This document shows positions 1-52,963 of a stretch of DNA of 52,963 nt, piece after piece. Position numbers and translations under genes: made by a program. Under the pieces are notes generated by a model that saw nothing but the letters and a program-made list of their open reading frames with translations, was not told the origin of the DNA and searched no databases. Location of the stretch: NCBI GenBank assembly GCA_029068555.1, contig JAIECJ010000210.1, positions 1 through 52,963 of the forward strand, read 5' to 3'. Numbering within the stretch: the first letter of the stretch is position 1; the number at the start of each line of letters is the position of its first letter. Origin of the DNA: Lachnospiraceae bacterium. Its GTDB lineage: Bacteria; Bacillota; Clostridia; Lachnospirales; Lachnospiraceae.

Positions 1-114
1 AATTCTACAACATCTCTGCCGATGTCTCTCTTTAGAATTTTCAGGGTTGCATTACTGTTTATTTGTCAAGGTTCTTTTTTATTTCAGTATCACTTGGTTT
101 CCCAAGATACCGAG

Positions 115-204
115 CGGAGAAGATGGGATTTGAACCCATGCGCCGCTATTAACGACCTACTCCCTTTCCAGGGGAGCCCCTTCGGCCAGCTTGGGTACTT
201 CTCC
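115..204 (-). tRNA. tRNA-Ser (GGA anticodon)
   Basis: The reverse complement folds as a class II tRNA. The acceptor arm GGAGAAG pairs with CTTCTCC, the T arm holds GGTTCAAATCC, and a long variable arm is present. The anticodon loop CTGGAAA reads GGA and is flanked by a CTCCC/GGGAG stem. The discriminator base is G, as expected for serine tRNAs. No CCA is encoded. It is 90 nt long and lies just downstream of the second tRNA-Ser. Confidence 0.95.
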
Positions 205-222
205 AAATGGCAGAAATAAAAA

Positions 223-308
223 CGGAGAGGGTGGGATTCGAACCCACGCGCCCTTGCGGACAAACGGTTTTCAAGACCGCCTCGTTATGACCACTTCGAT
301 ACCTCTCC
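223..308 (-). tRNA. tRNA-Ser (UGA anticodon)
   Basis: The reverse complement starts GGAGAGG and closes with CCTCTCC plus discriminator G. The anticodon loop CTTGAAA gives anticodon UGA. A long variable arm (TTTGTCCGCAAGGGCG region) and a GGTTCGAATCC T loop are visible. It is 86 nt long with no encoded CCA. It lies 18 nt upstream of the tRNA-Ser(GGA), so the two are probably co-transcribed and together read UCN serine codons. Confidence 0.95.
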
Positions 309-566
309 ATATTCTGTATTTAATTTTCGCTTTTGCTCCTAATCCGCAACGCAAGAATTATTATACCAAACCTTACTGCCTCTGTCAATAACTTTTTTTA
401 CATTTTTTAATATTTCATTTTCAATACAATAAGATTCTTAATTATCTCCTGTGTTTTGAATAATTCACCTTAGCGACGTGTTTTATCTTATCATGCCGCC
501 AAGCAGTTGTCAACACCTTTTTCACAATTTTTTACAAATTTTGAACCAAATATTTTCAACGGGATA

Positions 567-1286
567 TTACAATGTTTCATGCAATAAAATCTCTGCAATT
601 TTTAGGTCCTCCGGCGTTGTAATCTTTATGTTTTCATAGGAACCCTGTACCAGTTTGACAGGTGTATTCATAAAATACTCGACAACCATCGCATCGTCAG
701 TGATTGCCACGCCCTCCGACGTTAATCTGCTTTCTGCCGCCATCAGTTTTTCATATGCCAATGTGATTAATTTCCTTTCAAAAACCTGAGGAGTCTGTAT
801 CTGCCATACAAGCGGGCGGGCAGGTGTCTCTGCCACGTAGCCTTCTTCGTCAGCAATTTTAATTGTATCTTTTGCAGGCATCCCGACAATGCATGCACTA
901 GAATGCCGTACTTCATTATAAGACCTTTTTATAATTTCATCATCCACAAAAGGTCTTGCTCCATCGTGGATAAAGACATAATCACATGTCCAGTCTATAC
1001 TCCTGAGGCCATATGCCACGGAATGATACCGCTCTACCCCGCCCTCAACGATAGTTCTCACTTTACGAAGCCCATATCTATCAACAATTTCTTCCTTGCA
1101 GAAAAGTTCCTCATCCTTTCCAACTACCAGGACAACATCATCTATTAAACTGTCCTCAAAAGCTTTCAAAGAATAAAATAACACCGGCTTATCATTTATA
1201 CGCAAATATTGCTTGTGTACACTGGTCTGCATTCTTTTCCCCTTGCCAGCTGCCAGCACAATAGCTGTTGTTCTGATTTCCTTCAT
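567..1286 (-). CDS. ispD: 2-C-methyl-D-erythritol 4-phosphate cytidylyltransferase
   Basis: IspD joins CTP and MEP to make CDP-ME in the non-mevalonate isoprenoid pathway, in the cytoplasm. The 239-residue length fits the family. Visible hallmarks are the N-terminal nucleotide-binding loop VLAAGKGKRM (about residues 10-19), KQYL for the substrate side, the HDGARPFV motif (about 107-114) and TPARPLVWQIQTPQVF with the conserved arginine and QTPQ. It is the last gene of the minus-strand run and follows tsaD by about 150 nt. That gap holds a nested GC-rich inverted repeat. No ispF is seen next to it. The ATG start is the only early start that keeps the whole nucleotide-binding fold. Confidence 0.95.
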   Translation of the reverse strand: MKEIRTTAIVLAAGKGKRMQTSVHKQYLRINDKPVLFYSLKAFEDSLIDDVVLVVGKDEELFCKEEIVDRYGLRKVRTIVEGGVERYHSVAYGLRSIDWTCDYVFIHDGARPFVDDEIIKRSYNEVRHSSACIVGMPAKDTIKIADEEGYVAETPARPLVWQIQTPQVFERKLITLAYEKLMAAESRLTSEGVAITDDAMVVEYFMNTPVKLVQGSYENIKITTPEDLKIAEILLHETL

Positions 1287-1307
1287 CTTTACCCATCTCC
1301 CATCTGT

Positions 1308-1352
1308 CCGCTTTGGCGGGCGTACATAACTCCCATTCGCCCGCCAAAGCGG
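1308..1352. repeat. GC-rich nested inverted repeat between tsaD and ispD
   Basis: Two perfect 14-bp arms, CCGCTTTGGCGGGC at 1308-1321 and GCCCGCCAAAGCGG at 1339-1352, are separated by 17 nt. Each arm is itself partly palindromic (CCGC-CAAA-GCGG), so one long hairpin or two short ones can form. It lies in the leader before ispD and could act as a terminator-like or mRNA-processing structure, or be a REP-like repeat. There is no T-run directly after it on the minus strand. Confidence 0.6.
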
Positions 1353-1436
1353 GTTCTCAAATCATGACGGTTAACTTTTTATTTCACGTCAGTCTCAGGA
1401 ACTGTTAAGGAATAACTTGTCACTTGCCTTTTCACA

Positions 1437-2465
1437 CTACCTTTCGCCTAATCTGAGATTGGGTATGGCATTCAAATCATATCCGCTTCTTGTTCCTTTT
1501 ATATATTCATAGTAACCTGCTGCACCTATCATTGCAGCATTATCTGTACAAAATATGGGTGACGGATGGAAAAATTCAATCCTCTGGTTTCTGCACGCCG
1601 TCTCGAAAGCAGCCCGGAGTGATGAATTTGACGCCACTCCGCCCGCTATTGCAAACTTATCAAAGCCATATTCCTTAACCGCATGAAGGGAATGTTCCAC
1701 AAGGACATCAATGACCGCCTTTTGAAAAGATGCCGCCACATCCGCACTGTTGACAGCTATTCCTTTCATTTCACAGGAATTCAGATAGTTCAATACTGCG
1801 GATTTCAACCCGCTAAAGCTAAAATCATAGTCAGAACCATCTACTTTTGCCCGTGGAAATTTTACTGCATCGGGATTCCCTTCCTTAGAGAGCTTGTCAA
1901 TCTTTGGCCCTCCTGGATAACCGAGTCCTATTGCACGGGCTACTTTGTCAAATGCTTCCCCAGCTGCATCATCCCTTGTACACCCTAACATCTCATATTC
2001 ACCATAATCTTTTACAATGACAAGATGTGTATGTCCTCCTGACACCACCAGACAGACAAACGGCGGCTCCAGCTGTCTATTTTCTATATAATTCGCACTG
2101 ATATGTCCTTCTATGTGATGCACGCCGACAAGCGGTTTGCCTGTAGCAAAGGCAATCGCTTTCGCTGTCGACACGCCGACAAGAAGCGCCCCGACAAGCC
2201 CTGGCCCATATGTCACTGCTATTGCTGTGATATCCTCAAGGGATACATCTGCCACTCTTAAAGACTCGTCAATGACCTGATTTATTTTTTCTATGTGTTT
2301 CCTCGATGCAATCTCGGGTACAACTCCTCCATACAGAGTGTGTAAATCAATCTGCGATGATATAATATTTGACAAAACTTCCCGTCCGTTTTTTACAACC
2401 GACGCTGCAGTCTCGTCACAGGAGCTCTCTATTGCCAGTATGCACACATCTTCTCTTTTTTCCAT
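1437..2465 (-). CDS. tsaD: tRNA threonylcarbamoyladenosine synthase catalytic subunit TsaD
   Basis: TsaD transfers threonylcarbamoyl to A37 of ANN-decoding tRNAs, working with TsaB and TsaE, both encoded upstream in the same run. The protein starts with the ASKHA-fold signature [15 protein letters not shown] and carries the metal-binding pair in GVHHIEGH (about residues 108-115), [12 protein letters not shown], and [14 protein letters not shown] near the C terminus. I chose the ATG at 2465 (342 residues) because it sits right before the conserved [11 protein letters not shown]. An open frame extends to 2558, but those 31 residues would run into the preceding gene. The neighbours suggest the t6A genes are co-transcribed with rimI and rnz. 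Confidence 0.95.
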
Positions 2466-2490
2466 GAATAAACCAAACCTTTCCAGAATA

Positions 2491-3063
2491 TCACTGTGCA
2501 GACTGTTCCGGATTAACAACATCAAAGCCGAAAATCTTCCAGCGGCTCGTCTCTGCATCCCTGCGCATCACAAAAACTTCCTGTGTTGACTTATATTCTG
2601 CACCACTTTTTATAGTATAAGTACAATACAGTTTCGCATACTTTCTCCCCTCACTTGTGTACTCCTCTACTTCAGTGCTTCTTGAGGTCGTGTAAGTGGA
2701 GATTGTATATCCATTTTGTAGAAAATCGTCAACATCACTCTTCAAATCCTTGATGTACTGTTCCCTTGGATTGTTCTCTACAAGCTCAGTATCATATAAC
2801 GCCAGCATTTTATCAGCCATCTGCTCAAACTGTTCCTCTGTGTACTTTTCGCTATATAGGCACTTGGTAATATCACTATAGTATCTCAAAACCTCTCTCG
2901 GTGTCGGTGGATAATCCGTGTCGAGATTCTTCAGCAGCACATTCTGTACTTCTGTAACTACAGTCTCCTCCCCCGTATCCCGAATGTTGGACAGATAAAA
3001 ATAATATCCTCCCACCATTGCAATCAGTATAACAACAATAATTCCTATTTTAACTTTCCCCAT
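2491..3063 (-). CDS. Membrane-anchored protein of unknown function, DUF6715-like
   Basis: This 190-residue protein has one N-terminal membrane segment (about residues 5-23, [19 protein letters not shown]) followed by a soluble, acidic, tyrosine-rich domain that should face outside. The later part, with [19 protein letters not shown] and a final [10 protein letters not shown] strand, resembles DUF6715-type lipid- or wall-side proteins of Lachnospiraceae. That match is from memory and moderate. The start at 3063 is set by an AAGGGGGT ribosome binding site about 8 nt upstream; a longer open frame to 3153 would overlap rnz. It sits 13 nt after the rnz stop, so translation is probably coupled. The function is unknown. 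Confidence 0.75.
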
Positions 3064-3076
3064 CTGTGTTACCCCC

Positions 3077-3997
3077 TTATTCATCCTCAAACAACAATTC
3101 CTCACTCCATCCATCCCGCGCGATATAGGTCTGAGAAAATATTGCCTGCACATCTTTTTTATATTCTTCTGGTCTCGTAAGCGACGGCGAGTAATGCGTC
3201 AGCCACATTTTCCTGACATTTGCTTCCTTTGCCATCTGTGCCGCCTCATAAAAAGTCATGTGTTTGTACTCTTTTGCCTTGTCTTTTTTTTCTGGTTCTC
3301 CGTACATTCCTTCACATATAAATAAATCGGCATTTTTTGCATTTTTGATTATACTGTCAGTTGGTCTTGAGTCTGTGCAATATGTAACTTTTATTCCTTT
3401 CCGCGGATCACCCATTACCATATCTGGTGTATATGTGCCCTCAGGAAGTTCCACGGTCTCACCTTTTTGCAATTTCCCCCAATACCTTCTGTTCAACCCG
3501 AGCGCCATCGCTTTGTCCAGCTGGAACCTGCCTTTTCTGTCTATCTCTATGCTGTACCCATAGCAAATGACATTATGGTTTACCCGAAATGCTTCAATCC
3601 GAAATCCGTCAAATGCAAAGCTCTGTTCCTGCTCTGTTATTTCCATATACTGAATTTCAAACGGAAGCTCTGGCGCTACAACACGCAGCGCATTGACTAC
3701 TCTTGACAGCCCTTTTGGTCCTATCATAATCAGCGGTGTTGTCTTCTCTGCATTTCCCATGGTAAGCAGCATACCTGGCAGTCCTGATATGTGATCTGCA
3801 TGATAGTGTGTAAAGCACATGATATCTATCGGCTTGGGACTCCACCCTTTTTCTTTCATGGCTACCTGTGTCCCTTCGCCGCAGTCTATCAGGATGCTTG
3901 TTCCATTGTACCGCGCCATCAGCGAAGTAAGCCATCTGTAGGGCAGCGGCATCATTCCTCCTGTTCCCAGTAAACATATGTCAAGTATAGTAATCAC
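3077..3997 (-). CDS. rnz: Ribonuclease Z (tRNA 3' processing endonuclease)
   Basis: RNase Z cuts 3' trailers from tRNA precursors that lack an encoded CCA, and the two tRNA-Ser genes here are of that kind. The beta-lactamase-fold signature FTHYHADHISGLPG is present at about residue 62, with DCGEGTQ before it, FRVNHNVICYGY in the middle, and HMTFYEAAQMA plus WLTHYSPS near the end, which supply the remaining zinc ligands. The length of 306 residues is normal. The start is GTG at 3997, close behind an AGAGGAAGG site, so spacing is tight. It follows rimI after a 373-bp gap filled by short repeats rather than directly. Confidence 0.93.
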   Translation of the reverse strand: MITILDICLLGTGGMMPLPYRWLTSLMARYNGTSILIDCGEGTQVAMKEKGWSPKPIDIMCFTHYHADHISGLPGMLLTMGNAEKTTPLIMIGPKGLSRVVNALRVVAPELPFEIQYMEITEQEQSFAFDGFRIEAFRVNHNVICYGYSIEIDRKGRFQLDKAMALGLNRRYWGKLQKGETVELPEGTYTPDMVMGDPRKGIKVTYCTDSRPTDSIIKNAKNADLFICEGMYGEPEKKDKAKEYKHMTFYEAAQMAKEANVRKMWLTHYSPSLTRPEEYKKDVQAIFSQTYIARDGWSEELLFEDE

Positions 3998-4060
3998 CCT
4001 TCCTCTAAATAAATTTGATCAATTCATAAACTTACCTGCATCATTTTCACTGCCTTAGTC

Positions 4061-4224
4061 TAGTACTCCATCCAGTTAGAAATTAGCCTCGTGAGCCGCC
4101 TGTTCCGCGCCATTGCGTCGTTAAAATTTCTAGACGATGCCACCGCATCGCCGTCGAAATTTTGCCTAGCACTGGCACGAACCATGCAGCCCACGATTCT
4201 AATTTCTGCCTGGATGGTGCACTA
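4061..4224. repeat. MITE-like palindromic element B (TA-bounded)
   Basis: The ends are imperfect terminal inverted repeats: TAGTACTCCATCCAG at 4061 and the complement of TAGTGCACCATCCAG at the right end, each continuing into AGAAATTAG. The interior carries a second inverted pair around GACGATGC/GCATCGCCGTC. Both ends are TA, as expected for an element inserted at TA. The right TA is shared with the first base pair of element A. Only this copy is seen in the window. It lies in the rimI-rnz gap. Confidence 0.6.
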
Positions 4225-4331
4225 GAGCGTTTTTGAAAAATGCTCTCTGCCAGATGTGTGTCACAGTTTGTGGGAGATTTGTGCCAAATGAAGGTGGTAT
4301 AGCGGGCAAAGGCATAAAGGGCAATGCCTTA
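4223..4331 (+). repeat. MITE-like element A, left-half copy 1
   Basis: It starts TAGAGCGTTTTTGAAAAATG and matches the left half of the full 210-bp element at 6682 down to GCAATGCCTTA, where the match stops. The right half is missing. It abuts element B and separates rimI from rnz. The short open frame across it (MKNALCQMCVTVCGRF) recurs in another copy and is a by-product of the repeat. Confidence 0.8.
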
Positions 4332-4370
4332 CGCTTTCCCCCGGCATTTTCCTTTTGGCGTCTGTATGCA

Positions 4371-4847
4371 TCAACATCTGGTCACTCTTTTCATAATGAC
4401 TGCATCATCCTTAGGTCTTTCATAAAAATTGGGACGAATTCCTAGTGAAACAAATCCCTGCTTCTCATAGAGTCTGCGCGCCGCCGTATTTTGACTCCGC
4501 ACTTCAAGCGTAAAAGCTGTCATGCCGTATCTCTCTGTCCCCATCTTTAAAAGCGCTGTCAAAAGCGCTGTTGCAATCTTGTTATTCCTGTATTCTTCCC
4601 TGACCGCCACATTTGTAATATCTCCTTCCCCTGCAGCGTTTGAGAGCATGCATCCTCCCAAAATGCGGTTAGATGCACCAGCCGCCGGATTATCTGCCAG
4701 CGCCACGAGATAAACCCTGTCAGGATTTGTGAGTACTTCCTCAAAGTCTTTATATTTCCATGGCATGGAAAAACAGGAAGCCTCCAACATGACCACTTCC
4801 TCCAAATCCTCTCTCTGCATTTCGCGTATTTGATAGTTTAACGGCAT
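4371..4847 (-). CDS. rimI: Ribosomal protein S18 alanine N-acetyltransferase (GNAT)
   Basis: This 158-residue GNAT enzyme should acetylate the N-terminal alanine of ribosomal protein S18. Motifs seen are the early EASCFSMPW (typical of RimI), GEGDITNVAVREEYRNNKIATALL with the acetyl-CoA loop (about residues 72-98), and the RimI-like LEVRSQNTAARRLYEKQGFVSLGIRPNFY. In Firmicutes rimI usually sits beside tsaB and tsaD, and here its start lies 18 nt after the tsaB stop. Family and context both support RimI over a generic GNAT, although the true substrate is inferred. Confidence 0.9.
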   Translation of the reverse strand: MPLNYQIREMQREDLEEVVMLEASCFSMPWKYKDFEEVLTNPDRVYLVALADNPAAGASNRILGGCMLSNAAGEGDITNVAVREEYRNNKIATALLTALLKMGTERYGMTAFTLEVRSQNTAARRLYEKQGFVSLGIRPNFYERPKDDAVIMKRVTRC

Positions 4848-4865
4848 CTGCTTTCACCTGCCTCT

Positions 4866-5597
4866 TTATGCTTGATATTCTTTCTTTTCTGCCATTTCCC
4901 GCTCTGCCTGTGAAAGCCGCAGATACTCCGGTGCATGCTCCTGCGCTGTCTCGTACACACCGTTTTGATACAGGACACTGCCAAGCGCGGCTACACAGGA
5001 AGCCCTCTGCCGATTGCAGCATGCAGGCGCAAAGGTGTAGTTTACTTTGACAAGCTCTGCTATTTTACCGCTGTAGGCATCTACTCCATCTCCCAAAAAT
5101 ATAACTTCAGTTCCCAATGCATTGACTTGTTCCGCAATTTCCGAAATGTCTACGGCACACTGCTTTTTCAAAATACGCATCTCATATCCCACGCCTTTAT
5201 CTCTCCCTCTCTGGAATGTATACAATCCTGTGTACACCTGGCTTCTGCGGGCATCCATAATCGGACATATCAGTTTATCACTGCCATAGAGATTGTATGC
5301 CAGGGAGTCTACGGTGGGCACCGGAATAATAGGAATTCCCAGTGCGAGCCCTAAGCCTTTTGCTGTGGCTGAGCCTATCCGCAGCCCTGTAAAAGAACCT
5401 GGTCCGGCCGCAATTGCTATAGCATCTATCGTGTGCAAATCCAGCTCTGTCATGCGCTTTATTTCATCCAGCATCGGCAAAAGTGTCTGCGAGTGTGTCT
5501 TTTTGTAATTGGCAGTATACTCTGCAATTGTAATATTATTTTCCACAATCGCCGCCGATGCCACAAGACCTGAACTGTCCAGTGCAAGAAGCTTCAT
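4866..5597 (-). CDS. tsaB: tRNA threonylcarbamoyladenosine biosynthesis protein TsaB
   Basis: TsaB is the non-catalytic partner that scaffolds TsaD and TsaE in t6A formation. It has the same ASKHA fold as TsaD but lacks the metal site. Visible features are MKLLALDSSGLVASAAIV at the N terminus, KTHSQTLLPMLDEI, and IAAGPGSFTGLRIGSATAKGLGLAL (about residues 62-88), which is diagnostic. At 243 residues it has the usual length. It is followed closely by rimI and preceded by tsaE 45 nt upstream, so the three form one transcription unit. Confidence 0.94.
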   Translation of the reverse strand: MKLLALDSSGLVASAAIVENNITIAEYTANYKKTHSQTLLPMLDEIKRMTELDLHTIDAIAIAAGPGSFTGLRIGSATAKGLGLALGIPIIPVPTVDSLAYNLYGSDKLICPIMDARRSQVYTGLYTFQRGRDKGVGYEMRILKKQCAVDISEIAEQVNALGTEVIFLGDGVDAYSGKIAELVKVNYTFAPACCNRQRASCVAALGSVLYQNGVYETAQEHAPEYLRLSQAEREMAEKKEYQA

Positions 5598-5642
5598 AAA
5601 TTCATCCTCCGTTCCTGTTCAATATGTGAAATTGAATGCATA

Positions 5643-6119
5643 TCAATCATCACATTTTCTTTTTTCCCTTTTTCGCTCTATCGTTATTTTGCGATAGTCA
5701 CAACCTTTTTCGAGATTTTTTTCTATCGTTATGCTTTTTGCATCAAACGGTATCAGCTCCGCAATCAGCTCCGCCCACTCTATGATACACACGCCGTCTC
5801 CGAAAAAATAATCTTCATATCCAATCTCATACATCTCCTCCACATCACCGATGCGGTACACATCAAAATGATAGAGCGGCATCCGCCCCGCCTCATAAAT
5901 CTGCACAATTGTAAATGTAGGGCTGTTGACATGCGCTTCGATGCCAAGCCCTGCCGCCACTCCCTGCGCAAATACTGTTTTGCCAGCTCCGAGACTGCCA
6001 CTTAGCGTATACACTTCCCCTGGCTTCGCGGATAGTCCCAGTTTCCTGCCTGCCTCGAAAGTTTCCTCCGGACTGTTTGTCTCAATATATTTTCCTATAT
6101 ATTCAATGCTGTGATTCAT
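5643..6119 (-). CDS. tsaE: tRNA threonylcarbamoyladenosine biosynthesis ATPase TsaE
   Basis: TsaE is the small ATPase that drives turnover of the TsaB-TsaD complex. The Walker A loop SGSLGAGKT lies at about residues 41-49, followed by FAQGVAAGLGI, the switch NSPTFTIVQIYEAG, the HFDVYRI motif with its conserved aspartate, and IIEWAELI (Walker B-like). The length of 158 residues is normal. The start has a good GGAGG site 5-6 nt upstream. Its C-terminal tail is very basic (KRKREKRK). It is the first of the t6A genes in transcription order. Confidence 0.95.
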   Translation of the reverse strand: MNHSIEYIGKYIETNSPEETFEAGRKLGLSAKPGEVYTLSGSLGAGKTVFAQGVAAGLGIEAHVNSPTFTIVQIYEAGRMPLYHFDVYRIGDVEEMYEIGYEDYFFGDGVCIIEWAELIAELIPFDAKSITIEKNLEKGCDYRKITIERKREKRKCDD

Positions 6120-6155
6120 GAAAATCCTCCATTCCTGACATTCTTTCCAGAGAGA

Positions 6156-6635
6156 TTAAAATCGTATTTTCACCTTCTTTGGAGGCATATGGGTCGATAT
6201 CATTTGTATCAATGCTTCCTTTTTGTCTCCCAAGTCCTTTTTCGGAAATATGGATGCTGCCGTTCTCGATGTATAAAGGATAATACTCTTCCCTGTTGAA
6301 ACAGCCTTCACACAACTATCCCAGTCCTGTTTCTCCTCACTCTCTCCCTGCGAGACACTGATTCCTTCCGCTGTCATTTTGTAATGAAGCGGATTCTTAA
6401 ATGCCGGATTGTTCTGTGCCTGCTGCATCGCTTTCAGAAACAGTGCACATGGTAGATATGCGATCAGTACGACTCCTGCGATGAAGTAGATAAAGTATTT
6501 TGTCGAGGCAAATGCCATGAGAAGAAATACTCCTACCAGCGTACCAATCATCCCTGAAACACTAGTGTATGTGTGAAACAGGAGATAGTCGTAAAGCGCA
6601 CCGGCTGTTATCTTGACGTCAAATTCTATTTCCAT
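6156..6635 (-). CDS. YcxB-like small membrane protein
   Basis: This 159-residue protein has two membrane segments close together (about residues 26-42 and 45-68) and a C-terminal cytosolic domain with the YcxB-type pattern: LHYKMTAEGISVSQGESEEKQDWDSCVKAVSTGKSIILYTSRTAASIFPKKDL. YcxB-like proteins have no firm function. It lies 36 nt upstream of tsaE on the same strand and may share its promoter. The assignment rests on the C-terminal pattern only. Confidence 0.75.
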   Translation of the reverse strand: MEIEFDVKITAGALYDYLLFHTYTSVSGMIGTLVGVFLLMAFASTKYFIYFIAGVVLIAYLPCALFLKAMQQAQNNPAFKNPLHYKMTAEGISVSQGESEEKQDWDSCVKAVSTGKSIILYTSRTAASIFPKKDLGDKKEALIQMISTHMPPKKVKIRF

Positions 6636-6681
6636 TTTCTGTCCTGCCTTTCTTTATCTGTGTATCCTAATCTGTGTATCC

Positions 6682-6891
6682 TAGAGCGTGTTTGAAAAAT
6701 GCTTTCTGCCAGATGTGCGTCACAGTTTGCGGGAGATTTGTGCCAAATGAAAGAGGCGTAGGGGTCAAAGGCATAAAGGGCAATGCCTTATGCCTTTGAC
6801 TGAATTTGGCACAAATATCACGCAAAATGGTGAATACGACGCTTTGGCGTCGTTATGCAGGTGGTAGGAATGATTTTTCAAACACGCTCTA
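6682..6891 (+). repeat. MITE-like element A, complete copy
   Basis: The 210-bp element is bounded by perfect 19-bp inverted repeats TAGAGCGTGTTTGAAAAAT (6682-6700) and their complement (6873-6891). Internal pairs such as GTGCCAAAT/ATTTGGCAC and GGCATAA/TTATGCC mean the whole element can fold as one long hairpin. The terminal TA dinucleotides fit a TA target duplication, as with Tc1/mariner or IS630 elements. It encodes no transposase. It lies between the YcxB-like gene and the exporter operon. Confidence 0.88.
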
Positions 6892-6930
6892 AGCAATGAA
6901 TCTGCATGGTACCGTAAAACATGTGCACGT

Positions 6931-6966
6931 AGAAGCACCTGTATTTTTAAAGATACAGGTGCTTCT
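6931..6966 (-). terminator. Strong hairpin after the MacB-like gene
   Basis: Perfect 14-bp arms AGAAGCACCTGTAT and ATACAGGTGCTTCT flank an 8-nt A/T loop. It lies 80 nt after the stop of the permease gene and so probably ends or protects the exporter transcript. No clear U-tract follows on the minus strand, so intrinsic termination is likely but not certain. Confidence 0.55.
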
Positions 6967-7048
6967 AGTATACGCACTCTACATACTTTCTTTATACAGT
7001 ATACCAAAAAGTAGTCAAAGTGCAAGTCTTGTATGATATTATTCATGC

Positions 7049-8296
7049 CTACTCATGCCGCAACGCCTCGATAGGACTTAATTTTGCTGCCTTTCTTGCA
7101 GGATAAATTCCGAAAAAAATACCAATCAGGGAAGAAAATCCGGTTGCCGCAAGTACGACTTTCGGATCAATGACTGCTTTCATGCCGGACATTCCCATAT
7201 TCGCCGCTATTCCACAGATTCCCTTTGCACCAAGAACGCCCAGAATAATACCGACAAAGCCGCCAATCAACGTGATAATCACTGCCTCCATCAGAAACTG
7301 AAACAGGATGGAGCCCGTCTTTGCCCCAAGTGCCTTTCTAATACCGATTTCCTTTGTCCGTTCTGTAACGGATACCAGCATGATATTCATGACGCCAATA
7401 CCACCAACAATCAGTGCAATCCCTGCAACAAGCATGATAAAAATTGTCACATAATTCAAAATGTCACTTATCATGCCAACTTGGCTTGCCATGTCATATG
7501 CCTGGATATACTCTTTCCCACGCACATTATATCTGGCTTCCAAAAGGTTTTTTACCTGTTTTGATATTTCAGTAACATATTCTGACGAATCCGCAAATAC
7601 GATAAACGATGAAAATTCATCCGTGTAATATCCGTACATAGCCTCCAACGTTGTAAGCGGGATTTCCAATGCCACATCTGCATTCGTGCCTGTTGTCATC
7701 TGCTTTGCCAGAGAATCATTGTCTTTTCGTATACCTACAATTGTATAATCTTCCGTGATTCCCCACAGGCTCACATTGACATCCATCCCTATGACATCCG
7801 TGGATCCATACATTTTCTTGGCTCCACGCTCGGAGATGACACACACTTTTGCCGCGCTTTGTGCCTCGCTTTTGTTAAAATACCTTCCCCTGATAATTGG
7901 CGCCGTGTCAAAGTACAGCAGTGATTCGTTCCCGAACATCATCGACACCGTAAATGTCCCTTTTGTGCTCTGAGCAGTCGCCTGTGAGCCAAAATTCCAC
8001 ACATCTGTCGCCCCCTTTACATGGGGTACCTTTTCCAGAATCATATCCAGATCATCATTCGTAAACAATATGGAATCTGCCTCATCACTTGGCACATCTG
8101 CATAAAACTGGACGTATCCGCCTACCAGCTCGTCAAGCTGTCCGCTGATGCCGACCTTAAATCCGTTTCCTGCCGAAACAATCAGAATGACTGAGGAAAT
8201 ACCAATAATGATACCTAGCATGGTCAAAAAGGAACGTCCCTTATTGCTGCGGATATTCATCAGGGCTATTTTTACATATTCTATTATTCTAGCCAT
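7049..8296 (-). CDS. MacB-type ABC transporter permease (FtsX/MacB family)
   Basis: This 415-residue permease has the MacB layout: an N-terminal membrane segment (about residues 17-42, FLTMLGIIIGISSVILIVSAGNG), a large extracytoplasmic MacB_PCD domain, and three C-terminal membrane segments with the FtsX signature VGGIGVMNIMLVSVTERTKEIGIRKALGAK. It should pair with the ATPase and HlyD-like adaptor encoded upstream. Its ATG overlaps the adaptor stop by 8 nt (ATGGCTAG), pointing to translational coupling. The substrate is unknown; Firmicute relatives handle antimicrobial peptides or lipids. The gene ends LSPIEALRHE, typical of intact family members. Confidence 0.92.
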   Translation of the reverse strand: MARIIEYVKIALMNIRSNKGRSFLTMLGIIIGISSVILIVSAGNGFKVGISGQLDELVGGYVQFYADVPSDEADSILFTNDDLDMILEKVPHVKGATDVWNFGSQATAQSTKGTFTVSMMFGNESLLYFDTAPIIRGRYFNKSEAQSAAKVCVISERGAKKMYGSTDVIGMDVNVSLWGITEDYTIVGIRKDNDSLAKQMTTGTNADVALEIPLTTLEAMYGYYTDEFSSFIVFADSSEYVTEISKQVKNLLEARYNVRGKEYIQAYDMASQVGMISDILNYVTIFIMLVAGIALIVGGIGVMNIMLVSVTERTKEIGIRKALGAKTGSILFQFLMEAVIITLIGGFVGIILGVLGAKGICGIAANMGMSGMKAVIDPKVVLAATGFSSLIGIFFGIYPARKAAKLSPIEALRHE

Positions 8297-9857
8297 TGTC
8301 TGTACCAGCCTCCGTCTGCGTCTCTGTCTCCGTCTGTTCTGGCGATGCCGCTGTATTTTCCACTATCGGCGCCGTCATGCCGGCCCCGGGCATCGGCGTT
8401 ACCGGAAGCCCTTCCTCAAGCGCCATTCCATATGCAGATGAGGTCACAATCTCCTGATTTTCCGTCAGGCCTTCTGTAATCTGGATATATGTTTCTGAGG
8501 AAATACCTGTATTAATATATTTTTTTACCAGTACGCCATTTTCAATCAAATAACAGAATTCCCCCTGGCTGTCAACATTAACCGCCTCTACTGGCACCTG
8601 CAGTACCTCTTTTTCCCTTGCCGTCAAAATCTTTAATTTCGCCTCGATTCCCAAAAAAATATTTTCGTCGGGATTGTCAATATGTACCCTTGCCGCTACC
8701 ATCGGTGTTCCGGACGAGTTCGCCTCCGCCACATGATTAATTTTGGAGACTGTTCCGATGTATGACTTCCCTGAAATCGTAATCTCCGCAGGCTGTCCTA
8801 CCGCTAGTGTTTCCAGTACATACTTGGAAGCCTGAAACTCGACACATACATTGTCAAAGCTCTCAAGAACCATGAGCTGTGCACCCTCCTGAACCGTTGC
8901 GCCCTCGACAACATTCATTTCTGAAACCACTCCGTTAAAGCCTGCAACAACACCGTTGAGCGCTTCCTCATACTTCTTTTCAGCATCCGCGCTTTCCAGC
9001 TCCGACTTCTGCTTGTTGAGCTGGTAGCCTGCCAGCTTATTACCGTTTACGACTGACGACTCCGCTCCTGCCTTTGTGCTCTTTGCCTCTGCCAGACGCT
9101 CCTGATAATCGGCAAGATCTTTTTTTGCCTGTGTGAGCATATCTTCCCATCCATAGTCTGTCTTATAGTCAGAAAGTAAACTTAGCTCATTATTAAGCTT
9201 ATTTAACTCATTCTGCTTATCTACTTTTTTCCGCATGAGCATTTCCACATCCGTATCTTCATCCGGCATCTGCAGCGCAAGGTCATATGCGTTCATTTCC
9301 TTCTGGACACTGTATATCTTTGCATACAAATCAGACTTTTTCAGTGCCGTGATATCTGTTATGCCATTTGTCAGGTCGTCGATATATTTTTCATAATTGT
9401 CAATTGCCGCCTCACACTCCGCAATATCTGCTTCCGCCTGTGCCAGTTTTGTCTTCTGTTCGTTGTTACTCTGTATGTTAGAATTGTAATCTGCCGAACT
9501 GATTTTTCCCTGTAATTCACTCTGCTGCTTCGCGTAAGCCACTGCCTCTTTGTCAAAACACAGGAGTACATCCCCTGCCTTCACAACATCGCCCTTTGTC
9601 ACCTCTATTGTCTCAACTTTTGCATTTGCAGGTGCAAAAAATGTGGTTGTCTCCTCCGCCATCACTTTTCCGCTGACGCTTAGTTCTGTGTCAATATCAC
9701 CTACCGATACGGCCTGTGTATACACAGGTATTCCTACACTTGCGCCTTTCATGGAATTTTTGATAAACAATACCGCTACGAGCACGACTGCTGCCGGTAT
9801 CGCTATCTTAATCCATTTCTTTTTGCGTTTGCCTGTCTTTTTGTCTCCCTTACTCAT
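8289..9857 (-). CDS. HlyD/MacA-like periplasmic-type adaptor of ABC exporter
   Basis: The protein (522 residues) has a basic N terminus (KGDKKTGKRKKK), one membrane anchor (about residues 17-33), a lipoyl-like half (TTFFAPANAKVETIEVTKGDVVKAGDVLL), a long coiled coil (about 100-290) and the returning lipoyl half plus beta-barrel (VVAGFNGVVSEMNVVEGATVQEGAQL). The C terminus is rich in Thr, Glu and Pro. Such adaptors link the permease to the outside in Gram-positives. I chose the ATG at 9857, which overlaps the ATPase stop (ATGAGTAA) and has GGAGG nearby; ATG codons further upstream are possible. Confidence 0.9.
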   Translation of the reverse strand: MSKGDKKTGKRKKKWIKIAIPAAVVLVAVLFIKNSMKGASVGIPVYTQAVSVGDIDTELSVSGKVMAEETTTFFAPANAKVETIEVTKGDVVKAGDVLLCFDKEAVAYAKQQSELQGKISSADYNSNIQSNNEQKTKLAQAEADIAECEAAIDNYEKYIDDLTNGITDITALKKSDLYAKIYSVQKEMNAYDLALQMPDEDTDVEMLMRKKVDKQNELNKLNNELSLLSDYKTDYGWEDMLTQAKKDLADYQERLAEAKSTKAGAESSVVNGNKLAGYQLNKQKSELESADAEKKYEEALNGVVAGFNGVVSEMNVVEGATVQEGAQLMVLESFDNVCVEFQASKYVLETLAVGQPAEITISGKSYIGTVSKINHVAEANSSGTPMVAARVHIDNPDENIFLGIEAKLKILTAREKEVLQVPVEAVNVDSQGEFCYLIENGVLVKKYINTGISSETYIQITEGLTENQEIVTSSAYGMALEEGLPVTPMPGAGMTAPIVENTAASPEQTETETQTEAGTDNG

Positions 9858-10593
9858 TGTCTGCATCCTCCATAACTTTTTCCTCATTTATGATATTTCC
9901 GCAATTTCGCATACCGCTGTCCGATACGATTTTGCCATCGCGGATTTTGATAACTCTGTCCGCCTGTTCTGCTATCTCATTGTCATGCGTTATCAGGATG
10001 ACGGTTCTGCCCTCGCTGTGAAGCTCACGCAGTATCTGCATAATCTCCTTTGTTGAATTGGAGTCCAGATTACCGGTAGGCTCATCAGCCAGTATAATTG
10101 GCGGTGCCTGCGCGATGGCTCTTGCAATTGCCACCCTCTGCTGCTGTCCACCTGACATCTCAGCCGGCTTGTGGTCGAGTCTGTGTGCAAGCCCTACTTT
10201 CTCGAGCGCCCGCAGCGCAAGCTGTTCCCGCTCTTTTTTCCCGACACCACGATAAATCAGCGGAAGTGTGACATTCTCTACTGCCGTAAGATTTTGTATC
10301 AGGTTAAATCCCTGAAAGATAAAACCGATTTCCCTGTTTCTTACATCCGAAAGTTCATCATCCACCATATCCGAAACATCTGTTCCATGCAGCATGTATG
10401 TACCTTCTGTCGGCACATCAAGACAGCCGAGCATATTCATGAGGGTTGATTTTCCGGAGCCGGAATGTCCAATGATAGCCACAAATTCTTTCTCACAGAT
10501 TGTGAGGTTCACTCCGTCAAGCGCCCGGACTTCATTTTCGCCGGGGTTATAAACTTTTCTCATATTCCTGATTTCTATTAACGTATTGCCCAT
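9850..10593 (-). CDS. ABC transporter ATPase, MacB/LolD type
   Basis: This 247-residue nucleotide-binding subunit is the first gene of the three-gene exporter operon. Walker A GHSGSGKST (about residues 42-50), Q-loop FIFQGFNL, signature MSGGQQQRVAIARA, Walker B IILADEPTGNLDS and the switch histidine in VILITHD are all intact. A short extension after KIRDGKIVSD ends in EDADNE and overlaps the next start by 8 nt. The start follows an AGGAGACA site. The substrate cannot be read from the sequence. Confidence 0.93.
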   Translation of the reverse strand: MGNTLIEIRNMRKVYNPGENEVRALDGVNLTICEKEFVAIIGHSGSGKSTLMNMLGCLDVPTEGTYMLHGTDVSDMVDDELSDVRNREIGFIFQGFNLIQNLTAVENVTLPLIYRGVGKKEREQLALRALEKVGLAHRLDHKPAEMSGGQQQRVAIARAIAQAPPIILADEPTGNLDSNSTKEIMQILRELHSEGRTVILITHDNEIAEQADRVIKIRDGKIVSDSGMRNCGNIINEEKVMEDADNE

Positions 10594-10619
10594 TGTCTCC
10601 TATTCCTCACACTTATTTT

Positions 10620-10661
10620 TCATTTCATGTTTGATCTGAACGCCTGCGTTTCATACTCCAC
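10620..10661 (-). CDS. Possible 13-residue leader peptide before the exporter operon
   Basis: A GTG at 10661 with AGGAGG 8 nt upstream opens a frame of 13 codons (MEYETQAFRSNMK) ending in TGA, 26 nt before the ATPase start. The ribosome binding site is as good as those of real genes here. It may be a leader peptide, or only the remains of an older gene start. Nothing else supports it. Confidence 0.25.
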   Translation of the reverse strand: MEYETQAFRSNMK

Positions 10662-10967
10662 TTTAACGTCCTCCTTCTGATGTCATATCATATCACTGTT
10701 ACTTAATTTTGTCTTTAACATTTTCTTAATTTTACATTAATTTGCATTTCATAAAAAATGTATAAACAGGCTTCTCAATTTATGCATTTTCTATAAATTT
10801 TTTATTAATGTTTTGGCAATAAAGATATAAATATCTATTAATAAACAAACTATAACCCCATCCAACTCAGCAGGGAATACTACTCTGGTGGAATTTTTAG
10901 TAGTACTTCCTGTCAGATACTCGCCGCGCAGCCCGTGCGCCGCTTTTGCTTCATACTTCCTCTGCAT
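10662..10967. other. AT-rich intergenic region upstream of the exporter operon
   Basis: No gene is seen. Reading towards the exporter, the stretch at about 10695-10745 has several spaced TTAA(A/G) blocks before a TATGATATGAC sequence that could be a -10 region. Repeats of this kind could bind a response regulator, though no two-component system is in the window. A weak inverted pair, GGAATACTACT/AGTAGTACTTCC, lies around 10873-10912. No open frame above 20 codons with a binding site was found. Confidence 0.4.
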
Positions 10968-11038
10968 GGGTATCTTTTGGAATAAAAAAAGCATTCCTGT
11001 TGTTCACAAGAATGCCTTTTTTATTCCAAAAGATACCC
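10968..11038. terminator. Bidirectional terminator inside a long inverted repeat
   Basis: Two 29-bp arms (10968-10996 and 11010-11038) are complementary with one mismatch and flank a 13-nt loop. The core AAAAAAAGCATTC...GAATGCCTTTTTT is a classic bidirectional intrinsic terminator. The outer part extends it with GGGTATCTTTTGG and its complement, which on the right is the last codons and stop of the AAA+ gene. It ends the tex-AAA transcript. Confidence 0.8.
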
Positions 11039-13045
11039 GTACTCACCCCACATGTCTTTTGTGATGGTTCGTTCCATTTTCTCATACTCCGCGCGGATTG
11101 CCATCAGAATATGTTCCATGCGCAGGTTTGTCCCCTGATGTATTGCCATTACACAGGCTACATAGACTACATTTTTTATCATTCCACCAGTAAAATCAAA
11201 CTGGTGCGCCAGATAGTCCAGATCCAGTTCTTCCCTTGGCAGTTCCGGCGGCATGCAGTCCGCCCAGATGCTCCTGCGTATTCCGGCATCGGGCGACTGA
11301 TATTTTAGGACATATTTCATTCTCCGCAGAAATGCCTTGTCAATGTTATTATAGAAGTTTGTTGCAAGAACCACAACGCCATCAAACTGCTCAATGCGCT
11401 GCAAAATGTAAGACACTTCCATATTGGCGTACCTGTCTTTCCCATCCGTCACCTCTCCGCGTTTTCCAAAAAGCGAATCCGCTTCGTCAAAAAAGAGTAC
11501 CGGCTTCACTTTTCCAGCAAATTCAAATATCTGCTCCAAATGCTTTTCCGTCTCGCCAATATACTTATCAAGCACCTGTGACAAATCCACCTGGTAAAGC
11601 GCTATTCCCAGCTCTTTTGCGAGCACATGCGCAGACATGGTTTTTCCTGTTCCCGGGGGACCAGAAAGCAACACTGTCACTGCTCTTCCGTAAGGATATT
11701 GCCTTTTCAGGTTCCACTCCTCGAAAATTTTGTACCCATCTGTCACACTGCTGCATATCTGCTCTAATATCCCTTTCATATGCTTTGGCAGTTTCAGGTC
11801 TGCAAAACCAACCGAAGGGTACAATATCTGCCCAAAAACCTTTTCCCGGCTTTTGTATAAAACAGTGTCACAGATCTGCATAAGTTCGTCCAGTTCTGCT
11901 CCACCCGCACTGCGCCATGTTTCCATTGCATCCGCAATTTCACTTGCGGACAGACGATACCGCACAGAATAATATGCACAGTCCAGCGAAATCTGATATC
12001 TTTTAGCAAATCCTCGAAACACTGCCTCTCGTTCTTCTCTTGTTATCTCTCCAATATCAATGCTGCGTACCTGGTTTTTGCTGTCCGCCAACAAACTTAT
12101 ACCCGGCTCTGCGCACAATATGACTGAACAACCCGCGTCAAGAAAGGGTCGGACTGCTGTTTCTTCAAGCGCAGCTCCAGTTATCTGGAATTGTGACATA
12201 AAGGTTGATGCAATGCCATAAATACACACCAAGGCGTCATACAGAAAAACAGCATGAACCAGCTTCCCCCAAAAACGTTCTGCATCTTCTCCAAAGGGAT
12301 TTCTGCACTTTGCCAAATCGACAAGCAGCAAATCCTTTCCCAATTGATGCGCAATATGTTTTGCCATGAAGCGCCGCCCGCCTTTTCCTGACAGCAATAA
12401 AACCCTTGCACTGGATTCAGTATCCCTGAGAAATTTCGCCCCTTTCTGTGCCATATCCTGTCTGATAAACATTGGAGAAAGCGCGTCATTACATCCGAAC
12501 CATTCCGCTTCCCCGGAAAATACTTTGTCTGGTCTATCATCCCCTGTCAGAAAAGATAACAGCACATCATCCCCCTCAATCGCCGCATGCGGAAGTGAAC
12601 CTTTTTTCTGATCTATCCAGCACACTTTGCGTATTTTACACAGTCTCCGCATCATATCCGAATAGTTCTCATACGCAATACCTTCCATCTCGGCTGCAAG
12701 CTGTATTGTCACCATATTGCCTGTGTAATAGTTTAAGTACGCGGCAAACTCAGGGACATACATCGCCGCAATGCAGAGATCAAGCACATTGCACAGGATA
12801 TCAGCTTCCAGTCCGTCCCCATTGTCCCGCAGACTTGTGCCATTCATCCGGGAAATCAGCCCATAATAACGCTCTGCCTGCATCCCAGTATCATGCTGCC
12901 ACCGTTCCAGCATCTCCCCTGTCAGCCGTTGTGTCAGCACGTGGAGATATGGAAAACGCTCAAAGCTTTCTGTCCGCCCTGTCTCCTGCATATACATATA
13001 GGTTTTTAAAATAATACGGTAAATTGCTGTCTCAAGAAAATCCAT
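11021..13045 (-). CDS. AAA+ ATPase with one degenerate and one intact module
   Basis: The 674-residue protein has an N-terminal helical region (1-150), a first AAA-like module whose P-loop reads LLLSGKGGRRF (about 217-225) and so lacks the GKT/S needed for nucleotide binding, and a second module with intact Walker A SGPPGTGKT (about 459-467), Walker B VLFFDEADSLFG, sensor ATNF and arginine-finger RRMKY. This layout resembles winged-helix AAA+ proteins known from contractile injection clusters, but no such cluster is in view. I use the ATG at 13045, preceded by AAGG; a TTG three codons earlier is possible. It starts 21 nt after the tex stop. Its job is unknown; a remodelling chaperone is a guess. 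Confidence 0.8.
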   Translation of the reverse strand: MDFLETAIYRIILKTYMYMQETGRTESFERFPYLHVLTQRLTGEMLERWQHDTGMQAERYYGLISRMNGTSLRDNGDGLEADILCNVLDLCIAAMYVPEFAAYLNYYTGNMVTIQLAAEMEGIAYENYSDMMRRLCKIRKVCWIDQKKGSLPHAAIEGDDVLLSFLTGDDRPDKVFSGEAEWFGCNDALSPMFIRQDMAQKGAKFLRDTESSARVLLLSGKGGRRFMAKHIAHQLGKDLLLVDLAKCRNPFGEDAERFWGKLVHAVFLYDALVCIYGIASTFMSQFQITGAALEETAVRPFLDAGCSVILCAEPGISLLADSKNQVRSIDIGEITREEREAVFRGFAKRYQISLDCAYYSVRYRLSASEIADAMETWRSAGGAELDELMQICDTVLYKSREKVFGQILYPSVGFADLKLPKHMKGILEQICSSVTDGYKIFEEWNLKRQYPYGRAVTVLLSGPPGTGKTMSAHVLAKELGIALYQVDLSQVLDKYIGETEKHLEQIFEFAGKVKPVLFFDEADSLFGKRGEVTDGKDRYANMEVSYILQRIEQFDGVVVLATNFYNNIDKAFLRRMKYVLKYQSPDAGIRRSIWADCMPPELPREELDLDYLAHQFDFTGGMIKNVVYVACVMAIHQGTNLRMEHILMAIRAEYEKMERTITKDMWGEYGYLLE

Positions 13046-13066
13046 CTTTCCCAACCTTAATTCCTT

Positions 13067-15424
13067 CTATTTTGCTTTGCTGTCTTTATCTAACCGCATG
13101 GTCAGGGAAATTCTCTTCTTCGCCAAATCCACATCCAGCACTTTGACATCCACAATGTCACCGACGCTGACTGCCTCAAGCGGGTGTTTGATAAATTTTT
13201 CAGTAATCTGTGAAATGTGTACTAGTCCATCCTGATGAACACCGATGTCCACAAAGACGCCAAAATCAATGACATTACGCACAGTCCCCTTTAAAATCAT
13301 ATCCGGTTTTAAGTCTTTCATCTCAAGAACATCACTTCTCAATATCGGCTTTGGCATATTCTCGCGCGGGTCTCTCGCTGGCTTTTCGAGTTCTTTTAAA
13401 ATATCTGTGAGTGTAATCTCGCCAATTCCAAGTTCCTCCGCCATTTTCTTCTTGTCTCTGACGCGTCTCTCCAATCCTCCTGCTGCCTGCTGCACAGGGG
13501 TTTCATTTTTGCTGCCTTGAGACTGCGGTGCGTCAAGCGTTACACCATCCATGGCTGCCGCGAGCGCTTTTCCCATTGCCGTGCCGGTATTTTTGATGAC
13601 GATATTCTGCTTTTTATTATTTCTTTTCTTATTATCCTGCTTTGATGACTTCACCGCCTTTGCCGATGCCGCATTTTTCTGGATTTCCTTTAAGTCTTCC
13701 ATGGAAATTCCCAGTTTCTCCAAAAGTCTGAGCGCTGCATCATACGACTCAGGATGCACGCTTGTGGCATCAAGCGGATTGTCGCCGTCAAGAATGCGCA
13801 TAAAGCCTGCGCACTGCTCAAATGCCTTAGGGCCTAACTTCGCCACTTTCAGCAGCTGCTTTCTGTTGTTAAAACGTCCGTTTGTTTCCCTGTAGTCTAC
13901 GATATTCTTCGCGATTGTCTTATTGATTCCCGAAATGTATTCCAGCAACGAAGCTGATGCCGTGTTTAAGTCCACGCCTACTTTGTTAACAGAATCCTCC
14001 ACAACACCATTAAGCGCTTCGCTGAGTTTTTTCTGGTTCATATCGTGCTGGTACTGTCCTACTCCGATGGACTTCGGGTCGATTTTTACAAGCTCTGCAA
14101 GCGGATCCTGCAGGCGCCTTGCGATAGATGCCGCGCTTCTCTGCCCCACATCAAAATTAGGAAACTCCTCTGTCGCAAGCTTACTTGCCGAATAGACAGA
14201 GGCTCCCGCTTCATTTACAATAACATACTGAACTGGTGTGTCCAGCTCCTTAATCAAGTCCACAATAACCTGCTCCGACTCGCGCGAAGCAGTTCCATTC
14301 CCGACAGAAATAAGGCTTATGTTATACTTGCTGATGAGTTTTTTTAACTCTTTTTTGGATTCTTCCACCTTATTCTGAGGTGCTGTCGGATAGATGACTT
14401 TTGTGTCGAGCACCTTTCCTGTAGCATCTACAACAGCAAGCTTACAGCCTGTACGGAATGCAGGATCCCAGCCAAGAACAACCTTTCCGGCAATTGGGGG
14501 CTGCATGAGCAGCTGCTCTAAATTTTTGCCAAACACAGAGATTGCCCCATCTTCAGCTTTCTCTGTAAGCTCATTTCGGATATCCCTCTCGATGGCAGGT
14601 GCTATCAGTCTGCTGTAACTGTCAACGATTGTCTCCTGTAAAGCCGGTGTTGTATTCTCATTATCTTTTGTAATCAATTTTTTTTCAAGAAAGCGGATAA
14701 TACGCTCTGTAGGCGCCTCTATCTTAACAGTGAGAAGCTTTTCGTTCTCCCCCCTGTTCAGTGCAAGAACCCTGTGCCCTGCAATCTTGCTTACAGGTTC
14801 TTCAAAATCATAGTACATCTCGTAGACGCTCTGTGCTTTCTCGTCCTTTGCCGTACTTGTAATCCTGCCTTCCTCGAACGTTGCCTGCCGGATATATGAC
14901 CGATAGTCTGCCTCGTCCGATATCATCTCAGCTATGATATCCATGGCTCCCTGAAGCGCTTCTTTTACATTCTTTACTTCTTTCTCCTCACTCACATAAG
15001 GCTCTGCCTCCTCTATCAGGGACTTTGTCGTCTCCTGCGCGAGAATAATGTCCGCAAGTCCGTCAAGTCCTTTCTCCTTTGCGACGCTGGCACGTGTTTT
15101 TCGCTTTGGTCTATATGGAAGGTACAGATCATCAACCGCTACCATTGTCTCGGCTGCAAGAATCTTATCCTTTAGCTCCTCTGTCAGTTTGCCCTGTTCC
15201 TCTATACTTCCGAGAACCTGTTCCTTTTTATCCTCCAGATTTCTAAGATAGCCCAGCCTTTCATTGAGATTTCTCAACACTTCATCATTTAACGAGCCGG
15301 TGACTTCCTTACGGTATCTAGAGATGAATGGAATGGTATTTCCCTCATCTATCAGCTTTACGGCAGCTTCCACCTGCCACTTTTCTACATTTAGTTCCTC
15401 TTTTAGCTTTAAAATAATGTCCAT
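13067..15424 (-). CDS. tex: Tex-family RNA-binding transcription accessory protein
   Basis: Tex proteins bind RNA and affect transcription and stress survival. The 785-residue chain shows the N-terminal helical Tex domain, YRKEVTGSLNDEVLRNL, DLYLPYRPKRKTRA, a YqgF-like nuclease fold (VLGWDPAFRTGCKLAVVD), helix-hairpin-helix segments (VGVDLNTASASLLEYISGI and AKNIVDYRETNGRF), and a C-terminal S1 domain (about 705-775, LKGTVRNVIDFGVFVDIG). An insert of low-complexity basic sequence (KSSKQDNKKRNNKKQ), about 70-100 residues long, sits before the S1 part and is unusual compared with the standard Tex length of about 715-780. It is followed directly by the AAA+ gene. Confidence 0.95.
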   Translation of the reverse strand: MDIILKLKEELNVEKWQVEAAVKLIDEGNTIPFISRYRKEVTGSLNDEVLRNLNERLGYLRNLEDKKEQVLGSIEEQGKLTEELKDKILAAETMVAVDDLYLPYRPKRKTRASVAKEKGLDGLADIILAQETTKSLIEEAEPYVSEEKEVKNVKEALQGAMDIIAEMISDEADYRSYIRQATFEEGRITSTAKDEKAQSVYEMYYDFEEPVSKIAGHRVLALNRGENEKLLTVKIEAPTERIIRFLEKKLITKDNENTTPALQETIVDSYSRLIAPAIERDIRNELTEKAEDGAISVFGKNLEQLLMQPPIAGKVVLGWDPAFRTGCKLAVVDATGKVLDTKVIYPTAPQNKVEESKKELKKLISKYNISLISVGNGTASRESEQVIVDLIKELDTPVQYVIVNEAGASVYSASKLATEEFPNFDVGQRSAASIARRLQDPLAELVKIDPKSIGVGQYQHDMNQKKLSEALNGVVEDSVNKVGVDLNTASASLLEYISGINKTIAKNIVDYRETNGRFNNRKQLLKVAKLGPKAFEQCAGFMRILDGDNPLDATSVHPESYDAALRLLEKLGISMEDLKEIQKNAASAKAVKSSKQDNKKRNNKKQNIVIKNTGTAMGKALAAAMDGVTLDAPQSQGSKNETPVQQAAGGLERRVRDKKKMAEELGIGEITLTDILKELEKPARDPRENMPKPILRSDVLEMKDLKPDMILKGTVRNVIDFGVFVDIGVHQDGLVHISQITEKFIKHPLEAVSVGDIVDVKVLDVDLAKKRISLTMRLDKDSKAK

Positions 15425-15709
15425 TGCTATACATTTCCTTCTTTAAATTTTTTCTGCACTCACGGAACATATCCACAGCGTCTCCATACTGACCGAGTAG
15501 GGGAAACGCTTTTCCCCTGCCTGTGTGCATAAATATGTGCTACTGTTCGCTCCGCTCCAGCAGCAAGTAAAAATCCATACAACATTTGCTTCGCAAATGG
15601 ATTATTACATTCCTGCCATAGTTTTCACACAGACTTGGCAGTAAATGTCAAGTCCTGTCTGAACAGTAACAATTATATGCTAAAACGCGTCCGTATTCAA
15701 GAAAATTTA
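15425..15709. other. Intergenic region with two short hairpins upstream of tex
   Basis: No gene is seen. GGGGAAA/TTTCCCC at about 15500-15517 and CATTTGC/GCAAATG at 15583-15599 can each form small stem-loops. The second is flanked by ATCCA/TGGAT. Neither has a clear U-tract on the tex side. They may shape the tex leader. Confidence 0.35.
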
Positions 15710-15738
15710 TTGTTTTCCTGTCTTAAACATGTTACAAT
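15710..15738 (+). promoter_or_regulatory. Sigma-A promoter for the DUF975-like gene
   Basis: TTGTTT at 15710-15715 and TACAAT at 15733-15738 are separated by exactly 17 bp. It is the only good promoter upstream of the plus-strand membrane protein gene, which starts at 15789. Confidence 0.6.
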
Positions 15739-15788
15739 GCTGATTAGGTTTCATTATATATTATTAGAAAGGATATAACTGTAAAATT

Positions 15789-16631
15789 ATGCAACAACCC
15801 CAATATAAGAGTAACTTTGAGTTAAAATTAATGGCAAAGATACAGACCAGCCAGCGCTTTGGAATCCTTTTTGGCGCAATCATCCTGAAGTTTATCATCA
15901 CTTCACTGACTGCCGATCTTGTCACTTCTCTTGTTTCCACAAAGTCAGCAATGGGATATGTGACAAATTATATTCTGCTATTTGTCGTGAATGCTGCTGC
16001 TTCCTTGCTGAGTGTCGGCGCATCCTTTATCTTTTTAAAAACAGCCTGCAATATGAAAAGCACACTTGAGGATTTGTTCTGCGGATTCAGAAAAAATACA
16101 CTGAAAATTTTGGAGATTGGTGCTGTTATCGCACTGATTGAGTCCATCTGCATCATTCCTTTTGACATTGCTTCCGTTCAATATACGAATGTTGTTGATG
16201 CGATTCCTTTTCTCAGCGAAAATACAATCAGCGGATTTAGTCCGTTTCTATATGGAAATCTTGCAAACAATGAAGAATTTTTGGAAGCATACAGCGTCTT
16301 GTACAGTGCCACAATGAAACTGTGTGTTATCATGGTTGTGTGCACTGTCATTTCACTTGTACTAACCCTGCCATTCTTTCCGGCATTTTTTATGATACTT
16401 GACTTTCCTGACTGGAATGTCTCAACCGTCTTAAAAAGAAGCTTCGAGGTTATGCATGGCAATAAATTAAGACTATTTCTACTGTATCTGAGCTTTGTCC
16501 CCTCGTTCCTGCTCAGTGCGTTTGCCTGTGGTATACCGCTTATATGGATTCTACCTTATATGAATATGGCGACGACAAATTTTTACCTGGATTTGATGGC
16601 CGTTCGGAACAAATCAATAAACAGTATATAA
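15789..16631 (+). CDS. DUF975-like integral membrane protein
   Basis: The 280-residue protein has about six membrane segments, with clear ones at residues 25-48, 58-85, 113-132, 173-205 and 225-262. The pattern resembles DUF975/YciC-type proteins: an early soluble patch, then FLKTACNMKSTLEDLFCGFRKN, and late VLKRSFEVMHGNKLRLFLLYLSFVPSFLLSAFACGIPLIWILPYMNMATTNFYLDL, where the last stretch is the family hallmark. The function is unknown. It is a single plus-strand gene convergent with fruK and has its own promoter 50 bp upstream. The ribosome binding site (AAAGGATAT) is rather far from the ATG. Confidence 0.75.
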   Translation: MQQPQYKSNFELKLMAKIQTSQRFGILFGAIILKFIITSLTADLVTSLVSTKSAMGYVTNYILLFVVNAAASLLSVGASFIFLKTACNMKSTLEDLFCGFRKNTLKILEIGAVIALIESICIIPFDIASVQYTNVVDAIPFLSENTISGFSPFLYGNLANNEEFLEAYSVLYSATMKLCVIMVVCTVISLVLTLPFFPAFFMILDFPDWNVSTVLKRSFEVMHGNKLRLFLLYLSFVPSFLLSAFACGIPLIWILPYMNMATTNFYLDLMAVRNKSINSI

Positions 16632-16662
16632 TTTCAGCATTCAGGCTGCCTGCATCCGTTTT

Positions 16663-17565
16663 TTACAATGACTGATATACGGCTTCTATTTCCTGCCGCG
16701 TGGCAGGCAGTTCTGAAAATGCGCTCGCACTGCCGGACGCCAGCCCCATTTTGAACGCGTAGCCATAGTCTCTCCGCGCACACCAGCCCGCAACAAATCC
16801 CGCAACCATGGAGTCTCCGGCTCCAACCGAATTTTTTACAATTCCTTTCGGCGCCTCGCGCATCAAAATATCCCCCTCCTGTGTCACAAGCACGGCGCCA
16901 TCCCCCGCCATTGATACCAGCACATTGCCTGCCCCCTTTTCCTGAAGCTTCCTTGCATATTGAACTACTTCCTCCCGTGTTGTAATCGTCACCCCAAATA
17001 TTTCCCCAAGTTCATGACTATTTGGTTTCACAAGGAACGGCCTATGCGGCAGCACATTGAGAAGGAGCTCCTTTGTCGCATCCACTACTATCATTATATT
17101 GCGGTCTGCAAGCATTTTCATGATGTCACTGTATAGTGTATCTGGCAATGATGACGGCAGACTCCCTGCAAGAATCAGTATATCTTTGTCCTTAAGCATG
17201 TCCAGCTTGCCCATAAGCAGTGACAGCGCTTCAGTGTCAATTGCAGGACCCGCTGCGTTAATCTCCGTTTCAATACTTGATTTAATTTTTACATTAATCC
17301 TTGAAATGCCTTTTTTTAATTCGATAAAATCACTTTTTCCGCCAAAAGCCTCAAATCTACGCCTGATTTCTTTTCCCGTAAACCCTGCTATAAATCCAAG
17401 CGCAATATTGTCTATGCCCAGATTGCCGAGAATTATTGAGACATTGAGCCCCTTTCCTCCCGGAAGCAGCTGCTCAAATGTTGCGCGGTTTGTCATCCCC
17501 GGTTCAAGCTTCTCGACACCTATGGCGTAATCTATTGCTGGATTTAATGTTACTGTGTAAATCAT
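16663..17565 (-). CDS. fruK: 1-phosphofructokinase-type PfkB kinase
   Basis: This 300-residue ribokinase-fold enzyme most resembles 1-phosphofructokinase, which makes fructose-1,6-bisphosphate from fructose-1-phosphate. Signatures are TVTLNPAIDYAIG at the start, LLPGGKGLNVSIILGNLG (about residues 33-50), PFLVKPNSHELGEIFG, and the catalytic GIVKNSVGAGDSMVAGFVAGW (GAGD, about 248-251). No FruR regulator or fructose PTS gene is next to it, so tagatose-6-phosphate or another phosphosugar cannot be excluded. That matters because a galactose locus lies elsewhere in the window. Confidence 0.82.
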   Translation of the reverse strand: MIYTVTLNPAIDYAIGVEKLEPGMTNRATFEQLLPGGKGLNVSIILGNLGIDNIALGFIAGFTGKEIRRRFEAFGGKSDFIELKKGISRINVKIKSSIETEINAAGPAIDTEALSLLMGKLDMLKDKDILILAGSLPSSLPDTLYSDIMKMLADRNIMIVVDATKELLLNVLPHRPFLVKPNSHELGEIFGVTITTREEVVQYARKLQEKGAGNVLVSMAGDGAVLVTQEGDILMREAPKGIVKNSVGAGDSMVAGFVAGWCARRDYGYAFKMGLASGSASAFSELPATRQEIEAVYQSL

Positions 17566-17613
17566 TCTCTTTCTCCCTCTCTGTCTGGCATATATTACTG
17601 CGGCAGCTAAATA

Positions 17614-17790
17614 TCACAGCATCTCACTTGCCCAAATCTTCATCTGCTGCATTGTCATCAATCGCTGCAGCTCAATCTTCCGCCATGCACATGAAGATAT
17701 GTTCGGCACAATCTGTTGCCAAATATAACCGCCAAAGTAATAGAAACGGTCACATATCAACGCATCAATCAGACTCGACCGAATGCTCAT
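17614..17790 (-). CDS. Possible 58-residue small ORF upstream of fruK
   Basis: An ATG at 17790 opens 58 codons (starts MSIRSSLIDALICDRFYYFGG, ends MQQMKIWASEML). The composition looks protein-like, with many aromatic residues, but there is no clear ribosome binding site and an in-frame stop lies two codons upstream. No family is recognised. It could be a gene remnant that the 143-bp element landed near. Confidence 0.25.
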   Translation of the reverse strand: MSIRSSLIDALICDRFYYFGGYIWQQIVPNISSCAWRKIELQRLMTMQQMKIWASEML

Positions 17791-17884
17791 CTGTGGTTAC
17801 CGACAATCTTGACGTTAGTATATCGCATTATTTATTTATAATCAATCTATTTTACTGTTTATGTGAGATACCAGCCGAACCGTA

Positions 17885-18027
17885 GTTACAATTCACACCA
17901 ACGCCAGTTTTCATCAGCTTATAAGTTATTGAGGTGTGAATTATAACAGATTTTGCACACAAAATGCTAAAAGGCAAGCATTTTGGCGCATGATTCCCAC
18001 TACTTTGGCGTAGGTGTGAACAGTAAC
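17885..18027 (+). repeat. 143-bp mobile element C, complete copy 1
   Basis: The ends are inverted repeats GTTACAATTCACACC and (complemented) GTTACTGTTCACACC, each followed by (A/T)ACGCCA. Inside are a third copy of the end motif (GGTGTGAATTATAAC) and a hairpin AAAATGCT/AGCATTTT. The flanks read GAACCGTA and AAACCGTA, an 8-bp direct repeat with one difference, so a target duplication is likely. It has no coding capacity. Confidence 0.85.
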
Positions 18028-18102
18028 AAACCGTAACAATGCCTAAATACTTTTGATTTCCGGAGTTGTTATTAACCTCTTATATTGATCCCTTTCAAAA
18101 TA

Positions 18103-18132
18103 TTGTACATTGTGTTGTTTTTATGGTATAAT
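18103..18132 (+). promoter_or_regulatory. Promoter for the sugar-binding/GGDEF gene
   Basis: TTGTAC at 18103-18108 and TATAAT at 18127-18132 are 18 bp apart. The -10 is extended (ATGGTATAAT). It would give a leader of roughly 85 nt before the ATG at 18224, which has GGAGG upstream. Element C lies just upstream of the promoter. Confidence 0.7.
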
Positions 18133-18223
18133 CAATATAATACATAGCTAAATTTGATTTATTTTTAGTTATATATACTGAACAATCTATTTATTGTAAG
18201 ATGTTTGCGATTGGAGGTCGCTG

Positions 18224-20152
18224 ATGAAAAAAATTGCCTTAATAATGGACGGATGGAAACGTTACTTTACATACGCCTGGCCCGCGGGAATCCTGCAGAG
18301 AATTCACGAGTCAGGCGAGGATATCAATCTCTATATATTCAATAGTTCCGGCGACTGGAGCTGGGATGCGGATTTCAATATCGGCGAATATAATATCTAC
18401 AAGCTTCCGGATTTGAACGATTTTGACGGCATTGTGATGGATCTGAACAATATCCGTTACCCAGAGGTTGCCAACGAGATTGCCGATATTGTCAGAAAAA
18501 CAGGTAAACCTGCTATTTCCATCTCAAATAAGTTTTCGGGATTTTATTATGTCGGGGTTGATAACCGTGGTTCCATGACAACCATGATTGAACATCTCTA
18601 TACAGTACACAATTGCCGCCGGTTCTGGTTTATGATGGGGCCCCAGAGCAATTATGAGAACAACATCCGCACAAACGCATTAAAAGAATTTATGCATAGT
18701 CATCATTTAGCATACTCGGAAAACGATTTCTATTTCGAATCTTATGAGTTTTCGTGCGGTTACAGAGGTTTTACATATATGGCAAGCCAGCTTGACAAAG
18801 GCGGTCAGCTTCCGGATGCTGTCATCTGCGCCAGTGACAATATCGCTGTCGGTGTTCTGAATGCTGCAGAAAAAATGGGGTACAAGGTTCCTGATGATTT
18901 CTGCGTGACCGGATTTGACAACTTTGACAAGGCTGCCTTCTATTCCCCAAAAATTACTACGATCGGTTACATCCGTGAAGATATCGGTTATCTCTGTGCA
19001 GATCTGCTGATACGAATATGGGACGGACAGACCGTTGAAAAGTACAACTATGCAGATGCCAAGTCTGTATACTGGGATAGCTGTGGCTGTAAAAGCGATT
19101 CTATAGTCGATCAGGAAAAACGTTCAAAAGAACAGATTCTGTATGAAATCGAGACGATTGATTTTGAGGAACAGGTACTTGGACTGGAGTATGCCATATT
19201 GAACTGTAAGTCTATCAAGGAAATTTCCGCGTGTATCCCAGCGTGTATTCCGGCTTTAAAGTGTGATGCCATGTACATTGTGCTGGATGAACACATGAAT
19301 GATTTTCACCAGGATTTGAATTTCTTTAATCCCAGTCTGATTGATGACGAGAAGTTTCATGTACATAGCTATCCAGAGAAAATGTCCGTGGAATTTGCCT
19401 ATGACATGAAAAAAGGCACAAGCAGCGAAAAATGTACAATTGACAGCCTGTTCCCCATGTTTGATTACACAGAAAAAGGGGGAATGGATTTCCTGTTTAT
19501 GCCACTCCATTTTAGACAGCACACAATCGGATATTTTGTCATACGCAATGCCGTCTACCTGATGGAAAAGCAGTATTTATTCAAGGTGCTCAATGTCCTC
19601 ATCTCCGCGATGCGAAATCTGTATGAAAAAGAAAAACTAGGATATATGAACAAGATGCTTGCGGACATGAATGTCAAAGATGCCATGACTGGGCTCTATA
19701 ACCGTCTTGGCTTCCAAAAGCTGGTGTGCAGCTTATTCGACGAGAAAAAGAGCAAAGGCGAAAATCTGCTGATTATGTTTGTTGATATGGACAGGCTCAA
19801 ATATATCAATGACAATTTTGGTCATGACTACGGAGATAATGCAATAAACATTATTGCCTCAACGATTATGGCGCACTGCGGTAAATGTGATATTCCGGTC
19901 AGAAACGGTGGTGATGAGTTTATCATTGTATGTGAAAATATGAATCAGGAAAAATATGGGAACATGATAAGCCATATGCGCGAGGAAGTAACCATGAAAG
20001 CGAAAGAGCAAAATCTTCCGTTTGACCTGACCTTTAGCGTGGGAGCTGTCTACACCGATATGGCTACTGACAAGACGCTTGACGACTATATTCGAATAGC
20101 TGATGAAACCATGTACGAAGAAAAGACGCGCAAAAAAGCGAACCGCATATAA
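18224..20152 (+). CDS. Cytosolic LacI-type sensor fused to diguanylate cyclase
   Basis: The 642-residue protein has no signal peptide, no membrane segment and no DNA-binding head. Residues 1-285 form a LacI/PBP-I sensor fold (KIALIMDGWKRYFTYAWPAGIL; PDAVICASDNIAVGVLNAAEKMGYKVPDDFCVTGFDN). A linker with a GAF-like central region follows, then a GGDEF domain (about 478-638) with FVDMDRLKYINDNFGHDYGDN and an intact NGGDEF at 561-566. The RxxD inhibitory site reads GKCD, so feedback by c-di-GMP is probably lost. It should turn a cytoplasmic ligand, possibly a sugar, into a c-di-GMP signal. It is monocistronic, with its own promoter and terminator. Confidence 0.88.
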   Translation: MKKIALIMDGWKRYFTYAWPAGILQRIHESGEDINLYIFNSSGDWSWDADFNIGEYNIYKLPDLNDFDGIVMDLNNIRYPEVANEIADIVRKTGKPAISISNKFSGFYYVGVDNRGSMTTMIEHLYTVHNCRRFWFMMGPQSNYENNIRTNALKEFMHSHHLAYSENDFYFESYEFSCGYRGFTYMASQLDKGGQLPDAVICASDNIAVGVLNAAEKMGYKVPDDFCVTGFDNFDKAAFYSPKITTIGYIREDIGYLCADLLIRIWDGQTVEKYNYADAKSVYWDSCGCKSDSIVDQEKRSKEQILYEIETIDFEEQVLGLEYAILNCKSIKEISACIPACIPALKCDAMYIVLDEHMNDFHQDLNFFNPSLIDDEKFHVHSYPEKMSVEFAYDMKKGTSSEKCTIDSLFPMFDYTEKGGMDFLFMPLHFRQHTIGYFVIRNAVYLMEKQYLFKVLNVLISAMRNLYEKEKLGYMNKMLADMNVKDAMTGLYNRLGFQKLVCSLFDEKKSKGENLLIMFVDMDRLKYINDNFGHDYGDNAINIIASTIMAHCGKCDIPVRNGGDEFIIVCENMNQEKYGNMISHMREEVTMKAKEQNLPFDLTFSVGAVYTDMATDKTLDDYIRIADETMYEEKTRKKANRI

Positions 20153-20153
20153 T

Positions 20154-20191
20154 AAAAAGCCAGACACATAATTAACGTGCCTGGCTTTTTT
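20154..20191. terminator. Bidirectional intrinsic terminator
   Basis: AAAAAGCCAGACAC and GTGCCTGGCTTTTTT form a stem with one mismatch and a 9-nt loop. It starts right after the GGDEF gene stop, with U-tracts on both strands, and so also serves prfB from the other side. Confidence 0.88.
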
Positions 20192-20254
20192 GAGTCGTTA
20201 TTGTCTATTGTAATAGTCTATCAAGCTTCTGTATTCTTCGGATTTGCAAAGGCA

Positions 20255-21371
20255 TTAATGCTCTACTCCATTGTTTTTCCATTTGAGATAGGCATTGATA
20301 AACCCGTCAAGCGCACCGTCCATAACCGCATCTACATTTCCGGACTCAAAATTCGTTCTGTGATCCTTTACCATGGTATATGGCTGCATGACATAGGAGC
20401 GAATCTGATTGCCCCAGCCAATTTCCTTTACTTCGCCGCGTATATCTGAAAGCTTTTCCGCGTTTGCCTCCTGTTTCAGTAAAAACAGCTTTGCCTTTAA
20501 CATCTGCATTGCCTTGTCCTTATTCTGGAACTGGGAGCGCTCATTCTGACACTGTACTACTGTACCTGTCGGAATATGTGTGATTCGGATCGCAGAAGAA
20601 GTTTTATTGATGTGCTGGCCGCCTGCACCACTGCTTCGATATGTGTCTATACGCAAATCGTCTTCATTTATCTCCACATCCAAATCTTCCTCGATATCAG
20701 GCATCACGTCCAATGACACAAAGGATGTCTGGCGCTTTCCCTGTGCATTGAATGGGGAAATGCGCACAAGCCTGTGCACTCCTTTTTCTGATTTGAGATA
20801 ACCGTATGCATTCTCACCATTTACCTGAAAGGTAACAGACTTGATGCCTGCCTCGTCCCCGTCAAGGAAATCCAGCACATCAACAGTAAAGCCTCTCCGC
20901 TCAGCCCATCTGGTGTACATGCGGTAAAGCATTCCAGCCCAGTCGCAGCTCTCTGTGCCGCCAGCGCCGGCATTGAGCTTTAGAATCGCATTGCATTTAT
21001 CGTATTCCTCTGATAATAAGGTACTGATGCGAAGCGCCTCAAAGGTTTCGATAAACCGATCCAGCTCCTCCCGAATCTCGGGTATCATCTCAGCATCCTC
21101 CGCCTCATATCCCATCTCAATTAAAGTCTCAATATCCTCATACCGGGACTTGAGCTCCTTGCACTGGTCTACTGTGCCTTTCAGCTGCTTTAATTCTTTC
21201 ATTTGTCTGTTTGAGCGGTCAGGATCATCCCAGAAACCGGGCGCCTCCATCTCACGCTCTAACTCTTCGATTCGCTTTTCCTTATTTGCAAGGTCAAAGT
21301 GAATCCCTCACTTCCGCTAATGGACTTTCGTAAGTCTGTAACTCTTGTTTCATCTGGTCGAGTTCTACCAT
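20255..21371 (-). CDS. prfB: Peptide chain release factor 2 (programmed +1 frameshift)
   Basis: RF2 ends translation at UGA and UAA. The gene is read in two frames. A 25-codon start (MVELDQMKQELQTYESPLAEVRDSL) begins at the ATG at 21371 and stops at an in-frame TGA. A +1 shift at CTTTGAC (21293-21299) continues into DLANKEKRIEELE and on to the stop at 20255, for 371 residues in all. The catalytic GGQ lies in RSSGAGGQHINKTSSAIRITHIPTG and the stop-codon motif region is intact. A reading restricted to one frame would miss the first 40 residues. It lies downstream of secA on the same strand. Confidence 0.95.
21293..21311 (-). promoter_or_regulatory. RF2 autoregulatory frameshift site
   Basis: On the minus strand the sequence reads GTGAGGGATTCACTTTGAC. 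An internal Shine-Dalgarno-like AGGGA sits 4 nt before the slippery CTT, and the in-frame TGA is codon 26, as in the known prfB system. Slow termination at UGA when RF2 is scarce favours the +1 shift. Confidence 0.93.
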
Positions 21372-21401
21372 TGCGTTCACCACCTTCACAATTTTATATG
21401 A

Positions 21402-21486
21402 GGAAGAACATAAATCGTTCTTCCGGAACTGAAAGTAGTTTTTGGCTCTGCGTCCTATGGCGCAAAGTCTTTTGAACTACTTTCAG
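21402..21486. terminator. Two hairpins between secA and prfB
   Basis: GGAAGAAC/GTTCTTCC (21402-21424) is a perfect 8-bp stem. CTGAAAGTAGTT/AACTACTTTCAG (21429-21440 and 21475-21486) is a perfect 12-bp stem that includes the secA stop codon. No U-tract is obvious, so they may be processing or attenuation structures between secA and prfB. Confidence 0.5.
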
Positions 21487-24050
21487 CCTTTTCGCCCGCA
21501 GCACTGCTTGTACTTCTTGCCGCTTCCGCAAGGACATGGATCGTTTGGATATACTTTTGCCTCAGCACGCATCTTGGGACCTTTCTGCACAGTATCGTCC
21601 TTGTTTGTACCAGTAACTTTTGCCACTTCCTCACGCTCGACTTTCTGCTCTACCTTTACATGGAGCAGCAGACGCACTGTATCCTGCTTGATATTTGCTG
21701 TCATGGCATCAAACATTTCATAGCCGTTCATTTTGTACTCAACAAGCGGATCTCTTTGTCCATATGCCTGTAAACCGACACCCTGACGCAGCTGATCCAT
21801 ATCGTCAATGTGATCCATCCATTTGCGATCAATCACTTTCAGCAGAATGACACGCTCTATCTCACGGATATTCTCCGGCTCGGGGAACTCCGCTTCCTTG
21901 CTCTCATAAAGCTTTACAGCTTCTTCCTTTAACTGGTGCTTTAATCCATTTTTCGTCTTCTTAGATACACGTTCAAGCACTATTGGGTGCAGCGGCACGA
22001 TGGGAAGCAGAAGTGTGTTCAGTTCATTCAAATCCCACTCTTCGGGCTCTAAGTCATCATTGACTGCCGTGTCCACAGAACTTTCGACAATGTCCGTAAT
22101 CATCTTGTAGATGGCATCCCGCATACTCTCGCCGTCAAGAACGCGTCGGCGCTCCTCATAGATAATTTCACGCTGCTCATTCATGACCTGATCGTACTCA
22201 AGAAGATTTTTTCTGATTCCAAAGTTATTGCTCTCTATCTTTTTCTGGGCATTTTCAATAGCGCTTGTGAGCATCTTGTGCTCAATCTCCTGCCCTTCAG
22301 GAATTCCGAGTGCATTGAACATATTTATCAGCCGCTCGGAACCGAACAGACGCATCAGGTCATCTTCAAGAGAGATGTAAAATCTGGACATACCTGGGTC
22401 TCCCTGACGTCCGGATCGACCGCGCAGCTGATTGTCGATACGCCTTGACTCATGACGCTCCGTGCCGATAATCATCAGACCGCCTGCTGCCCTAGCCTCC
22501 TCGTCAAGCTTGATGTCTGTACCACGACCTGCCATGTTCGTCGCGATGGTCACCGCGCCATGCTGTCCGGCATCCGCCACGATTTCCGCCTCAAGCTCGT
22601 GAAATTTCGCGTTCAGTACCTTGTGCTGGATGCCGCGCCTTGTCAGCATTTTACTCAGTTCCTCACTCGCCTCAATGGTAATCGTACCGACAAGCACTGG
22701 CTGTCCTGTGGAATGCGCCTGCTCCACTGCGTCCACAATGGCATGCAGTTTTTCCTTTCTGGTCTTATATACACTGTCCTGATTGTCAATACGGGCAACA
22801 GGTCGGTTTGTGGGCACAACGACAACGTCCATGCCGTAGATATCCCTGAACTCCTTTTCTTCCGTGAGCGCTGTACCGGTCATACCGCATTTTTTATCAA
22901 ATTTATTAAAAAAGTTCTGGAATGTGATAGTGGCAAGTGTCTTGCTCTCTCTCTTAACTTTAACATGCTCTTTCGCCTCGATTGCCTGATGCAGACCGTC
23001 AGAGTAACGGCGTCCGGGCATGATACGTCCTGTAAACTCGTCCACAATCAATACCTGGTCGTCTTTTACCACATAATCCTGATCGCGGAACATCAGGTTA
23101 TGTGCACGGAGCGCAAGCATGATATTGTGCTGTATTTCAAGATTTTCAGGATCAGCGAGATTATCAATCTGAAAGAATTTTTCAACCCGCTCCACACCTG
23201 CTGCGGTGAGGTTGATGACCTTATCTTTCTCGTTGACAATAAAGTCTCCTGTTTCCTCCTGTTCGACACCCATGACGAAATCCATCTTGGTCATTTCCGG
23301 AATATCCTCACCGCGCTTCATCTGTCTGGCAAGAATATCGCATACTTCATAGAGTTTTGTAGACTTGCTGCTCTGTCCTGATATGATGAGCGGTGTCCTC
23401 GCCTCATCAATGAGCACGGAGTCCACCTCGTCGATGATGGCATAGTGCAAATCCCTGAGAACGAGCTGTTCCTTGTAGATTACCATATTGTCACGCAGGT
23501 AGTCGAAACCAAGTTCATTATTCGTTACATAAGTGATGTCACAGTTGTACGCCTCTCGTCTTTCCTCAGGCTTCATGTCATTTAACACGACGCCCACTTT
23601 TAATCCCAGAAACTCATGTACCTGTCCCATCCACTCAGCATCTCGCTTTGCCAGATAATCGTTGACTGTGACTACATGGACACCTTTTCCCTCAAGTGCG
23701 TTCAGATACGCAGGCAGAAGGGCTGTCTGTGTCTTACCTTCGCCAGTTCTCATTTCCGCAATACGTCCTTGATGTAATACTATACCTCCTATCAGCTGTA
23801 CCCTGTAGTGTTCCTGGTTCAGTACACGTTTCGCTCCCTCGCGAACAACTGCATATGCCTCCGGAAGAATATCATCAAGGCTTGTCCCTTCGGATACTCT
23901 TTTTTTGAACGCTGCGGTTTTACCTTTTAATTCCTCATCCGTCAGCTTTCCCATTTCCTCACGATAGCCTTCTATCTTTTTTACAATGGGTTCAATCCTT
24001 TTTAATTCGCGTTCACTGTGTGTACCGAATACTTTTTCTATAATACTCAT
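21483..24050 (-). CDS. secA: Preprotein translocase ATPase SecA
   Basis: SecA drives protein export through SecYEG. The 855-residue chain has Walker [11 protein letters not shown] (about 97-106), the DEAD-type [21 protein letters not shown], the cross-linking domain, GTDIKL with [14 protein letters not shown], the IRA/HWD region ([39 protein letters not shown]), and a C-terminal zinc finger [13 protein letters not shown] for SecB or ribosome contact. I chose the ATG at 24050, with GGAG 6 nt upstream, over the in-frame TTG at 24062. It has its own promoter and precedes prfB. Confidence 0.97.
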
Positions 24051-24122
24051 ATACGGCTCCAATCATAAAATAATCCTTGTGTGCTGATTTACATAAAACT
24101 GCCAATGCACAAACTAAAAACT

Positions 24123-24151
24123 ATTGTAACAGATAACTTTTATAAATTCAA
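24123..24151 (-). promoter_or_regulatory. Sigma-A promoter of secA
   Basis: On the minus strand TTGAAT (24151-24146) and TACAAT (24128-24123) have a 17-bp spacer. It lies about 70 nt upstream of the secA start. The rest of the 24051-24386 gap is AT-rich with no gene. Confidence 0.72.
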
Positions 24152-24386
24152 TCATTTTAAAATGAACATTTCGAGAACATTTAAAAAATATTTTAATATT
24201 TATGGGATAATTTTAGTGATTTTAGAGAGAAACACAGTTTGTCTTTCATTGTTCTACAAAAGAAACAGGTGCATAATATTTCATTTGCATGTACGATATA
24301 TTTTGAATTACAAAAGAAAAGGCAATTATGTGATTTGTGCATGGCACAAATTCGCAGTCTTTGACAGAAATGGAGGATTTTAATTT

Positions 24387-25307
24387 ATGAACGATTTAGG
24401 AGCACAGGTAAAAAACTACTTGGACTACTGCCAGTACCAGAAGCGGCTGGATGAGAAAACACTGCGGGCGTACCGAATTGACTTAAACCAGTTTTGCAGC
24501 GATTTTCAATCGGGCAGTATTTTGGAAATAACGCCGGACATACTGGAAAATTACATAGCAGGGCTTCACCAGCACTATAAGCCCAAAACAGTCAAGCGAA
24601 AGATTGCTTCATTAAAAGCGCTCTTTCATTATTTTGAATACAAAGACTTGTTGGATCGAAATCCATTTCATAAAATACAGGTAAAGTTCCGCGAGCCGGC
24701 TCTTTTGCCCAAAACAATACCACTGCATACTGTCGAAACTTTTTTGTCAACCATATATGCGCAGCTGTCCAACGCAAAAACAGATTACCAGAAGCGGAAT
24801 GCCCTCAGGGATGCCGCAGTGATTGAGCTGCTCTTTGCAACCGGAATACGCATTTCGGAACTCTGTGCGCTTTCGGCAGGCAATGTCAATCTGTATGACC
24901 GGACGATATTGATTTATGGAAAGGGCTCCAAGGAGCGCAAAGTACAGATTGGAAGTGATGCTGTCGCTCATATTCTGGAGCGGTATCAGTGTGATTTCCA
25001 GTCGGAAATACAAAGCTGCGGGCATTTTTTTGCCAACCAGAACGGTAAGGAATTATCGGATCAGGCTGTGCGTCGGATGATTAACAAATATACTTCGCTT
25101 GCAGCGATTGATTTGCACATTACGCCGCATATGTTTCGACACACTTTTGCTACGAGTCTTTTGGAGGCGGATGTTGATATACGATATATACAGGAGATGC
25201 TGGGGCATAGTTCGATTAATATTACGGAGATCTATACGCATGTTGCCATGTCCAAGCAGCGGGATATCCTTACTACAAAACATCCCCGGAAGGATTTTCG
25301 GATTTAG
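24387..25307 (+). CDS. XerC/XerD-like tyrosine recombinase
   Basis: This 306-residue recombinase has the N-terminal SAM-like core-binding domain (LGAQVKNYLDYCQYQKRLDEKTLRAYRIDLNQF) and a full catalytic domain: ATGIRISELCAL (first arginine, about 156), KGSKERKV (lysine), HMFRHTFATSLLEADVDIRYIQEMLGHSS (HxxR and second histidine) and IYTHV with the tyrosine nucleophile. All five catalytic positions are present. Its size matches chromosome-dimer recombinases rather than phage integrases, so it may be a Xer paralogue or a recombinase acting on local repeats. It faces away from secA and opens the accessory patch. Confidence 0.88.
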   Translation: MNDLGAQVKNYLDYCQYQKRLDEKTLRAYRIDLNQFCSDFQSGSILEITPDILENYIAGLHQHYKPKTVKRKIASLKALFHYFEYKDLLDRNPFHKIQVKFREPALLPKTIPLHTVETFLSTIYAQLSNAKTDYQKRNALRDAAVIELLFATGIRISELCALSAGNVNLYDRTILIYGKGSKERKVQIGSDAVAHILERYQCDFQSEIQSCGHFFANQNGKELSDQAVRRMINKYTSLAAIDLHITPHMFRHTFATSLLEADVDIRYIQEMLGHSSINITEIYTHVAMSKQRDILTTKHPRKDFRI

Positions 25308-25320
25308 TGTTTTATAAAAT

Positions 25321-25689
25321 ACCTCGTCACACGTAAACCTGCAGAAAATTGCGTCCCAGACAGGCGGAGAATATTATTACAATGGGGATGTCTCACAGCT
25401 TGGGTCAATTTTTGTATCAATTGAGGACAGTACACTAAATCAGCCAAGTGCTGCGGACACAGACGGAGACGGGCTTTATGACATATACAAAACCGCAGGA
25501 ATGAAGCTTCCCAACGGTCAGATTGTATATACAGATGTCGAAAAGACAGACACGGACGGAGACGGACTTTCCGACTTCCAGGAAACCGGCATCATTTACA
25601 ATATTGATGACAGGTACATTGGAAATGGTGAGACAAAACGGGTGCAGTACTTCCAGATGAGAAGCAATCCGGCAAATGCTGATTGCTGA
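25321..25689 (+). pseudogene. Remnant of a VWA / thrombospondin-3-repeat surface protein
   Basis: One frame stays open without a usable start from about 25321: LQKIASQTGGEYYYNGDVSQLGSIF, the usual end of a von Willebrand A domain, then two calcium-binding DTDGDGL repeats (ADTDGDGLYDIY and DTDGDGLSDFQETG), ending NPANADC and TGA. Complete relatives are long secreted proteins with a signal peptide and an entire VWA domain before this part. Neither is present here. The ATG at 25501 would give only the last 62 residues. It lies between the recombinase and a cluster of mobile repeats, so the front was probably lost by rearrangement. Confidence 0.75.
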
Positions 25690-25723
25690 TGCATCAATTC
25701 CAAGGACAGGATGAAGTTATCAA

Positions 25724-25797
25724 GGCACACAAAATGCTAAAAGGCAAGCATTTTGGCGCATGATTCCCACTACTTTGGCGTTGGTGTGAACAGTAAC
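25724..25797 (+). repeat. Element C, right-half copy
   Basis: It matches the last half of the 143-bp element, from GCACACAAAATGCT to CAGTAAC, with one change (GCGTTGG for GCGTAGG). It is followed by AGGCACAT and then a complete copy. The left part is absent. Confidence 0.8.
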
Positions 25798-25805
25798 AGG
25801 CACAT

Positions 25806-25948
25806 GTTACAATTCACACCAACGCCAGTTTTCATCAGCTTATAAGTTATTGAGGTGTGAATTATAACAGATTTTGCACACAAAATGCTAAAAGGCAAGC
25901 ATTTTGGCGCATGATTCCCACTACTTTGGCGTAGGTGTGAACAGTAAC
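25806..25948 (+). repeat. 143-bp mobile element C, complete copy 2
   Basis: By eye it is identical to the copy at 17885-18027 over all 143 bp. The flanks are AGGCACAT on both sides, an exact 8-bp direct repeat. Because a partial copy lies directly upstream, a tandem duplication could also produce this flank. Confidence 0.88.
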
Positions 25949-26028
25949 AGGCACATAACAGACTGTTAAAAATTTGTCTGTTCTCTATTGTTTTCAAGGA
26001 TATTTTACGATATAATGTAACCGCACTC

Positions 26029-26131
26029 TAGAGCGTGTTTGAAAAATGCTTTCTGCCAGGTATGCGTCACAGTTTGTGGGAGATTTGTGTCAAATGAAGG
26101 AGGCATAGGGGGCAAAGGCATAAAGGGCAAG
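26029..26131 (+). repeat. MITE-like element A, left-half copy 2
   Basis: It starts TAGAGCGTGTTTGAAAAATG and follows the left half of the full element to AAAGGGCAAGG, then diverges. It lies 48 bp upstream of the restriction-modification pair and may mark the left edge of that insertion. Confidence 0.8.
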
Positions 26132-26179
26132 GCCGTCGAAGACGCTTCCCATAATCTATATTAAGGAAGGATTTTTACC

Positions 26180-28045
26180 TTGAGATATTTAGGAAATAAA
26201 GATTCGATAACCGACATAATAAAAAATATCATAATGAATAAAGTAGATATCCAACCTAACACTGTTTTTTTTGATGCATTCTGCGGAACAGGTTCCGTTG
26301 CCAATAGCTTTAAAGATGTATGTGATATCGTTATAAATGATAACTTAAACTGCGCGACCACCTATGCATATGGACGTATGGTAGCTGCTTCCTGCACATT
26401 TGAGCAATTAGGTTTTAATCCCTTTGATTTTTTCAACGCAAACGATGATATAATCAAAGGTTTTTTTTACAACACATACTCTCCCGGTGGATCAGCACGG
26501 ATGTATCTGTCAGAGCACAATGCCGGACGTGTTGATTATTTCAGACATACAATTGAAGATTGGTTTACCAACAAGCAAATAACAGAACAGGAATATCGTT
26601 ATTTACTAGCCTGCCTAATAGAATCTGTTTCATTCGTTTCAAATACTGCAGGTGTATATGGTGCATTCCTAAAGAAATGGGATGATCGCGCTTTAAGAGA
26701 TATTCAATTTATAGATTTGTCTGACGGTATAGAAGCGATTCATCACATTCAAGTTCATACCGAAAAACTTGAAAATATTATTGGCGAAATCCAATGTGAC
26801 ATTTTGTATCTTGACCCTCCTTACACCCAAAATCAGTATGGTACACAATATCATTTACTTGAAACGCTTATTCTTGACGATAGACCAGAAAATGTAAGCG
26901 CAGTAACCGGTTCTCGAAGCACACGGGAAATGCGCTCAGATTGGTCTAAGATATACAAAGTACACATTCTCTTAGATAAAATTCTTGCCAAAACAACTGC
27001 AGCACATATTTTCTTAAGCTATAATAATGATGGTGATATGCGCAAAGAATACATCGAATCTATCATGAAAAGATATGGTACTGAGGAGTCTTTTGAATGT
27101 ATCAAAATACCCTATAAAAAATACGAAAACTGGAAATCTAAAAACAAGAATACGCATTATGAATATCTCTTCTATATTGAAAAGAAACCGAATGAAGATG
27201 TGATATACGAATCCCCTCTTAATTACATAGGCAGCAAAGCCAAAGTAATTCCTTATATAAATGAGCATCTAATTCCTGCCGACACATTTATCGACGTATT
27301 CGGCGGCGGATTTAATGTAGGCATAAATTCTGTTTCTGATTCAGTATACTACAATGATATAAACTTTATCGTGAAAGAACTGATTGAATCATTTAGAAAA
27401 TATGATACATATCAGTATATCACATACGTAAAAAAATTTATAGAAAAGCATCATCTCGAAAAAGGTAATAAAGAAACCTATCTGGCTGCACGTGATTTTT
27501 ATAATGGTCTCCCCAAAAACAAAAAAGACCCGCGTATGCTTTTCGCCATTATACTTTATAGTTACCAGCAGCAAATACGCTTTAATAACAATTATGGTTT
27601 TAATAACACTGCCGGAGTTCGCTGGTTTAATGATTGCATACTTGCAAAGCTTATCAGTTTTAGCAGAGTAATCAAAGAAAAAAATGTAACTTTTATAAGC
27701 ACTGATTATATAAATTTACTAAATTATCTTGAAGTAAATGAAAACACTTTCCTTTATTTCGATCCGCCATACAAACTCACAACAGGAAGTTACAATGACG
27801 GTAAGCGTGGTTTTAAAGGATGGGATGACGCGCTTGAACAGGAACTATTTACATTCATTGACGAAATGACTCAGCGGCATGTTCCTTGTATGCTCTCCTA
27901 TGTCCTTGAGCACAAAAATATGACAAACACCGCACTTGAAGAATGGATTAGCAGAAATAACCATACCTGCATCCCTTTAGGTGACATTATAGGCATTTCT
28001 GGCCAGCCAAGAAAGGAGATATTGATATTAAATTATGATATATAG
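26180..28045 (+). CDS. Double-domain D12-class adenine-N6 DNA methyltransferase
   Basis: Two complete D12-class (Dam/DpnM-type) methyltransferase units are fused in 621 residues. Unit 1 has RYLGNK at the N terminus, FFDAFCGTGSV (about 30-40, SAM site) and LDPPY (211-215). Unit 2 starts LNYIGSKAKVIPYI (about 347), with FIDVFGGGFNVG (370-381) and FDPPY (527-531). Fusions like this are known for M.FokI, where each half methylates one strand of an asymmetric site. The start is TTG at 26180 with AAGGAAGG upstream. The stop overlaps the nuclease start by 11 nt. The gene is clearly more AT-rich than its neighbours, which points to transfer. The recognition site cannot be read. Confidence 0.9.
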   Translation: MRYLGNKDSITDIIKNIIMNKVDIQPNTVFFDAFCGTGSVANSFKDVCDIVINDNLNCATTYAYGRMVAASCTFEQLGFNPFDFFNANDDIIKGFFYNTYSPGGSARMYLSEHNAGRVDYFRHTIEDWFTNKQITEQEYRYLLACLIESVSFVSNTAGVYGAFLKKWDDRALRDIQFIDLSDGIEAIHHIQVHTEKLENIIGEIQCDILYLDPPYTQNQYGTQYHLLETLILDDRPENVSAVTGSRSTREMRSDWSKIYKVHILLDKILAKTTAAHIFLSYNNDGDMRKEYIESIMKRYGTEESFECIKIPYKKYENWKSKNKNTHYEYLFYIEKKPNEDVIYESPLNYIGSKAKVIPYINEHLIPADTFIDVFGGGFNVGINSVSDSVYYNDINFIVKELIESFRKYDTYQYITYVKKFIEKHHLEKGNKETYLAARDFYNGLPKNKKDPRMLFAIILYSYQQQIRFNNNYGFNNTAGVRWFNDCILAKLISFSRVIKEKNVTFISTDYINLLNYLEVNENTFLYFDPPYKLTTGSYNDGKRGFKGWDDALEQELFTFIDEMTQRHVPCMLSYVLEHKNMTNTALEEWISRNNHTCIPLGDIIGISGQPRKEILILNYDI

Positions 28046-29243
28046 AGAGATTCCCAAATTCATTATCAAAAGAAACATGCAAAAATCTGAGCAAACAGGA
28101 ATATATTTTGACCATCTTGTCACTGCTCCTGTAATGAAACAGATTTGCTCTGAGATTACTAAAAGCTACGATTACGAAGTTGAATTTGTAGAAAATGACT
28201 ACTCTGATGAATTTCTTGATGCAAAATATAATCAGGGGAGACTAGGTATTTTGCAATATCACAACACAGCAATCTATATCTGTTTCTCTGATGAAAAATG
28301 TGAAGGACGCAATTCTGGTATTCAGAGTGTTCCTACTGCATTCAATCGCTATTACTCCAATGCACACACAGAAAAAGAGCTTTACTTTTATTTTCTGCCT
28401 TGTAGTGGTAATAATGCTACGCCCTATTACCTTTTCATGTATAGATTAATGAAAACCACTGGATTCAATTTTATAAATACACCGCCATCTCTTGCCGGGC
28501 AGATTACTGCTTTCTCTTCTATAGATGATATCATCCGCGCCAGAAAGGAAAACGGCGATAAAAATTCTGGAAATAATGCTACATATATAGTCAAAAACGC
28601 ACCTCACGAATATGAAATCTATGGCAAAACATATGGTGCAAACAAATATGATACAAGTTTAATCTGCTATGCCATAAGTCAATTAGCCCAGCCAGAAGAC
28701 CATATTGTTCTTTATGAATATAATGAGCAGGATTTAAAAGAACTTCCAGAAGCAAGTCTAGAGGTTCTCCGTTCAATGGGAAATATAGAAATCGTAAATA
28801 TTGATGACGAAATAGAGCGTCAAGAATTAGAAAAAAATAATAGTCTCCGTTCACCAAGGTTTAATGCACATCTCCTTGACAGATTGGGCGAAAGACATTG
28901 TGTCCTATGCAACTGTGGAATATCAGAAATCATTCAGGGTGCCCACATATGGCCAGTTGCGGATATCAAGCGAATTCATACCCTTTCATCAGATGAAAAA
29001 CTTACATATGCTACAGATGGCGAGAACGGATTATGGATGTGCCAAAATCACCATAAAATGTTTGACTCAAATATTCTTCTCTTATCTGCTTCAGGAAAAA
29101 TAACCTATAAAACAGATTTATCCAAAGAAGACGAAGAATATATCACCTCAGTTACCACCGTTTCCAAATTACCCGCTAGATTAATCACACCAGATTACAT
29201 TTACTATATTGGCAAGCGATACGGATCTGCACAAATCATGTAG
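28035..29243 (+). CDS. Putative HNH restriction endonuclease partner
   Basis: This 402-residue protein has a unique N-terminal region (1-280) and a C-terminal HNH domain. The nuclease part has CVLC (289-292), QGAHIWPVADI with catalytic H304, then DGENGLWMCQNHHKMFDSN (about 328-346) giving N331, C336 and H339/H340. This is an HNH_2-type zinc finger-metal fold, as used by several Type IIS restriction enzymes. It overlaps the methyltransferase gene by 11 nt, has the same AT-rich composition, and nothing else of a phage or transposon surrounds it. The most likely role is restriction of DNA lacking the partner's asymmetric methylation. The N-terminal part matches no family I recognise. Confidence 0.82.
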   Translation: MIYREIPKFIIKRNMQKSEQTGIYFDHLVTAPVMKQICSEITKSYDYEVEFVENDYSDEFLDAKYNQGRLGILQYHNTAIYICFSDEKCEGRNSGIQSVPTAFNRYYSNAHTEKELYFYFLPCSGNNATPYYLFMYRLMKTTGFNFINTPPSLAGQITAFSSIDDIIRARKENGDKNSGNNATYIVKNAPHEYEIYGKTYGANKYDTSLICYAISQLAQPEDHIVLYEYNEQDLKELPEASLEVLRSMGNIEIVNIDDEIERQELEKNNSLRSPRFNAHLLDRLGERHCVLCNCGISEIIQGAHIWPVADIKRIHTLSSDEKLTYATDGENGLWMCQNHHKMFDSNILLLSASGKITYKTDLSKEDEEYITSVTTVSKLPARLITPDYIYYIGKRYGSAQIM

Positions 29244-29271
29244 TAAAAATCCCTTCTCACTGTCCACGCGC

Positions 29272-29315
29272 CGCCGATGCGCCACTCCAATCGCATACTT
29301 CCCCTTGCATCGGCG
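29272..29315. terminator. Hairpin after the nuclease gene
   Basis: CGCCGATGC (29272-29280) and GCATCGGCG (29307-29315) are perfect inverted 9-mers with a 26-nt loop. They lie 28 nt after the HNH gene stop, with no U-tract. The composition returns to the GC level of the chromosome here, so this may be near the right edge of the inserted pair. Confidence 0.35.
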
Positions 29316-29374
29316 TGTGCACAAAATAGCGTCTGTTTCAGCTCTTTCTTTATCTCTATTAACTGATACTTCGT

Positions 29375-29854
29375 TTAACGGTCAACATACTCGTCCCGCA
29401 GAAGGCGAAGCAGTATCACATCATAAAATTGGTCATTATAAAAACAACCTTGCTCCTGAACACCCTCAAGCTTGTAGCCCGCTTTTTTAAAGAACTGTAC
29501 AGCCCCCTTATTAAAATCTGCTATCCGCACTGCGATCCTCTGGTATGCCAGAATATCAAATATGTACTGCTCCACAAGCCTAAGCGCTTCCATTCCGTAG
29601 CCCTGCCCGCGCTTTTCCTCATCCTGAATCACAATCTGAAGCCTGGTGTTTTTCCATTCCGGATGGCAGTGCACGATTCCAATCCTGCCAATCGGCAGAT
29701 TCCCTTCCTTGCTGACAATCACATACCATGCATTGATATCACTATCAGATCTATCCCCTTTGGGAAGCGGGTATAATTCAATTCTTTCCGATTCCAAATA
29801 TTCTAATTCTAAATTTTTCATACAAAAACATCCGCTTTTCGTTGTGTCTGTCAT
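29375..29854 (-). CDS. GNAT-family acetyltransferase (RimJ/RimL-like)
   Basis: This 159-residue GNAT protein begins with a short tail and LEYLESERIELYPL, then shows GRIGIVHCHPEWKNTRLQIVIQDEEKRGQGYGMEALRLVEQYIFD with the acetyl-CoA binding Q/RxxGxG/A loop (EEKRGQGYG, about residues 85-93) and the late HN/FNKGAVQFFKKAGYKLEGVQEQ common to RimJ/RimL-type enzymes. The ATG at 29854 has a strong GGGGAGG site 6 nt upstream. It stands alone on the minus strand and convergent with the nuclease gene. The substrate is unknown. Confidence 0.85.
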   Translation of the reverse strand: MTDTTKSGCFCMKNLELEYLESERIELYPLPKGDRSDSDINAWYVIVSKEGNLPIGRIGIVHCHPEWKNTRLQIVIQDEEKRGQGYGMEALRLVEQYIFDILAYQRIAVRIADFNKGAVQFFKKAGYKLEGVQEQGCFYNDQFYDVILLRLLRDEYVDR

Positions 29855-30011
29855 TTCTATCCTCCCCTACAGCTGTCAGCGTTCCTGTCAATCCCTCATT
29901 AACATGCTTTTGTCCTTTCAATATCATTTTATCATTGGATAAATGCATTTACAATCAATAGAATATTGAGCCATAAGGGAAAACTCAATGATTATGAATG
30001 CTACATCCGCA

Positions 30012-30143
30012 AGAGCATGTTTGAAAAAAGCTTTCTGCCAGATGTGCGTCACAATTTGTGGGAGATTTGTGCCAAATGAAGAAGGCGCAGGGGGCAAAGG
30101 CATAAAAGGCAGTACCTTACTTCGACTGAATTTGGTGCAAATA
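30012..30143 (+). repeat. MITE-like element A, degraded copy 3
   Basis: It starts AGAGCATGTTTGAAAAAAGC and continues through the left half, then skips to CTTCGACTGAATTTGGTGCAAATATCA of the right half. The outer right end and the left TA are lost. Its right edge reaches the last codons of the YesL gene at 30148. Confidence 0.75.
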
Positions 30144-30147
30144 TCAG

Positions 30148-30789
30148 TCAGGACAATCCACTATCCTCCATGCCCTGTCTTTCCAATATCTCGGAAAAAA
30201 TCTTATTGTAATATAAGGAAAAAATATATACCACAATCCCGACGCCTACTGACAGAGTAATAAAGTTTGCCAAAACAATTGTCATGTTAAGGCACAGGGC
30301 AATAGCCGCCACGCATATCATCTGAATGGTATATTTGAAATATTTTATTGATAAACCAAAAGCATACCGCAGCGTTTTTGCCACCGGATTGACAAACTTC
30401 GCCTGAACCGCAAATGTATACAACAATGTCATTGCGTATGGTATCAGCAGTGCGATGGCTCCATACCGGACAAACCGCCCCAGTCCCGAAGCGGTATACC
30501 CTGATAAAATCAAATCCATCAAAAGAAGTCCCCCGATAATCAGAAATATCACATACAAAATTGTTGACTGTATAAAATTTTCCCGAAAAGAACGAAAAAA
30601 ATTGCGCGTTGCATATCCTTCTTTGTTATGAAGCTTCATACAGCTATAAATCAATGCCGTCGTCGAAGCGCCAACTGTGATAAGAGGAAGGGAACACAGC
30701 AGCCATAAAATATGAAGCCACCAAATATATCCTACTGTCCCCAGAAAGCGAAATACAACATTATCCGCATCAAAAATTCTCTCCAGCAT
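30148..30789 (-). CDS. YesL/DUF624 family membrane protein
   Basis: The 213-residue protein has an N-terminal VGYIWWLHILWLLCSLPLITVGASTTALIYSCMKL, the hallmark of YesL/DUF624, and about five membrane segments in all. Members sit in CUT1 sugar importer clusters and may help transporter assembly, but their exact role is not established. It lies downstream of the SBP-permease-permease genes on the same strand, separated by a hairpin. The end of the gene touches a degraded element A, so the last residues may differ from the ancestral ones. Confidence 0.85.
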   Translation of the reverse strand: MLERIFDADNVVFRFLGTVGYIWWLHILWLLCSLPLITVGASTTALIYSCMKLHNKEGYATRNFFRSFRENFIQSTILYVIFLIIGGLLLMDLILSGYTASGLGRFVRYGAIALLIPYAMTLLYTFAVQAKFVNPVAKTLRYAFGLSIKYFKYTIQMICVAAIALCLNMTIVLANFITLSVGVGIVVYIFSLYYNKIFSEILERQGMEDSGLS

Positions 30790-30851
30790 TCTGTCTTACC
30801 TCCAAAACTGCTAAGTACCTGCGAACTTGATCCCTGTCCTAATTTGCCGCG

Positions 30852-30905
30852 TGAAACTTAGATTTTCTAAGGCTGTGTCCTTTACAGCCTTAGAAAATCT
30901 TTTCA
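30852..30905. terminator. Long hairpin between permease and YesL genes
   Basis: Perfect 17-bp arms AGATTTTCTAAGGCTGT (30860-30876) and ACAGCCTTAGAAAATCT (30884-30900) have a 7-nt loop. Outer GTGAAA/TTTCAC pairs extend it. The position suggests a partial terminator or mRNA-stabilising stem that lowers YesL relative to the importer. Confidence 0.6.
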
Positions 30906-30907
30906 CA

Positions 30908-31759
30908 TTAGCCTTTGACTCCGCCTGCCGCTATTCCTTCCACAAACTGATCCTGTGCGAGGAAAAATACAACCAGTGACGGCACAATAGATATCAACGA
31001 GGTTGCCAGTACACGGTTCCACTCAAATCCATTATCTGCGTCCATTGACAACTTTACAAAAATCGCCGCCGGATATCTTGCCGGTGTCTTGACATACAGC
31101 AGCGGTCCCATAAAGTCATTTGAAGACCACATAAACTGGAACAGCGCACAGGAAACAAGCGCCGGAAGCAGCATCGGAACAATCACACTAACCAATGTCT
31201 GCATGACATTGCAGCCGTCAATCTTTGCCGCCTCCTCCAGCTCCTTTGGGATATTTCTCAAAAACTGAACCAGCATAAATACAAAATAGGTATCTGTCGC
31301 AAACAATGTCGGAACAATCAGCGGCAGGTAAAGCTTCGAATCTACCCAGTTTAGTTTTGTGTAGAGAATAAACTGTGGCACATTGAGAACTACCTGTGGC
31401 AAAAATAATGTTGACATCAGCACAGCAAAGAGAATTCCCCTGCCCTTGAACTTAAATCGCCCAAAACCGTATGCCGTCAGTGTTGACGATACTAGTGTGA
31501 AAATAACTTTCGGAATCACGTAGGAATATGTATTAAGCATCGCTTTCCAAATATTAATATCACCACCATAGCTGTTCATCGCATTTTTGTATCCGTCCAG
31601 CGTCGGATTTTTGGGAATGAGTCCAATTCCTGAAAAAATTTCCACATTACTTTTGAATGTAGCGCCTATCATCCACAAAAGAGGGTATACCATCACAAGA
31701 CCAACTGCGATAAGTACCAGATATTTCATAATATCCCCTAATCTTTTCTTTTTCTGCAT
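30908..31759 (-). CDS. CUT1 sugar ABC transporter permease (MalG type)
   Basis: This 283-residue inner-membrane permease has six membrane segments and the EAA loop ELEEAAKIDGCNVMQTLVSVIVPML (about residues 169-193), which contacts the cytoplasmic ATPase. A typical MalG ending (LAQDQFVEGIAAGGVKG) confirms the type. It starts 4 nt after the stop of the partner permease. No ATPase gene is present, so it likely uses a shared MsmX-like ATPase. The galactan locus in the same window makes galacto-oligosaccharides a reasonable, unproven substrate. Confidence 0.92.
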   Translation of the reverse strand: MQKKKRLGDIMKYLVLIAVGLVMVYPLLWMIGATFKSNVEIFSGIGLIPKNPTLDGYKNAMNSYGGDINIWKAMLNTYSYVIPKVIFTLVSSTLTAYGFGRFKFKGRGILFAVLMSTLFLPQVVLNVPQFILYTKLNWVDSKLYLPLIVPTLFATDTYFVFMLVQFLRNIPKELEEAAKIDGCNVMQTLVSVIVPMLLPALVSCALFQFMWSSNDFMGPLLYVKTPARYPAAIFVKLSMDADNGFEWNRVLATSLISIVPSLVVFFLAQDQFVEGIAAGGVKG

Positions 31760-31762
31760 TGA

Positions 31763-32653
31763 TTATCTCCCCTCCTCGTCTGAATAGTAAACCCAGTACT
31801 TTTGACTGACAAAGGCAATTACCGTAAACACCATCAGAATGATAAACAATACCCATGCCATCGCACTCGCCATACCCATCTCGTAATTTTTGAAGGCGCT
31901 GTTGTATATCAGCAGTGATATGAGCGTCGTCGAATTGCGCGGTCCTCCCTGTGTAATAATGTACGGACCGTTGAACTCCTGAAATGCCTGGCAAATCTGT
32001 GTGACCAAATTATAGAAAATAATCGGTGTAATCAGCGGAACCGTAATCGAGAAAAACTGTCTCCATTTTCCAGCGCCGTCTATCGTTGCCGCCTCGTATA
32101 GTTCTGTCGGCACACCTTTGAGCGCTGCAAGGAATATGACCATCGCGGAACCAAACTGCCACACGCGTAGAAGACATATGACAAACAGTGCATAGGAAGG
32201 GTCACTCAACCAACTCGGTCCATTGATGCCAAATATTGCAAGCAGCGTATTCAGAAGACCGTCATCCTTAAAGATTGCTTTCCATAAAACTGCAATTGCA
32301 ACACTTCCGCCCAATATGGATGGAATATAGTACGCAGTCCGGAACAGATTCACACCCTTAATCTTAAAGTTAAGAATATACGCAATGAACAATGCCGCGA
32401 CCAATTTCAGAGGTACAGTGATAAATGAATACTGAAACGTAACCTTAAGTGCCCTTAAAATCTTAGGTGTCGTAAAGATATCCACATAATTTTCCAATGT
32501 ATATCTGGAAACACCGTTGAAAAGCTGATAATCCGTAAAGCTATAATATAGTGATGATGCAAACGGATATAACTTAAATACCAGAAAACCAATCAGCCAA
32601 GGAATGATAAACAGGAATCCTATATTGTCTTTTAGAAACTTTTTCTTCCCCAT
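31763..32653 (-). CDS. CUT1 sugar ABC transporter permease (MalF type)
   Basis: The 296-residue protein starts with a basic MGKKKFLKDNIGF and the first membrane segment (FLFIIPWLIGFLVFKLYPF), with six segments in total and the EAA motif VPTELYEAATIDGAGKWRQFFSITVPLITP (about residues 180-209). It is the MalF-like partner of the next gene and follows the solute-binding lipoprotein by 17 nt. The three genes share one transcript, beginning at the lipoprotein gene. Confidence 0.92.
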   Translation of the reverse strand: MGKKKFLKDNIGFLFIIPWLIGFLVFKLYPFASSLYYSFTDYQLFNGVSRYTLENYVDIFTTPKILRALKVTFQYSFITVPLKLVAALFIAYILNFKIKGVNLFRTAYYIPSILGGSVAIAVLWKAIFKDDGLLNTLLAIFGINGPSWLSDPSYALFVICLLRVWQFGSAMVIFLAALKGVPTELYEAATIDGAGKWRQFFSITVPLITPIIFYNLVTQICQAFQEFNGPYIITQGGPRNSTTLISLLIYNSAFKNYEMGMASAMAWVLFIILMVFTVIAFVSQKYWVYYSDEEGR

Positions 32654-32670
32654 ATTCTACCTCATCTTCC

Positions 32671-34080
32671 TTATTTACTAAGCTCCTCCTCAATCCCATC
32701 AATCAGAATAGAAGCAGCTTCCGCCATATCATAATCCCCATAACTTAAACCTGCCATTACATCATAGTAAACACCATCCGAGTTTTTCAGCGTAGCTGCC
32801 TCGAACTTAAAATCAAGCGGGAATGTTACCCAGTCCAGCACTTTCTCATTTGCCTCTGCGACAATTGCATTTAGCAACCCCTTTGACTGACAATTTGCAA
32901 GTGCAGCAGCACTGAGTGGAATGCCTCGTTCAGATGCCATAATTGTTGTTCCTTCGTCTTCATTTAACAGGAAATTCAACAGCATTGCCGCCTCTTTTGG
33001 ATGCGCGCAGGACTCAGAGATTGCAAATGCAAGAGAGACCTTGGAATATCCGCCCTGATGGCTGCCCATGTCCGTAAAATATGTACCAACCACAAACTCC
33101 TGTCCTTCTTCCAATGCTGCTTCAAACTTGCTTGCAGAAGAATCCCACTCGAAGATTCCTGCATAAGTACCGTTCATCCATTTCGGGTTTTTGTCAAGCG
33201 ATTCAGCGCCATCCCCTGTAATGGTCTGAATGGAAGGTGTCACATGTGCATCCTCCAGAGACTGTATAAACTGAAGCCCCTCCTGAATCTCCTCCGCCGT
33301 ATACTGCAGTGCATCATTTTCAACCCATGGCTTGCCATATACAGATTCAAGGTAATACACCATTAAAATCATACGATCATACTCGCCAAGCGCAATCGGA
33401 TAATAATCATCTCCCAGCTGTGACTTAAACGTTTCCCCTGCTGACTTCAGCTCTTCCAATGTTTCAGGAACATCAATCCCAGCCTTATCAAAGGTTGACT
33501 TGTTCCAGTAAAAAATTCTTCCTGTCATCGAAACCGGAACCGCCTGAAGCTCCCCTGCCACAGTACACTGTCCAAGCGCCTCCTGTGAATACTGACCTAA
33601 ATCAAGCACATCAGAGACCTGATTTAAATCCAGAAAAGCACTACCATCAGAGCTATAGGAATCCAGCCAGTTCCAGTTAATCTGATTGACATCCGGCGCC
33701 GTTTTGGTCGCAAACATTGTTGCCATGGAATCCTCCCAGCCTGACCATGCCCCATATGTGGACTCCACCTTGATTCCTGGGTACTTCTCCTCAAATGCTT
33801 TGACTGCATCAAGCGTTGCCGTATGTCTTGACTCCCCGCCCCACCATGAAAAACTCAGCGTGCATGCTTCATAAGAACCATCATTTTGTGCAGAATCTGT
33901 TGTCGCATCAGCCTCCGCAGAAGGTACCTGAGCTTCTGCTGGCTCCGGTTCTGCCGGTGCCTGTTCCACTGACTGATTAGAGGACTGTTTTTCCTCTGGT
34001 GCCTGTCCTCCGCAGGCTGCTGTTCCCATTGTCATCACCGCGGCAACACTAAGAGCGACAATTTTTTTAACTTTTTTCAT
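32671..34080 (-). CDS. Sugar ABC transporter solute-binding lipoprotein
   Basis: The 469-residue protein has a lipoprotein signal (MKKVKKIVALSVAAVMTMG) with lipobox TAAC, placing the lipidated cysteine at residue 23. A low-complexity Gln/Glu/Ala linker (about 24-65) precedes the type-1 solute-binding fold: LSFSWWGGESRHTATLDAVKAFEEKYPGIKVE, with LNFLLNEDEGTTIMASERGIPLS late. It delivers a carbohydrate to the two permeases downstream. The tryptophan-rich YGAWSGWEDSM fits oligosaccharide binding. The start has AAGGAGATAG upstream. Substrate assignment to beta-galactan fragments is inferred only from the nearby GH53 locus. Confidence 0.92.
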   Translation of the reverse strand: MKKVKKIVALSVAAVMTMGTAACGGQAPEEKQSSNQSVEQAPAEPEPAEAQVPSAEADATTDSAQNDGSYEACTLSFSWWGGESRHTATLDAVKAFEEKYPGIKVESTYGAWSGWEDSMATMFATKTAPDVNQINWNWLDSYSSDGSAFLDLNQVSDVLDLGQYSQEALGQCTVAGELQAVPVSMTGRIFYWNKSTFDKAGIDVPETLEELKSAGETFKSQLGDDYYPIALGEYDRMILMVYYLESVYGKPWVENDALQYTAEEIQEGLQFIQSLEDAHVTPSIQTITGDGAESLDKNPKWMNGTYAGIFEWDSSASKFEAALEEGQEFVVGTYFTDMGSHQGGYSKVSLAFAISESCAHPKEAAMLLNFLLNEDEGTTIMASERGIPLSAAALANCQSKGLLNAIVAEANEKVLDWVTFPLDFKFEAATLKNSDGVYYDVMAGLSYGDYDMAEAASILIDGIEEELSK

Positions 34081-34173
34081 TTTTCTATCTCCTTAAATAA
34101 AATTATTTATTTTCAGCAGGTTTTACAGACATTTGCCAAACCCGCGAAAATATCAAAGAATATGCAGCAGCAT

Positions 34174-34212
34174 AAAGAAAACCGATGAATCACAAAATCT
34201 GTAATTCATCGG
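34174..34212 (-). terminator. Intrinsic terminator of the KTR gene
   Basis: CCGATGAAT/ATTCATCGG arms (34182-34190 and 34204-34212) close a stem followed on the minus strand by TTTTCTTT. It ends the small KTR transcript before the importer operon starts. Confidence 0.72.
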
Positions 34213-34249
34213 CTCTGCGTCTGTTGCGTCTGGCTCTGCTATATTACTT

Positions 34250-34414
34250 TCATTTTATTACTTCTATCTGAAATTCCTTCACATTGATCAGCCGTTCCTG
34301 CCTGCATTTGGGACAATACAGCAGAAAATTGTGTATCACGGTGTCTTTCCTGAGCTTTACTCTTGTCTTATTGCTACAGACCGGACAAATCACCCATCTC
34401 ATCTCTTGTTCCAT
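34250..34414 (-). CDS. Cysteine-rich KTR-type small zinc-ribbon protein
   Basis: A 54-residue frame, MEQEMRWVICPVCSNKTRVK then LRKDTVIHNFLLYCPKCRQE, matches the Cys_rich_KTR family common in Clostridia. Four cysteines (C10, C13, C34, C37) form two CxxC knuckles, and the name-giving KTR triad is present. The start at 34414 has GGAG 6 nt upstream; the ATG just before it (34417) is also possible. Its function is unknown. It sits alone between the ABC exporter and importer operons, and a terminator follows it. Confidence 0.85.
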   Translation of the reverse strand: MEQEMRWVICPVCSNKTRVKLRKDTVIHNFLLYCPKCRQERLINVKEFQIEVIK

Positions 34415-34597
34415 CATGATCTCCATTCCTTAACGCTTTTTTATGAAATCTAAACAGTTCCTTATATCCAAAAGTATTCTTTTTTTTAATATCGCTCACT
34501 TTGTAAACGCTTACATTCATTTTAGCACGATTCCAGAAGGATTTCTTCTTATTTCAAACTCCATTTCCGGCTTTTTTTAGATTTGAGGCATTTCTGA

Positions 34598-36298
34598 CTA
34601 TACCCCTACCCGAATCACAACATCTGCCGCTGCAATTGTACTAGGCCGGTGGGCTATCATCAAAATAGTACGGTCTCCCCGCAGTTTTTTGACAGCTTCC
34701 TGCACAAGTGATTCGGACTCATTATCAAGCGCTGATGTCGCTTCATCCAGTATCATAACAGGCGCATCTCTGATAATAGCGCGCGCAATCGCAATCCGCT
34801 GCCGTTCTCCTCCCGACAATGTATTGCCGCGCTCTCCCAGCACTGTATCATACCCGTCTGGCAGCCTTATAATAAATTCATGGGCGTTCGCCGCCTTTGC
34901 CGCTAATACAACCTCCTCACGGCTTGCGCCACATCTGCCGTAAGCAATATTTTGGGCAATACTCACTTCATATAGATATGGCTCCTGCGGGACATAGGCA
35001 ATCTGTTGTCTGATTCCTTTCAGTGTAAAGTTCTGATACTCCTTTCCTCCAATTGACATGCTTCCCGACTCCACTGGATAAAAGCCCAGCAATAGCTTTG
35101 CAAGTGTACTTTTTCCACAACCAGATTCACCTACCACAGCCACATAGCTTCCTTTTTTGACTTCCATGGAAAACTGTTCCAGTACTTTCCTCCCACTATC
35201 GCCCGCACAATCATAAGAAAAGCTCACATTCCGCACAGACAGCATTATCTCATCCTTTGTATCTGTCATACTGTCATGGCAGCTGTCCTGAGCGGACTCC
35301 TGCTCCCACTGCTCTGGCTCCTCATCCATATCAATAAACGCAAAAATCTTCTCAGCATTGGCGATGCAGTTCATCATCTGCGGCAAATACTGACCGATTT
35401 CCAGAAAAGCATTCCGGAATGTACCATACAGTGAATACAATGCTGTCAACGCCCCCAGACTTACCCGCCCCTGGGATACAAACCATATACCCAGTCCCAG
35501 AAAAGCCAGTGCGCCAATCAGGTCAAACATCTGATTCAGGGACTCAAGCCCTGCAGACAATCGGTTTGTACTTTTCTGAATCTGGAAATATTCCCTGCCT
35601 GTTGTCTCGTATTCTGCTGTCAGCTTTGCGCCAACCGGAAAAATTTTAATCAGTTCCATTCCAGACAAAATACTTGTCAGTTTTTCAAGCATTATTTTAT
35701 TCTTGTCGGAAAGACGGCTTCCTGCTTTTTTCAAAGGTTTTGCAAAAAAGCTGTCCACCGCAAAAACAAGCAGGCTGATTCCAATCATACAAAGCGTAAG
35801 CTCCCAGCTAAAGTAAAACATTGGAATTAGATACACTATCGTTGATATGATGGCCGCAAGCAGTCTGCGAAGCCTCGATGTGTAAATGTCTGAAGCTTTC
35901 TGGGTATCAAAAATCAGACGCGACATAAAATCGCTGCTGTGGTTGTTCTCATAATACGACATTGGCAGGCGCATTGCCTTGGAAAAAACAAGCTTTTCCA
36001 CTTTTCCAGCCCCTTTCCGCCCCTCAATATTGTAGCGGATGATGCCAAACCGCCAAAGCAGCAGACATACCACAAAAACCACAAAGTTTTCAAGAACAGG
36101 CAGGAGCACATTATCCGTATTCCTGTCCTGTGCTGCTGTGACAATGTTCTTAATCAAATAAGAATTTGCTATCCTGCGGCCTGCATCCCCCAGCGTAGAA
36201 ACCAAAATAGCTCCCAGATAAACAGGCAGCCTGTCACCCATCAATCCCATAAATCGAAAAAACGTATTGACTTCACCCTTTTGCATACATTTCCGCAT
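34598..36298 (-). CDS. ABC exporter half-transporter 2 (membrane domain plus ATPase)
   Basis: The 566-residue half-transporter has six membrane segments (about 20-330) fused to an ATPase domain: Walker A GESGCGKST (about 393), Q-loop YVPQEPYLYEVSI, signature LSGGERQRIAIARA, Walker B VMILDEATSALDNES and MIAHRPST. It pairs with the half-transporter encoded just upstream, overlapping it by 26 nt. The C terminus ends ADVVIRVGV right after the switch region and so lacks about 20-25 usual residues, a mild truncation. A GAAGGGGAA site supports the ATG at 36298. Confidence 0.9.
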   Translation of the reverse strand: MRKCMQKGEVNTFFRFMGLMGDRLPVYLGAILVSTLGDAGRRIANSYLIKNIVTAAQDRNTDNVLLPVLENFVVFVVCLLLWRFGIIRYNIEGRKGAGKVEKLVFSKAMRLPMSYYENNHSSDFMSRLIFDTQKASDIYTSRLRRLLAAIISTIVYLIPMFYFSWELTLCMIGISLLVFAVDSFFAKPLKKAGSRLSDKNKIMLEKLTSILSGMELIKIFPVGAKLTAEYETTGREYFQIQKSTNRLSAGLESLNQMFDLIGALAFLGLGIWFVSQGRVSLGALTALYSLYGTFRNAFLEIGQYLPQMMNCIANAEKIFAFIDMDEEPEQWEQESAQDSCHDSMTDTKDEIMLSVRNVSFSYDCAGDSGRKVLEQFSMEVKKGSYVAVVGESGCGKSTLAKLLLGFYPVESGSMSIGGKEYQNFTLKGIRQQIAYVPQEPYLYEVSIAQNIAYGRCGASREEVVLAAKAANAHEFIIRLPDGYDTVLGERGNTLSGGERQRIAIARAIIRDAPVMILDEATSALDNESESLVQEAVKKLRGDRTILMIAHRPSTIAAADVVIRVGV

Positions 36299-37976
36299 AA
36301 ATTCCCCTTCTCTCCATCAGTTCCCTGTGCGTCCCTGACTCTGCTATCTTACCGCCGTTTACCACATAAATCCGCTTTGCATTTCTAACTGTGGACAATC
36401 TGTGTGCAATCACGATAACCGTTCTCCCAGACGCAATCCGCTCAACAGCTTCCTGAATCTTTTGCTCCGCCTCGACATCGACTGCGGCGGTCGGCTCATC
36501 CAGCAATAAAATCGGCGCATCTTTCAAAAAAGCCCTTGCGATAGAAATCCGCTGTCTCTGCCCTCCGGAAAGACGCACGCCGCGCTCACCCACAATCGTC
36601 TCATATCCATCAGGAAGCTGAATGATAAAATCATGGATATTTGCATTCCTGCATGCCATTACGACCTCCTCATCTGTGGCATATTCTTTTCCACACGCAA
36701 CATTCTGCCGAATCGTTCCAGGAAACAGAAATACATTCTGTGAAACCTCCGAAAAACAGCTTCTTGCCGCTTCCAAATCCCACTCCTCAAAGGGATGTCC
36801 AAAAAGCCTGTACTGACCATTATCCCTATCGTAAAAACCGCAGAGCAACTTGAAAATTGTTGACTTTCCCTCTCCAGATCCACCCACAAAGGCAGTCTGT
36901 TCCCCTGTCTCAATCCCAAAGCTCATCCCGTTTAATACAGGATGATCCCCACTACTGCTATAGCCAAAGCTCACATTGTTCCACTCGATTGCAGGTAAAT
37001 CTTTACTGCAATCTGGCAATGTCTGTACCCTGCCGCCTGTCTGTTCTTCTTTCTGGTTATATATCTCCTGTATCCGCCTGAGGGATACCGCAGCCTCGCG
37101 AATATCGTTTGCGCAGAATACTATATCGCCGATAGGATATAAAATCCTGCTCAGAACTACTGTAAACGCAAGCATTTCCCCAACTGTAATCCTTCCCTGC
37201 ATAGTCTCGTACAGTGCAAATAAATAGCAGACAATCACAGGAATTGTGGTGATTACATTTTTCAGCACCCATCCCATAGAGGAAATGCGTGTGCTCCTGC
37301 ACGCCTGATCCACCTTCCGGTCGATGACGGTGTCGATTTCCTTCTTCTGCACCTCATAGAGATTGTAACTCCTGCCAATCACAATACCCTGAATCGCATC
37401 GTAAGCCTTTTTGTTGCATTCATCCATATGGGTGCGCAGCTTCTGAGCGATCTGGGCAAGCTTCTTTGACAGTCGGTCTGCCACGATCAGCATCACTGGG
37501 TAACTCGCAAACAGTACGACTATCAGCAATGCATCCATCTGAACAAGATAAATCGTCGCGGTCACTACCACAATCAGATTAACAAGAAGATTCGGCAGAA
37601 TTTCCGAAAAAAATCTCCCCAGTTCATCCATGTCTGATATCAGTCTCGTGATAATACTTCCACTGCCCATTTCATCAAAGTAGGAAAAAGGAAGCCTGAC
37701 TAAATGTTTTCCAAGCGATGCACGCACGTCCCTCTGTACCATCGCGCTGTAATGATTACTAAAAATACCTTTGAGATACGCCGCTGCTGTCCCCAGCACA
37801 ATCATCCGCAGCAACGGCGTCATAAACGCTTCGAAATCTACCTGCTGTCCGCCCATCACCCCATCTGCAGCCTGAGCGATCAAGTCATTTCCCAGAAGTA
37901 TGATTTCATTCAAAACTACTGAGAATATTATAAACAGCAGCAGCATATACCCATTGCGCAAACCAGCCTTTACCAT
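36273..37976 (-). CDS. ABC exporter half-transporter 1 (membrane domain plus ATPase)
   Basis: The 567-residue partner has a full membrane domain and a complete ATPase: GGSGEGKST (Walker A), Q-loop EVSQNVFLFPGTI, LSGGQRQRISIARAF, ILLLDEPTAAVDVEAE and VIVIAHRLSTVRNAKRIYVVNGG. The ATG at 37976 follows GGGAGG at 5 nt; the GTG at 38018 would add 14 residues overlapping nothing useful. It lies 63 nt after the XRE-PurM regulator and overlaps the second half-transporter by 26 nt, so the three genes form one operon. Substrate is unknown: drug, peptide or metabolite. Confidence 0.92.
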   Translation of the reverse strand: MVKAGLRNGYMLLLFIIFSVVLNEIILLGNDLIAQAADGVMGGQQVDFEAFMTPLLRMIVLGTAAAYLKGIFSNHYSAMVQRDVRASLGKHLVRLPFSYFDEMGSGSIITRLISDMDELGRFFSEILPNLLVNLIVVVTATIYLVQMDALLIVVLFASYPVMLIVADRLSKKLAQIAQKLRTHMDECNKKAYDAIQGIVIGRSYNLYEVQKKEIDTVIDRKVDQACRSTRISSMGWVLKNVITTIPVIVCYLFALYETMQGRITVGEMLAFTVVLSRILYPIGDIVFCANDIREAAVSLRRIQEIYNQKEEQTGGRVQTLPDCSKDLPAIEWNNVSFGYSSSGDHPVLNGMSFGIETGEQTAFVGGSGEGKSTIFKLLCGFYDRDNGQYRLFGHPFEEWDLEAARSCFSEVSQNVFLFPGTIRQNVACGKEYATDEEVVMACRNANIHDFIIQLPDGYETIVGERGVRLSGGQRQRISIARAFLKDAPILLLDEPTAAVDVEAEQKIQEAVERIASGRTVIVIAHRLSTVRNAKRIYVVNGGKIAESGTHRELMERRGIYAEMYAKG

Positions 37977-38039
37977 AAAGTCCTCCCTTACAACAACCAT
38001 ATTTCTGACGACATGCACCTTTACGGCATATTAATGTTT

Positions 38040-39284
38040 CTACATTAACCAAACGCGCGCATCCGGATGTTCCCCATCCTTTTCTATTCTTCCGATACAT
38101 TCACATGAATGGTATTGTTCTATAATTTTCACTGCCCTGTCACACTGCTCCCTGGGAACTGCCAGCAGCATCCCGATGCCGAGCGAAAAATCCTCCAAAA
38201 AACACTCCCTGTCCATCATATTCAAATCGTACAGATATTGAAACAACGCTGGCATTGGTATTCTGTCAAGAGAAATACCTGCTCCAAGACCTTTCGGCAT
38301 TGTATCATAGCATTTCCTGTTAAATAATGATTTGCTAATGACAAAAACACCATGTATGAGGTTCTGTCTGTTAAGCTCACAGACTACATTAACATAGGAA
38401 GTGTTCGGTTTCATCAGTTCGTCCATAAATACCTTCTCCCCGTCAATCTTTTCGTATGCTATGTCTGGTCTTCTGTCAAGAATAACTTTGACAAAGGGAT
38501 AACTGAGCGATGAAATGCCTTCTGTATGCAGTGCAATTAAGACATCCCCCTCTGCAATCCTGTCGCCCGTTATGATTTCCTTTCTGTCAGAATTGCCCAT
38601 CACCAAAGCCCCTATTTTATATTCATCCGCACCGTAATTGACTGCCTGAGCTGCTACCTCCAATCCTGCGAATATGATTCCACTGTCCTCACATGCCTCT
38701 TTGAAAGCTTCTCCCATGAACAGGATCTGACCGCTGTCATTATTTCCACAGACTATATTCACTAGTAAAATAGAAGGCTTCACACCAAAGCGTATCAGAT
38801 TGTTGGCGGCAGTTGACACCAAGTCCATACAGATTTCCCTGTCATACCCGTTTTCCATGGCAAAACGTTCCTTGGAACCGGGAACATGGTTCGCCAATAC
38901 ACACACTGGCTCCTCCATGCCAGAAAGATCTGGCTTAAAAAATACAGGGTCGGCAACGTTTGTGTGAATCAGCCTGTCATCCGGTGTGATAAGGCGGCTT
39001 AGTTTGTCCTTTACAATATGAAGTTTTTTGGCATCCAGACCAGTATCTATATAGCTGATAGTCTTTCTTTCCTCCGAAAGTCCATTCAGCAGAAAATCAA
39101 CAGTCGTATCAAGCACCTGCGCGATATCATAAATCATATCCACTGACGGCAGGCTGATTCCCTGCTCCCATCTTGAAACCGCCTGATAGGAGACGTTTAG
39201 CAAATCTGCAAGCTGCTTCTGCGTCATTCCTTTTATCTTCCTCTGTTCTGAGACTGCCCTTCCAACCTTCTCCCTGTCAAGCAT
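38040..39284 (-). CDS. XRE helix-turn-helix fused to degenerate PurM (AIR synthase) domain
   Basis: Residues 1-68 form an XRE/Cro repressor-type DNA-binding domain (QRKIKGMTQKQLADLLNVSYQAVSRWEQGISLPS). Residues 85-414 follow the whole PurM (AIR synthase) fold, from DDRLIHTNVADPVFF to FSLGIGMLLAVPREQCDRAVKII. Key catalytic spots differ: the DGVGTK loop reads HVPGSK, GGETAEMPGMY reads AGLEVAAQAVNY, and ITGGG reads VISKS. The enzyme activity is probably lost, and the fold may bind a nucleotide-like ligand. It is the first gene of the exporter operon, so it probably controls that operon from its own promoter. I know of no described function for such a fusion. Confidence 0.85.
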   Translation of the reverse strand: MLDREKVGRAVSEQRKIKGMTQKQLADLLNVSYQAVSRWEQGISLPSVDMIYDIAQVLDTTVDFLLNGLSEERKTISYIDTGLDAKKLHIVKDKLSRLITPDDRLIHTNVADPVFFKPDLSGMEEPVCVLANHVPGSKERFAMENGYDREICMDLVSTAANNLIRFGVKPSILLVNIVCGNNDSGQILFMGEAFKEACEDSGIIFAGLEVAAQAVNYGADEYKIGALVMGNSDRKEIITGDRIAEGDVLIALHTEGISSLSYPFVKVILDRRPDIAYEKIDGEKVFMDELMKPNTSYVNVVCELNRQNLIHGVFVISKSLFNRKCYDTMPKGLGAGISLDRIPMPALFQYLYDLNMMDRECFLEDFSLGIGMLLAVPREQCDRAVKIIEQYHSCECIGRIEKDGEHPDARVWLM

Positions 39285-39408
39285 TTTATCTCCTCCCTGT
39301 ATTTGTCTTTAAAGGTTTACCAGTAACCTTCCCCTTTACAGAAAAGTTTATCACAGCACAATGAAATTCACAATCAACGAACTATTGAGACAGAACGCGA
39401 AACTCAAC

Positions 39409-39617
39409 TAGAGTGTGTTTGAAAAATCATTCCTACCACCTGCATAACGACGCGTACGCGTCGTATTCACCACTTTGCGTGATATTTGCGCCAAATTCAG
39501 TCAACGTAAGGCATTGCCCTTTATGCCTTTGCCTCCTATGCCTCCTTCATTTGGCTCAAATCTCCCACAAACTGTGACGCACATCTGGCAGAAAGCATTT
39601 TTCTTTTTTCAAACTGC
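39409..39617 (-). repeat. MITE-like element A, near-complete copy in reverse orientation
   Basis: It begins TAGAGTGTGTTTGAAAAATC, which is the right end of the element reversed, and runs through to AGAAAGCATTTTT. The outer end then reads CTTTTTTCAAACTGC instead of the standard repeat. It fills most of the gap between the XRE-PurM gene and the tandem AraC genes, just upstream of the AraC promoter. Confidence 0.82.
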
Positions 39618-39645
39618 TTTTCCCTCTTTTTTTAGATTTCAAGCA

Positions 39646-39674
39646 TTTACCCACTTTTTTTATTGTGTTATACT
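39646..39674 (+). promoter_or_regulatory. Promoter of the tandem AraC genes
   Basis: TTTACC (39646-39651) and TATACT (39669-39674) are 17 bp apart. The first AraC gene starts 60 nt downstream with an AGGAGGAGGG site. Confidence 0.55.
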
Positions 39675-39733
39675 CGATACAATCAATTAGCGTCCACTTT
39701 TTCACAAAAATTTTCAGGAGGAGGGAATCTTTC

Positions 39734-40588
39734 ATGCCGCTTCCATTAAAGCCGGGATATCACTTTCATTATGAGCACAATATCCGTCCACCGTATTTTG
39801 AGATGACCGCAGCGGAGGCATACACAGATTTCTATGCCGTCTCCTATATAATAAGCGGCGAACTGCTCAGCTGTTCTCCCAGTGTTACGAAGATTATCAG
39901 GGCTGGTGACCTTACATTCACACCGAAAAACATCTATTTCCGCACTGTCTGTGTATCCGATGAACCGCGCGAAAATTTTCTTATGAAATTTACAGATTCC
40001 ATGATTGATGATTTTCTACGGACTGCCGGGTTTGACAGTTTTAATGAATTTTACGCAGCACATGCCACAATTCACATTCAAAAAAGCGCACAGGATAAAG
40101 TTCTATCCATTATCCGTGAGCTTGAAAAAGAGTGGAACGCCTATGGAAGATATTCGGAAATTTTATTAAAGGGACTTTTAAATAAACTCATTATTACAGC
40201 CATAAGAGATGGAATCAGTGATCCATATATACCAACTATAAAATCCAAAAGTCATGAGTACTATATGGATGCTGCTGTGCAATATATTCATATGCATCTG
40301 ACTGAAAACCCTACCTTATCAAAAACTGCCGCCGCCGTGAATATTTCCGCATCGTACTTGTCAAAACTGTTTATTAATTACATGCACACCCCTTTTTCTA
40401 CTTTTGTACTAAATGAAAAAGTCCTGGCTGCCCGCAATCTGCTCGCTGACTCAAGGCTCAGCATTAATGAGATTGCCTTTAAAACGGGATTTTCCAGCTC
40501 CGCCTATTTCAGCGACTGCTTTAAACGCATCACAGGAGAATCGCCGTTACAGTTTCGAAAAAAATATGAACGGTTCGAAAACGGATAA
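39734..40588 (+). CDS. AraC-family regulator, tandem copy 1
   Basis: A 284-residue AraC protein with an N-terminal cupin-like sensor (MPLPLKPGYHFHYEHNIRPPYFEMTAAEAYTDFYAV) and a C-terminal double helix-turn-helix (about 185-280: LSKTAAAVNISASYLSKLFINYMHTPFSTFVLNEK, then SINEIAFKTGFSSSAYFSDCFKRITGESPLQFRKKY). The start at 39734 follows CAGGAGGAGGG; a longer open frame to 39665 has no binding site. It is followed after 11 nt by a close paralogue. The target is unknown; the nearest loci are the XRE-PurM exporter and the galactan genes. Confidence 0.9.
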   Translation: MPLPLKPGYHFHYEHNIRPPYFEMTAAEAYTDFYAVSYIISGELLSCSPSVTKIIRAGDLTFTPKNIYFRTVCVSDEPRENFLMKFTDSMIDDFLRTAGFDSFNEFYAAHATIHIQKSAQDKVLSIIRELEKEWNAYGRYSEILLKGLLNKLIITAIRDGISDPYIPTIKSKSHEYYMDAAVQYIHMHLTENPTLSKTAAAVNISASYLSKLFINYMHTPFSTFVLNEKVLAARNLLADSRLSINEIAFKTGFSSSAYFSDCFKRITGESPLQFRKKYERFENG

Positions 40589-40599
40589 GGAGGATTATT

Positions 40600-41439
40600 A
40601 TGCCGCTTCCATTAAAGCCAGGTTACAACTTTAATTTTGCTCGCATTCGCCGTCCGCCGCACTATGAGATGTCAGCTGCTGAGGCATACACGGATTTCTA
40701 CGGCATCTCCTATATGATCAGCGGCGAGCGCCTGATTTACGCACCGGACTACACCACTATTACACAGGCGGGTGAATTGAATTGTATTCCAAAATACGTG
40801 TATCGACGCACCACATATATATCTGATATGCCTTATGAGCATATCCTTATCAAATTTACGGATTCCATGGCTGCGGAGCTCTTTGATGTCATCGGCATTG
40901 AAAATTACAACGAACTCTGTCAGGAACATGTTATCCGGTTTGAAAAAAACACACAGGATAAAATTAGCGCAATTTTTCAGGAAATGGAACAGGAATGGAA
41001 TGCTTACAACAAGTACTCCGAGCTGCTTTTGAAAGGGCTGCTGCACAAGCTGATTATTACCTGCCTGCGTGAGCGCATCATCAGTGATGTCAATGTCCTC
41101 AGCCTTGAAAAGAAACATGACTGTCTTGCGGATGCAATCAAATATGTAAAGTCTCACCTGCGCGAGAATCCATCGCTGAACACGACTGCGCAGCAGATTA
41201 ATATTTCTCCCTCTTATCTGTCCAAAATATTTGTGACGTATCTGCACACACCGTTTTCTACCTTTGTTCTGAATGAAAAAATGGCTTATGCACAAAAGCT
41301 CCTCGCTCATTCAAATTTGAGCATGACTGAGGTTGCCGTCGAAGCCGGATTTTCAAGCAGCTCTTATTTCAGTGACTGCTTCCGACGCAATGCGGGGATT
41401 TCGCCGCTGCAGTTTCGTAAAGAAAATCGTCCGTTCTAA
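40600..41439 (+). CDS. AraC-family regulator, tandem copy 2
   Basis: This 279-residue paralogue of the preceding gene has the same start (MPLPLKPGYNFNF), the same layout and clear similarity along its whole length, for example KFTDSMAAELFDVIG against KFTDSMIDDFLRTAG. The DNA-binding half (LNTTAQQINISPSYLSKIFVTYLHTPFSTFVLNEK and SMTEVAVEAGFSSSSYFSDCFRRNAGISPLQFRK) is the best conserved part. The pair probably arose by local duplication and may bind related operators while sensing different ligands. AAGGAGG precedes the ATG. Confidence 0.9.
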   Translation: MPLPLKPGYNFNFARIRRPPHYEMSAAEAYTDFYGISYMISGERLIYAPDYTTITQAGELNCIPKYVYRRTTYISDMPYEHILIKFTDSMAAELFDVIGIENYNELCQEHVIRFEKNTQDKISAIFQEMEQEWNAYNKYSELLLKGLLHKLIITCLRERIISDVNVLSLEKKHDCLADAIKYVKSHLRENPSLNTTAQQINISPSYLSKIFVTYLHTPFSTFVLNEKMAYAQKLLAHSNLSMTEVAVEAGFSSSSYFSDCFRRNAGISPLQFRKENRPF

Positions 41440-41440
41440 A

Positions 41441-41472
41441 AGGGCAGGCTCCTTTACAAAAGAGCCTGCCCT
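41441..41472. terminator. Bidirectional terminator between AraC pair and galactan locus
   Basis: AGGGCAGGCTC and GAGCCTGCCCT (perfect 11-bp arms, 10-nt loop) lie right after the second AraC gene. On the minus strand a TTTT run follows, so it also ends the galactan-locus transcript. Confidence 0.85.
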
Positions 41473-41491
41473 GTCACATCTCAATATTTAT

Positions 41492-41710
41492 TTAGTCAAA
41501 ATCAAACTTCGTAAACCGTTTTGCCCTGTCAAGGTAACGGAACCGTACCATCTCATTTTTCTCAAGGACATCCTCCTCTGTGCCTCTATACTGACAGCGG
41601 ATGCAGCTGTAGATGCCTGTATCTTTATTGTAAAACATGTCGATGTCGAGGTCTCGCATAAAGCAGGATGGACATCTGTAATTTAATTTGCCTTTTCCAA
41701 GTTGAGCCAT
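41492..41710 (-). CDS. Small zinc-ribbon protein in the galactan locus
   Basis: The 72-residue protein has a four-cysteine zinc ribbon: C13, C16 (RCPSCF) and C36, C39 (SCIRCQ), with aromatic and charged residues after it. The ATG at 41710 has AAGGAGG about 10 nt upstream and overlaps the end of the 619-residue gene by 28 nt. No family is recognised. It is the last gene of the galactan transcript before the terminator and could be a small regulator or RNA- or protein-binding adaptor. The function is not known. Confidence 0.7.
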   Translation of the reverse strand: MAQLGKGKLNYRCPSCFMRDLDIDMFYNKDTGIYSCIRCQYRGTEEDVLEKNEMVRFRYLDRAKRFTKFDFD

Positions 41711-43542
41711 GTTGCAAATACCTCCTTATCAGAAATTGTCTTCTTGTAGCCGAGCTTGAACATCGGTGAGAACGCGTATCCCTCCTCGATATAACCGAGC
41801 GCCTTGTCAGAGGCAGTGAGAGAAACCTTTGTCTCGATTGCCGGAATCACTGCACTTACTGCACTTGCGCCGTCAAGCTTCGCATCGCGGCATCTGTACT
41901 CATAGTTGATGGTCTCGCCGCCTTCACCTTCACATGCGAGTGTGATACCGGTCATGTCCTCTGGATACTCTGTTGTGCCATAGCATGCTGTGATGTACTC
42001 ATCAAGCGTAATCTCTGCGGACGGGTCGCTGATTTCAAGAATATTTCTCTCAATCTTGATATTGGAAGCGCCTTCCTCAAAGTATTCCTTTGTCTGAAGC
42101 TTCACAGTCACGCCGTTAAACTGGATTTCAACAGGGTCAAGTGTCAGGATGCGCGTCTTTTTGCCGTCAATCACTTCCTCCGAGAAATGGCTGTGTGTCG
42201 GACAGAGACAGAGGTCAACTTCCTCACCCTTATAAGAAAGCTTCGCACTTCTCACGGTACCTGCTCCTGCATAGTGTGTAAAGTAACCTGCACGATACTT
42301 CTCCTGAATCAGGAACGGGTAGGAAGCATCCTGTACATGTGGTGTGCCGATGCCGACAGGCCAGTTTAATTTTGCCACATAAGGGCGAAGGTCAACAATC
42401 GCGCCGCCCTGATCCATGTTCACGCATGCTCTCATGTACGGGTCACAGTACCAGAACAGCTGCTTGTCAGACCCGTAGAGGATATCCCGCCATGGCGCAC
42501 ACTCCGGCTCATTGTAGTTTCCTGCGTTGACGCCTTTCTTTTCTCTATAATAGTCTGCAAACTCTGCCATGGTCATGTCGATGAGCTTGCCCTCTTTTTT
42601 CAGGTCTCCGTAGTACTTGCAGCCATCGCTGTATGACTTATACAGAAGCTCATAGGGCTGCTCCCAGCGTCCCATCTTGTTCATCCAGCCTGGTCCTACG
42701 AACATCATGTTGTAGGAGTAGCCGTTGTTGTACTTTGCAAGGTCGCGGTACTGGTCAATCAGGTTATAGAGATAGGGATATTCCCATGTCTTCGTGTCGT
42801 AAATCATGCCGCGAAGCACGTTCTGCGGATGCGTGCCGAAGTTTGAACCATTTCCGTCATAACATGCAATCAAGTCTCTTGACAGATGCGGGATTGCAAC
42901 AATTCCAGAGTCCTCTGCTGCATTTGCCGCAGGTGCATGGGTATTTTGTTTTGATGGAATCCACGGTGCCCATGGACCGCCGTCAAATAGTGTGTACCAT
43001 GAATTGTTGCAGGTGTGGTATGCCTTTGGTCCTTCCTCCCAGCATGTCGCAACCGCGCATTTTACAGTCGGATACTTTTCCTTGATGTAGTTTGTCAGCT
43101 CGGCATCCATATAGTAAGATCCTGTTGACTCTGGATAAAATCCAAATTTGTCATGGAACTTCTCAAAAACATCATTGACGATTGCCTTCTTGTCCTCCAT
43201 CGAGAACATCCAGATACAGAAGTCCTTTGTCTTGTACTTCTCACGGAACTCCTCGCAGGGAAGTCCGAGCAGGGAAAGTGCAATCTCATCACCAAACTCC
43301 TCATGGTCATGTTTTGCAATCTCCACTGCCTCATCATTGAACAATGAAGCGTAGGTCATCTGGATTGTCACCTTCAGACCATTCTCATGTGCCAGTCTCT
43401 GCTGTGTCTTGAAGATATCGAGCGATTCGGTCAAGAGTGCCTTATCTCCGATATCCTCCTCCTTTCCCTGTCCTGTGACAGTCGCAGAATACTCCGGAAC
43501 CATCTCCGGACGATGGATAATGTTTAATACAAATTTATCCAC
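41683..43542 (-). CDS. Unrecognised 619-residue protein, possible carbohydrate-active enzyme
   Basis: I do not recognise a named family. There is no signal peptide or membrane segment. The N-terminal 330 residues read like a beta/alpha barrel: LNIIHRPEMVPEY at the start with H10, KVTIQMTYASLF, AKHDHEEFGDEIALSLLG (H78, D79, H80), and GFYPESTGSYYMDAELTNYIKEKYPTVKCAVATCWEE (134-170), which recalls NodB/GH57-type deacetylase or hydrolase barrels. The remaining part is beta-rich. It starts 25 nt after the lacZ stop, so the two are translated together. A role in trimming or deacetylating a galactan side group is a guess. Confidence 0.7.
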   Translation of the reverse strand: MDKFVLNIIHRPEMVPEYSATVTGQGKEEDIGDKALLTESLDIFKTQQRLAHENGLKVTIQMTYASLFNDEAVEIAKHDHEEFGDEIALSLLGLPCEEFREKYKTKDFCIWMFSMEDKKAIVNDVFEKFHDKFGFYPESTGSYYMDAELTNYIKEKYPTVKCAVATCWEEGPKAYHTCNNSWYTLFDGGPWAPWIPSKQNTHAPAANAAEDSGIVAIPHLSRDLIACYDGNGSNFGTHPQNVLRGMIYDTKTWEYPYLYNLIDQYRDLAKYNNGYSYNMMFVGPGWMNKMGRWEQPYELLYKSYSDGCKYYGDLKKEGKLIDMTMAEFADYYREKKGVNAGNYNEPECAPWRDILYGSDKQLFWYCDPYMRACVNMDQGGAIVDLRPYVAKLNWPVGIGTPHVQDASYPFLIQEKYRAGYFTHYAGAGTVRSAKLSYKGEEVDLCLCPTHSHFSEEVIDGKKTRILTLDPVEIQFNGVTVKLQTKEYFEEGASNIKIERNILEISDPSAEITLDEYITACYGTTEYPEDMTGITLACEGEGGETINYEYRCRDAKLDGASAVSAVIPAIETKVSLTASDKALGYIEEGYAFSPMFKLGYKKTISDKEVFATWLNLEKAN

Positions 43543-43567
43543 TTTTCATTCCTCCTTTTTGCGTTTT

Positions 43568-46651
<3,084 letters not shown>

Positions 46652-46670
46652 TCAACTATGCACTCTTGTT

Positions 46671-46701
46671 CTTATAATCATCTGTACAAGTACAGTGAAA
46701 A
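46671..46701 (-). promoter_or_regulatory. lacZ promoter with operator in the spacer
   Basis: On the minus strand a weak -35 TTTTCA (46701-46696) and a -10 TTATAA (46677-46672) are 18 bp apart. The spacer contains a perfect inverted repeat CTGTAC-TT-GTACAG (46695-46682). A protein bound there would block or activate this promoter. The adjacent AraC and LacI proteins are the obvious candidates. Confidence 0.5.
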
Positions 46702-46748
46702 ATCATTCCCCTGAACCTTCTTCCAGAAAGGAATCTGACCGCTCCTTA

Positions 46749-47675
46749 TTACCATCCTTTTAAAGCAGAGATCTTATATTCTAAAAGTTTCCCCTCATGG
46801 TTGTCAGGTCGTTTCTTCCATTGATAGGGTGAAGTACCGATAATACGTCTGAAATTCCGGTTAAACGTTGACGGCGTGACAAATCCCACCTTTTCTGCCA
46901 CATCTTCCATGCTGATATCTGTTTTGTCAATCAGCTCGCACGCCTTTTTCACCCGCACAAAGTTGACATATTCAACCGGGGTCATATTCATCTTCTCCTG
47001 AAACACACGCCTGAAATGTGTTTCACTCATATGACATTCCTTAGCCAAATCCGCAATTTTAAAATTGTCGGAATAATTTTTTTCTACGTATTCGATTGCA
47101 TTTTCCAACTGAAGGCTATTGTTCTTTCCGCATGACTGTCCCATCCCCCTTCCATTGAAACGCGCAATTTCAAACAGTAGTGAATATACAATTCCTGTCA
47201 CACATTCCCGATAAAATTCACTTTTTTGCTGCATTTCCTCAAAGATTGCACGAATCAGTGTGACAATTATCGGATTTTCTTCTGCCTTTATAAAAAAAGC
47301 CTTTCTGCTCACTGCATCCACAATATCACTGATTTCCTGTGTGGATTTCACCCATTGCTTTAGTATATCCTCAGGACTAATATATATGTACTCCCAAAAT
47401 GCCCTGACATCTGTGTCACTTTTTGTTACATGCAGAAAATTTGCCGGTATACATGAAACCATTCCTGCCCCGAAACGATACATGTCATCCTCTATAACCA
47501 AATCACCGGCCCCATAATGGCAGTACCCTATCTCCATCAAATTATGAAAATGCTGGTTATAGATGTTTTCGCCATAGACCTGTATCCACTTATCACCCAT
47601 CAACACCAGCACCGGTTCTTCCTGCGGCACCTCATAAAACCGAAATTCCGCAGTTCTCTTTTTCTTCTTAGGCAT
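46749..47675 (-). CDS. AraC-family regulator of the galactan locus
   Basis: The protein is 308 residues long from the ATG at 47675, which has GGAGG 6 nt upstream; the ATG at 47702 would add nine residues. It has an N-terminal cupin-like sugar-sensing half (GDKWIQVYGENIYNQHFHNLMEIGYCHYGAGDLVIEDDMYRFGAGM) and a C-terminal double helix-turn-helix (FKIADLAKECHMSETHFRRVFQEKMNMTPVEYVNFVRVKKACELI and SMEDVAEKVGFVTPSTFNRNFRRIIGTSPYQWKK). It lies between the LacI gene and lacZ, whose weak promoter suggests an activator-type control. Confidence 0.9.
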   Translation of the reverse strand: MPKKKKRTAEFRFYEVPQEEPVLVLMGDKWIQVYGENIYNQHFHNLMEIGYCHYGAGDLVIEDDMYRFGAGMVSCIPANFLHVTKSDTDVRAFWEYIYISPEDILKQWVKSTQEISDIVDAVSRKAFFIKAEENPIIVTLIRAIFEEMQQKSEFYRECVTGIVYSLLFEIARFNGRGMGQSCGKNNSLQLENAIEYVEKNYSDNFKIADLAKECHMSETHFRRVFQEKMNMTPVEYVNFVRVKKACELIDKTDISMEDVAEKVGFVTPSTFNRNFRRIIGTSPYQWKKRPDNHEGKLLEYKISALKGW

Positions 47676-47710
47676 ATTCATCCTCCATGCTGCCAGATTC
47701 ATGATCTCCT

Positions 47711-48748
47711 TTAAAAAAGTGTAGATCCCCTAGTGACCAATTCATAATCCATCCGGGTTTTTCCCTGAACCTCTTTGCCTCCAATATAATCCAAAAGTGT
47801 TTTGCAGGTCAGCGCCCCAAGCGCTTTATCATCAAACTCAAGTGACGTTATGGCAGGTTTATTGTTTTTCAACAGTGTACTGTCATAAAAAGAGGCAATC
47901 TGAATCTGCTGCGGAACAGCAATATCTTTTTTGGCAAGAATCTGCAATACAGACAGGCAGACAACATCATCCATGCAGACAATACACTCAGCCTGCACCC
48001 GTATCAGACTCTCAACTGCATTCTGTATCTTGGCCGGACTGTCACAATCCTCAAAAATAAGCGCCTCGTCCAGTTCCACTTTCCTTTCCTGCTGAGCCCT
48101 CGCAAATGCTTCCTGGTACCCACGCATTCTGGTACGGTTGACAACATAGTTTTTGCTGCCGCCTATCAGCCCTATCTTTTTCAGTCCGTTATTCAGCATG
48201 CGGCATATCAGCTCACGACATCCCGACTTGTGATCATTGTCAACCTGCAAAATATTCTTATCTCCCGAAGTTCCCATCAATACAAATGGAATATTGTGCT
48301 CTTTTAAAAGATATACATTCCTGTCCTCTATCATGGAACGGCTGAGTATCACTCCGTCCATCTTATTGTTTGTAATCATGCGCTCAAGATTTGCAGAGGA
48401 ATTTGCAGATGTCGTCACAAGCATGACATCATAATCATGCGCGGATGCCTCCTCGCAGATTCCCTGCATACTGTTCTGGAAAAAAGGCATATCCGCAAGA
48501 TTACAGTCTCCTGGAATTACCAGTGCAATATTGTATGTCTTTTTCTGTGCTAATCCTTTTGCAATCACATTCGGCTTATAGTCATTGGCTGCAATGTAAG
48601 CCAAAACTCTTTGTTTCGTCTCCTCACCAATACGCCCCTTGCCGGATATTGCACGCGAAACTGTAGTTTTTGAGACATTCAGTGCCTCTGCTACATCAGA
48701 AATTGTAATCTTATGGTTCCCCAGTCCTTCATTGCGAAATGTTTCCAT
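47711..48748 (-). CDS. LacI-family transcriptional regulator of the galactan locus
   Basis: The 345-residue protein has an N-terminal LacI helix-turn-helix (KITISDVAEALNVSKTTVSRAISGKGRIGEETKQRVLAYIAANDYKPNVIAKGLAQKKTYNI, about 13-75) and a PBP-I ligand domain (IALVIPGDCNLADMPFFQNSMQGICEEA; KIGLIGGSKNYVVNRTRMRGYQEAF). It lies between galT and the AraC gene, 20 nt after the galT stop, so it is probably produced with the genes it controls. An inverted repeat with the CG centre typical of LacI operators lies just after the GH53 promoter and is the likely binding site. The ligand is probably galactose or a galactoside. Confidence 0.93.
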   Translation of the reverse strand: METFRNEGLGNHKITISDVAEALNVSKTTVSRAISGKGRIGEETKQRVLAYIAANDYKPNVIAKGLAQKKTYNIALVIPGDCNLADMPFFQNSMQGICEEASAHDYDVMLVTTSANSSANLERMITNNKMDGVILSRSMIEDRNVYLLKEHNIPFVLMGTSGDKNILQVDNDHKSGCRELICRMLNNGLKKIGLIGGSKNYVVNRTRMRGYQEAFARAQQERKVELDEALIFEDCDSPAKIQNAVESLIRVQAECIVCMDDVVCLSVLQILAKKDIAVPQQIQIASFYDSTLLKNNKPAITSLEFDDKALGALTCKTLLDYIGGKEVQGKTRMDYELVTRGSTLF

Positions 48749-48768
48749 ATATCATACCCTTATCTGCT

Positions 48769-50280
48769 TCATACAGATTCGATAAATCTCTCGAATGCCG
48801 CTCTGCCCGCATCATCCCTCTTGTAGACGCCTGCATGTTCAAGCACCTTTTCAAACACGATACCCACTTCCTTCTGAATGATATCCATTACATTGTCCTT
48901 ATTGATGTTGTCATATGTGGGAAGAAATGCATCTACCCAGTCCGCATGCTTTTCCAATACTTCATTCTTGCGAATGTCCTCCTTTGCAAGAATCGCACCG
49001 GCTAGCTGTTCCAACTCTGACTTTAATCTTGAAGGGAGAACTGCAAGTCCCATCACTTCAATCAATCCAATATTTTCTTTCTTAATGTGGTGAAGCTCCG
49101 CGTGAGGATGATATACGCCAAGCGGATGTTCTTCTGTCGTAATATTGTTTCTGAGAACCAAATCCAGCTCATAATTGTCACCACGCTTTCTGGCAATTGG
49201 TGTGATGGTGTTGTGCGGCTCCCCATCGGTCTCGGCAAAAATAAATGCTGCCTCATCCGTATAACCGCGCCATTTTGCGAGAATCACATCCGCAAGCTCG
49301 ATGATTCTGTTGTAATCCTTATGGGAAAGCCTGATGACAGACATCGGCCACTTGACAATGCCAGTACTGATATCCTCAAATCCCTTGACTGTAAACGCCT
49401 TCTCAACCGGCGCCTTTGCCATGGCAAACTCGTAATTTCCGCCCTGAAAATGGTCATGGCTTAAAATGGAACCGCCTACAATTGGAAGGTCTGCATTGGA
49501 TCCTACAAAATAATGTGGAAACTGCTCCACAAAATTGAACAGCTTCACAAATGTGTCATGTTCGATCTTCATCGGAATATGCTGGCTGTTAAATACAATG
49601 CAGTGCTCATTGTAGTAAACATACGGCGAATACTGGAATCCCCACTGTTTACCCTGAATCGTGACAGGGATAATCCTGTGGTTTTGTCTTGCAGGATGGT
49701 TGACGCGTCCCGCATACCCCTCATTTTCCATACAGAGCTGGCACTTTGGATAACCACTCTGCTTTGCATTTTTCGCTGCCGCAATTGCTTTTGGATCTTT
49801 CTCCGGCTTTGAAAGGTTAATGGTGATGTCCATCTCGCCATACGCGGTGTCAGCCTTCCACTTTTTATCGCGTGCAATGCGGTACCGCCTGATATAATCT
49901 GTATTCTGGCTAAAAGCATAGTACCAGTCTGTCGCCGCCTTAGCCCCCTTCTCCGCATACAGTTTTTTAAAGGTACAGATTACATCAGAAGGGCGTGGAA
50001 CCAGCAGTCCCATGATCTTTGTATCAAACAAATCCCTGTATACAATACTGTTGTCCGGAAGCATTCCTTTTTCTACTGCGTAGTCGAGCATCTGATTCAG
50101 CAGCCCTTCCAGGTCAAACTCTGACGGATTGGTGATAGCTGCCTGATTCTGCGGCTCCTCATACTCGTCAAGTCCGAACAGCTCCAACAGCGTGTTGGTC
50201 ATATAGACTTTGTCCATCTCGTCGACCAGCCCGGCTGCTATACCATAGTTTACAAGTTCTGTTATATTTTCCGTAATCAT
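48769..50280 (-). CDS. galT: UDP-glucose--hexose-1-phosphate uridylyltransferase, Firmicute type
   Basis: GalT converts galactose-1-phosphate and UDP-glucose to UDP-galactose and glucose-1-phosphate in the Leloir pathway. The 503-residue length and the segment NEHCIVFNSQHIPMKIEHDTFVKLFNFVEQFPHYFVGSNADLPIVGGSILSHDHFQGG mark the Firmicute class II enzyme, which differs from the E. coli HPHxQ type. RHNRIIPVTIQGKQWGFQYSPYVYYNEHCIV and PHAELHHIKKENIGLIEVMGLAVLPSRLK are also diagnostic. The ATG at 50280 is preferred for its binding-site spacing; three more residues are possible from 50289. It follows GH53 in one transcript. No galK or galE is seen. Confidence 0.93.
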   Translation of the reverse strand: MITENITELVNYGIAAGLVDEMDKVYMTNTLLELFGLDEYEEPQNQAAITNPSEFDLEGLLNQMLDYAVEKGMLPDNSIVYRDLFDTKIMGLLVPRPSDVICTFKKLYAEKGAKAATDWYYAFSQNTDYIRRYRIARDKKWKADTAYGEMDITINLSKPEKDPKAIAAAKNAKQSGYPKCQLCMENEGYAGRVNHPARQNHRIIPVTIQGKQWGFQYSPYVYYNEHCIVFNSQHIPMKIEHDTFVKLFNFVEQFPHYFVGSNADLPIVGGSILSHDHFQGGNYEFAMAKAPVEKAFTVKGFEDISTGIVKWPMSVIRLSHKDYNRIIELADVILAKWRGYTDEAAFIFAETDGEPHNTITPIARKRGDNYELDLVLRNNITTEEHPLGVYHPHAELHHIKKENIGLIEVMGLAVLPSRLKSELEQLAGAILAKEDIRKNEVLEKHADWVDAFLPTYDNINKDNVMDIIQKEVGIVFEKVLEHAGVYKRDDAGRAAFERFIESV

Positions 50281-50332
50281 TATTCCCATTCTCCCTTTTT
50301 GTCATTTTAACTGATATTCGCGCGACGACTCT

Positions 50333-51451
50333 TTACATAGGCCGATAATCTCTGATAACCCGCAGTGCAGGAAGTACATTTCCGTCATAGTCAAACAATG
50401 CCTGATTTGCCCATTCATTTCCGCCCGGTCCTGACTCCTTGATATATGCGAGCGCCTCGTCTGTTGCCCAGCCGCTGCCTGCCACCGGAAGCCACCCTGC
50501 CTCCCAGTAGAAGAAACCTCTGCCTTTGTTTTCGGGAACCTTCTCAAGTGTCTCAAAAAACGCTTTCATAAACTCGCACTGCCCATCCTTTGTCATAGGG
50601 AATGGTACCTTCTCACAGAGTGATGGTCTTGTCGCCATTCCCTTCCGGTTCTCTGGTGCAAGCTTTTCATATGCGGCATAATCCTCTGTCGTGTGCCCCA
50701 TGGAAACCTCTGCTATGACAAGCTCCTTTCCGTAACGAACCGCTATATCATTCATGTTGTTTGACAAGTCGCCAAGCGTACCATGCCAGAAAGGATAATA
50801 AGACAATCCAATTATATCAAAATCCTCACCTTTATTGATATTAATATACTGGTCAAACCACTCTCTGTACAGCGCATTGTTTCCGCCATTGTCAAGGTGT
50901 ATCATAATCTTTGCAGTCGGACATGTCTCTTTCACCGCCCTGATACCTGCACTGACAAAGCGCGCAATGTTGGCATAATTGGGAACCTGCCCCTCTGGCC
51001 AGAGCAATCCGTTTGAAAGCTCATTGCCTACCTGCACCATGTCAGGAACTGCGCCCTCCCTGATAAAACCTGCCATCATTTCCTTTGTAAAGTCATATAC
51101 CGCCTGTTCCAGCTGGTCGGCATTATATCCCGCCCATGCCTTTGGCTTTCTCTGCTTTCCGGGATCAGCCCAGAAATCGCTGTAATGAAAGTCAAGCAAA
51201 AATCCAAGTCCCGCAGCTTTCACACGCTTTGCCATGCGAAGCGTCGTCTCATAATCCGTGTTTCCTGCACCATAAGGCTTTCCTTCCGGCGACTTCGGAT
51301 CATTCCAGAGTCTGAGACGAATGTAGTTGGTATCGTAATGTTTGAGGATTTCAATTAATTCCCCTTCTTTGCCGTCGTCATAAAATTTTGCACCCAGCTT
51401 TTCAATTTCATCTAATGATGAGATGTCCATTCCTTTGATATAATCCAGCAT
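50333..51451 (-). CDS. GH53 endo-beta-1,4-galactanase, cytosolic form
   Basis: GH53 enzymes cut beta-1,4-galactan, the side chain of type I arabinogalactan in pectin. The barrel markers are GMDISSLDEIEKLG at the start, YIRLRLWNDP, LLDFHYSDFWADPGKQRKPKAW, MVQVGNELSNGLLWPEG (acid/base E, about residue 143) and VIAEVSMGHTTEDY (nucleophile E, about 253). It has no signal peptide, unlike the secreted GanA/GanB types, so it works on imported oligosaccharides. The ATG at 51451, with GGAG 6 nt upstream, is preferred over the GTG at 51463. It is the first gene of the locus transcript. Confidence 0.95.
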   Translation of the reverse strand: MLDYIKGMDISSLDEIEKLGAKFYDDGKEGELIEILKHYDTNYIRLRLWNDPKSPEGKPYGAGNTDYETTLRMAKRVKAAGLGFLLDFHYSDFWADPGKQRKPKAWAGYNADQLEQAVYDFTKEMMAGFIREGAVPDMVQVGNELSNGLLWPEGQVPNYANIARFVSAGIRAVKETCPTAKIMIHLDNGGNNALYREWFDQYININKGEDFDIIGLSYYPFWHGTLGDLSNNMNDIAVRYGKELVIAEVSMGHTTEDYAAYEKLAPENRKGMATRPSLCEKVPFPMTKDGQCEFMKAFFETLEKVPENKGRGFFYWEAGWLPVAGSGWATDEALAYIKESGPGGNEWANQALFDYDGNVLPALRVIRDYRPM

Positions 51452-51499
51452 ATTTTTCTCCACTTTCTTCCCTTTGGGATACCATGTCTTTTTGCATCT

Positions 51500-51517
51500 T
51501 GCGCAACCGCTTGCGCA
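51500..51517 (-). promoter_or_regulatory. LacI-type operator before GH53
   Basis: TGCGCAA-CCGC-TTGCGCA is a perfect 7-bp inverted repeat with the CG centre typical of LacI-family operators. It begins 9 bp after the -10 of the GH53 promoter, where a bound repressor would block transcription. Confidence 0.75.
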
Positions 51518-51526
51518 TCTGTATTT

Positions 51527-51555
51527 ATAATAACAAATCCATCATAATAAGTCAA
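51527..51555 (-). promoter_or_regulatory. Sigma-A promoter of the galactan operon
   Basis: On the minus strand TTGACT (51555-51550) and TATTAT (51532-51527) are 17 bp apart. It lies about 75 nt upstream of the GH53 start and after the terminator of the sugar kinase gene, so the locus is transcribed independently. Confidence 0.75.
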
Positions 51556-51639
51556 TATGTCAGGGCACAAATCTACATGTAAAAAAATAAACCGCCCTTT
51601 TTGGTACTTTTACACAAATTCTATTATGCCGTTCAGACC

Positions 51640-51676
51640 AAAAAAGGAGACAACGCACATCCTTACGTTATCCCCC
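51640..51676 (-). terminator. Intrinsic terminator of the sugar kinase gene
   Basis: On the minus strand GGGGATAACG and CGTTGTCTCC form an imperfect 10-bp stem with a 10-nt loop, followed by TTTTTT. It lies 18 nt after the kinase stop. Confidence 0.7.
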
Positions 51677-51693
51677 TTTCACAATACGACTTA

Positions 51694-52740
51694 CTATCTG
51701 TTCATTTCCAACTGCGGGCCTGTAGACTGATGATTTTTAATAATTCCGTCAATTTCCTTTAAGTCAGAAGACGGCAAATCTCCAGGGATTGTATTCTTGA
51801 CTGCTGCCGTGGCATTTCCATACTCCATTGCTTTGGTACAGTCCATGTTGTGGGCAAGCAGTCCGTACAATGCCCCTGATATATATGCATCACCGCTGCC
51901 AATGCGGTCTACCACATCAATATTCTCATATGGCTTTTCCTGTACATAGCTGTCACTAATCGCATCATAAATGCAGGAACCAAACGAGTGCGTCTTTGGT
52001 GAGTGGACAATGCGCTGTGTTGACGCGACAACACTGATATTATAGTCCTTTGTAAAACTCTTCATCATTTCCTGCACTGTTCCTTCTTTTTTAAAGGTAA
52101 GTCTCGCCGTCTCTTCCGAGCAGAAAAATACATCTACATACGGAAGAATCTGTTCTATACACTCTTTTGCCTCCTCACCTGTCCACAGATTTCCTCTGAA
52201 ATTTACATCGAAAGATATGAGTGTACCGCCTTCCTTAAAGCGCTTTATCATCTCGACAGCAGTTTCCCTTGTCTTCTGTCCCAACGCAAGCGTGATGCCT
52301 GTCGTGTGGAAACAGCGTGTTGAGGTGAACATATCTTCTGGAAAATCATCTATTGAAATCTGTGTAAACGCTGTATTTTTCCTGTCATACACTACATTGG
52401 GTTTTCTTGGATGGGCTCCGTACTCATAATAGTATATGCCAAGCCTTGAATCTTTTGACTTATCATATACCAGATAGTCATCACTGACACCGCAAAAGCG
52501 CACCCTGTTTTGTATGTATCTACCTAAATCGTTTGCAGGAACCCTTGATATAATCCCCGTCCGCAGACCCAAAAGCGATGTGCCTGATACAACGTTGAGT
52601 TCCGCACCCCCTGCCTGTTTCTGAAACGCATCACCTCTGGTAAGGCGCTCGTTTACCGGCGGTGAAAGACGGAGTAAAATCTCTCCGAGCGCCAACAAAT
52701 CAAATCCTCTTCGCCTGAATGTTTCTTTATTTGTATCCAT
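51694..52740 (-). CDS. PfkB-family sugar kinase, KDG kinase-like
   Basis: The protein has 348 residues from the ATG at 52740, which has AGGAG 8 nt upstream; the ATG at 52746 adds two. It carries the ribokinase fold with FDLLALGEILLRLSPP at the start, GGAELNVVSGTSLLGLRTGIISRVP, and the catalytic DRIGSGDAYISGALYGLL (about residues 280-297), where the usual GAGD reads GSGD. Overall similarity to 2-keto-3-deoxygluconate kinases suggests a role in hexuronate breakdown, which would suit a pectin-eating cell. The sugar specificity is inferred. It has its own promoter and terminator, so it is separate from the galactan transcript. Confidence 0.82.
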   Translation of the reverse strand: MDTNKETFRRRGFDLLALGEILLRLSPPVNERLTRGDAFQKQAGGAELNVVSGTSLLGLRTGIISRVPANDLGRYIQNRVRFCGVSDDYLVYDKSKDSRLGIYYYEYGAHPRKPNVVYDRKNTAFTQISIDDFPEDMFTSTRCFHTTGITLALGQKTRETAVEMIKRFKEGGTLISFDVNFRGNLWTGEEAKECIEQILPYVDVFFCSEETARLTFKKEGTVQEMMKSFTKDYNISVVASTQRIVHSPKTHSFGSCIYDAISDSYVQEKPYENIDVVDRIGSGDAYISGALYGLLAHNMDCTKAMEYGNATAAVKNTIPGDLPSSDLKEIDGIIKNHQSTGPQLEMNR

Positions 52741-52801
52741 ATGCATAGCTCCTCAAATGTTAAAATAAAAGATTAACGGTTCGCTGTATATCATATCTTG
52801 C

Positions 52802-52850
52802 TGTAAGCCCTTACATTATGTATTGTATCACACAGGTCTAAAAATATCCA
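52802..52850 (-). promoter_or_regulatory. Promoter and operator of the sugar kinase gene
   Basis: On the minus strand TGGATA (52850-52845) and TACAAT (52827-52822) are 17 bp apart. Just after the -10 lies the inverted repeat TGTAAG-GG-CTTACA (52815-52802), a likely operator. The -35 match is only fair. Confidence 0.5.
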
Positions 52851-52889
52851 CTTTTTTTATTTATTTAATAAATTATTTGTACCAGTGGT

Positions 52890-52963
52890 GTTACAATTCA
52901 CACCAACGCCAGTTTTCATCAGCTTATAAGTTATTGAGGTGTGAATTATAACAGATTTTGCAC
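52890..52963 (+). repeat. Element C, copy 3 cut by the window end
   Basis: The last 74 nt match the first 74 nt of element C (GTTACAATTCACACC onwards) without a visible difference. The preceding 8 nt are CCAGTGGT. If the element is complete beyond the window, the same 8 nt should follow its right end. Confidence 0.85.

Follow-up and report, generated by a model that had tools for sequence, protein, structure and literature searches.

A helix-turn-helix protein with a PurM-like pseudoenzyme domain beside an ABC exporter in a Lachnospiraceae genome: a candidate family of autoregulating one-component regulators

What a protein that joins a DNA-binding motif to the fold of PurM (AIR synthetase, EC 6.3.3.1) is doing at the head of a pair of ABC exporter genes is the question raised by one locus of a Lachnospiraceae bacterium (assembly GCA_029068555.1, contig JAIECJ010000210.1), analyzed here in a window that is the whole stretch of 52,963 nucleotides. 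An earlier note, made from the sequence alone, had described an XRE-type helix-turn-helix (HTH) fused to a full-length but probably inactive PurM-like domain, and had proposed that this domain senses a nucleotide-like metabolite and tunes the two exporter genes downstream. The three genes concerned are the following.

38040..39284, minus strand: putative HTH-PurM regulator, 414 aa, XRE helix-turn-helix at about residues 1-69 and PurM-like pseudoenzyme domain at about 77-414 (open reading frame, Pfam, NCBIfam, phmmer, AlphaFold2 and Foldseek)
36273..37976, minus strand: ABC exporter half 1, 567 aa, probably starting at the ATG behind GGAGG (the ORF tool gave a GTG at 38018)
34598..36298, minus strand: ABC exporter half 2, 566 aa, overlapping half 1 by 26 bases

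The domain searches showed that the N-terminal part of the 414-aa protein belongs to the XRE/HTH_3 class (Pfam HTH_3, residues 13-65, E 2.6e-15, 56.6 bits against a cut-off of 23), and that AIRS_C lies at residues 245-405 (E 3.8e-9, above cut-off), while the AIRS N-terminal model stayed below its threshold (18.1 vs 24 bits). The top phmmer matches were PurM structures, with 2btu matching residues 122-400 at E 1.2e-33, and the score against the NCBIfam purM model TIGR00878 was 128.7 bits, far under the 236.35 cut-off for PurM. A structure predicted by AlphaFold2 from the window protein aligned to 45 relatives had a mean pLDDT of 91.5 and a pTM of 0.78, with residues 70-74, between the HTH and the PurM-like domain, as the sole low-confidence stretch. 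When this model was compared with the PDB by Foldseek, PurM entries ranked first and E. coli PurM (1cli_A) was the best match (E 2.2e-29, TM-score 0.88 by target length). The C-terminal domain is thus predicted to be of the PurM fold and not the phosphoribosyltransferase-fold effector domain of PurR-like proteins, and the HTH_3 match together with the likeness of the model to 1cli upholds the fusion of an HTH to a full PurM-like fold. A relocated housekeeping PurM was ruled out, since a separate PurM of 416 to 442 bits was found in 16/16 genomes checked, all of which hold an HTH-PurM or PurM-like copy beside it; these include the window's own genome (4,136,062 bases in 242 contigs), whose bona fide PurM lies on contig 227 and scores 427 bits.

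To see what is left of the active site, the window protein was compared with 1cli over 266 aligned residues. In the sections of PMC3261824 drawn on here, the PurM active site is proposed to comprise His190, Asp65 and Asp94, which are invariant in the archaeal set, while four archaea have Asn where His247 would be. Asp65, Asp94, His190 and His247 correspond, at a net offset of 68, to positions 133, 162, 258 and 315 of the window protein, which carries His133, Asn162, Ser258 and Val315 there, so that the PurM active-site residues are absent. The replaced segments that had been noticed by eye were recovered in the alignment (DGVGTK by HVPGSK, GGETAEMPG by AGLEVAAQA, HITGGG by VISKSL), and the CVND and SSGxHSNG segments are likewise altered.

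The relatives of the protein fall into two types, of which the window's is called type A and the other type B. The loss of catalytic residues extends to type A as a whole, with Asp65, Asp94 and His247 gone in 15/15 rows and His190 in 14/15, and none of the four kept in a second alignment of 16 rows that overlaps the first. For type B, Asp94, His190 and His247 are kept in 23/23 rows and Asp65 is Glu in 23/23. The type B motifs are EEPGSK, ND, GGETS(I/V)QP, HTNGY and HITGGG; those of type A are (V/I)PGSK, N followed by N/H/F/Y/S, G(L/M/F)E, TxGI and YPF, without HITGGG. The former active site of type A holds residues fixed in new or kept states, namely VPGSK or IPGSK, Asn161 and YPF: the GSK of DGVGTK, the Asn before Asp94 and Glu141 are kept in 15/15 rows (Glu141 in 14/16 rows of the second alignment, with Gly instead in L057 and L058), both types share the Gln of the GGET segment, only type A has a fixed Pro in YPF, and V134-E139, N161, Q213, G256, Y262-F264 and K266 are invariant within type A. 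Eight stand-alone relatives resemble type B at the active-site positions. PurM-like proteins that stand alone and read EEPGSK where PurM has DGVGTK were seen at L128, L130, L132-L135 and L137-L141, in Paenibacillus, Latescibacterota, Treponema, Woesearchaeota and Clostridia, the one at L128 scoring above the PurM cut-off with 245.9 bits.

In a maximum-likelihood tree of 49 rows with a midpoint root and a bootstrap that is not fully settled, the 15 type A rows group as a single clade (100/100), set off by a branch with a length of 3.0 changes per column. The dN/dS ratios of eight type A pairs were all low, 0.076 to 0.097 for the whole gene and 0.080 to 0.112 for the PurM part, and these figures are rough because three of the eight pairs have a dS above 1. 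A decaying pseudogene was ruled out for type A on these ratios and on the open frames of the orthologues, the exceptions being contig ends and one N-rich assembly (G307); shortening was seen in some of the other copies (L045, L048). Judged from its sequences, type A is a conserved pseudoenzyme and not a ruin. As for type B, L083 reached 272.7 bits against the PurM cut-off of 236.35 and the complete type B copies in the checked genomes also pass it, so that type B may be annotated as a purine enzyme, a trap by which a regulator could receive an enzyme's name.

Matches at E <= 1e-30 were found in 19/38 genomes of the same genus. The window's type is present in 18 of those 19 (identity >= 36%), two of which (G327 and G334) hold both types, and G316 has the other type only. 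This frequency, together with purifying selection, indicates that the fusion is more than a chance event. For the family sample, 13/299 genomes matched, of which only the window's genome gave a type A match, and for the class sample 189/391 genomes matched a two-type profile at 1e-60; among the matches listed for the latter, the window's is the only one to start at model position 1, and most of the rest resemble PurM with no HTH. A scan of named genomes gave at least 79 loci, and the titles of the HTH-PurM loci among the matches listed are from Lachnospiraceae, Oscillospiraceae and other Clostridia, save a few unnamed ones. The view of the earlier note that no regulator of this type had been described agrees with a literature search by title, covering few subscription journals, in which no paper on a PurM/AIRS domain with an HTH regulator was found.

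Exporter half 1 begins 63 bases past the stop of the regulator gene, and each half contains ABC_membrane and ABC_tran domains with Walker A, the LSGG signature, Walker B with its Glu, and AHR (H-loop). That the regulator heads an exporter operon was supported by the two same-strand exporter genes next to it and by downstream exporter genes on the same strand at 25/29 type A loci, compared with 1/72 of the other loci, which are type B, stand-alone and some PurM loci with some contigs counted twice. The link of this architecture to ABC exporters, which the earlier note had advised checking in other genomes, therefore holds for type A only, since type B is not linked to exporters. At L062 an AraC gene lies between regulator and exporter, and at L060 and L065 the contig stops inside the exporter. 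No exporter was found at the type A loci L057, L058, L059 and L072; no relative of exporter half 1 was found genome-wide at 1e-80 in G333 and G305 (L057 and L058), and the sole one in G314 (L059) is 31% identical. The exporters are 33% to 38% identical to the window's at L062, L076, L078, L079 and L082 and 45% to 89% at the other loci, and on account of those five loci the type A link spans distant exporters.

The neighborhoods contained some further genes. The only non-type-A locus with an ABC exporter pair adjoining the PurM-like gene is L131:990-5554 (23% to 38% identity), whose PurM-like open frame has no HTH, though the scan matched it from residue 1. No partner genes of type B were seen beyond near relatives among the few neighbors compared with Pfam; a streptomycin adenylyltransferase-family gene (PF04439) lies directly upstream of one type B gene (L040:11019-11888, minus strand). 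In the window, a pair of AraC-type regulator genes, 54% identical to each other (39665-41439, plus strand), is divergent from the HTH-PurM gene, with relatives at the type A loci L051, L052, L056, L062 and L080 and a more distant one at L079. A 619-aa protein at 41683-43542 (minus strand), which had no Pfam match at 1e-5, adjoins a 1022-aa protein, and the two recur together upstream of type A genes within the genus.

The region before the regulator gene contains a conserved site, which we take as a candidate operator, and an exact copy of it stands before a GNAT acetyltransferase gene 9.4 kb from the regulator-exporter genes. The features concerned are as follows.

39370..39407, minus strand: 38-bp composite candidate operator TTGAGT-N12-CTCAAT-N5-RTTGATTGT before the regulator gene, with a 15-bp palindrome at 39374-39388
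39345..39373, minus strand: predicted regulator promoter (consensus by eye and script), TTGTGA at 39368-39373, 17 bp, TAAACT at 39345-39350
29951..29988, minus strand: second exact composite copy, before the GNAT gene, palindrome at 29955-29969
29926..29954, minus strand: predicted GNAT promoter (consensus by eye and script), TTGTAA at 29949-29954, 17 bp, TAAAAT at 29926-29931
29378..29854, minus strand: GNAT acetyltransferase, 159 aa, proposed second target

The layout is the same in both copies, the -35-like hexamer overlapping the site and the -10-like hexamer following 17 bases on. The palindrome, TCAAY-N5-RTTGA, is common to type A upstream regions: within 220 bases, the relaxed form CAAY-N5-RTTG occurs in 24/26 and the strict form in 21/26, in comparison to a mean of 0.56 (maximum 3/26) and 0.07 (maximum 2/26), respectively, in 300 dinucleotide shuffles, although related promoters are not independent in such counts. 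It is missing at L072 and L074 and lies at -218 in L054 and -210 in L080. Because the palindrome was first spotted by eye in the type A set, other sets are the better test; the relaxed and strict forms were found in 27/54 and 25/54 type B promoters, in comparison to 31/1199 and 20/1199 of the other genes of the same loci and 1/19 and 0/19 in a mixed set of relatives without HTH. A second motif, GTTATTG, occurs in 50/54 type B promoters compared with 23/1199 other genes, and the spacing from GTTGA to GTTATTG is 26 bases in 35/54 and 27 in 6/54. For type A, the distance from TTGA to a following TTGATTGT or TTATTG is 26 bases in 12/27 rows, 28 in 8/27, 29 in 1/27, 30 in 2/27 and 32 in 1/27, and three of the 27 have neither. 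From these spacing counts, types A and B seem to share a two-site plan in which some 30 bases, or roughly three turns of the helix, separate the sites.

The 38-bp composite has two exact copies in the 4.14-Mb genome and no other within three mismatches. A wide regulon is disfavored, since the 15-bp palindrome occurs at 25 genome places (7 for the reversed control) but the composite at only two. In the genome G301 the exact 19-mer occurs at two sites only, both orthologous to those of the window, and other type A genomes have the exact 19-mer once or twice, sometimes away from the regulator; in G305 and G333 the site at the regulator has one mismatch and the exact 19-mer lies inside an unrelated frame. 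Of the exact 19-mer sites in genomes other than the window's, five of those inspected (L186, L187, L188, L190 and L197) lie inside unrelated reading frames, and the 19-mer alone is thus no proof of a target. In type B genomes a composite pattern was found at the type B promoter in 7/9 with at most one mismatch; G268 has its only match, with two mismatches, elsewhere, and G131 has none. In four genomes the same search gave five further matches away from the promoter, each carrying one or two mismatches, a rate like that of the control with its eight matches. A 40-base sequence, CAAATCTCCCACAAAYTGTGACGCACATCTGGCAGAAAGC, is an abundant dispersed repeat with 64 plus 62 genome copies at three mismatches or fewer (reversed control 0); its window copies are at 39557-39596 (plus strand), 30030-30069 (minus strand), 4242-4281, 6701-6740 and 26048-26087, one of them near each of the two candidate operators.

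Homologues of the GNAT gene were found at 8/29 type A loci (the window, L051, L052, L054, L056, L057, L058 and L059), some contigs ending early. The gene follows exporter half 2 in L054 and L056 and comes directly after the regulator in L057-L059, that is, three genomes have the regulator with GNAT where the exporter is missing, two of them being nearly identical in the regulator gene. In the window, L051 and L052, exporter and GNAT are separated by other genes, including a sugar-type binding protein and permease; the solute-binding protein (PF01547) and binding-protein-dependent permease (PF00528) of the window, at 30151-34080 (minus strand), have counterparts in that place, among the compared loci, only in L051 and L052. 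The exact operator precedes GNAT in the window and L052 and is absent before the L051 GNAT. The protein is weakly like spermidine N1-acetyltransferase, the name borne by its best solved relatives, and scored 39.6 bits against a cut-off of 218 for spermidine N-acetyltransferase (NF011709), a likeness that does not fix its substrate. The conserved site, which does not figure in the earlier note, speaks indirectly for the promoter binding that the note had wished to see tested. The proposal that the regulator tunes the exporter is supported insofar as it heads the exporter operon, but the exporter is probably not its only target, and we judge a sole role for the exporter unlikely, given the second exact composite at GNAT and the three regulator-GNAT loci without exporter.

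The explanation that we favor, and consider moderately probable, is an autoregulating one-component regulator made of an XRE HTH and a dead PurM sensor, which most likely represses the regulator-exporter genes and GNAT until a ligand binds. The HTH dimer would bind TCAAY-N5-RTTGA together with another (half) site some 30 bp off, at its own promoter and at the GNAT promoter 9.4 kb away, and the PurM domain, having lost catalysis, would serve as dimerizer and ligand sensor; when a small molecule fills the remodeled pocket, repression would be lifted and the cell would acetylate and/or export that molecule. Repression is taken as most likely because the site overlaps the predicted -35, and a -35 palindrome at the regulator's own gene fits autorepression, although such overlap would fit an activator too. 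The fixed residues around the former active site suggest a ligand, for which a nucleotide-like compound, as the earlier note proposed, is plausible from the ancestry of the domain, while joint control of an acetyltransferase and an exporter, by likeness to the Blt/BltD system, would suggest protection from an amine-like compound. Counted against this explanation were the half of type B upstream regions without a relaxed palindrome, the palindromes missing or far upstream at the four type A loci named above, the four type A loci without exporter, and the presence of GNAT homologues at only 8/29 type A loci, with no site before that of L051.

Other readings of the same data were weighed against this one. 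We think it unlikely that the regulator instead activates the operon and GNAT, with the site just upstream of the -10 recruiting polymerase; the weak predicted -35 boxes (TTGTGA and TTGTAA) and the position of the site directly before the core promoter, at equal distance in both promoters, would suit such an activator, but the palindrome overlaps the -35 itself, which is the usual place for XRE repressors. It is quite unlikely that the PurM-like domain senses nothing and is a dimerization scaffold only, in a constitutive autorepressor holding the operon at a set level. PurM is a homodimer and the catalytic residues are gone in type A, as such a scaffold would allow, whereas the invariant residues of type A and the dN/dS of 0.080 to 0.112 in the PurM part argue against it, as a mere scaffold need not keep fixed residues.

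The palindrome could also belong to another regulator, for example the divergent AraC pair, whose two genes lie close by and have relatives at the six type A loci listed above; this we hold to be very unlikely, as the site also occurs before type B genes and at those type A loci that gave no AraC relative, and the common element of the site-bearing promoters is the HTH-PurM gene. Hardly to be expected is some catalytic activity, of the PurM or a related kind, retained by type A. The conservation of Glu141 (15/15 rows, 14/16 in the other alignment) and of GSK (15/15), and the largely intact active site of type B, speak for such activity, but the PurM active-site residues named in the consulted part of PMC3261824 are lost in type A and the TIGR00878 score is 128.7 against 236.35.

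Taking both types together, we give an even chance to a broader proposal, in which HTH-PurM proteins are an undescribed regulator family on the AIR synthetase fold, the near-intact type B autoregulating through a two-site operator, perhaps reading a PurM-type ligand and possibly being bifunctional, and the derived pseudoenzyme type A being re-tuned to a new ligand and controlling an ABC exporter and GNAT. Since near-intact and dead forms occur in one bacterial group with what seems a common operator plan, the step from enzyme to switch would be testable. If the proposal is true, the PurM fold joins the enzyme folds known as bacterial transcription sensors, and a defined promoter pair becomes available for finding what these gut-bacterial exporters move.

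One-component regulators with an enzyme-derived sensor are an established kind, as in NrtR (Nudix-HTH), BirA (HTH-biotin ligase) and the ROK repressors. HTH-PurM would be of this kind; none of the proteins named is known to have a PurM-like domain, and no bacterial precedent is known for a one-component regulator on that fold. PurM itself (AIR synthetase; 1cli, 2btu) shares the fold over nearly the whole length and sequence kinship but has no HTH, while the regulator is without the catalytic residues, scores below the PurM cut-off and coexists with a separate PurM. The Blt/BltD/BltR system of B. subtilis, with a MerR-type regulator, an MFS multidrug pump and a polyamine-type acetyltransferase, is alike in joining a regulator to a multidrug exporter and an acetyltransferase, and differs from the XRE-PurM protein, the ABC pair and the GNAT that is weakly like spermidine acetyltransferase here. 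SEPHS1 in Zincore (PDB 9hjt, row 50 of the Foldseek-PDB matches) is, going by its title, a member of the PurM superfamily in a DNA-bound complex, but an animal coregulator without an HTH of its own. The PurR of Bacillus subtilis, as described in the sections of PMC8789054 drawn on here, joins its DNA-binding domain to one that resembles a phosphoribosyltransferase, has no enzymatic activity and binds PRPP and (p)ppGpp, and so likewise combines an HTH with a catalytically dead purine-metabolism enzyme domain as sensor; the same sections give it a winged HTH, a phosphoribosyltransferase fold and control of purine genes, whereas type A has an XRE HTH on a PurM fold and two sites found in the genome. 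Of the systems compared, Bacillus PurR is the nearest in design to HTH-PurM, differing in fold, HTH class and targets.
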